From a virus, in IMG/VR virus record IMGVR_UViG_3300027608_000087, positions 1 to 34,925 of that record: 34,925 nucleotides of DNA; one strand, written 5' to 3'. Positions 1-34,925 of this stretch are shown here, in pieces; the first letter of the stretch is position 1, and each line of letters starts with the position of its first letter. A model generated the notes under the pieces. It was not told the DNA's origin and ran no database searches. It saw only the letters and a program-made list of their open reading frames with translations. A program made the position numbers and the translations under genes.

Positions 1-1
1 A

Positions 2-262
2 GATTCTGTTAAGAATGCTAGAGATACTTTTAACATTATCCAGATACAAGATACTATGATCCATGTTCTATACCGTAGAGATAAGGAGAAAGATATAATT
101 ATAAAAAACCAAGATACAGTTATTCAGGCTCAGAGATATATTATTAATAGCCAGGATACTATTATTACCACTCAAGCTTTTGACATTAAAAGATTAAAGA
201 AGCAGAGAAATATTTCAGTATTATTAAATGCATTATTAACCACTGGACTGATTATCAAATGA
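2..262 (+). CDS. C-terminal part of a coiled-coil protein with hydrophobic tail (possible spanin-like lysis protein)
   Basis: The frame is open from the first bases of the window, so this is the 3' part of a gene that starts upstream; the ATG at 56 is probably internal. The visible 86 residues hold three spaced copies of a QDT[MVI]I element (IQDTMI, NQDTVI, SQDTII) inside a polar, heptad-like stretch, a basic patch (KRLKKQR) and a C-terminal hydrophobic run of about 16 residues ending at the stop. It overlaps the holin start by 4 bases (ATGA), so it belongs to the lysis cassette. A coiled coil next to a hydrophobic segment in this place suggests an inner-membrane spanin-like role, but no family is recognised and the N-terminus is missing. 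Confidence 0.6.
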   Translation, partial: DSVKNARDTFNIIQIQDTMIHVLYRRDKEKDIIIKNQDTVIQAQRYIINSQDTIITTQAFDIKRLKKQRNISVLLNALLTTGLIIK

Positions 263-756
263 AAACTAAAATAACCCTATTTACTTTGTCACTCTTCTCA
301 TTCTTTGCTCCAATTGAACTAAGTGCTATTCTCTTAATGTTTATAATTTTAGTAGACACAATAGTCAAACTTATATCCCTTAAGAAAATTGCATGTGATG
401 AAGGTAGAAAATATAAAGATGTCTTTAAATCTAAGTTGTTAAGAAGAGGTTATATCTTTAAAGGTGCTGGTTATTATATATTTGCAGGTGCTGTTTTTCC
501 ACTAGATTATTATGGTTTTACTCCATTTGCTCAAGGACTCATTAAAGCAACGGGATATGATATTATTATACCTTCTAAAGCTTTCTTTACAAATGCACTT
601 ATTTATATATTTGCCATTATAGAGTTATCATCTATTAATGAAAACTGGTTTGATCTTACAGGCAACAATATCTTTAGAGGAGTATTTAGAGTTGTTAAAG
701 CTATTAGAGGTGGAATACAAAAAGTCTCAGATACTTATAAAAACATAAAAGAGTAA
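259..756 (+). CDS. Putative phage holin (multi-span membrane protein)
   Basis: 165 residues with an N-terminal hydrophobic region that could form one or two spans (about residues 6-40), a central one with GAGYYIFAGAVFPL (about 70-90) and another near 105-125 (TNALIYIFAIIELSS), followed by a basic amphipathic C-terminus. The arrangement, with a short basic segment between spans, resembles the phage holin family 4 type (phi29/TcdE-like holins), which form membrane lesions that release or activate the endolysin. It starts on ATGA overlapping the preceding stop and lies 4 bases before the endolysin, a standard holin-endolysin order. The family assignment is from memory of sequence character; the membrane nature is directly visible. 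Confidence 0.75.
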   Translation: MKTKITLFTLSLFSFFAPIELSAILLMFIILVDTIVKLISLKKIACDEGRKYKDVFKSKLLRRGYIFKGAGYYIFAGAVFPLDYYGFTPFAQGLIKATGYDIIIPSKAFFTNALIYIFAIIELSSINENWFDLTGNNIFRGVFRVVKAIRGGIQKVSDTYKNIKE

Positions 757-759
757 CTT

Positions 760-1278
760 ATGAGCTATAGTTTTTTACAAGAAGAGAAGTCACCTAGAAT
801 TCTAGTTCAAGCTGTAAAACTACTTGGAGTTAAAGAAATAGTAGGTTCAAAACATAATCCAGTAATTATGGATTGGGCTAAAGAACTTAAATTAGATAAA
901 GTTTATACGGCAGATGAGATTCCATGGTGTGGTCTATTTATTGCATACTGTGCTCATGAAGCTGGTGTAGAAGTAGTTGATAAACCTCTCTGGGCTTTAA
1001 ATTGGGCTAAATACGGAACTAAAGTAACTGAACCTATGCTAGGTGATATACTTACCTTTAAAAGAAACGGAGGAGGGCACGTAGGACTTTATGTAGGAGA
1101 AGATAAAGATTGTTACCATGTGCTTGGTGGAAACCAGGGAAACTCAGTATCAGTCACAAGAATATTAAAATCAAGATTGCACCAAGCAAGAAGAACGGCA
1201 TGGAAAGTTGCTCAACCAGCAAATGTCCGTAAAATTCAACTTAGTGCAAAAGGTATAATCAGTAAAAATGAAGCATAA
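760..1278 (+). CDS. Endolysin, CHAP/NlpC-P60-like peptidoglycan hydrolase (TIGR02594-type)
   Basis: 172 residues. The hallmarks of a papain-fold cell-wall hydrolase are visible: the catalytic Cys57 in PWCGLFIAYCAHEAG, His107 in GGGHVGLYVGED, and a polar residue region GGNQGNSV around 123-129. The family (TIGR02594-type, CHAP superfamily) cleaves peptide or amide bonds in peptidoglycan. There is no signal peptide, so export would depend on the holin encoded immediately upstream. The domain fills most of the protein; the last 25 residues are a basic tail that may bind the wall or be dispensable. The downstream ATG overlaps the stop (TAATG), indicating translational coupling. Confidence 0.88.
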   Translation: MSYSFLQEEKSPRILVQAVKLLGVKEIVGSKHNPVIMDWAKELKLDKVYTADEIPWCGLFIAYCAHEAGVEVVDKPLWALNWAKYGTKVTEPMLGDILTFKRNGGGHVGLYVGEDKDCYHVLGGNQGNSVSVTRILKSRLHQARRTAWKVAQPANVRKIQLSAKGIISKNEA

Positions 1279-1436
1279 TGAAATTTAGAAACAGTTGGAA
1301 TGCAACGGCTAAGCAATGGGATAAGCTAATAATAAGATTAAGAATCTCATCATTAGATATCTTTGCTCTTGAAGTAGATCTATCAAGAGACTTTTATTTA
1401 ATAACAATATTAAACTTAACTCTTAAAAACAGGTAA
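1278..1436 (+). CDS. Small hypothetical protein, 52 aa
   Basis: An ATG overlapping the endolysin stop codon (TAATG at 1276-1280) opens a 52-codon frame that fills the space up to the next gene exactly, ending 2 bases before the ATG at 1439. The product has a basic amphipathic N-terminus with two Trp (NSWNATAKQWDKLIIRLRI) and a hydrophobic C-terminal third (FYLITILNLTL). No family is recognised. The tight coupling on both sides and the absence of any other use of the interval are the main arguments that it is real; a small membrane-associated lysis accessory is one possibility. Confidence 0.55.
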   Translation: MKFRNSWNATAKQWDKLIIRLRISSLDIFALEVDLSRDFYLITILNLTLKNR

Positions 1437-1438
1437 TC

Positions 1439-1726
1439 ATGATACATAGTAAAAATCAAATGATCAGATCCATGAAGAGCTATGAAGTAGGTGGCTCTAG
1501 TTCTGATTGTAATTCACGTGATGGTGGATGTGGTGCTAAAAAAGCAGCTAGAAAAAATAATAGAAAAGCAGCTATGCGTAAAATTGGTAAAGCTATTGGG
1601 GGTGCTGGTAGTGCAGTTGGTACTGTAGTAGGAGGCGCACTTCTTGGCGCTGCAGGATACGGACTTAAAAAACTTTCTGAACAAAAGAAAGGTGGAACTG
1701 TAAAAAGAACTACTAAGAAAAAGTAA
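1439..1726 (+). CDS. Small basic glycine-zipper protein with terminal KKGG motif
   Basis: 95 residues. A basic region (about 35-48) precedes a Gly/Ala-rich hydrophobic segment with GxxxG spacing (about 52-76, IGGAGSAVGTVVGGALLGAA), which looks like a glycine zipper able to insert in or pack against a membrane. It has an early SYEVGGSSSDC element and ends in QKKGGTVKRTTKKK. That tail is nearly identical to the tail of the protein ending at 16808 (KKGGTVKRK) and belongs to the xxGG motif set found in many proteins of this window. It is the last gene before a strong terminator, so it closes the lysis operon. Function unknown; a pore or virion-membrane role is only inference. Confidence 0.7.
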   Translation: MIHSKNQMIRSMKSYEVGGSSSDCNSRDGGCGAKKAARKNNRKAAMRKIGKAIGGAGSAVGTVVGGALLGAAGYGLKKLSEQKKGGTVKRTTKKK

Positions 1727-1745
1727 TATTACTTAAACTACTATG

Positions 1746-1778
1746 ATCCAGGTACTTTCTGTGCCTGGATTTTTTTAT
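1746..1778 (+). terminator. Rho-independent terminator after the lysis cassette
   Basis: ATCCAGGTAC pairs with GTGCCTGGAT (10 bp including one G-T wobble) around a 5-base loop, followed by a T7 tract. It lies 19 bases after the stop at 1726 and before the next promoter-like site. Confidence 0.85.
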
Positions 1779-1800
1779 TTAAACCATATACATTTAAACT

Positions 1801-1829
1801 TATTTTGTATATTTGTTGTAAACCAATAA
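1801..1829 (+). promoter_or_regulatory. Promoter-like site TATTTTGTATATTTG plus AACCAATAA leader
   Basis: The element TTTTGTATATTTG ends 24 bases before the ATG at 1840, directly downstream of a terminator. TATATTTG matches the Bacteroidota -7 box TAnnTTTG. The same TTT(T)GTATATT core recurs before 9524 and 23677, with a variant before 25713. The leader AACCAATAA resembles the AACCAACAA found before other starts. Confidence 0.55.
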
Positions 1830-1839
1830 ATTAATAGTT

Positions 1840-2127
1840 ATGGAAAACCAACAAGAAAGAGAGTTTACAGCAGAAGAACTTGCTGCTCAAAAAGAACAAA
1901 TGCTTCAGTTTTATACGGAATCATTACCTTATTTAGAAGCACAACTTAAGTATGAAGATTTACTTATGAGAATTGATGAAGCTAGATTTAAAAGAAATAG
2001 TATTCAAATGCAATGGGCAATGATGATGCAAGCCCAGCAAGAACAAGAACCAGAAGGTGATGATTCTGATATAGATAATGATCCAAATATTCCTGAGCAA
2101 GGAAAAAAGAAGCTTAGAAAAGGATAA
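1840..2127 (+). CDS. Small Gln/Glu-rich coiled-coil protein, first gene of the packaging operon
   Basis: 95 residues, predicted almost entirely helical. Residues 10-70 have a coiled-coil character, with Glu/Gln/Met-rich repeats (QMQWAMMMQAQQEQEPEG), followed by an acidic linker (DDSDIDNDPN) and a basic tail (GKKKLRKG). No enzymatic motif. It is preceded by a terminator and promoter-like site and is 2 bases from the next gene. A small helical protein at this place is something I associate with crAss-like packaging operons, but its job is unknown. Confidence 0.7.
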   Translation: MENQQEREFTAEELAAQKEQMLQFYTESLPYLEAQLKYEDLLMRIDEARFKRNSIQMQWAMMMQAQQEQEPEGDDSDIDNDPNIPEQGKKKLRKG

Positions 2128-2129
2128 TC

Positions 2130-2510
2130 ATGGCTTTAGTAAATCAAGTACAGAAAAGAGTAAAAATGCCTAAATGGGATGTAGTTAAGTTCCAGATATT
2201 AGTGCATTGCTATATTAATAGAATTACTATGAGTGATTCTGATTTAAACTGTCTTACTTTACTAAGTCTTAATCAACCTATTGAACTTACTGAATTTTGT
2301 TATGATGCATCTTCAGAAGAATCTTGGATTTTTAAATCTCCACAGACTGTAAGAAACTGTATCAATAAGGCAGAAAAAAATAATCTGGTAGTTAAGGATT
2401 TAGAAAATAAAAAGATTATTTCTTTAAATCCTAGTTTAAAAATTCAAACTGAAGGTACAGTATTACTTGATTATAAATTTTTGGGGAATGAATCCGAAGA
2501 AGTCCACTAA
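2130..2510 (+). CDS. Conserved hypothetical protein (crAss-like type, possibly winged-helix)
   Basis: 126 residues, soluble, mixed helix and strand, with well-formed segments such as KWDVVKFQILVHCYINRI and SPQTVRNCINKAEKNNLVVK. The second looks like a recognition-helix-and-wing arrangement (helix, turn, helix, then a short strand), so a DNA-binding winged-helix fold is possible. It overlaps the start of the IHF-like gene by 23 bases and lies in the operon with terminase and portal genes, consistent with a DNA-handling or regulatory role in late gene expression or packaging. No named family is assigned. Confidence 0.65.
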   Translation: MALVNQVQKRVKMPKWDVVKFQILVHCYINRITMSDSDLNCLTLLSLNQPIELTEFCYDASSEESWIFKSPQTVRNCINKAEKNNLVVKDLENKKIISLNPSLKIQTEGTVLLDYKFLGNESEEVH

Positions 2511-2883
2511 ATTATATCAAGCAGTAGCAGAGGACTTAAATATGCCTGAGTCACTTGTTGAAAATTTAATAGAACTCTATTATAAAGATCTTAGAACTTG
2601 TATGTCACAATTAAGTCATACCAGAATAAATGTTACGGGTTTAGGTCATTTTTATGCTAAGTCTCAGAAGATAAAAAAAGATATTATCAGTATTAGTTCT
2701 ATTCTTAAGACGCATGATGTATCAACATTTAGAGCATATTTTAACAAAAAGAATTATGAAGAAACTTTAGATAGGCTTATTATTTTAGATAAAGAATTAA
2801 CAGAAGAAAAACAACTAAGAATTACTTATAAAGATGAAAGCAGCACTAAAAGCAATTTGGGAGAACAAGACCAAGATCATTGA
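2488..2883 (+). CDS. IHF/HU-like DNA-bending protein
   Basis: 131 residues from the ATG at 2488; a longer reading from TTG 2467 would add seven residues and is less likely. The N-terminal part forms the helical dimerisation region with the HU/IHF pattern (KLYQAVAEDLNMPESLVENL), followed by INVTGLGHFYAKSQKIK, which matches the beta-strand segment of HU/IHF (VxLxGFGxFxxxxR). The DNA-binding arm is less clear and the C-terminal 60 residues are an additional charged helical extension. IHF-like subunits are a recurrent component of crAss-like phages and probably bend phage DNA for transcription or packaging. The gene overlaps both neighbours. Confidence 0.75.
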   Translation: MNPKKSTKLYQAVAEDLNMPESLVENLIELYYKDLRTCMSQLSHTRINVTGLGHFYAKSQKIKKDIISISSILKTHDVSTFRAYFNKKNYEETLDRLIILDKELTEEKQLRITYKDESSTKSNLGEQDQDH

Positions 2884-3127
2884 AGGCATAAAGAACTCAG
2901 TAATTAGAGATGAGTTTGTAGAAGATGTAGCCCGTATGAGATTTGATGTCTGTGATGAATGCTCCAGTAAAGGAAAGAAATGTGCAGTAAAGGGTACATC
3001 ACCATGCTGTAATGAATGTGGATGCTCATTAGCTTTTAAGACCAGATCTCTTTCTTCAGACTGTCCACTTGGTAAGTGGCAAGCAATTGCTACAGAAGAA
3101 GAAGAAGATAAACTAGATGCACTATGA
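2834..3127 (+). CDS. Small zinc-ribbon/Cys-cluster protein
   Basis: 97 residues. After a 35-residue helical N-terminus come Cys40, Cys43 (CDEC), Cys50, then CCNECGC (58-64) and Cys76 in SSDCPLGKW, enough for one or two zinc sites. The C-terminal tail is a run of acidic residues (ATEEEEDKLDAL). The start lies 50 bases inside the preceding gene and the stop overlaps the next start (ATGA). Similar Cys-rich small proteins occur in many phage packaging modules and are presumed to bind DNA or protein; no specific role can be given. Confidence 0.75.
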   Translation: MKAALKAIWENKTKIIEGIKNSVIRDEFVEDVARMRFDVCDECSSKGKKCAVKGTSPCCNECGCSLAFKTRSLSSDCPLGKWQAIATEEEEDKLDAL

Positions 3128-3960
3128 GTATAGTATTTAATGCAGATGACCACAGTTATGTTAGTGTAGATCCAAATGATCAAATCAAATGGACTAGTGT
3201 AACAACATTGGTATCTAGTTTAAAGAAACCTTTTGATGCAAAGAAAGTAGCAGAAAGAGTAACTAAAAACAAGAAATCAAAATGGTATGATATTGATCCT
3301 AAAACTATTATAAAGATATGGGATAATGAAGCTAACAGAGCCACCACACTTGGTACATTTTATCATAACCAAAGAGAATCTGACTTATGTTCATTAGCAT
3401 CTATTGAAAGAGAGGGTGTAACAGTTCCGGTATTTAAACCTTATGAAGGAGAAAATGGTTTAAAAATTGCACCTTTACAGAAATTAGATCCAGGTGTGTA
3501 TCCTGAACATATGGTTTATCTCAAGTCAGCAGGCTTGTGTGGCCAATCAGATTTAGTTGAAGTAGTCAATGGTAGAGTTAACATCATTGACTACAAAACT
3601 AATAAAGAGATTAAAACAGAATCATACAAGAACTGGGAAGGCATGACAGATAAAATGCTTGACCCAGTACAGCATTTAGATGATTGTAACTTTAACCACT
3701 ATGCTTTACAGCTCAGTGTTTATATGTATATTATATTAAAGCATAACCCTAAGTTACAACCGGGTAAGATATTTATTCATCATATTACTTTTGAAACAGA
3801 TGGTGAAGATCAATATGGTTATCCTATTGCTAAGTTAGATGTAAATGGTGAGCCTATTGTAAAAGAAGTTATTCCAATGCCTGTGCCTTATCTATATGAT
3901 GAGGTTATTGCAATAATTAACTTTATGAAAGATCATCCACACTTAATTAAAAAGAAATGA
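3124..3960 (+). CDS. PD-(D/E)XK superfamily nuclease (RecB/Cas4-like)
   Basis: 278 residues. The signature elements of the PD-(D/E)XK exonuclease fold are in order: GTFYHN (77-82), an acidic residue in PEHMV (128), GQSD (140-143), the catalytic IIDYKTN (154-160, Asp156, Lys158), and the HYALQLSVY helix (192-200) with the Gln/Tyr of RecB-type motifs. Such enzymes process DNA ends; in crAss-like phages a nuclease of this class sits in the packaging or replication region. It overlaps its neighbours by 4 bases on each side, so it is translated with the terminase genes and may act in DNA-end processing before or during packaging. Confidence 0.85.
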   Translation: MSIVFNADDHSYVSVDPNDQIKWTSVTTLVSSLKKPFDAKKVAERVTKNKKSKWYDIDPKTIIKIWDNEANRATTLGTFYHNQRESDLCSLASIEREGVTVPVFKPYEGENGLKIAPLQKLDPGVYPEHMVYLKSAGLCGQSDLVEVVNGRVNIIDYKTNKEIKTESYKNWEGMTDKMLDPVQHLDDCNFNHYALQLSVYMYIILKHNPKLQPGKIFIHHITFETDGEDQYGYPIAKLDVNGEPIVKEVIPMPVPYLYDEVIAIINFMKDHPHLIKKK

Positions 3961-4472
3961 TTATAAGACTATTTGATGTTCAGAATGGTAAAGTAATTCC
4001 AACAGAACATTGCTATACACTTAAGGCACTTAAAGATATCATGGATAATTATCCAGATGATCATCTTAAAATATATCAGTATCTTTTTTACATGACATGC
4101 CCCAATCCAGATATGAATCCTTTCTTTCATACTCCTGAGATTGACAAAGAGCACATAATACTAAAAGAAATAGAAGCAGAATTTTCTACAGAGGATGATG
4201 ACATACATACAGCACTTTCATTCTGCCAGAGAATGTATGAAACTCCAACATCTAGAGCATATCAAGGTATGGCATCTATGTTAGATAGATTAGCTAGATA
4301 CATGGAAACTACACCTATTACTGCTGGTAGAGACGGTAACATTAATTCTCTTGTAGCAGCAGCAAAAAACTTTGACCAGATCAGAGCATCATTTAAAGGA
4401 GTATATAAAGATCTCCAAGATGAACAATCTAGTAAAGTAAGAGGTGGAATCGGAATGGCATATGACCAATAA
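3957..4472 (+). CDS. Conserved hypothetical protein directly upstream of TerL (candidate small terminase)
   Basis: 171 residues. The first half is mixed (MIIRLFDVQNGKV, a helix-rich region with YPDDHLKIYQYLFYM), the second half is helical and contains SRAYQGMASMLDRLARYM and NINSLVAAAKNFDQIRASFKG, which could be an oligomerising helical pair. It ends 2 bases before TerL. The position and helical C-terminal region make it the best candidate in the window for the DNA-recognising small terminase subunit, but no helix-turn-helix is evident. I remember related proteins in this position in crAss-like phages only as conserved unknowns. Confidence 0.6.
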   Translation: MIIRLFDVQNGKVIPTEHCYTLKALKDIMDNYPDDHLKIYQYLFYMTCPNPDMNPFFHTPEIDKEHIILKEIEAEFSTEDDDIHTALSFCQRMYETPTSRAYQGMASMLDRLARYMETTPITAGRDGNINSLVAAAKNFDQIRASFKGVYKDLQDEQSSKVRGGIGMAYDQ

Positions 4473-4474
4473 CT

Positions 4475-6682
4475 ATGAGTGAAATCTATCAAGACATACC
4501 AACCTATGACAACGGACAATGGACAACTACAAGCTTTGAATCCAGAGAAGACTTCAGTAACTTCATATTTGGGGTTTTCAAAGAACCTGGTAAGTACGGC
4601 TTCAATGACACTACTAATCAGATATTTATATCAGAGTCAAACAAGTTTAGAAGTGATGGAGTATATTGCACAGCCCCTTTCAAATCCAAAGACTTTATAG
4701 CTTATTGGGATGACCAAAAAGCAAAATGCAAAAAAGGCATAATAGTTAAAGATTCTGGTAACACATGGTTTCTTGCAAGAGAATACTATATGTGGTTAAA
4801 CTTCTTACCAATCTTTGATAAAGAAATACAGAAGTTTGGATTTGCTAAGATAAGGGATGCACAATATCACATGGCTCTTTATGAACTATTAGCAGAACTA
4901 AATTACAAACATGTAGCTATTCTAAAGAAACGTCAGATTGCATCTTCTTACTACCATATGGGTAAACTATTAAACCAGCAGTGGTTTGAACCAGGGGTTA
5001 CTCTTAAGATAGGTGCCTCACTCAAAGACTATATTAATGAAAAGGGTTCCTGGAAATTCTTACAGGAATACGCAGCATTCTTAAATGAGCATACAGCATG
5101 GTATAGACCTATGTCTCCTGACAAGGTAATGATGTGGCAACAAAAGATTGAAGTAAGAAAAGGAGATAGAAAAACAGAAGTTGGCCTTAAAGGTACTATA
5201 CAAGGTATGTCATTTGAAAAAGATCCAACAAATGGTGTAGGGGGTCCGGTAAAATACTTCTTTCATGAGGAAGCCGGTATTGCTCCAAAGATGGATCAGA
5301 CATATGAGTATATGCGCCCAGCTATGAGATCAGGTATGGTTACTACAGGTATGTTTATTGCAGCAGGATCTGTGGGTGACTTGTCTCAGTGTGAACCACT
5401 AAGAGATATGATCTTGAATCCACTTTCAAAAGATATATATGCAGTTGAAACTAACCTTATTGATGAGAAAGGTACTATTGGTATGTCAGGATTATTTATT
5501 CCTGAGCAATGGTCAATGCCTCCTTATATTGATGAGTTCGGTAATTCTTTGGTGGAAGAAGCTCTTATAGCTTTAGATAATCAGTTTGAACAATGGAAGA
5601 AAGAACTTAATCCAGAAGATTACCAGTTAAGAATATCTCAGCACCCAAGAAATATTAGAGAAGCATTTGCACATAGATCAGTATCTATTTTTCCAACACA
5701 TTTAGTTGCTGCTCAACAAAGAAGGATTGAAGAGAAAGAATATGCATATGAGTTCTTAGATATCTTTACAGATGATATAGGTAAAGTTGCTGTAAGATCA
5801 ACTGATAAACAACCAATTAAAGAATTTCCAGTTACTAAAAAATCAGAAGATAAAACAGGTGTTCTGGTTGTATGGGAAAGACCAATTAAAGATCCTACAT
5901 TTGGTCAGTACTATGCATCTATTGACCCCGTATCAGAAGGTAAAACTACAACATCAGAATCACTCTGCTCTATCTATATCATGAAAGCTCCTGTAGAAGT
6001 AACAAAAGTTACTGTGGGAGAAACAGAAACTTACATAGAACCAGATAAAATTGTAGCTGCTTGGTGTGGTAGATTTGATGATATTAATAAAACTCACCAG
6101 AGACTAGAGTTAATCATAGAATGGTATAATGCTTGGACTCTAATTGAAAATAACATATCATTGTTTATTCAGTACATGATATCTAGAAAGAAACAAAAGT
6201 ATCTTGTACCAAAGAGTCAAATTATGTTCTTAAAAGATCTAGGTTCAAATGCTAATGTATTCCAAGAATATGGTTGGAAAAATACTGGTACATTATTTAA
6301 GGCTCACTTATTAAGTTATACTATAGAATACTGTAGAGAAGAACTAGATGTAGAAACTAAAACAGATGGTACTATTGTACGGACTAAGTACGGAATAGAA
6401 CGTATTCCAGATCCTATGTTACTTAAAGAAATGCAAGAGTATGCTGATGGGGTCAACGTGGATAGACTTGTATCATTTGCTGCATTAGTTGCATTCATGA
6501 GAATACAGCAAGCTAACAGAGGTTATTCTAAAAGAGTAATCATGGATGATGCTTCTAAAAACTTGCAAAAGTCAGAAAATTTGTTTAAATTAAATAAGAG
6601 TCCGTTCCGTCATATGGGAGGTGGCTCTAAAGTTATTAATGGTCAAGTTTTTAAAAGGTCAGCTTTTAAGAACTTTAAATAA
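4475..6682 (+). CDS. terL: Terminase large subunit (packaging ATPase/nuclease)
   Basis: 735 residues, in the range of crAss-like TerL. The ATPase domain shows a divergent Walker A-like segment (HVAILKKRQIASSYYH, about 146-161) in place of the usual GxxxxGK[ST], a Walker B (YFFHEEAG, about 261-268) with the catalytic Glu, and a coupling-motif-like MFIAAGSVGD (about 293-302). The nuclease domain begins with YYASIDPVSEG (about 480-490, first metal-binding Asp) and continues with CGRFDDINKTHQRLE and a late acidic region around LKDLGSNANV. It pumps phage DNA into the prohead through the portal encoded 5 bases downstream. The C-terminal 60 residues are basic. Confidence 0.92.
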   Translation: MSEIYQDIPTYDNGQWTTTSFESREDFSNFIFGVFKEPGKYGFNDTTNQIFISESNKFRSDGVYCTAPFKSKDFIAYWDDQKAKCKKGIIVKDSGNTWFLAREYYMWLNFLPIFDKEIQKFGFAKIRDAQYHMALYELLAELNYKHVAILKKRQIASSYYHMGKLLNQQWFEPGVTLKIGASLKDYINEKGSWKFLQEYAAFLNEHTAWYRPMSPDKVMMWQQKIEVRKGDRKTEVGLKGTIQGMSFEKDPTNGVGGPVKYFFHEEAGIAPKMDQTYEYMRPAMRSGMVTTGMFIAAGSVGDLSQCEPLRDMILNPLSKDIYAVETNLIDEKGTIGMSGLFIPEQWSMPPYIDEFGNSLVEEALIALDNQFEQWKKELNPEDYQLRISQHPRNIREAFAHRSVSIFPTHLVAAQQRRIEEKEYAYEFLDIFTDDIGKVAVRSTDKQPIKEFPVTKKSEDKTGVLVVWERPIKDPTFGQYYASIDPVSEGKTTTSESLCSIYIMKAPVEVTKVTVGETETYIEPDKIVAAWCGRFDDINKTHQRLELIIEWYNAWTLIENNISLFIQYMISRKKQKYLVPKSQIMFLKDLGSNANVFQEYGWKNTGTLFKAHLLSYTIEYCREELDVETKTDGTIVRTKYGIERIPDPMLLKEMQEYADGVNVDRLVSFAALVAFMRIQQANRGYSKRVIMDDASKNLQKSENLFKLNKSPFRHMGGGSKVINGQVFKRSAFKNFK

Positions 6683-6687
6683 TAGAT

Positions 6688-9432
6688 ATGCAGGTATATA
6701 ATGCTTTACAGTTAAAGAAGGGCGCTAAAGTTGAGCAAAATAGGATGGGTAGTGTTACCCAACCTTTACAATTTATTTCTTCTATAGATAAAGATGAAGA
6801 ATGGGCAGCATGGAATCTTGACTGGTTAGAATGGAATGGTCTAAAACAAATCCGTAGAAATGCCCGCAGGTTAATGAAGAACTATAAACTTGCAAAAGGT
6901 ATTATTGACAAAGGTGATTATATAATTGAAGAAAATAATGAGTACAGAGATGTAGTAGAACTTTTAACTAAAGAAGACCCTACTGCATTAGAACTTAAGT
7001 TTTATCCTATTATTCCAAATGTTATTAATGTTCTAGTAGCTGAATTTGCAAAAAGAACTACTAAACTAACATATAGAGCTGTAGATGAATTCTCATATAA
7101 TGAGATGATGGAGCAAAAAAGAAAGATGGTAGAGGAAACTCTTATGTCTAATGCTCAAATGAAAATTGTTTCTGCTATGTTAGAGGCTGGTATGGATCCA
7201 GATTCTCCAGAAGCACAAGAGCAAATAAGCCCAGACAATTTAAAAACATTACCTGAGATTGAATCTTTTTTTAAGAAAGATTATAGATCTATGGTGGAAC
7301 AATGGGCTTCACATCAACATAAAGTGGATGTAGAAAGATTCCGTATGGATGAATTAGAGGAAAGAGGTTTTAGAGATTCATTAATTACGGATAGAGAGTT
7401 CTGGCATTTCCATATGATGGAGGATGACTATGATGTAGAACTTTGGAATCCAGCAATTACATTCTATCATAAATCTCCAGATGCTAGATATATTTCTCAA
7501 GGTAACTGGGTAGGTAAAGTAGATATGCTTACTGTTGCTGATGTTATAGATAAGTATGGTTACATAATGACCGAAGAGCAGTTAGAAGCACTTGAAGCTA
7601 TTTATCCAATTAGATCTGCTGGTTACAATATTGGAGGATTGCAAAATGATGGGTCATTTTATGATGCAACTAAATCTCATGAATGGAATACCAATATGCC
7701 TTCTCTTGCATATAGACAATATACTTCTGCTGTAGCTAATTCTATTAGTGATGGCGGAGATATTATTAATCAAATTCTTTCTCAAGGAGAAGATTATTAT
7801 GATCAAGGTACTGCATACTTATTAAGAGTAACTACTGCATATTGGAAGTCTCAACGTAAAGTAGGACATCTTACAAAAATTACAGAAGAAGGAGAAGTAC
7901 TTAATGAGATTGTAACAGAAGATTATAAGATTACAGAAAAACCTGTATATGATACAAGGCTCTTTAAAAATAAAAATAAAGAGAACTTAATTTTAGGTGA
8001 GCACATTGATTGGATTTGGATTAATGAAACATGGGGTGGTATAAAGATTGGTCCAAATCTTCCGTCATTCTGGGGTATGAATAATCCAGGTGGCTTTAGT
8101 CCTATTTATATTGGAGTTGGTAAAAATCATATTGGTCCACTTAAATTCCAATTTAAAGGGGATGTTTCTCTATATGGTTGCAAACTTCCTGTAGAAGGTG
8201 CTGTATTCTCAGATAGAAATACTAAATCTACTGCACTTATTGACCTAATGAAGCCATATCAGATTGGATACAATATTGTAAATAATCAGATTGCAGATAT
8301 CTTAGTAGATGAACTTGGTACTGTAATTATGTTAGATCAAAATACTTTACCTAAACATTCACTTGGTGAAGACTGGGGTAAGGGTAACTATGCCAATGCC
8401 TATGTTGCAATGAAGAATTTCCAAATCCTCCCACTTGATACATCAATTACAAATACAGAGAATGCATTAAACTTCCAGCATTTCCAGAAACTTGACCTTG
8501 AGCAAACAAATAGATTAATGTCAAGAATTCAACTTGCTAACTACTTTAAACAACAGGCATATGAAGTAATTGGTGTTAACCCACAAAGAATGGGGCAACA
8601 GTTATCTCAAACAACTGCTACCGGAGTAGAACAAGCTATGGCAGCATCTTATGCACAGACAGAGATATACTTTATCCAGCACTGTGATTATTTAATGCCT
8701 AGAGTACACCAAATGCGTACTGACTTAGCACAGTATTATCATTCTACTAAACCATCTGCAAGACTATCTTATATTACTACAGCAGATGAAAAAGTAAACT
8801 TTGAAATAGAAGGTACTGATTTGTTAATGAGAGACCTTAATATTTTTGCTAGTACTACTGCAAATCATAGAGCTGTTCTTGAGCAGTTAAAACAAATGGC
8901 TATGCAGAATAATACCACTGGTGCTTCTATTTATGATCTTGGTAAAGTTGTACAATCTGAATCTATTTCTGAATTAAACAATGCTCTTAAAGATTCTGAA
9001 CAGAAACAGCAACAAATGAAGCAACAGGAAATGCAACAACAACAGCAAATGCAAGAACAAGCACTTCAAGCTAAAGCTCAAGAAGAAAAACTTAAGAGAG
9101 ACTTTGATATGGCTGAAGCTGAGAAAAACCGTCAAAGGGATATTCTTATTGCTGAGATTAAATCTGCAGGATACGGATCTATGGTTGATGTTAATAAGAA
9201 TGAACAATCAGATTATGTAGATGCTATGAAAGAGATTAGACAATCTGAACAATATCAGGAACAAACTAATCTGCAAAGAGAAAAACAAGTTAATGAGAAT
9301 ATGAGACAATCTCAAAAAATGGATATTGAAAGAGAAAAATTAAATGTCCAAAAAGAGATTGCAGATAAGCAACTTCAAATTGCAAGAGAGAATAAAAACA
9401 AATATGACAATAAAACACAAAATAAGAAATAG
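6688..9432 (+). CDS. Portal protein
   Basis: 914 residues. The core (about 35-700) follows the layout expected for a crAss-like portal, with Trp-rich N-terminal segment (EEWAAWNLDWLEWNGLKQIRR), an internal clip/stem-like region and a helical barrel region (YEVIGVNPQRMGQQLSQTTATGVEQAM near residues 630-655), where the GVNPxxxG...TATGVEQA pattern is typical of portal proteins. From about residue 760 to the end it is a long Gln/Glu/Lys-rich coiled coil (EMQQQQQMQEQ), probably internal to the capsid or contacting scaffold. It follows TerL by 5 bases and precedes the scaffold candidate and the capsid gene. The stop is TAG, with a second in-frame TAG soon after. Confidence 0.9.
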   Translation: MQVYNALQLKKGAKVEQNRMGSVTQPLQFISSIDKDEEWAAWNLDWLEWNGLKQIRRNARRLMKNYKLAKGIIDKGDYIIEENNEYRDVVELLTKEDPTALELKFYPIIPNVINVLVAEFAKRTTKLTYRAVDEFSYNEMMEQKRKMVEETLMSNAQMKIVSAMLEAGMDPDSPEAQEQISPDNLKTLPEIESFFKKDYRSMVEQWASHQHKVDVERFRMDELEERGFRDSLITDREFWHFHMMEDDYDVELWNPAITFYHKSPDARYISQGNWVGKVDMLTVADVIDKYGYIMTEEQLEALEAIYPIRSAGYNIGGLQNDGSFYDATKSHEWNTNMPSLAYRQYTSAVANSISDGGDIINQILSQGEDYYDQGTAYLLRVTTAYWKSQRKVGHLTKITEEGEVLNEIVTEDYKITEKPVYDTRLFKNKNKENLILGEHIDWIWINETWGGIKIGPNLPSFWGMNNPGGFSPIYIGVGKNHIGPLKFQFKGDVSLYGCKLPVEGAVFSDRNTKSTALIDLMKPYQIGYNIVNNQIADILVDELGTVIMLDQNTLPKHSLGEDWGKGNYANAYVAMKNFQILPLDTSITNTENALNFQHFQKLDLEQTNRLMSRIQLANYFKQQAYEVIGVNPQRMGQQLSQTTATGVEQAMAASYAQTEIYFIQHCDYLMPRVHQMRTDLAQYYHSTKPSARLSYITTADEKVNFEIEGTDLLMRDLNIFASTTANHRAVLEQLKQMAMQNNTTGASIYDLGKVVQSESISELNNALKDSEQKQQQMKQQEMQQQQQMQEQALQAKAQEEKLKRDFDMAEAEKNRQRDILIAEIKSAGYGSMVDVNKNEQSDYVDAMKEIRQSEQYQEQTNLQREKQVNENMRQSQKMDIEREKLNVQKEIADKQLQIARENKNKYDNKTQNKK

Positions 9433-9485
9433 TTTTTAGCTATATAGTCCAAAAAATTGTTTTTACTGTTTTAAATATTTGAAGT

Positions 9486-9515
9486 TTATTTTGTATATTA
9501 AATTATAACCAACAA
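9486..9515 (+). promoter_or_regulatory. Promoter-like site TTATTTTGTATATTA plus AACCAACAA leader
   Basis: In the 91-base gap between portal and scaffold candidate, TTATTTTGTATATTA (9486-9500) repeats the element at 1799-1813, followed by AACCAACAA at 9507-9515, 8 bases before ATG 9524. No hairpin terminator was seen after the portal, so this may be an internal promoter that raises capsid gene expression. Confidence 0.5.
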
Positions 9516-9523
9516 TAATAGTA

Positions 9524-10792
9524 ATGGAAGAAACCAATAAAAAACCTGAAGAGGTACAAGACTCTACAACGGTAGGTCAAGTAGATGTAAATATTGATGA
9601 GTTATTTGGAATGCCTGGTGCAGAAAGTGTAATGCTTCCATCAGATGATTCAGATGATAAACCTAAGTCAGTCTTTTCTAAGCCAAAAGATGTAGACACA
9701 ACGTTCTTTGATAAACCTGATTCTAAAACAGCTGATAGCAATAGTGATGATAACACTAAAGTTACTGCAGCAGAAGTTGATGAAGCAATTGCTCAACTTG
9801 ATGACATGATCAATCAAGAAGAGGAAACCGGAAACAAAGGAAGACCAAAAGTAGATAAGTCCGGTCTTTCTGAGTTAGCACAGAAAATGATTGAAGAAGG
9901 TACACTTATTCCTTTTGATGATGACAAACCATTAGAAGAATATACTACTAAAGACTTTAGAGAATTATTTGAAGCTAACTTTCAAGAAAGAGAGAACAAG
10001 ATTAGACAAGATACTCCAAAAGAGTTTTTTCAATCTCTTCCTGAAGAACTTCAGATTGCTGCTAAATATGTCGCTGATGGTGGTACAGATCTTAAGTCTT
10101 TATTTAGAACTCTTGCTCATGTAGAAGAAGTTGTTCAATTAGATCCATCAAATGAATATGATCAAGCAGAAATTGCAAGACAATATTTATATGCTACTCA
10201 GTTTGGTACCCCTGAAGAAATTGAATCAGAAATTAATGACTGGTCAGATCTTGGTAAACTTGAACAAAAAGCAAATCAGTTTAAGCCAAAGTTAGATGCA
10301 ATGCAAGAAGAAATTATTGCAAGACAATTAGCAGAGCAAGAACAAAGAAAAGATCAGCAAGCTAAACAAGCAAAAATGTATACAGATAATGTATATAATA
10401 CTTTGTCTAAAGGTGAACTTGCAGGAATTAAACTTGATAGAAAAGTACAAAGTTTATTATACTCTGGATTAGTACAACCTAATTATCCTTCTATTTCAGG
10501 GAAACCTACTAATATGTTAGGTCACTTGTTAGAGAAGTATCAGTTTGTAGAACCAAGACATGACCTTATTGCAGAAGCACTTTGGTTACTTGCAGATCCA
10601 GATGGATATAAAGGTAAAATTAAAGAGCAAGGTTCAAAGAAAACAGTTGAAGAAACTGTAAGAAAATTAAAAACAGAAGAAGGTAGAAAGATTAGTTCAT
10701 CAACTATTGTAGATGAAGATAATGCAAGAAGACCACAAAAACAACAACAAAGAACTATCTCAAGACAGAACAATCTGTTCAAGAGATTTTAA
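9524..10792 (+). CDS. Candidate scaffolding / capsid assembly protein
   Basis: 422 residues. The first 110 residues are strongly acidic and low complexity (SDDSDDKPKS, SNSDDNTKV), followed by helical charged segments (GTPEEIESEINDWSDLGKLE, EEIIARQLAEQEQRKDQQAKQ) and a basic C-terminus (RRPQKQQQRTISRQNNLFKRF). Lack of enzymatic motifs, position between portal and major capsid protein, acidic and helical composition, and a basic C-terminal end that could bind the capsid shell all fit a scaffolding protein. The identity rests on position and composition, not on a sequence match. Confidence 0.6.
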   Translation: MEETNKKPEEVQDSTTVGQVDVNIDELFGMPGAESVMLPSDDSDDKPKSVFSKPKDVDTTFFDKPDSKTADSNSDDNTKVTAAEVDEAIAQLDDMINQEEETGNKGRPKVDKSGLSELAQKMIEEGTLIPFDDDKPLEEYTTKDFRELFEANFQERENKIRQDTPKEFFQSLPEELQIAAKYVADGGTDLKSLFRTLAHVEEVVQLDPSNEYDQAEIARQYLYATQFGTPEEIESEINDWSDLGKLEQKANQFKPKLDAMQEEIIARQLAEQEQRKDQQAKQAKMYTDNVYNTLSKGELAGIKLDRKVQSLLYSGLVQPNYPSISGKPTNMLGHLLEKYQFVEPRHDLIAEALWLLADPDGYKGKIKEQGSKKTVEETVRKLKTEEGRKISSSTIVDEDNARRPQKQQQRTISRQNNLFKRF

Positions 10793-10820
10793 TTAGTAAC
10801 AATTTAAATTAATATATACA

Positions 10821-12437
10821 ATGGCAACTCCAGTAATGAACAATGGTATATTCCTCAGGGATACCGCTTACAATGCAAGTTCCCATGTGGATTCTTACCA
10901 CTTGGTGAACATGCTGAAAGATGCAGAACCAATGGACTTAGGTCCAGTGGATCTATGGGCTATGTCCCAAAAGGTAGAAATGCCTCTTTATCAAATGTCA
11001 TCATTTGGTGGCAAGAACGTTATCATGGTAGATAACGCACGTGGGGAATACAGATGGCAAACTCCGGTTTCTATTGACCTTCCTTACATTGTTGAGGATA
11101 TTGAACCAAACAACAACTTTAAAGGTGTTGATGGTACTACATTCCGCATCAAACTTAACAAGAGAGAATTTGGACATGGTGATATCATTACTTATGACAA
11201 ATACAATGGTGTTGAGATGTACATCACACAAGAAGATATTCTTCCTTTAGGTGATGGCTATATCTATACTGTTCAACTTGTAAACAATGATAACTACAAA
11301 TATCTTGATGACAAGTACTTAGCTAACGGTACTAAAGTATTCCGTAAAGGTTCTGCAAGAGGTGAGTATGGTGAAAGATTCTCTGACATCATCACTAATG
11401 CAGGTTTCCGTGAATTCTACAACTACGTAGGTGGTGCAGAAGCTCACGTACACTACTCTATCTCTAGCCGTGCTGACTTGATGATCAAAGGTGGTATGAA
11501 TGCAGATGGTACAGTTCCTGTAACTGAGATCTGGAGAACATACGATAAAACTATGGACCCATCTATTTCTTCTTTGGAAGATATGATTAAAGTAATGGGT
11601 AAGGATAAAGTTAAGAAAGCATTTGACAATGGTGACTTATCACGTACATTCTTAACCAATATGGAAGCTGCTCACTTGAGCAAAATTGCAATTGACATTG
11701 AGACTTACCTTATGTGGGGTCACGGTGGTAGAGTACGTCAGGATGGTCCAGATGATGTTAGATTGTCTGTAGGTCTTTGGAAGCAGTTGGATAACTCATT
11801 CAAAAGAGTATACAACAAAAATAACTTCACACTTGACTTGTTCCGTTCTGAGATCTACAACTTCTTCAATGGTAAAGTTGAATTCCAAGGTCCAGATCCA
11901 AAACGCAGCCTAGTTGTACAAACTGGTATGGGTGGTATGAGAATGGTTAATGAGGCTATCAAACAAGAGGCTATCTCTTCAGGTCTTCTTATCCAAGCTG
12001 CTGATATCGGTGCAATTACTGGTAAAGGTATGGACTTGAACTTTGGTTTTGCTTACACTTCTTATGTTATCCCATTCTTGGCTAACGTTAAGTTTGTGTT
12101 GAACCCAGCATTTGACAATGTTCATACAAATGATATTGAGAACCCAATCATTGATGGTTTCCCATTATCTTCTTACTCATTCATTATCTTTGACATCACT
12201 GATAATACTAATGACAACATCTTCTTATTGAAGTTGTCTTGGGATAATCAATTGAAATGGTGGTATCAAAATGGTACTATGGACTACATGGGACGTAGCC
12301 AAGGCTTCCAGTCTTCTGGTCAGTTCAATGGTTACCGTGTAATGATGAGCCAAACAATGCCAGCTATCTGGGTTAAAGACCCAACTAAAGTGTTGAAAAT
12401 TGTTATGAGAAACCCTGTAACTGGTGGATCATTCTAA
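10821..12437 (+). CDS. Major capsid protein (HK97 fold, crAss-like)
   Basis: 538 residues. Elements I recognise from crAss-like capsid proteins include GIFLRDTAYNASSHVDSY, DLWAMSQKVEMPLYQMSS and RGEYRWQTPVSIDLPYI near the N-terminus, and a C-terminus with AIWVKDPTKVLKIVMRNPV. The codon use differs from the rest of the window: many C-ending codons (TTC, AAC, ATC, TAC), CGT arginines and TTG leucines, where most genes use AGA and T/A-ending codons. This points to selection for very high expression, as expected for the most abundant virion protein. It lies 28 bases after the scaffold candidate and is followed by a strong terminator. Confidence 0.88.
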   Translation: MATPVMNNGIFLRDTAYNASSHVDSYHLVNMLKDAEPMDLGPVDLWAMSQKVEMPLYQMSSFGGKNVIMVDNARGEYRWQTPVSIDLPYIVEDIEPNNNFKGVDGTTFRIKLNKREFGHGDIITYDKYNGVEMYITQEDILPLGDGYIYTVQLVNNDNYKYLDDKYLANGTKVFRKGSARGEYGERFSDIITNAGFREFYNYVGGAEAHVHYSISSRADLMIKGGMNADGTVPVTEIWRTYDKTMDPSISSLEDMIKVMGKDKVKKAFDNGDLSRTFLTNMEAAHLSKIAIDIETYLMWGHGGRVRQDGPDDVRLSVGLWKQLDNSFKRVYNKNNFTLDLFRSEIYNFFNGKVEFQGPDPKRSLVVQTGMGGMRMVNEAIKQEAISSGLLIQAADIGAITGKGMDLNFGFAYTSYVIPFLANVKFVLNPAFDNVHTNDIENPIIDGFPLSSYSFIIFDITDNTNDNIFLLKLSWDNQLKWWYQNGTMDYMGRSQGFQSSGQFNGYRVMMSQTMPAIWVKDPTKVLKIVMRNPVTGGSF

Positions 12438-12455
12438 TCTAAACTAGAAAGGATA

Positions 12456-12483
12456 GGGAGGAGGAAACTCCTCCCTTTTTTTC
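12456..12483 (+). terminator. Strong Rho-independent terminator after the major capsid gene
   Basis: GGGAGGAG and CTCCTCCC form a perfect 8-bp stem around a GAAA (GNRA) tetraloop, followed by TTTTTTTC. It begins 19 bases after the capsid stop codon. Confidence 0.95.
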
Positions 12484-12521
12484 TTTATATTTAACCAACA
12501 AATAATAAAACCAACAAAAAA

Positions 12522-13538
12522 ATGGAAAATTTCACAATGGTAGAAACGGGCAATGGTACCGTAAAACAAACAGCAATTGCTGTAAGACCGTTCTTTGACA
12601 ACTCAGTCTCTAATATGGGATTGGAAAATTATGGCTTATCTCTGTATGATGGAGTTAAGCACTTTGAACAACTTGCTTGTCTTGAGCAGAATGGAGTTAT
12701 TAGATATCTTACTGGTCTAAATGAATTTGCACCAGAGATCAAACTTCTAAAAGTTGAAGATAGAGAAGCAAGAGTAAAAGAAATTAGAACAGCTATTGCT
12801 GAACTTGAAACTGAGTTAGCAGCTAATGTTCTAGATATTGAGGATCCACAGTTTTGGAATAAAGTAAAATTACTTAAACCTGATAATAAAGAATTCTGGA
12901 ATAGAATAAGTATTGCTTGTGGTAATGACCCTGTATTCTTAGATCCTAAAGATCCATATGATAGAATTAAACTTTATGCTATTGAAGCTGGAGGTTTTTC
13001 TATTGTAGCAAAAAGTTTTGATGATGCAAGATCAAGAGCAGTTCCGCCTAAGTTTTACTTAGACAAAAAAGAACAAACAGTTATTGCAAGAACTGAGTAC
13101 AAGAAAATGCGTAACAAAGCACTTTCTGAACTTCAGAAATTATTTGACAAAAACAGTACTAAATTATTCTATGTATCTAAAGTAGTAGATGGTAACAGTA
13201 CACAATATAAAAAAGGAACACCTAATGATGTTATGTATGAGAACATGGACTTGTACATCAATGGTGAAGGTGTTGAGAGCAACAAAGAAAGAGCAGCTAA
13301 GTCTTTCCTTGAAGCTGTAGGAATGGATATGGAAACACTTAAAATTAAATCAATTGTAAGAGATTCCGTATTTTTTAAGTATATTATTAATAAGGCTGAT
13401 GGTTACATCTACCATGCTAAGACTAACGCATTGTTAGGAAGAAATGTATCAGATGTAGTTGAGTACTTGAAGAACCCTTTAAATGAGGATGTTTTAACAG
13501 ATCTTAACAAAGCCTGTGAGAAATTTTGGAATTCTTAA
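12522..13538 (+). CDS. Putative virion protein downstream of the capsid gene
   Basis: 338 residues, soluble, no signal peptide. It begins with a short polar segment (TMVETGNGTVKQTAIAVRPFFDN), then has helical regions (EDREARVKEIRTAIAELETELA, about 84-106) and a C-terminal alpha/beta part (FFKYIINKADGYIYHAKTNALLGRN). No enzymatic motif. The ATG is preceded by two copies of AACCAACAA (12493-12501 and 12509-12517). Being the first gene after the capsid terminator and before the mini-protein cluster, it is likely a capsid-associated protein of the crAss-like virion; I cannot name a family. Confidence 0.6.
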   Translation: MENFTMVETGNGTVKQTAIAVRPFFDNSVSNMGLENYGLSLYDGVKHFEQLACLEQNGVIRYLTGLNEFAPEIKLLKVEDREARVKEIRTAIAELETELAANVLDIEDPQFWNKVKLLKPDNKEFWNRISIACGNDPVFLDPKDPYDRIKLYAIEAGGFSIVAKSFDDARSRAVPPKFYLDKKEQTVIARTEYKKMRNKALSELQKLFDKNSTKLFYVSKVVDGNSTQYKKGTPNDVMYENMDLYINGEGVESNKERAAKSFLEAVGMDMETLKIKSIVRDSVFFKYIINKADGYIYHAKTNALLGRNVSDVVEYLKNPLNEDVLTDLNKACEKFWNS

Positions 13539-13550
13539 AATAAATATAAA

Positions 13551-14420
13551 ATGAAAACTAAAAAAAAATATCAAGGTGGAGGTGATGTTGGTCAACCACT
13601 AAGACCTTCTAATTTTGAAAAAAGACAAGCTAAAAAAGTAGGTAGAGCTCAAACAAGAGCTGCTGTTGCTAGTATTGAAGGAGAGGGTACTGTTGCTCAA
13701 AAAAGAGACAATAGAGCTGAGCGTGTATCTACAATGGCAGGAACTGCTAGAGCTAAAACTCCAAAATCAGTTTCTACATCTACATCTACATCTACATCTA
13801 CAGTTAATAATAATAATAAACCTTCTGGAATGGCTAAAACTGCTCCAGAAAATATGAAAACTACTGGTAAGAATGTATCTAAACCTAGCGTTCCTGCAGG
13901 TAAACCAAAACCGGAATATATGAAAACTAGTGTTAAGAGTGTGCCTAAAGACAGTGTTAAAAGTCCTGTTAGATATCAAAAGGGTGGACCAATACAAACA
14001 ACTGGAGCCAAAGGAATAGTTAGACCTGCACAATCAGCACCTAAAGTAACAATTAGTCCTAGTAGTGCGCCTAAAAAATCTACTAAAAAAGCTACTCCTC
14101 CACGTTCAACAATGGATTTAATTAGAGGTTCTAAAAAATCAGACTATGTTGGTACAGTTACTCAAGCTGCTAAAAAAGGCGGTTCAGTTAAGAAAATGCA
14201 AAAGGGTGGACAAACATCTCAGGCTGTAGCAAAAAAAATTGTTAAAGGTGTAAAGTCAGATGTTAAAACAGCAATTAACACCCCATATAATGTAATGAAA
14301 TCTGTAGATGATAAATTAGAAAAAAGATATCCTAATTATACTAAACCAGGTGGTACATATGATATGATTAAAAAAGGTATTAAATCTGTATTTAAAAAGG
14401 GTGGTGCTAAAAAGAAATAA
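13551..14420 (+). CDS. Lys-rich disordered protein with repeated xxGG motifs
   Basis: 289 residues, highly basic, low complexity and probably disordered. At least five short motifs occur: KYQGGGD (6-11), RYQKGGP (141-147), AKKGGSVKK (208-215), KMQKGGQ (215-221) and FKKGGAKKK at the C-terminus. An imperfect internal repeat is present (MKTTGKNVSKPSVP at 102-115 and MKTSVKSVPKDSV at 124-136). A (Ser-Thr)n run and an Asn run (75-89) are encoded by simple DNA repeats. It lies in a block of similar small basic proteins behind the capsid gene. The composition suggests interaction with packaged DNA or with the capsid interior; function unknown. Confidence 0.72.
   Translation: MKTKKKYQGGGDVGQPLRPSNFEKRQAKKVGRAQTRAAVASIEGEGTVAQKRDNRAERVSTMAGTARAKTPKSVSTSTSTSTSTVNNNNKPSGMAKTAPENMKTTGKNVSKPSVPAGKPKPEYMKTSVKSVPKDSVKSPVRYQKGGPIQTTGAKGIVRPAQSAPKVTISPSSAPKKSTKKATPPRSTMDLIRGSKKSDYVGTVTQAAKKGGSVKKMQKGGQTSQAVAKKIVKGVKSDVKTAINTPYNVMKSVDDKLEKRYPNYTKPGGTYDMIKKGIKSVFKKGGAKKK
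13773..13819 (+). repeat. Simple repeats (TCTACA)5 and (TAA)5 inside the Lys-rich gene
   Basis: Five tandem TCTACA hexamers (13773-13802) encode alternating Ser-Thr, and TAATAATAATAATAA (13805-13819) encodes an Asn run. The repeat units are multiples of 3, so slippage would change linker length without breaking the frame. Confidence 0.9.
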
Positions 14421-14422
14421 TA

Positions 14423-14614
14423 GTGGCTACCAAAAAAACAACTAAAAGCAAAGTAAACCAGGCTGGTGTCTACACTAAGCCTGGTATGCGTGAGACTATA
14501 TTCAAAAGGATTAAAGCTGGCACTAAAGGTGGAAAGCCTGGAAAATGGTCTGCTAGAAAAGCACAACTAATGGCCAAAGAATATAAAGCTAAAGGTGGTG
14601 GTTATAAAAACTAA
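14423..14614 (+). CDS. Small basic protein, DUF5872-like
   Basis: 63 residues from a GTG start 2 bases after the preceding stop. The central sequence IKAGTKGGKPGKWSARKAQ and the ending YKAKGGGYKN are the pattern I know as DUF5872 (a small domain found in phages, giant viruses and some bacteria, function unknown). Highly basic with no hydrophobic core, so DNA or RNA contact is plausible. The first in-frame ATG is at codon 21, which would delete the conserved start of the domain, so GTG is preferred. Confidence 0.75.
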   Translation: MATKKTTKSKVNQAGVYTKPGMRETIFKRIKAGTKGGKPGKWSARKAQLMAKEYKAKGGGYKN

Positions 14615-14620
14615 AAAGTA

Positions 14621-14887
14621 ATGGCTAAAGATCCTCAACAAAGTCTCAGAGATTGGGGTGCACAAAAGTGGATGACTTCTGGTACTCATGCTAATAAAAA
14701 GAAGGGCAAGAATAAAGAAGTAAAATCTAAGGGCTCAAAGAGGTATCTACCAGAAGCTGCTTGGGATTCATTGTCTGCTGGAGAAAAAGCTGCTACTAAT
14801 AAAGCAAAAGCTGCAGGTAACAGAAAAGGAAAACAGTTTGTTAAACAGCCTAAGAACATTGCAAAAAAGACATCAAAACATAGATAA
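14621..14887 (+). CDS. Small basic protein of a widespread virus/bacterial family (RYLPexA...KQFVKQPKxIAxKT type)
   Basis: 88 residues. The N-terminus SLRDWGAQKW, the middle KRYLPEAAWDSLSAGEKAAT and the end GKQFVKQPKNIAKKTSKHR correspond to a small basic protein family I recall from many phages, giant viruses and bacteria. I cannot give its family number with certainty; no function is established. The two conserved blocks are joined by a Lys-rich linker (NKKKGKNKEVKSKGSK). It overlaps the next gene by one base (TAATG). Confidence 0.75.
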   Translation: MAKDPQQSLRDWGAQKWMTSGTHANKKKGKNKEVKSKGSKRYLPEAAWDSLSAGEKAATNKAKAAGNRKGKQFVKQPKNIAKKTSKHR

Positions 14888-15117
14888 TGGCAAAGAGTAA
14901 ACTTAAAATGCAAAAAGGTGGCACACCTAAACCAAAATCACAATCTAATCAAACAATGAAAACTGTAAGATGGGAAGGTGGTAATACTGGTTTACAAGTA
15001 CCAAGTTATATGGTTGATGCTACAGGTAATGCTCTTCCACAATATCAAGCTACAGTAAAAGATAGATTACAGAAAGCAGGTAAACTTTCATTTGGTGGAT
15101 CAATAAAAAGAAAATAA
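14887..15117 (+). CDS. Small basic protein with MQKGG and FGGSIKRK motifs
   Basis: 76 residues starting on the ATG that overlaps the previous stop. It opens with KLKMQKGGTPKPKSQ, has a short folded-looking middle (MKTVRWEGGNTGLQVPSYMVDATGNALPQY, split by Gly residues) and ends in KLSFGGSIKRK. Both ends carry the xxGG motif seen throughout this region. No known domain. Confidence 0.65.
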   Translation: MAKSKLKMQKGGTPKPKSQSNQTMKTVRWEGGNTGLQVPSYMVDATGNALPQYQATVKDRLQKAGKLSFGGSIKRK

Positions 15118-15119
15118 AA

Positions 15120-15290
15120 ATGGCACAGAATGCAAAACAACAAGCTGCAATAGCTATCTCAATGAAGAAAGCTGGTAAGAAACCTAAGATGGCAAAAGGT
15201 GGAACTGCTAAAAGTTGTTGGCCAGGTTATGAAAAAAAAGGTACTAAGAAGATGTATGGTAAGACATACAATAACTGTGTAAAAAAATAA
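15120..15290 (+). CDS. Small basic protein, 56 aa, MAKGG motif and CWPGYEKKGTKK module
   Basis: The ATG lies 2 bases after the preceding stop and the frame of 56 codons ends 4 bases before the next gene. It contains KMAKGGTAKSCWPGYEKKGT, then KKMYGKTYNNCVKK. The CWxGYxxxGxKKxxGKxxxxCV pattern with its two Cys is a module I recall from many aquatic phage proteins, where it is often fused to larger structural proteins. Function unknown. It is shorter than typical gene-calling thresholds and easy to miss. Confidence 0.7.
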   Translation: MAQNAKQQAAIAISMKKAGKKPKMAKGGTAKSCWPGYEKKGTKKMYGKTYNNCVKK

Positions 15291-15294
15291 TATT

Positions 15295-16242
15295 ATGGCT
15301 GCTCTAAGACCTTATGCTTTAAGAAATCCAAAAACAAATACTGTTGTACCGGGTGCTTTAGTTCTTTCTAATATTAAACCTATATCAGGAGATTGGTTTC
15401 CTGTTGTTGAAGGTATAGAAAGAAATGTTGTTAATCCAGTAAGTTATGATACTACTGTTAAAATAACATATCCTTCTTGTGTAAACTCACAAAGGTTTGG
15501 AGACTATGCAAAAACTTTTATACAAGCTCAAGGCTATACTCCTGATAATGTAGTATTATCTGAATCAATTTGTTCAGATGATATTGATGGTCCAGTATAT
15601 GCTGATATACAAAATATTGGTCAAACTCCTGCATCACAAAATGATTTTTTAGGTCCTTTTATGTCAGGAGGTTTATCTGGATATCCTCATACAGGAATAT
15701 TAGGTATTCAAGCTTGGGGATCACATATTACAAATACAACGAATGGTGCTTTATTTTTTATTAATACTCCCCACATTGGAATTTCTCAAGTAGGAAATGT
15801 AGGTAGGGTTTGGAGAAGAGGTAAGACGCAAGCTCAATCTTTAACAGATAACACTTGTGGTGCAGTTGCTACAGCAATTACATGGGTAGCAGCAAATGCT
15901 ATTGCTCCAGTTGTAGCAAACTTTCCAGATGATTATCAAAACTATACACTATGTGATATACTTTTTCCATTTAAAGTAGCTCTTGCAGCTATACCAGATT
16001 ATGGAGATCAAATGGTATATGCTACTGAAAAAATAAGATTAGCTGGAGATACTTTTTTAACAGGTGCATCAGGAATAATTGCTGCTAATGTTGGAGTAGG
16101 TATTGATGTATTTTATTGTTCAGGAACATTTATTAATACAGATGATGGATATAATGCTTATGTTAATGTTACATCATTTAAAAAATATAATAGTGTTGGA
16201 GGATGGGTAGATTTAACTACATCCTTTTTAGCGGGTTTATAA
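15295..16242 (+). CDS. LCIB/LCIC-like beta-carbonic-anhydrase-fold protein
   Basis: 315 residues. From about 65 to 195 it follows the pattern of the limiting-CO2-inducible LCIB/LCIC family (a beta-carbonic anhydrase relative with zinc held by Cys, His, Cys): an F...GY.P.N....S(I)CSDDI block with Cys93 and Asp95, GGLSGYPHTGILGIQAWGSH (125-144), FFINTPHIGISQVGNVGRV (154-172) with His160, and a RRGKT...DNTCGAV block (174-191) with Cys188. All predicted zinc ligands and the Asp are present. If active it would interconvert CO2 and bicarbonate; some family members have no activity. The last 120 residues are beta-rich and have no recognised match. It lies inside the basic mini-protein cluster, with ordinary phage codon use. 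The alternative is a structural protein that has kept the fold only. Confidence 0.72.
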   Translation: MAALRPYALRNPKTNTVVPGALVLSNIKPISGDWFPVVEGIERNVVNPVSYDTTVKITYPSCVNSQRFGDYAKTFIQAQGYTPDNVVLSESICSDDIDGPVYADIQNIGQTPASQNDFLGPFMSGGLSGYPHTGILGIQAWGSHITNTTNGALFFINTPHIGISQVGNVGRVWRRGKTQAQSLTDNTCGAVATAITWVAANAIAPVVANFPDDYQNYTLCDILFPFKVALAAIPDYGDQMVYATEKIRLAGDTFLTGASGIIAANVGVGIDVFYCSGTFINTDDGYNAYVNVTSFKKYNSVGGWVDLTTSFLAGL

Positions 16243-16253
16243 AATAAAAAATT

Positions 16254-16532
16254 ATGGCAAACTTTAAAAGTCCAAGTTGGACAAGAAAAGAAGGTAAAGA
16301 TCCTAAAGGGGGTCTTAATGCTAAAGGTGTTGCTAGTTATAGAAAAGCTAATCCTGGTAGTAAACTTCAGACAGCCGTAACTACAAAACCTTCTAAGCTT
16401 AAAGCAGGAAGTAAAGATGCTAAGAGAAGAAAAAGTTTTTGTGCTAGAATGTCTGGGATGCCCGGACCTATGAAAGATGAAAAAGGAAGACCAACTAGAA
16501 AGGCTCTTTCTTTGAGAAAATGGAACTGTTAA
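16254..16532 (+). CDS. Small basic protein, DUF6321-like (KxxPxGGLxxxG / SFCARMxGMxGPM type)
   Basis: 92 residues. It contains SPSWTRKEGKDPKGGLNAKG, RRKSFCARMSGMPGPMKDE and KGRPTRKALSLRKWNC, consecutive blocks of a small domain very common in aquatic phages and giant viruses that I recall as DUF6321; the number is from memory. No biochemical role is known. It carries two conserved Cys (in SFCARM and the last residue) and a net charge strongly positive. It lies 11 bases after the LCIB-like gene. Confidence 0.75.
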   Translation: MANFKSPSWTRKEGKDPKGGLNAKGVASYRKANPGSKLQTAVTTKPSKLKAGSKDAKRRKSFCARMSGMPGPMKDEKGRPTRKALSLRKWNC

Positions 16533-16544
16533 AAACTATATAAA

Positions 16545-16808
16545 ATGAAAACATTAAAAACTTGTAAAACAGGCTGTGGTAAAATGAAATCCGGTGGAGC
16601 TGTTAAGAAAGTAAAGAAGATGGCTCAAGGTGGTCAGATGTATGGTATTCCTCAAACAGGAACTACAAACTACAGTGCGCCTACTATGAAAAAAGGTGGT
16701 ACTTTAAAACCTGTTCCTTCTGATCAAAAAGGTTTAGCAAAATTACCAACTGCAGTTAGAAATAAAATGGGCTATCAGAAAAAAGGTGGTACTGTTAAAA
16801 GAAAATAA
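16545..16808 (+). CDS. Small basic protein with four xxGG motifs
   Basis: 87 residues almost entirely made of xxGG units: KMKSGGAVKK (13-22), KKMAQGGQMYG (24-34), TMKKGGTLKP (47-56) and YQKKGGTVKRK (77-87), joined by short polar linkers; the N-terminus has CKTGCGK. The repeated unit is [MY]-x-x-G-G followed by a small or polar residue and a hydrophobic residue. The last unit is nearly the same as the end of the 95-aa protein at 1439-1726. No fold is apparent; a multivalent docking or substrate protein is plausible. Confidence 0.68.
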   Translation: MKTLKTCKTGCGKMKSGGAVKKVKKMAQGGQMYGIPQTGTTNYSAPTMKKGGTLKPVPSDQKGLAKLPTAVRNKMGYQKKGGTVKRK

Positions 16809-16810
16809 CT

Positions 16811-17104
16811 ATGAAGGCACCTGCTAAATTAAAACCTATGACTGGTCGTATACCTGCATCTGTTAAAAAGCCTATGCCGGTAAAATCAGTAAGTAAATAT
16901 TCACCTGTTCCTAAAAAAATGAAAGAAGGTGGTAACTGGATTCAAGGTGCTATTAAAAAACCAGGGGCTCTTAGAGAACAACTTGGTGTAAAGAAAGGTG
17001 AAAAGATTCCTAAAGCTAAATTAGCTGCAGCAGCTAAGAAAGGTGGTAAGCTTGGTCAAAGAGCTAGACTTGCTATTACTCTTGGTAAAATGAATAAAAA
17101 ATAA
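16811..17104 (+). CDS. Small basic protein with WIQGAIKKPGAL...KLGQRARLA module
   Basis: 97 residues. The N-terminal half is Lys/Pro-rich and ends with KMKEGG; the C-terminal half holds NWIQGAIKKPGALREQLG, VKKGEKIPKAKLAAAAKK and GGKLGQRARLAITLGKMNKK. This C-terminal domain is a widespread small helical module of phage and giant-virus proteins, often found alone or fused to other virion proteins, with unknown function. It is 6 bases before the adaptor-like gene and ends the mini-protein run. Confidence 0.75.
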   Translation: MKAPAKLKPMTGRIPASVKKPMPVKSVSKYSPVPKKMKEGGNWIQGAIKKPGALREQLGVKKGEKIPKAKLAAAAKKGGKLGQRARLAITLGKMNKK

Positions 17105-17110
17105 TACTAG

Positions 17111-17809
17111 ATGTTAAATAGTACAATTGAAATAAAGATCAAGCAACGGCTAAATAAATTAGATAGCCAGGACTATGACAACATTGAATGTTGGCAAATA
17201 GTTGAGGCATTTAATAAAGCACAAGTTGAGTGGGCTAGAAGACAATTGCACGGAATTAATATTACTAAAGAAGGTGATGAAGGTTCTACTAGAAGAAAAG
17301 ATGATCTTCAAGTTTTGTTAAATACAGAAGCACTTAGTCTTACTGATAAAGAGTATTATTACTTTGGTAAACTTCCAGAAGATTATTTACAATGGAAAAG
17401 AGTTGATGCTTATGCAAAACAGGACTGTTGTGAAAAAAGAAGAATGACAGTTTATTTTGCAGAAGAAGGTAACTTAAATGTATTACTTAGAGATAAAGCA
17501 AAGCAACCAAATTTTGAGTGGGCAGAAACATTTGCTACTCTTATTGGTAATACTACACATATTTATACAGACGGCAAGTTTGAAATTCAAAATGCTAACA
17601 TTATATATTATAGACAACCTATTCAAATACAAATACAAGGTTGTGTAGATCCTTATACTAATTTACAATCTACACAAAATGTAGAATGTGAATTTAAAGA
17701 TGATATTATAGAAGTAATCATTGATGAAACTGTAGCTATTCTTGCAGGAGATATTGAGTCAGGCAACCAATTCTCAAGAGGTACGGAAGCAGCAGAACGT
17801 AACAATTAA
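17111..17809 (+). CDS. Putative head-tail adaptor / ring protein (crAss-like)
   Basis: 232 residues. The N-terminal 45 residues are helical (IEIKIKQRLNKLDSQDYDNIECWQIVEAFNKAQVEWARRQ), a layout typical of small phage connector proteins that add a ring to the portal; the middle has a Tyr-rich strand segment and the C-terminus has a helix with DDIIEVIIDETVAILAGDIES. The pattern resembles crAss-like ring proteins as I recall them. It lies between the mini-protein cluster and the Dps-like gene. Confidence 0.6.
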   Translation: MLNSTIEIKIKQRLNKLDSQDYDNIECWQIVEAFNKAQVEWARRQLHGINITKEGDEGSTRRKDDLQVLLNTEALSLTDKEYYYFGKLPEDYLQWKRVDAYAKQDCCEKRRMTVYFAEEGNLNVLLRDKAKQPNFEWAETFATLIGNTTHIYTDGKFEIQNANIIYYRQPIQIQIQGCVDPYTNLQSTQNVECEFKDDIIEVIIDETVAILAGDIESGNQFSRGTEAAERNN

Positions 17810-17811
17810 CC

Positions 17812-18330
17812 ATGGAAAATAAAACAAGATTATTAAAGAGAAATCCAGAACCTGCTAAAACACTTAGCAGACCACAAGTTATTGTTACTCAACCTAAGAG
17901 TGAACCAGCTAAACCTGAACCTACTCCGGATACAGGAGTTGGTGGAAGCTCATTAGATACAATGACAGCAGCATGTGCAACAGAGATGATGAATGCTGCA
18001 GTTAGTTTTCATAGATTACACTTACAAGTTAAAGGTGAGGGTTCTTATGCAGCTCACAAAGCATTGGGTAACTTCTACGAAGGTTTACATGATCAAGCTG
18101 ATAAACTTATAGAAGGATACCAGGGAGTGTGTGAGAAGCTTCTTACTTACACTAACATGCCTATCAGAACTTTAGATAATACTTCAGATGCTGTAAGCTA
18201 TCTTAGAGATTTATATAATGTTGTAGGTAAACTTCAGGCTATGATGCCTTACTCAGAGATAGTAAACAATCTAGATCTTGTTAAGGATTCAATTAATTCA
18301 ACAAAGTATAAATTACTTTTCTTGAAATAA
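17812..18330 (+). CDS. Dps/ferritin-like protein (DUF5856-like)
   Basis: 172 residues. After a Pro/Lys-rich N-terminal linker (about 12-40) there is a four-helix-bundle segment that resembles Dps proteins: FHRLHLQVKGEGSYAAHKALG (66-86) and NFYEGLHDQADKLIEGYQG (87-105), with His67, His70, His82, Glu90, Asp97 and Glu101 spaced as in ferritin-like di-iron or Dps proteins. Phage relatives are known to me as DUF5856. Dps proteins bind DNA and store or detoxify iron; in a phage it could be a virion component or counter oxidative stress. The key residues are visible but the fold is inferred. A 20-base inverted repeat follows its stop. Confidence 0.65.
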   Translation: MENKTRLLKRNPEPAKTLSRPQVIVTQPKSEPAKPEPTPDTGVGGSSLDTMTAACATEMMNAAVSFHRLHLQVKGEGSYAAHKALGNFYEGLHDQADKLIEGYQGVCEKLLTYTNMPIRTLDNTSDAVSYLRDLYNVVGKLQAMMPYSEIVNNLDLVKDSINSTKYKLLFLK

Positions 18331-18334
18331 TTTT

Positions 18335-18354
18335 TGAAAGTTCAAAAACTTTCA
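18335..18354 (+). repeat. Perfect 8-bp inverted repeat upstream of a promoter-like site
   Basis: TGAAAGTT, CAAA loop, AACTTTCA. There is no T-tract after it, so it is not a standard terminator; it abuts the promoter-like element at 18354-18372 and could be a weak terminator, a protein-binding site or an mRNA 3'-end hairpin. Confidence 0.7.
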
Positions 18355-18372
18355 CTATATTATAGTATATAT
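18354..18372 (+). promoter_or_regulatory. Promoter-like site CTATATTATAGTATA upstream of the abundant virion protein
   Basis: ACTATATTATAGTATATATT shares TATATTATAGTA with the site before 23677 (GTATATTATAGTAAT). It stands 24 bases before ATG 18396, in a 65-base gap that also holds an inverted repeat. Confidence 0.45.
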
Positions 18373-18395
18373 TTATAAATTAAAACTTAGAAAAA

Positions 18396-20087
18396 ATGGC
18401 TTATTTTAATCATGCTTTTGAAAAAGCATTCTTAGGCACAGGAACTACCTTAACAGGATCGGGTGCTGCTCAAACGGTAACCAAGTTGGATGGTACCACA
18501 ATTGCTGTTAGCAGTAATTTAGGTTATGTCACTACTGATGGTGTACCAACTTATGGTTTAAATCAATTAAAAGCTGCAGCTGCGTCTGAAACAGCTAATG
18601 GTTACTTTGGTATCTTTGATGCAAGACCAAATTCTGCAACATTTAACCTGACTATTACTCCATCTTCTTGTTGTAATGTATATCTTGCAGGTTCTGCAAT
18701 TTATGACAATGACAAGATTGGTCCATTAGCTGGTGGTTACCAAGAGACTAACAAGTCTAAAATGATCAACCCTAAGTATATATCTCGTTTCTATTCAGTA
18801 GCTCCATGTTCTCCACAGAACAATGTAATCCACGTAGGTTCTACTTACTGGACTGCAGGTGGTGGTGTATTAATAGGAGCAATCACTACTCCAGGTACTA
18901 ACTATACAAATACAGCTACAGCTATAACAGTAGGAACTACTACTACTACAGGTACTGGTTCAGGTTTGTTATTATCAATTACAGTAGCAGCTAATGTTCC
19001 AACAGTTGTTGATATTGTTGCTCCAGGTAAAGGGTATGCAATAGGTGACACTGTTACTATTAAAGATACTGATGGTGGAGCTGGAGATGCGGTGTATACA
19101 ATTTCTGCTAATGGTGTAACTACTGCGCATTCACAAACTGGCTGTGGTACTACAGCTGAGTGTTGCAAAGAATTCTTATGTGGTGAAACTTACTCTTTGC
19201 GTTTAGATGTTAAAGGTTCTCCTGCACTTAGATTCTTAAATCACAATGCATATGCTACTGTTGATGCTTACACAGGTTGTTGCCCAGATGGTACTATTGC
19301 TCCAACTGCAGTTGACTCAACTATTGTAATGATTGCTTGGGCTGATGCAATTGTAAATAACCCAATTGTTTCTCCATTCATTCAACCAGTTGTACAAGCT
19401 GAAGATGGTACTCTTTGGTATGCTCCAGGAACATCTGCTGCTTTCTTAGCTGCAAATGGTGCTGATACTTGGAACAACTATGTACCTGGTGCTCATACTA
19501 CTGGTGCTTGTGCAGGTCTTATCCTTAACGGTGCTTATGTTGACACTAGATTTGGTGATTGTACATTCCAAGTTTCTGACTTCTATGAAAAAGAGCCAGT
19601 TAAACTTTATGCATCTGAAGTAGATTACAACGGTGATCCTTGTGCATTTGAAACACTTTGTGTTGTTACTGAATGTCAAGGTCTTCAAGTACAAGGTCTT
19701 GGTGAGACAGTTCTTAGAGAACTTACTCTTTCTGAATCTTACAGACAAAACTTCTTAGCTACTGACTTCCGTATCCGTGAGATTACTCAAGGTAACCAGA
19801 TAGTTACTGCTATCAACCGTTCTGCATTATACTACAGATACGTGCTTATTCACAATGTACCACGTTTCAATAACCCTTCTGGTACATTTGATAATGATCA
19901 GTATGCATTGACTATCTTCTCTACAGGAGCTATGTCAACATTTGTTACTGACATTACTAACTGGTTAACTGGTTGTGATAATCAATGTAATATTGAAGCA
20001 TTCTCTTGTGATACTGAATGTGATGTTCCTGTGAACTTCCCTACACTTCCAGTGTACAACCCTTACAATGTAGTTTCTTGTAACTAA
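18396..20087 (+). CDS. Abundant virion protein with inserted beta-domain (tail or head surface candidate)
   Basis: 563 residues, no enzymatic motif. The N- and C-terminal parts use capsid-like codons (CGT arginine, C-ending codons, TTC, AAC), implying very high expression, and the gene is monocistronic between a promoter-like site and a terminator. Residues about 157-236 form an insert, GAITTPGTNYTN...GTGSGLLLSITV...VAPGKGYAIGDTVTI, typical of a phage-borne Gly-Tyr beta-domain (two 'PGxxYxxGxxV' units) that decorates capsid or tail proteins. Cys pairs are common (SCCN, ECCKEF, GCCPDG). Likely a major tail or head-decoration protein; the exact role is not identified. Confidence 0.65.
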   Translation: MAYFNHAFEKAFLGTGTTLTGSGAAQTVTKLDGTTIAVSSNLGYVTTDGVPTYGLNQLKAAAASETANGYFGIFDARPNSATFNLTITPSSCCNVYLAGSAIYDNDKIGPLAGGYQETNKSKMINPKYISRFYSVAPCSPQNNVIHVGSTYWTAGGGVLIGAITTPGTNYTNTATAITVGTTTTTGTGSGLLLSITVAANVPTVVDIVAPGKGYAIGDTVTIKDTDGGAGDAVYTISANGVTTAHSQTGCGTTAECCKEFLCGETYSLRLDVKGSPALRFLNHNAYATVDAYTGCCPDGTIAPTAVDSTIVMIAWADAIVNNPIVSPFIQPVVQAEDGTLWYAPGTSAAFLAANGADTWNNYVPGAHTTGACAGLILNGAYVDTRFGDCTFQVSDFYEKEPVKLYASEVDYNGDPCAFETLCVVTECQGLQVQGLGETVLRELTLSESYRQNFLATDFRIREITQGNQIVTAINRSALYYRYVLIHNVPRFNNPSGTFDNDQYALTIFSTGAMSTFVTDITNWLTGCDNQCNIEAFSCDTECDVPVNFPTLPVYNPYNVVSCN

Positions 20088-20107
20088 GAAGTAACAAAAT
20101 AAAAATC

Positions 20108-20146
20108 AAAAGGGGAGAAGAGTTCTAAACTCCTATCCCCTTTTTT
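20108..20146 (+). terminator. Rho-independent terminator after the abundant virion protein
   Basis: AAAAGGGGA pairs with TCCCCTTTT, with an inner GAGTT/AACTC pairing, followed by T6 (20141-20146). It lies 20 bases after the stop at 20087 and 12 bases before the next ATG. Confidence 0.88.
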
Positions 20147-20157
20147 ATTAAATACCT

Positions 20158-20700
20158 ATGGCTAATCACGTATTAAGTTTAGAAGTTCCTACAGTAATGA
20201 ATACTTGTATCCTTACAATTATGGATACTAGTGTTTACACAGATTTAATTCCTGTAGTTTGTGAGCAGTTAAATATTACTGTTCCTGGTTTTCAGCATTC
20301 TGTACAATTAGATGTAAATGAAGGATTCATTGAAAACATCACAGCATGTGATCTTAATCTGCAAACATCAAACTGTGGAACAGAATACGTGGATATTCCA
20401 GATGGTATTTATATTATCAAATACAGTGTTTCTCCTAATGATGTAGTGTACGTAGAATACAATCATTTGAGAATTACAAAAGCATTAAATAGATACTACA
20501 ATATTCTTTGTAGATTAGATGTGGCAGATTGTGATCCGCCACTTAGAGTTAAGCAAAGATTAGAAGAGCTTGGTCTAATTAGAATGTATTTAGAAGCTGC
20601 TAAGTCTAAAGTAGAGTTTTGTCATGAACCACAGAAGGGAATGTCACTCTATAATTATGCATTGAAGCTACTTAATAAAATGGATTGTATTAATTGTTAA
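20158..20700 (+). CDS. Putative structural protein (beta-sandwich plus helical C-terminus)
   Basis: 180 residues. The N-terminal two-thirds is beta-rich (VLSLEVPTVMNTCILTIMD, IPDGIYIIKYSVSPNDVVYVEYNHLRI) and the C-terminal part is helical (RVKQRLEELGLIRMYLEAAKS, SLYNYALKLLNKMDCINC). The combination resembles a tail-associated or fibre-attachment protein in crAss-like virions, but there is no specific match. It starts 58 bases after the stop of the abundant virion protein, past the terminator. Confidence 0.6.
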   Translation: MANHVLSLEVPTVMNTCILTIMDTSVYTDLIPVVCEQLNITVPGFQHSVQLDVNEGFIENITACDLNLQTSNCGTEYVDIPDGIYIIKYSVSPNDVVYVEYNHLRITKALNRYYNILCRLDVADCDPPLRVKQRLEELGLIRMYLEAAKSKVEFCHEPQKGMSLYNYALKLLNKMDCINC

Positions 20701-20721
20701 TAACTTAAAAACCAACAACTT

Positions 20722-20904
20722 ATGGCAACTTGCGCAAACTGTAAAAATAAAATGTCATGTGGATGTCAGAAGAGAACAGCATCAGATGGCAAATCAGTAT
20801 GTTCAAAATGTGTAACCTCTTATGAGGCAGATTTAAAACAAAGAAAAACTTTAGCAACAGTATCTCAAACTAATCAAGTCTGGGGAAAAGATAGATATAA
20901 ATAA
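20722..20904 (+). CDS. Small Cys-rich protein, probable zinc ribbon
   Basis: 60 residues with Cys4, Cys7, Cys13, Cys15 and, further on, CSKC at about 32-35: two CxxC-type pairs (CANC and CSKC), enough for one zinc site, in a small basic protein. It starts 21 bases after the preceding stop, with AACCAACAA at 20710-20718 immediately upstream. Function unknown; the surrounding genes are fibre-like. Confidence 0.65.
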   Translation: MATCANCKNKMSCGCQKRTASDGKSVCSKCVTSYEADLKQRKTLATVSQTNQVWGKDRYK

Positions 20905-20913
20905 ATAACAATT

Positions 20914-23643
20914 ATGACTGTACCAAGAGATGTTCAATTGTTCCCTTATTATAAATTTACAAGTTGCTGTGATGGTATTGTAATTTATTTTACAGGTAGC
21001 CTTTCTATTGTATCTGGAAATTATTATGCTTACCAGGGTGTATTTCCTTATGCAGGAACAGGTGGTTCACTTCAACCAAACTCTTGTTATTTAGTAGAAT
21101 CACTTATAAGTCAAACAACACTTTCATATCCTAGTGCTCCACCAAACATTCAATTAAATCCGGCAACTGGTTGTGATGATGTAAAATGTAATGATTGTAA
21201 TCCATTAACATGTGAATGTCCAGAAGGATATGAATTAATAGGTGATGAGTGTGTTCAACTAGTTAGTATTGAAGCTACATATACTGGTACTACTGTAACA
21301 CTTAATTCCGGAGATAAATTTACATCATATAATAAATTTGGCTTAAGGTTATATCCAGATATTACATCTAATATCAAACCTTTATTGGGTGACGGAGCTC
21401 CATATCTTGTTATAGATGATAATGGTGCTGGTGTTACAATTACCCCTCTTATATCAGGGATACAGTCAACATTATGGGGATGTGAAACACCTTTAGCTTG
21501 TAGCACATTTAATCTACCAGCAAGTACTTATGGAGGAAGATTGAATATTGCAGGTTTATGGAATGATGCATATGATGTACCTAGTGGAGATGGCCCTGAA
21601 TTAGCTTTTGAGTATTGTATAGATATTGCAGAATCAAAACAATATCTAGTTGGAATATCTGGAGATAATAAAGTTAAATTTTATGTTGATGGTATATTAA
21701 ATGTATTTTTAGATTCATCAAGTTTTTCACAGACTACTCCTTTTAATTATTGGCACGTATTTCCTATTACATTAACTGCGGGTTCTCACATTATAAAACT
21801 TGCTGGTATAAATGGGGGTAATACACCAGCTGCATTTGCAGGTGAAATATATGATATTGATCTTGTTACATTTCAAGCAAATTTAACTGATCCTGCAGTA
21901 GGTGCTGGAAACTGTGGTAATATAATTGCAGATTTAGAACCGTATATTATATTTTCAACTGAAAATATGATTGGTCTTGATGTACCAGATCCAAATTCTC
22001 CAGGTGAATGGGAATGCCCTGATGGCTATACTTTAAATGAATGTTTAGGTGTTCCAGTATGTACAATTGAAACTAGGTTTACTTTAATTTGTCCTTGTTA
22101 TCTATTGATTCCATGTGACGGAATAACACCTCCCTTTATAAGCAATACAAGTGGTTTAGATAATTATGTCAATCAATTTGTATCTGTTAGTTATGCTGAC
22201 TTTGATGGTTGTGTTTATGTTGTTGATCAATCTGATACTAGCTGTGAAAATGCTGTAGATGTAATTATAGATGGAGATATTACATGTGACTGTGATACAA
22301 TCTGTTATTATATTGAGGGGGCTATAGGAATTAGTTATGTTCAGTATATTGATGGTACTGATCAGTTATTACAAATTATACCAAGTGCTACACAACCATG
22401 GTTAATTTTATGTTCTAAAATTTTACCTATTGTAGGAAACACAACTAATAATTATACAATAACTGCATTAGGGGATTGTGTGGATAATGATTGTCAACAA
22501 AAATGTTTTAAACTTATAGACTGTGAAGATTCACAAAATATTCTTTATAGTACTTCTATTCTTTTATTACCTTACCAAATAAATGGAAATGTCATACAAA
22601 TTGCTAATCATACTGAATGTTGGATAGTTGAACTTGTTGATGAAGATTGTGATTGTGCAATAGATGTTGTAGTTCTTGAATCATTTGATGACTGTATTAC
22701 CTGTAATCCTGATCCAAATTATATATTAACTAATTGTGATGATCAAAATACAATTATTTATACATCAAATGATCTTAGTGCTTATGTAGGTCAAGTAGTA
22801 GAGCTTGATCCAGATTGCCCAGGTTGTTGGATTGTAGATTTATATCCTTTCCCAATTCCATCTGATGTTTCAGTAACAGTATCTCAAGCATATGATGATT
22901 GTTTAGCATGTAAAACAACATATTACTTACTTGAGGACTGTGCTAATATTGAAGCTGACATAATAACATTTACAGATTTATCTGCTTATGTTGGTCAGAT
23001 TATCATACTAGAATGGTGTCCAACTATATGTTGGCAAGTATCTGTTTCTCCAACTAGTACTGGTGCTGGTTTACTTGGAGATATACAGAATGAGTTTGAC
23101 ACTTGTGAAGAATGTTTAACTAGTTTTCCATGTATATGTTCAAGATTAAAAAATCATGACACAATAAGTCATAATTATGATTACTTAGATTGTGATGGGT
23201 TAGTACAGACTATTACATTACTTTCAGGTCAAAGATCTGAAAGAATATGTATGGCTCATTGGCTTATATCTTATCCTACAGATTATGTAGAATATTTTGG
23301 TAATTGTACTTTAGACGGTGATGTACACACATGTCCTCCTCCTGTATATCCAAGAAGATCTTTAAAGCCAGGTTATAATACTCCTCATTGTTCTACTTGG
23401 AAATATGAAGAGATTTCATGTAAGGCAGCAGAAGCATTATATAAGCAAGTACTTGAACTTAGATATGGTATTAGCAATTGCTGTCCTGAAGAGGATCAAC
23501 AGTATCTTATTAAAAAACAACTTATAGATTTAAAAGCATTGGTTAATCCAGATTATACTTGTTCAACTCCATCATGTGGATGTAATACAGGATGTGGTTG
23601 TGGTGGATCCTGTGGAGGTAGTTGTAGTACTTGCCATTCTTAA
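20914..23643 (+). CDS. Large Cys-rich repeat protein, probable tail fibre/adhesin
   Basis: 909 residues. An N-terminal segment (SCCDGIVIYFTG...NSCYLVE) resembles the later repeats; residues 87-115 form an EGF-like Cys cluster (CNDCNPLTCECPEGYEL); about 120-340 is beta-rich and looks like a sugar-binding or PA14-like jelly roll. Residues about 383-740 carry repeats of about 50-65 residues with the pattern YxLxxC...IxxTxxLSxYVGQxVxL...CWxVxx...DDCxxC. The C-terminus holds a conserved RSERICMAHW region, a helix (AAEALYKQVLELRYGIS) and an extreme Cys/Gly tail. This is an extracellular-looking binding protein of the virion, probably host-recognising. Confidence 0.72.
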   Translation: MTVPRDVQLFPYYKFTSCCDGIVIYFTGSLSIVSGNYYAYQGVFPYAGTGGSLQPNSCYLVESLISQTTLSYPSAPPNIQLNPATGCDDVKCNDCNPLTCECPEGYELIGDECVQLVSIEATYTGTTVTLNSGDKFTSYNKFGLRLYPDITSNIKPLLGDGAPYLVIDDNGAGVTITPLISGIQSTLWGCETPLACSTFNLPASTYGGRLNIAGLWNDAYDVPSGDGPELAFEYCIDIAESKQYLVGISGDNKVKFYVDGILNVFLDSSSFSQTTPFNYWHVFPITLTAGSHIIKLAGINGGNTPAAFAGEIYDIDLVTFQANLTDPAVGAGNCGNIIADLEPYIIFSTENMIGLDVPDPNSPGEWECPDGYTLNECLGVPVCTIETRFTLICPCYLLIPCDGITPPFISNTSGLDNYVNQFVSVSYADFDGCVYVVDQSDTSCENAVDVIIDGDITCDCDTICYYIEGAIGISYVQYIDGTDQLLQIIPSATQPWLILCSKILPIVGNTTNNYTITALGDCVDNDCQQKCFKLIDCEDSQNILYSTSILLLPYQINGNVIQIANHTECWIVELVDEDCDCAIDVVVLESFDDCITCNPDPNYILTNCDDQNTIIYTSNDLSAYVGQVVELDPDCPGCWIVDLYPFPIPSDVSVTVSQAYDDCLACKTTYYLLEDCANIEADIITFTDLSAYVGQIIILEWCPTICWQVSVSPTSTGAGLLGDIQNEFDTCEECLTSFPCICSRLKNHDTISHNYDYLDCDGLVQTITLLSGQRSERICMAHWLISYPTDYVEYFGNCTLDGDVHTCPPPVYPRRSLKPGYNTPHCSTWKYEEISCKAAEALYKQVLELRYGISNCCPEEDQQYLIKKQLIDLKALVNPDYTCSTPSCGCNTGCGCGGSCGGSCSTCHS

Positions 23644-23646
23644 TTA

Positions 23647-23660
23647 ATTTTTGTATATTA
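23647..23660 (+). promoter_or_regulatory. Promoter-like site ATTTTTGTATATTA
   Basis: ATTTTTGTATATTATAGTAAT lies in the 33-base gap before ATG 23677 and repeats the core TTTTGTATATT of the sites at 1801 and 9486. Confidence 0.45.
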
Positions 23661-23676
23661 TAGTAATAGAAGAAAT

Positions 23677-25341
23677 ATGAAGCCACTAAATTATGATAAC
23701 TCACCTTGTAGTCCAATCTCAAGTAATTGTGTAATCTGGCAAGGACCAGACATTCCTTGTATTAAACTATGTGCTGGTGATACAATATCAGATGTTATTT
23801 TTAAATTAGCAACTGAATTGTGTACAGTCTTGGATACATTAAATGTAGCTAACTATGATCTTTCATGTTTTAATCTAACTGCTTGTGGTCCAAATGATTT
23901 TCAAGCACTTATTCAGTTTTTGATTGAACAGATTTGTGCTTTACAAACAGAAGTTACTACAATATTAGATCCGGCAACAAGTCCAATTACTAATGATACA
24001 ACTAGATCTACAGGTGCAGATGCTTTAGTAACTATAGCTCCTTGTTTTGTTGTAGGTGGTGTTACAGTAATGACTGTATCAGAATATGCTCAGGCAATTG
24101 GAACTAGGGTATGTTCTTTAGTAACTCAAATTTCTACAATTAATTCTAATATAAATAGTTTAGATGTAAGAGTTACAGCATTAGAGTCAGCACCAGCACC
24201 TACATTTACATTACCATCTATTTCTGTAGATTGTACATTAAGTGGTACAATTGTTTCTCCAGGAAACTATACAATTGATGCTGTTTTAAATGCCCTTGTT
24301 AATGATAATACATATGGTTACTGTGCATTAAAAGCAGCAACAGGAGAACCTGCAGCAATTGCGTCTGCAGTTCTTTCTCAATGTATTGCAGATACAGATT
24401 TATCATTAGAATTTGGTACACAATTTCAAGTTGCTTATGCAGGAAGTTGGATTACTTCTGGAAGTCTTAACACAGCAGCTGATGCTATTAATAATCTTTG
24501 GATTGCTATTTGTGATGTTTATACTTATATAAGTAATTATTCTGTTGCTGTTGATAATACATCAACTATTAATTTAGACAATACTGGCAATGTAATTACA
24601 GCAAATATTACAGACACCGGTTGGGTTAATCTTAATGGTTTTGCTTATTATTCTGGAGTTACTAAACCTCAATGTAGAAGAATTGGTAACCAAGTACACT
24701 TTAGAGGTAATGTATATATTCCTCTTGAAAATCCAGCTTCTCCAGGAAGTGTTGTTCCGCTTACTGCACAAGATGCATATAATAGTGTAATTGGTTGTAC
24801 TGTTTGGAGTGGTGTTGGTGGATGTACTATTATGGGTTCTGGTGGATTACAATTTAATAATGGAGCTTCCGTAGTTCCTACATCAATTACAGCAAATAAT
24901 TTTGATGCACTGTATAGATCAGGATGGCAACCTATTGCTAGACAAATAACTATAAACAGTACTAATGGTACAGCTTTAACCAGTGTAATAAATATTTTTA
25001 TTACAGCTAATAAACAATTAGAAATTCAAACAGTAGCTGATATTGAAGAAGGTAGTGCACCAACAACTTTGTATGGTAATAGTCCATTTAGATTTATAAC
25101 TTCAAATGTTAGAATTGGTGAATATTTACCAAACTATATTGCTGCTGCATCAGATATTCAAAACGCACCTTCTAATGCTAACTTCCCTTTGCTTTCAGAT
25201 ACTTTTAATGCTACCTGGGATTTTAGTTGTGATGCAGCTGAGGCAGATCAACTTGGTGGATTTGAGTTTAGTCTAGATGGTATGATTACTTACTTAGATC
25301 CATGTAATACTGAAACAGGTTTCTCAACTGTATGCCCATAA
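23677..25341 (+). CDS. Putative tail fibre / receptor-binding tip protein
   Basis: 554 residues. The N-terminal 75 residues form a Cys-rich attachment-like domain (NCVIWQGPDIPCIKLCAGDT, then DVIFKLATELC). A coiled-coil or trimerisation stretch is likely near 130-165 (VCSLVTQISTINSNINSLDVRVTALESA). The C-terminal half is beta-rich with a pattern typical of phage fibre tips (VTKPQCRRIGNQVHFRGNVYIPL). It therefore looks like a trimeric fibre with a virion-attachment N-terminus and a receptor-binding C-terminus. The next gene repeats the attachment-domain pattern. Confidence 0.68.
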   Translation: MKPLNYDNSPCSPISSNCVIWQGPDIPCIKLCAGDTISDVIFKLATELCTVLDTLNVANYDLSCFNLTACGPNDFQALIQFLIEQICALQTEVTTILDPATSPITNDTTRSTGADALVTIAPCFVVGGVTVMTVSEYAQAIGTRVCSLVTQISTINSNINSLDVRVTALESAPAPTFTLPSISVDCTLSGTIVSPGNYTIDAVLNALVNDNTYGYCALKAATGEPAAIASAVLSQCIADTDLSLEFGTQFQVAYAGSWITSGSLNTAADAINNLWIAICDVYTYISNYSVAVDNTSTINLDNTGNVITANITDTGWVNLNGFAYYSGVTKPQCRRIGNQVHFRGNVYIPLENPASPGSVVPLTAQDAYNSVIGCTVWSGVGGCTIMGSGGLQFNNGASVVPTSITANNFDALYRSGWQPIARQITINSTNGTALTSVINIFITANKQLEIQTVADIEEGSAPTTLYGNSPFRFITSNVRIGEYLPNYIAAASDIQNAPSNANFPLLSDTFNATWDFSCDAAEADQLGGFEFSLDGMITYLDPCNTETGFSTVCP

Positions 25342-25353
25342 TAATATAAAGAT

Positions 25354-25593
25354 ATGTCACTAAATAAATGTCAAAATTGTGGGTGTGAGGATAGTTTCTT
25401 AACTAGTCCTGCACCATGTCCTACACCAGCTGGATGTCCTACCCCAGAACCATGTTATACAGTTACTGATTCACAGTGTACAATATATACAGGTCCTGCA
25501 ATTGTTTGTAATGGAGACACAGTAGTCCCTACAAATACAGACATGGCAGAAGCTCTACAATTGATTGTAGCATACTTCTGTCCAGCTCTTTAA
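25354..25593 (+). CDS. Small Cys-rich protein, paralogous to the fibre attachment domain
   Basis: 79 residues. The first 40 are Cys/Pro-rich (CQNCGCEDSF, SPAPCPTPAGCPTPEPC); the rest (SQCTIYTGPAIVCNGDTV, then a helix EALQLIVAYFC) matches the attachment domain at the start of the preceding gene: CVIWQGPDIPC...CAGDT...LATELC. It is probably a duplicated, stand-alone attachment domain, or the remaining base of a fibre whose tip was lost. It is 12 bases downstream of the fibre gene and before a terminator. Confidence 0.65.
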   Translation: MSLNKCQNCGCEDSFLTSPAPCPTPAGCPTPEPCYTVTDSQCTIYTGPAIVCNGDTVVPTNTDMAEALQLIVAYFCPAL

Positions 25594-25630
25594 AGAAGTT
25601 ACAGTTTGTTGGTTTCTGTGACAACAGCGC

Positions 25631-25660
25631 AAAGCCCCCGCACTAGTGGGGGTTTTGTTT
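25631..25660 (+). terminator. Rho-independent terminator after the fibre genes
   Basis: CCCCC and GGGGG form a GC-rich stem with inner CAC/GTG pairing, preceded by A's and followed by TTTTGTTTT. It starts about 38 bases after the stop at 25593. Confidence 0.85.
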
Positions 25661-25667
25661 TATTCTT

Positions 25668-25701
25668 ATATTTGCTAAAGTGAGTTATTTTTAGTATATT
25701 A
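25668..25701 (+). promoter_or_regulatory. Promoter-like sites TATATTTG and TTATTTTTAGTATATTA before the tail operon
   Basis: After the terminator, TATATTTG (25668-25675) matches the Bacteroidota TAnnTTTG box, and TTATTTTTAGTATATTA (25685-25701) is a variant of the phage element seen before 1840, 9524 and 23677. ATG 25713 follows 11 bases later. Confidence 0.5.
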
Positions 25702-25712
25702 ATCTATATAGT

Positions 25713-26294
25713 ATGAAAGATTTTAAAACCCCAGATCTCAAAGCTCCACGTTTTAGACCAAAGGTTCATAATATAGCAAATAGAAAGTTCTTTGATAGTT
25801 TTAGAAAGAAGTATCCAAAGTATAAAGACTTAAAGGATTCAGAGCTTAGAAAAATAATTAAATATTTTAATAAGCAGGCATATCATCTTGTAGTTGAGAA
25901 TAGAGATGGTATACAATTACCTGAGTCAATTGGTTGGATATTTATTGGCACATGTCAAACAAGTGTAAAAAAGAATATTGACTTTGCTAAGTCTACTAAG
26001 TATGGAGTAACAGTTACAAATAAGAATTGGGAAACAGATGGTAAACTAGCTAAAATATTTTATACAAATTATGCTATTAAACATAAAATGAAAAATAAAG
26101 AATATTGGGGATTTACAGCTTGTAGAGATTTTAAAAGATTAGTATCTAGAAGTTATCCTGAAAACTGGCCAATGTATATTGTTGTGGATCCTCATCAAAA
26201 AATAAAACTAGACTATCAAAAAACCTATTATAAAGATCTCTTACAAAAAAGAGAAAAGGAAGCATTAAAAAATTACAATGACTTTGAGTTATGA
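25713..26294 (+). CDS. Conserved hypothetical protein (crAss-like tail region)
   Basis: 193 residues, basic, mixed alpha/beta. It opens with KTPDLKAPRFRPKVHN, has RKKYPKYKDLKDSELRKIIKYFN and a central IQLPESIGWIFIGTC, and ends in a charged helix (KDLLQKREKEALKNYNDF). I recall similar proteins at this position in crAss-like genomes as conserved unknowns; nothing indicates an enzyme with certainty. It begins the operon of ring and tail genes and overlaps the next start by 4 bases. Confidence 0.6.
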   Translation: MKDFKTPDLKAPRFRPKVHNIANRKFFDSFRKKYPKYKDLKDSELRKIIKYFNKQAYHLVVENRDGIQLPESIGWIFIGTCQTSVKKNIDFAKSTKYGVTVTNKNWETDGKLAKIFYTNYAIKHKMKNKEYWGFTACRDFKRLVSRSYPENWPMYIVVDPHQKIKLDYQKTYYKDLLQKREKEALKNYNDFEL

Positions 26295-26953
26295 GTACAA
26301 TTGGTGAATCAATATCTAGAGTTAGAAATGCTCTGAAGGCTGTTAAAGAAGATGCTTTTCTAACAGATAGAACAATCTTTTTTGCTCTAACTAAGTATGC
26401 TCAAACTTTAATAAAAAGAGAAGACAATCAGTTTAAACTTATGAAGATAAGTTCAATATTTCAGGTGCTACCTTATATTGAACTTATTGATGTAGATAAA
26501 GTTGAAGCTGGCTGTATTGGAGTTTATTCAGGTTGTTATTTTAAAAGATCTAAAAATAAAATTCCAAGTATTTTAAATGGAGCATTTGGTCCAGTTATAC
26601 GTACAGTGTCTTCAATAGATGGTACTATAGAATTGTATAGAACAGAGCCAGGTATTTGGCTTTCTATGACTAAAACTACAACTTGGAAATATAATAGAAA
26701 CCTTTATTTCTGGTACTTAGATGATTATTTATATTTTCCTAATTTAGATTGGGAAGCTATTAGAATGGAAGCAATATTTGATGGCTATGTAGAATCATGC
26801 AGTTCTGATCCTTGTGAGTTAAGACAGGATATGCCATTAAGTATTCCTGCATATTTATTTTCTGAAGTGGAACAATATACAGTAAAAGAACTTTCAATGA
26901 GTTTACAAATACCACCAGATACTTCTGATGATAGTCAAAATATTCTTAGATAA
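26291..26953 (+). CDS. Putative tail/ring assembly protein (crAss-like)
   Basis: 220 residues starting on ATGA overlapping the previous stop. An N-terminal helical segment (SISRVRNALKAVKEDAFLTDRTIFFALTKYAQTLIKRED) is followed by a beta-rich part and a helical C-terminus (AYLFSEVEQYTVKELSMSLQ). Such helix-beta-helix proteins form adaptor rings between portal and tail in crAss-like podoviruses. The ring assignment is by layout and position, next to two other tail genes. Confidence 0.62.
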   Translation: MSTIGESISRVRNALKAVKEDAFLTDRTIFFALTKYAQTLIKREDNQFKLMKISSIFQVLPYIELIDVDKVEAGCIGVYSGCYFKRSKNKIPSILNGAFGPVIRTVSSIDGTIELYRTEPGIWLSMTKTTTWKYNRNLYFWYLDDYLYFPNLDWEAIRMEAIFDGYVESCSSDPCELRQDMPLSIPAYLFSEVEQYTVKELSMSLQIPPDTSDDSQNILR

Positions 26954-28008
26954 TGGATTTTAACTACACACTTAAATATAGAACCTTTGATGAACTATTA
27001 CATGACGTAATGGTAGATCTTAGTACTTTTTCTTTAGAGAATATGATTGAGCCACAACAATTAATTAAGCTTGTTAAAAAACTTAATTATGATTTAGGTT
27101 TAAGAATCAATCAAACAAGAGAAGTCATTTTAGATGTTAATCATGGTAGAGTAAAATTACCAGATGATTTTTATACATTTAATTTTGCATCTATTTGTGG
27201 TCACTTTACAGAGCATGTAGGATATGATGGTTATGTAGGAGGTACAAATATTCAAGAAGTACCTTATGTAGAAACTCCAGCTAATGCGGACCTCTGTGCA
27301 CCGGCAACAGTAAACTGCTCCGTATGCAACTCAAATCCATGTAACCATACTGCAGCATGCCCAGACAATACATGTCCTGCTACATGCGCTCCTAACGTTA
27401 TTCCTGATGCTTACAATCCATTAGCACCTTATGGTGATACATGTACAAGACCAAGAGTCTTTATGAACTGTAAAGGAGACAAGTATGAAATCATTCAAGT
27501 TATAAGTAACCCTGGTACAACAAGAGTATACACTCAGCTTATTCCTTTAAGAATGAAAGCCAGTCAAGAAATAGAATGTGACTGTCCAAATCTTTATTGG
27601 AACGCTCCTAATGAAGGATGGATTAAAGGTGGTTTCTTATTTACTACATTTCAAACTGGTAAAGTATATCTTAACTATCAAGGTCAAATGGAGGATGAGA
27701 ATGGTAACCTATTAGTTCCAGATCATGATTTACTTAATGAGTATTATGAGTATGCTCTTAAGTCTAGAATTCTTGAGAACCTTTATATGAATGGAGAAGA
27801 TGTTGCACAGAGAATGCAAATGATTGAACAAAGAGTTAGAGCAGCAAGAAACAATGCTCTTAGTCTTGTTAATACTCCTAACTTTAGAGAGATGGCAGAA
27901 ATGTGGTGGGTTAATAGAAAAGCAATGTATGGTAAATACTATGATATGTTTAAATCATATGATGTTAAAGGCTACAACAGAGTACCTGGATCCAACACAA
28001 TATTATAA
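26953..28008 (+). CDS. Putative ring/tail adaptor protein with Cys-rich insert
   Basis: 351 residues; the ATG overlaps the previous stop (TAATG). Residues 1-75 are helical and strand-rich (FDELLHDVMVDLSTFSLENM...LPDDFYTFNFASICG), the C-terminal 90 residues are helical (LNEYYEYALKSRILENLYMN, MQMIEQRVRAARNNALSLV), as in crAss-like ring proteins. Inserted at about 116-144 is a Cys-dense segment (CAPATVNCSVCNSNPCNHT, AACPDNTCPATC) that reads like a zinc-binding or disulfide-rich knuckle. It is followed directly by the giant tail gene. Confidence 0.65.
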   Translation: MDFNYTLKYRTFDELLHDVMVDLSTFSLENMIEPQQLIKLVKKLNYDLGLRINQTREVILDVNHGRVKLPDDFYTFNFASICGHFTEHVGYDGYVGGTNIQEVPYVETPANADLCAPATVNCSVCNSNPCNHTAACPDNTCPATCAPNVIPDAYNPLAPYGDTCTRPRVFMNCKGDKYEIIQVISNPGTTRVYTQLIPLRMKASQEIECDCPNLYWNAPNEGWIKGGFLFTTFQTGKVYLNYQGQMEDENGNLLVPDHDLLNEYYEYALKSRILENLYMNGEDVAQRMQMIEQRVRAARNNALSLVNTPNFREMAEMWWVNRKAMYGKYYDMFKSYDVKGYNRVPGSNTIL

Positions 28009-31000
28009 TGGCAAAGAATATCCAGAATACATCTCAGAATGTTACTAATACATTTATTAAGGGTCTTAATAAAGACTCTGATCCTTCATTTGTGCAAGAG
28101 GGAATGTGGACACATGCTCGCAATGCTACAAATAATACAATAGAAGGTAACTTAGGAACTCTTTCAAATGAGTCATCTAACTTTTTATGTGCTACAACAG
28201 GAGCTACTATGCCTTCTTTTGGACCTGATCCTGTTGTCTTTAGGTATATTATAGGTGCTATTCAAATATTTTCAGATAAATGGATAATATACACAGCCGG
28301 ACATAATGCTGGTGGAGTTGCTCTTATGTCTGAAATAGGTTTATTAGAAGAAGAAAGATGTATCTATAGACCAATTGTTCAAGATTCTTGTCTTGGATTT
28401 GATAAAAGATTTTTAATTTCTGGTTCAGCAAGAGAAAGAGAAGATTGTTCTTGGCAAGTATATTGGGCAGATGGTTTAAATCCAGATAGAATACTTAATG
28501 TTGGTGACCCACAAACATGGCCAGATTACTCATATCAATGGGAAGCTAATACTCTTATTAATCCTAATCAAGGATCTTATAATAATGCTATTAACTATTA
28601 TGTTGACAATAATGGTAATAGACAACTATGGCCAGGTGTTGCATGGATTCAAGATTGTGATCCTTCTCCAGCATGTCTTATTTGTAATGACACTAATGAA
28701 TTAGACTGTGATGCAATAAGATTAGCTAGATTAGTAAATACCCCTTGTTTAAATGTTAAACTTGGAGAAGCTGGAGGTAACTTAAGAAATGGTACTTATT
28801 TTGCTACAATTGCATATGCAATAAAAGGTCAAAGAGTAACTGATTATTTTTCTCCTAGCAATACACAACCTATTTATTTTCCAGATGATTTACAAGGAGC
28901 AATAACTATTGATATTGAAGCTGACACAGAAAATTTTGATGAATTTATATTAGTTGTTGTTCAAAATATTAATCAAGGAACAGTAGCAAAAGAAATTGGT
29001 ATATACTCAACTAGAACAAATACAGTTGAATTAGATCAAATCAAAGATGAATTAATTACTGTTCCATTAGAAATTATTCCAATAACTAATCCTGTATATG
29101 AAACATCAGACCAAATGACTGATGTTAACAATTACTTGTTAAGAGTTGGGCCAAGATCTAAATTTGATTTTAATTATCAGCCTTTAGCAAATCTTATTAA
29201 AACTAAATGGGTATCTGTTGAATATCCTGCAAACTATTATACTAAGGGAGGTAATAAAGGAAGTTATTTAAGAGATGAGGTATATGCTTTCTTTATTCGT
29301 TGGGTGTATAATACAGGTGATAAATCTGCATCATATCATATTCCTGGAAGAATAGCAAAAGATTATACCTATATTAGAAGCGGTTCTAATGTTCAAGTAA
29401 CAGGGAATGAAAGAGATGAAGTTGTTCCTAATGGTATTCAAGACTTTAATACTCTTACATCTACAGATCAATTATTTGAATCATATAATACAGCTAATTT
29501 AAATGGTAACCCAAATATTTTAAATACTATTTTACCAGATGGTGGGAAAGTTATTGCATCTGGAGAAATGGGGTACTGGGAATCAACAGAAATATATCCA
29601 GACAATCAACCTGAAATTTGGAACTCTAGTCAATACTGTTGGACAGGATTAGATGGACACGCAGGTATAATAGATCCTGTTATAGGAACAATTAGTTACT
29701 TTAATGACTTATGTGGTTTACCTATTAGACATCATAAATTTCCTGATAATTATCTAAGTCCTAACACATTGCACTATGAACCTGCAGCAGGTCAAAATGA
29801 TCCTAATCTTTTAAAGATTAGATTGATGGGTGTAATATTTGAAAATATACCATTACCAAAAGATAATGAAGGTAACGATATTCCAGGTATTGTAGGTTAT
29901 GAAATCTTAAGAGGTTCAAGAGAAGGTAACCGAAGCATTATTGCTAAAGGTATGATTAATAACTTTAGAACTTATGAAATTAAAGGAGATGTGCAAAGAG
30001 ATAGATTAGGCCTGTATGCTAACTATCCTTTTAATACAATTAAGTCTCCGCTAAATACTGGAACAGGTAGCCAACATAATACAGGTTTTAATGATCCATA
30101 TATTAAAACATCTCCGTATCAACAGTCAGTACCTAAAGAAATTATAAGTTTCCATTCACCAGATACAATGTTTAGGACTCCATTCTTAGAGTCTACTGAA
30201 TTAAAATTATATGGTGCATTGTCTGGTTGGTCAGATCAAAGATTCCAAGAACCAAGTCAGCATCCTAAGTTCAAATTACTTAGTGACCTTACTATGACAT
30301 TTGCTTTTGTAGCTGGTGTAGCGGAAGGTTTAGTTTCTATGCTTGGAAGTAAAAAGATTACTCAACCTGGTGCAAGTTATACTAGAATGTTTGGTCCTGA
30401 TATAAGTGGTGGTGCTGCTGTTAATACAATTAATGGACCAAATGGACCTATACCAGGTACTATTGTAACTACACCAAGTAATATTAATACTAATATTGAT
30501 ACTACCACTGAAGAATACACAAGTGCTGATCAAGGAACGGTTCAGACTGACCAAGTAGGTAACCCTGGAACACCATTACCAAACTCTTTCTTTGGTAAAT
30601 TAGAAGCTTATTTTGATTTTGGCAGTATATTTACAAACACTTCTCAAGTTACAAATACTATTGAACCTATTTTTGAAGACTTTAATTATAAAACTGGTTT
30701 TAAAAAAGGAGGGACTTTTACCGCACCTTCAATTGAAACTGATATTTCAGCTGCAGTATTCTTAGGAGGTGCCACAGGACAAGCTATATTAGCTGGTTTA
30801 GGTATAGCAAATAAATTTTTATATTACTTTGCTGAAGGTACTGATGTAGCTCTTCAAGCTATTTATGCATTTATTAAATTTGATCAGTATGCATTACAAA
30901 TGATATCACATGGATTATATGATTCATTTATATCTCCTATAAGTTTACAAACATCAATTGTAAATGGACAAGTAGTTCAAGATGCTTATATAACAAGATT

Positions 31001-33650
31001 TAGAATTGGTGATGCTTTTTATATTAGAGATAATATTCAGGAAGTACAAACATTTGGACCACCAGCATCTCAGAAAAGATATAGCATTAATAACTTAAAA
31101 AGATCTGATACAGTTACATTAAGAACTTTAACAGGTCCTTATGCTGTTCCTGGTTTTCCACAAGGTGCTGATGATGGTCCAAAATATATTCTTACTCCTG
31201 GCGGTATATATTATGATCAGTCTCTTGTAACATTATCTTATTTTGATAATGATGCTTCAGGACAAGGCAATGCTTGGGGTAATGCAGGAAATCCAAACTT
31301 TAAAAATAACATTGATACACCTTTCTCATTACCAATTGCAAGTCATTATGGTGCAATTAAAATAAGAAAAAGAAATCAGTATGGACAACTACAGTCAATT
31401 AAACAGATAACAATAACACCATGTGAACAAAAACTATCTGATTCTTATTATCCTTCACATACTACTACTGAACAATATTTTTGCGCTGCTGATAGCTCAA
31501 CATATTTTATTAAAAAAATTACAATGACTCCAGTGTTTTTTGGAGGTGACACATTTGTAAATAGATATACAGAAAAGAATACAATGTTCTTTTTCTATGA
31601 TTGGTTATATAGTCAACCTGATGGTTTTGAATTTAACTATCTACTTAGGCAGATGATACCAGAACCAAGATTCTGGGTTAACTCTGCAGAGTATGATTTT
31701 GCAGAATTTTCAGATTTATTTGTTAACATATTTACACCAGGTAACAATCCTCCAGGTACGGGTTGGAAGCCAACTAATTTCTATAACATGGATTGTAATA
31801 ACTATGATTATAGAGATGATTCAATTTTTAATTATCCTGGACTATTTAGACCAAAAGATTGTTATTTCTATTTAACTGCGTCAGCTGTAAGAGATTTCTT
31901 TGTTGAATCTGAAGTACTTGTAGATTTTAGAATTCAAGGTATTACTGATGCTGAAAAGCATTATGATCCATATAGATACACAGATCTAGATGCAATGTTT
32001 AATATGGACCCCCAAATTATTACAAGAGGTAATGAGTATAGATATGATTACTCATTAAGTATAACTAAAGCTTTTAGTCAGTATTTTTCTGCGGGTAATT
32101 TACAGAGTAGATATTATGATCCTTTTGTAGCACAATTATGTTATACTTACTATCCAGATAGAATCATTTATTCTTTACCACAACAACAAGAAGCTTTTAA
32201 AGATAGTTGGTCTGTATACTTAGTAAACAATTATAAAGAATTCAAGTCTCAGATTAGTGGTGTTAAAAGTGTAAATAAGAGTGGTATTATAATTACTTTT
32301 AAAAATGATAGTCCAATAATGTATCAAGGTGTTGATACACTACAAACAGATCTAGGTACTAAGATTACTATTGGTGATGGTGGATTATTTAGTCAACCTG
32401 AACAATCTGTAGTTAACGCTGATAGAGCTTATGAATATGGTTCTTCTCAAAATAGATTATCAATACTTTCATCACCAGCTGGTATTTATTATATCTCACA
32501 AAACCAAGCTAAGATATTTGCATTTGGTCAAGGATTAAAAGAGATATCTCAGATTGGTCTTAAGTGGTGGTTTAATAATTTCTTACCTTATAAGTTAACT
32601 GAAGATTTTCCTGATTATCCATATCAAGATAATCCAGTTTCAGGTATTGGTTGTCAGTCATTGTATGATAATGAGAACACTGTAATTTATTTTAGTAAAA
32701 AAGATTATAGACTTAAACCTGAATGGAAAAATAAAGTTGTTTATGTTCCATTAATTACTTTTGGTAGAAAGAAAGGACAAGGAGATTACTTCCAAATATT
32801 AAATCTTGACGGTAGTGTTCAACCAGGAATATATCAATTAGGGGATCCTATTTTATTTGAAGATGCTTCTTGGACTTTAAGCTTTGACCCTAAGAATGAA
32901 CTATGGATTTCATTCCATGACTGGCATCCTAATTTATCTATTCCAACTAAGAATACTTTCCTTACTACAAAAGGAAATACTATTTGGAAACATAATTCAG
33001 TATGTGATAATTTTTGTAATTTCTATGGTACTCAATATCCTTTTGAAATTGAGTTACCTATTACAACCGGACAAACGGTTACCACAATGAAGTCTGTAGA
33101 ATATGTTCTTGAATGTTATAGAAGAAAAGCATTTAATTGTATTGATCAGTTTCATGTATTAGATTATAACTTTGACAGAGCTGTTGTATATAATTCAGAA
33201 CAAGCGTCTGGATATCTAAACCTTAATATTTTTCCTAAAAACAATGTAGTATTAAGCCAAACATATCCTCAGTTAAATCAATCTAACTTGTCTTCTTTTG
33301 ATATTTTATTTAGTAAAGAAGAAAATAAATATAGATTTAATCAGTTCTGGGATATAACAAAAGACCGCGGAGAATTTCCAGTTGGTTCTGATTATCCACC
33401 TACTGGACCAGTAGTACCTGGAACTACAGTGCTTCAAGGTAATTATGATGAAAACATTCTTTGGAATACATCATCTAATGGTTATATAAGAGAATTAAAT
33501 CAAGGAAATCTAGACTATAATAAACCTCAATTACAAAGAAAGAAGTTTAGACACTACTTAAATTACTTGACCTTGATTAGAGAAAATAGTTCAGATACTA
33601 ATATGATTTTAAAACTTGTAAATACTAAAAATCAAATATCTCTTAGATAA
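28008..33650 (+). CDS. Giant tail protein (crAss-like muzzle/stabilization-type)
   Basis: 1880 residues. The opening NTFIKGLNKDSDPSFVQEG...EGNLGTLSNESSN matches the start of crAss-like tail 'stabilization/muzzle' proteins as I know them (NTFxKGLxKDxDP). Most of the chain is beta-rich and repetitive in style, with Tyr/Asn/Pro-rich surfaces and no enzymatic motif. Two hydrophobic stretches stand out: LTMTFAFVAGVAEGLVSMLG (about 760-780) and AAVFLGGATGQAILAGLGIA (about 915-935), either of which could contact or enter a membrane. The motif FKKGGTF at about 900 sits just ahead of the second. It starts on TAATG and ends on TAATG with the SET gene, indicating one tail operon. Confidence 0.78.
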   Translation: MAKNIQNTSQNVTNTFIKGLNKDSDPSFVQEGMWTHARNATNNTIEGNLGTLSNESSNFLCATTGATMPSFGPDPVVFRYIIGAIQIFSDKWIIYTAGHNAGGVALMSEIGLLEEERCIYRPIVQDSCLGFDKRFLISGSAREREDCSWQVYWADGLNPDRILNVGDPQTWPDYSYQWEANTLINPNQGSYNNAINYYVDNNGNRQLWPGVAWIQDCDPSPACLICNDTNELDCDAIRLARLVNTPCLNVKLGEAGGNLRNGTYFATIAYAIKGQRVTDYFSPSNTQPIYFPDDLQGAITIDIEADTENFDEFILVVVQNINQGTVAKEIGIYSTRTNTVELDQIKDELITVPLEIIPITNPVYETSDQMTDVNNYLLRVGPRSKFDFNYQPLANLIKTKWVSVEYPANYYTKGGNKGSYLRDEVYAFFIRWVYNTGDKSASYHIPGRIAKDYTYIRSGSNVQVTGNERDEVVPNGIQDFNTLTSTDQLFESYNTANLNGNPNILNTILPDGGKVIASGEMGYWESTEIYPDNQPEIWNSSQYCWTGLDGHAGIIDPVIGTISYFNDLCGLPIRHHKFPDNYLSPNTLHYEPAAGQNDPNLLKIRLMGVIFENIPLPKDNEGNDIPGIVGYEILRGSREGNRSIIAKGMINNFRTYEIKGDVQRDRLGLYANYPFNTIKSPLNTGTGSQHNTGFNDPYIKTSPYQQSVPKEIISFHSPDTMFRTPFLESTELKLYGALSGWSDQRFQEPSQHPKFKLLSDLTMTFAFVAGVAEGLVSMLGSKKITQPGASYTRMFGPDISGGAAVNTINGPNGPIPGTIVTTPSNINTNIDTTTEEYTSADQGTVQTDQVGNPGTPLPNSFFGKLEAYFDFGSIFTNTSQVTNTIEPIFEDFNYKTGFKKGGTFTAPSIETDISAAVFLGGATGQAILAGLGIANKFLYYFAEGTDVALQAIYAFIKFDQYALQMISHGLYDSFISPISLQTSIVNGQVVQDAYITRFRIGDAFYIRDNIQEVQTFGPPASQKRYSINNLKRSDTVTLRTLTGPYAVPGFPQGADDGPKYILTPGGIYYDQSLVTLSYFDNDASGQGNAWGNAGNPNFKNNIDTPFSLPIASHYGAIKIRKRNQYGQLQSIKQITITPCEQKLSDSYYPSHTTTEQYFCAADSSTYFIKKITMTPVFFGGDTFVNRYTEKNTMFFFYDWLYSQPDGFEFNYLLRQMIPEPRFWVNSAEYDFAEFSDLFVNIFTPGNNPPGTGWKPTNFYNMDCNNYDYRDDSIFNYPGLFRPKDCYFYLTASAVRDFFVESEVLVDFRIQGITDAEKHYDPYRYTDLDAMFNMDPQIITRGNEYRYDYSLSITKAFSQYFSAGNLQSRYYDPFVAQLCYTYYPDRIIYSLPQQQEAFKDSWSVYLVNNYKEFKSQISGVKSVNKSGIIITFKNDSPIMYQGVDTLQTDLGTKITIGDGGLFSQPEQSVVNADRAYEYGSSQNRLSILSSPAGIYYISQNQAKIFAFGQGLKEISQIGLKWWFNNFLPYKLTEDFPDYPYQDNPVSGIGCQSLYDNENTVIYFSKKDYRLKPEWKNKVVYVPLITFGRKKGQGDYFQILNLDGSVQPGIYQLGDPILFEDASWTLSFDPKNELWISFHDWHPNLSIPTKNTFLTTKGNTIWKHNSVCDNFCNFYGTQYPFEIELPITTGQTVTTMKSVEYVLECYRRKAFNCIDQFHVLDYNFDRAVVYNSEQASGYLNLNIFPKNNVVLSQTYPQLNQSNLSSFDILFSKEENKYRFNQFWDITKDRGEFPVGSDYPPTGPVVPGTTVLQGNYDENILWNTSSNGYIRELNQGNLDYNKPQLQRKKFRHYLNYLTLIRENSSDTNMILKLVNTKNQISLR

Positions 33651-34925
33651 TGAAAAAGTTAAAAGTAGATAAATCTAAGATTGCTGGCAAAGGATTGTTT
33701 ACCACAGATACTTTTGAGCAAGGAGAAATGATTGGATTGGCACATGAGAATGACCAACCCAGTACTTTTATTGGTAAGTACCATAATCACTCTGATGAAC
33801 CAAATGCAGTAAGTATTAAGCTTGGAAATAAAAGATATATAATGGCTAAGAGACCTCTCAAGAAAGGAGAGGAGATTACTACTAATTACAGACTACAACC
33901 AGAGTTAGAACAACCAGAAGATTTTGCAAAGGGAGGACTTGTAAAGATGCCAAAGCCTAGTAAGCAAGGTCTTGCATCTAAAAAGTTTTCTAAAAGCTTA
34001 GAAGCAACAAATAGATTATTTACTGAGAACTATTTATTTTCTAAACCTAAGTCTAAAAAGAATAAAGTATTTGATCCAAATGCTAAATATGAAGACGGAG
34101 GATTTTTACCTATGGCTGAATATGGAATGCCTTTAGGTGCTGGAATATCTCAGAACTACCAAGGAAGAAGAAAGTTTATTCATCAGGATGGCGGAGTAAT
34201 ATCTCAAGAAGATATTGATGCTGCTAACAATGCTATGATGAAAGCAAGATTAGCATATGCAAACATGCATGGTAATCCTGCTGCACAGAGAATGGTTGTT
34301 GCACCAGACCTACCTTATGACTTTGGCAATGGCATGACAGGCACACACTATATGGCATCTATGGATAATTATGCAGTGCCACAAATTCAAGATATTGATG
34401 GTCAACTTATGCTTGGTGATTTTGGTCCTGAGTCTGCAGAAGCAATTAGATTTGACAATCCTGAAGATGCAATGTATTTTGCAGAACACTATAAAGAAGT
34501 TACACCTGATGAATCTTATAGACAAGAAGAATATGCAACAGGTGGTGTAGCTTTTCCATTAGATCTCAATCCAGAGACTATGAAAAAATATAGAGAGGTT
34601 CTTAAAGTTCAAGAAAATTCTCTTAAATCTGGATATAGAAAAGCTGAAGATAAATGGTATCCTCATAGAAGTCCTGAGGGTGGTGCGGATACAGTTGGAT
34701 TTGGTCATAAACTTATAGGACCAGATGCAAATAAATACAATAAAGGCTTAACTACAAAAGAAGCTGAGAACTTACTTGATTCAGATATATTAAAACATCA
34801 AACTGTTGCTGAAAATCTAATAGATAAAAAATACGGTAAAGGTACATTTGACAGTCTTCCTCAGGATTCTCAAATGTTACTTGTAGATTATGCATATAAT
34901 GGTGTATTAAATAGTTTTCCAACAT
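33650..34925 (+). CDS. SET-domain methyltransferase fused to muramidase-like domain (3' end beyond window)
   Basis: The ATG overlaps the tail gene stop (TAATG) and the frame stays open to the window end (425 residues). Residues 1-86 form a compact SET domain: IAGKGLFTTD (11-20, SAM-binding GKG), GEMIG, YHNHSDEPN (44-52, the NHSxxPN core), and KKGEEITTNY (71-80) with the catalytic Tyr80. Four xxGG motifs follow: FAKGG (92-96), YEDGG (147-151), HQDGG (178-182), YATGG (295-299). From about 312 it resembles phage muramidases: a candidate catalytic Glu322 in VQENSL, then SPEGGADTVGFGHKL (341-355) and LTTKEAENLLDSDI. It is probably a virion-associated protein that cuts peptidoglycan and methylates lysine in protein. 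Which target is methylated, and whether the domain is active, cannot be told. Confidence 0.75.
   Translation, partial: MKKLKVDKSKIAGKGLFTTDTFEQGEMIGLAHENDQPSTFIGKYHNHSDEPNAVSIKLGNKRYIMAKRPLKKGEEITTNYRLQPELEQPEDFAKGGLVKMPKPSKQGLASKKFSKSLEATNRLFTENYLFSKPKSKKNKVFDPNAKYEDGGFLPMAEYGMPLGAGISQNYQGRRKFIHQDGGVISQEDIDAANNAMMKARLAYANMHGNPAAQRMVVAPDLPYDFGNGMTGTHYMASMDNYAVPQIQDIDGQLMLGDFGPESAEAIRFDNPEDAMYFAEHYKEVTPDESYRQEEYATGGVAFPLDLNPETMKKYREVLKVQENSLKSGYRKAEDKWYPHRSPEGGADTVGFGHKLIGPDANKYNKGLTTKEAENLLDSDILKHQTVAENLIDKKYGKGTFDSLPQDSQMLLVDYAYNGVLNSFPT

Follow-up and report, generated by a model that had tools for sequence, protein, structure and literature searches.

The window analysed here, a 34,925-nt stretch of viral DNA (IMG/VR record IMGVR_UViG_3300027608_000087), belongs to a crAss-like phage, as judged by its portal, terminase and major head protein, which match crAss-like phage families. 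The gene of interest is the first after that of a muzzle (tail tip) protein homologue, whose counterpart in csAssE-Sib bears the annotation muzzle; the muzzle stop codon and the ATG of the SET gene overlap by one base (TAATG). This position bears out the tail-operon location proposed in an earlier, sequence-only reading of the window. Features are listed in Table 1. Two further observations concern the virion genes. A run of small lysine-rich proteins with KxGG motifs (16-24% Lys), one of them with DUF6321, lies in the head/tail cluster at 13551-17104 and comprises possible methylation substrates, and the ORF at 17812-18330, inside the virion gene cluster, matches a 'starvation-inducible' (Dps-like) PHROG (1.7e-18).

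Table 1. Features of the window discussed in the text
Feature	Position	Strand	Basis or remark
CHAP/NlpC-type hydrolase, a distinct cell-wall enzyme encoded by this phage	760..1278	+	
Muzzle (tail tip) protein homologue, 1880 aa	28008..33650	+	phrog_37948 1.3e-57; csAssE-Sib 'Muzzle protein', phi4:1 gp042
Mosaic cargo-type gene, 5′ part (425/1269 aa)	33650..34924	+	open to contig end, runs off window
Mini-SET module, residues 1-92, including lineage-specific tail LQPELEQPEDF (82-92)	33650..33925	+	Pfam SET, AF2, Foldseek, dN/dS
GKG, putative SAM-binding GxG motif, residues 13-15, G15 invariant	33686..33694	+	44-sequence alignment
Asn46-His47 of NHS motif, invariant	33785..33790	+	alignment
GEEITTNY, residues 73-80; E75 and putative catalytic Y80 invariant	33866..33889	+	alignment
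GG motif (FAKGG) at joint of SET and next module	33932..33937	+	homology breakpoints near GG
Conserved basic linker module, residues 97-148, common to SET-less relatives	33938..34093	+	homology
Further GG joints	34097, 34190, 34541	+	
Conserved module, residues 183-290, most widely shared part of family	34196..34519	+	homology
GH24-like muramidase module, residues 304 to ~475, cut by window end	34559..34924	+	Phage_lysozyme 25.2 bits
TVGFGH element	34691-34708	+	inside Phage_lysozyme match

The arrangement recurs in related phages. A SET gene was found in or beside the slot after the muzzle gene in about 36 related loci, and in 33 crAss-like loci, some of them from the same phages sequenced again, the SET ORF directly adjoins the end of the muzzle homologue or overlaps it (muzzle identity 34-100%). 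It lies one gene further from the muzzle in L060 and directly 5′ of a tail-region gene in L072 and L099, the latter carrying a lone 109-aa SET in a tail gene cluster. L053 and L062 are the two ends of one 118-kb contig; at each, a SET gene follows the end of a muzzle gene, as could result from an end overlap, a duplication or a chimera.

Extension of the contig, which had been proposed as a check, was achieved through contigs from other metagenomes. The complete gene (L002:8001-11810) encodes a 1269-aa protein present in full in L002, L003 and L004 with 100% identity to the window ORF; L005 is a shorter fragment, also identical. In L006 and L007 a single uninterrupted frame was observed at about 80% protein identity. 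The SET and TVGFGH halves thus share one frame in L002-L007, and an assembly join or a frameshift between them is ruled out by the identical L002-L005 and the intact frame in L006. The SET-muramidase fusion initially described is therefore real, but the two domains do not form a fixed pair: they are two modules of a larger mosaic, which includes further modules and a possible peptidoglycan-binding stretch. For residues 667-1120, a profile search of the PDB yielded no credible match and the AlphaFold (AF2) model was poor (pLDDT 51).

The N-terminus carries GKG, YHNHSDEPN (residues 44-52) and GEEITTNY in SET order, as first noticed from the sequence alone, and the Pfam SET profile (PF00856) matched the window ORF with 37.2 bits and E=4.3e-9 (cut-off 22.4). 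In an alignment of about 95 residues built from 44 viral-contig sequences (47 with three phage records), S9, G15, G42, N46, H47, E75 and Y80 are invariant in 47 of 47. The profile of these 47 relatives matched MLL1 (4.7e-10) and vSET (1.2e-9) in the PDB. The domain is, as the sequence-only reading had remarked, unusually short: profile positions 3-88 (86 positions) align to 109 residues of vSET, and positions 4-80 (77 positions) to 114 residues of MLL1. In these alignments the full-length SET-I region between the motifs is absent, leaving a much shortened SET-I. SET-I is where the family varies, so its shortness does not exclude SET membership, although it bears on substrate binding. Structure prediction, also among the suggested checks, gave a SET fold (AF2 model built without the three phage records; pLDDT 88.9, pTM 0.78), for which the closest solved structure found by Foldseek was vSET (3kma, E=2.3e-6, TM 0.63). 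The closest predicted viral structure was that of a 971-aa 'SET domain-containing protein' from an uncultured virus, showing that similar proteins are already in databases. Profile, predicted fold and SAM-binding and catalytic residues together identify the N-terminus as a true mini-SET domain and a putative lysine methyltransferase. Purifying selection acts on this module (dN/dS 0.067 against L006 and 0.096 against L007), with values below the 0.238 of the muramidase module. A scan of cellular genomes returned just 8 matches, all remote. The mini-SET clade therefore looks viral, and a recent capture from a cellular genome is disfavoured.

The TVGFGH element had been attributed to phage muramidases. 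On the open window ORF, Phage_lysozyme (PF00959) scored 19.1 bits, below the cut-off of 22.3, whereas the isolated complete module from L002 reached 25.2 bits, in agreement with this attribution. Of the relatives, 9 of 9 matched Phage_lysozyme at E<=0.01, and the module has a relative in a T7 gp15-like internal virion protein. As the module profile found no match in the PDB, the hydrolase assignment rests on Pfam and tblastn. Read by eye, E322 and T348 are kept with an unusually long spacing and no clear catalytic Asp.

Relatives of the 1269-aa protein have some modules in common and others not. The N-terminal slot is occupied by SET, by a module that we call 'ITMxGV', or by both. Many family members lack SET, which is thus an accessory. 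Where present, it shares a chain with a GH24-like module (L002, L119), Amidase_2 (L067, 1.6e-16), SLT and LysM (L088, SLT 6e-10) or ART-PolyVal (L050, 6.6e-13); in the SET chain of L030, GNAT and peptidoglycan-binding matches were near or under the cut-off. The cassette is also found by itself, or fused to DHH, cupin-like or nucleotidyltransferase domains. By these comparisons SET is a swappable cassette of domain-shuffled mosaic proteins. Homology breakpoints fell within 8 aa of a GG in 39 of 69 raw cases, against 14% of the length; collapsed to 16 clusters, 6 were near GG (p ~0.013). This gives modest support to the idea that the mosaic parts join at GG motifs.

Several other assortments were observed. 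Mosaic ORFs of L020, L026, L027 and L030 carry FDFDDTL-type (HAD-like by eye) and zinc-ribbon-like (CKKCGWKWD) cassettes between GG joints. Phage contigs among L076-L114 (e.g. L079:5567-7642) encode proteins of about 700 aa with a DHH-like phosphoesterase and the same mini-SET; in four of these DHH-SET proteins an ITMxGV-like module follows the mini-SET, a co-occurrence which suggests that the two are functionally linked. A 446-aa protein found in three contigs (L057:1870-3207) joins a nucleotidyltransferase-like domain to a C-terminal mini-SET, and an N-terminal cupin-like region (by eye) precedes the mini-SET in L041:3410-4294, L042:3530-4291 and L121:6323-7252. The cupin-like-SET gene of MW202744 lies near a 'phage stabilization protein' gene.

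The slot after the muzzle gene offers information about packaging. In the Cellulophaga phage phi4:1, the muzzle counterpart gp042 is a virion protein by MS/MS, as are the products of all five genes checked downstream of it (gp041-gp037). Among them, gp041 is a tail lysozyme (Phage_lysozyme2, E=5.1e-32) and gp040 starts with the ITMxGV module and aligns to the SET-bearing protein of L060 (1.6e-9). The virion of phicrAss001, with gp44 as its muzzle, contains the cargo proteins gp45 and gp46, the former of which has been observed in both capsid and tail (PMC10172136). The relative of the muramidase module within a T7 gp15-like internal virion protein is a further indirect pointer to packaging. 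Synteny and the homologous proteins verified by MS/MS suggest that the SET-muramidase protein is probably packaged in the virion. The packaging anticipated in the sequence-only reading is thus favoured by the position after the muzzle and by the verified slot of phi4:1, and for the window phage we infer it from these.

Taken together, these results make it reasonably likely, in our judgement, that the product of the gene is a polyvalent protein packaged in the virion, which would open the wall and bring a lysine methyltransferase into the bacterium; packaging, injection, activity and substrate are what we infer here. The mosaic protein would be synthesised following the muzzle protein, kept in the particle and expelled through the tail at infection. 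Its peptidoglycan-hydrolase modules would help to breach the cell wall, and the N-terminal mini-SET would reach the cell interior, where, as a SAM-dependent lysine methyltransferase of proteins, it would act early on those of the bacterium (or on phage proteins injected with it). Against this stand the presence of the same cassette in DHH-SET proteins, which show no sign of packaging, a SET-I substrate region far shorter than in known enzymes, the accessory status of SET, and the unusual Glu/Thr spacing of the muramidase with no clear Asp. The fuller statement, that crAss-like phages inject a lysine methyltransferase and a wall hydrolase on one chain in order to reprogram the proteins of the bacterium as infection begins, is put forward tentatively, as a possibility to which we give somewhat less than even weight.

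The main rival is that SET acts during assembly and methylates virion proteins of the phage, such as the small lysine-rich proteins of the head/tail cluster, and not proteins of the host after entry. At least six small proteins of the window (14423-15117, 16254-17104; one with DUF6321) have 16-24% Lys and few acidic residues, the cyanophage P-RSM6 carries a mini-SET on its own right next to its gp25 baseplate gene, and the lone SET of L099 also lies among tail genes. A maturation enzyme, however, would not need to share its chain with wall hydrolases or ADP-ribosyltransferases, and many relatives have no SET; we consider this explanation unlikely. We also regard as improbable a polyprotein cut at the GG motifs, from which SET and muramidase would be released to act separately. 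It would account for GG at module joints, the nearby breakpoints and the stand-alone SET in the same kind of slot in L099, but no matching protease was identified and the GG motifs are perhaps just flexible linkers; such cutting would in any case be compatible with delivery into the bacterium. A purely structural or binding SET, decorating the N-terminus of a cell-wall-entry protein, would fit the strongly shortened SET-I and the non-enzymatic-looking ITMxGV module that often takes its place, but is less probable still, given that all 47 sequences keep G15, N46, H47, E75 and Y80 unchanged, in contrast to other positions, and given the strong selection on the module.

Should delivery into the bacterium be correct, it would constitute a prokaryotic parallel to the packaged vSET, with protein lysine methylation used in phage-host conflict, a use of which we found no description, and it would extend the range of activities that phages bring into bacteria. 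The SET loci would form a clear set for substrate finding, and the gene after the crAss muzzle would be a swappable cargo slot. Since the cassette is gained and lost among related phages, its effect is directly testable.

The sequence-only reading had regarded the SET-hydrolase architecture as not known to have been described. In the open-access literature searched (most subscription papers fall outside it), nothing relevant was found on SET in crAss-like phages, phage virions or polyvalent proteins; the one crassvirus match was to an immunoglobulin 'C2-set domain'. The architectural principle of polyvalent proteins (PMC5512222) and a packaged viral SET, that of PBCV-1 (PMC7019647), are already known, and the claim of novelty is narrowed to that extent. 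Apparently new are their combination in phages, the fact that it recurs behind the crAss muzzle gene, and how small the domain is.

Polyvalent proteins are large proteins of phages that combine unlike enzymatic modules, among them lysozymes, ARTs and GNATs, and their delivery with the DNA has been proposed (Iyer et al. 2017, PMC5512222). The present family resembles them in having several disparate effector domains per chain (L002, L050, L067, L088), with a Pfam ART-PolyVal in L050. The terms 'SET domain', 'lysine methyl' and 'protein methyl' are absent from the main text of that paper, and the slot behind the crAss muzzle and the GG-joined architecture are specific to the window family. Compared by gene position only, the phicrAss001 cargo proteins gp45 and gp46 are similar in their place after muzzle gp44, and also in their large size; PMC10172136 mentions neither a SET nor a lysozyme. 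Likewise, phi4:1 gp041 and gp040 lie directly downstream of the muzzle homologue, with a tail lysozyme and an N-terminal ITMxGV module, respectively, but they have no SET and the lysozyme is of a different Pfam family (Phage_lysozyme2). The stand-alone or cupin-like-fused mini-SETs of P-RSM6, zth2-2 and MW202744 are homologous and keep the same key residues, outside any large mosaic and on chains without a wall hydrolase. A further known system is vSET of the chlorovirus PBCV-1, which the virions carry and to which repression of host transcription is ascribed (PMC7019647). Like the window module, vSET (119 aa; PDB 1n3j, 3kma) is a small viral SET, and it is the best PDB fold match. It is, however, a stand-alone enzyme of a eukaryotic virus that acts on histone H3K27, whereas the window SET is shorter, forms one part of a large phage protein with several domains and presumably encounters a bacterium.
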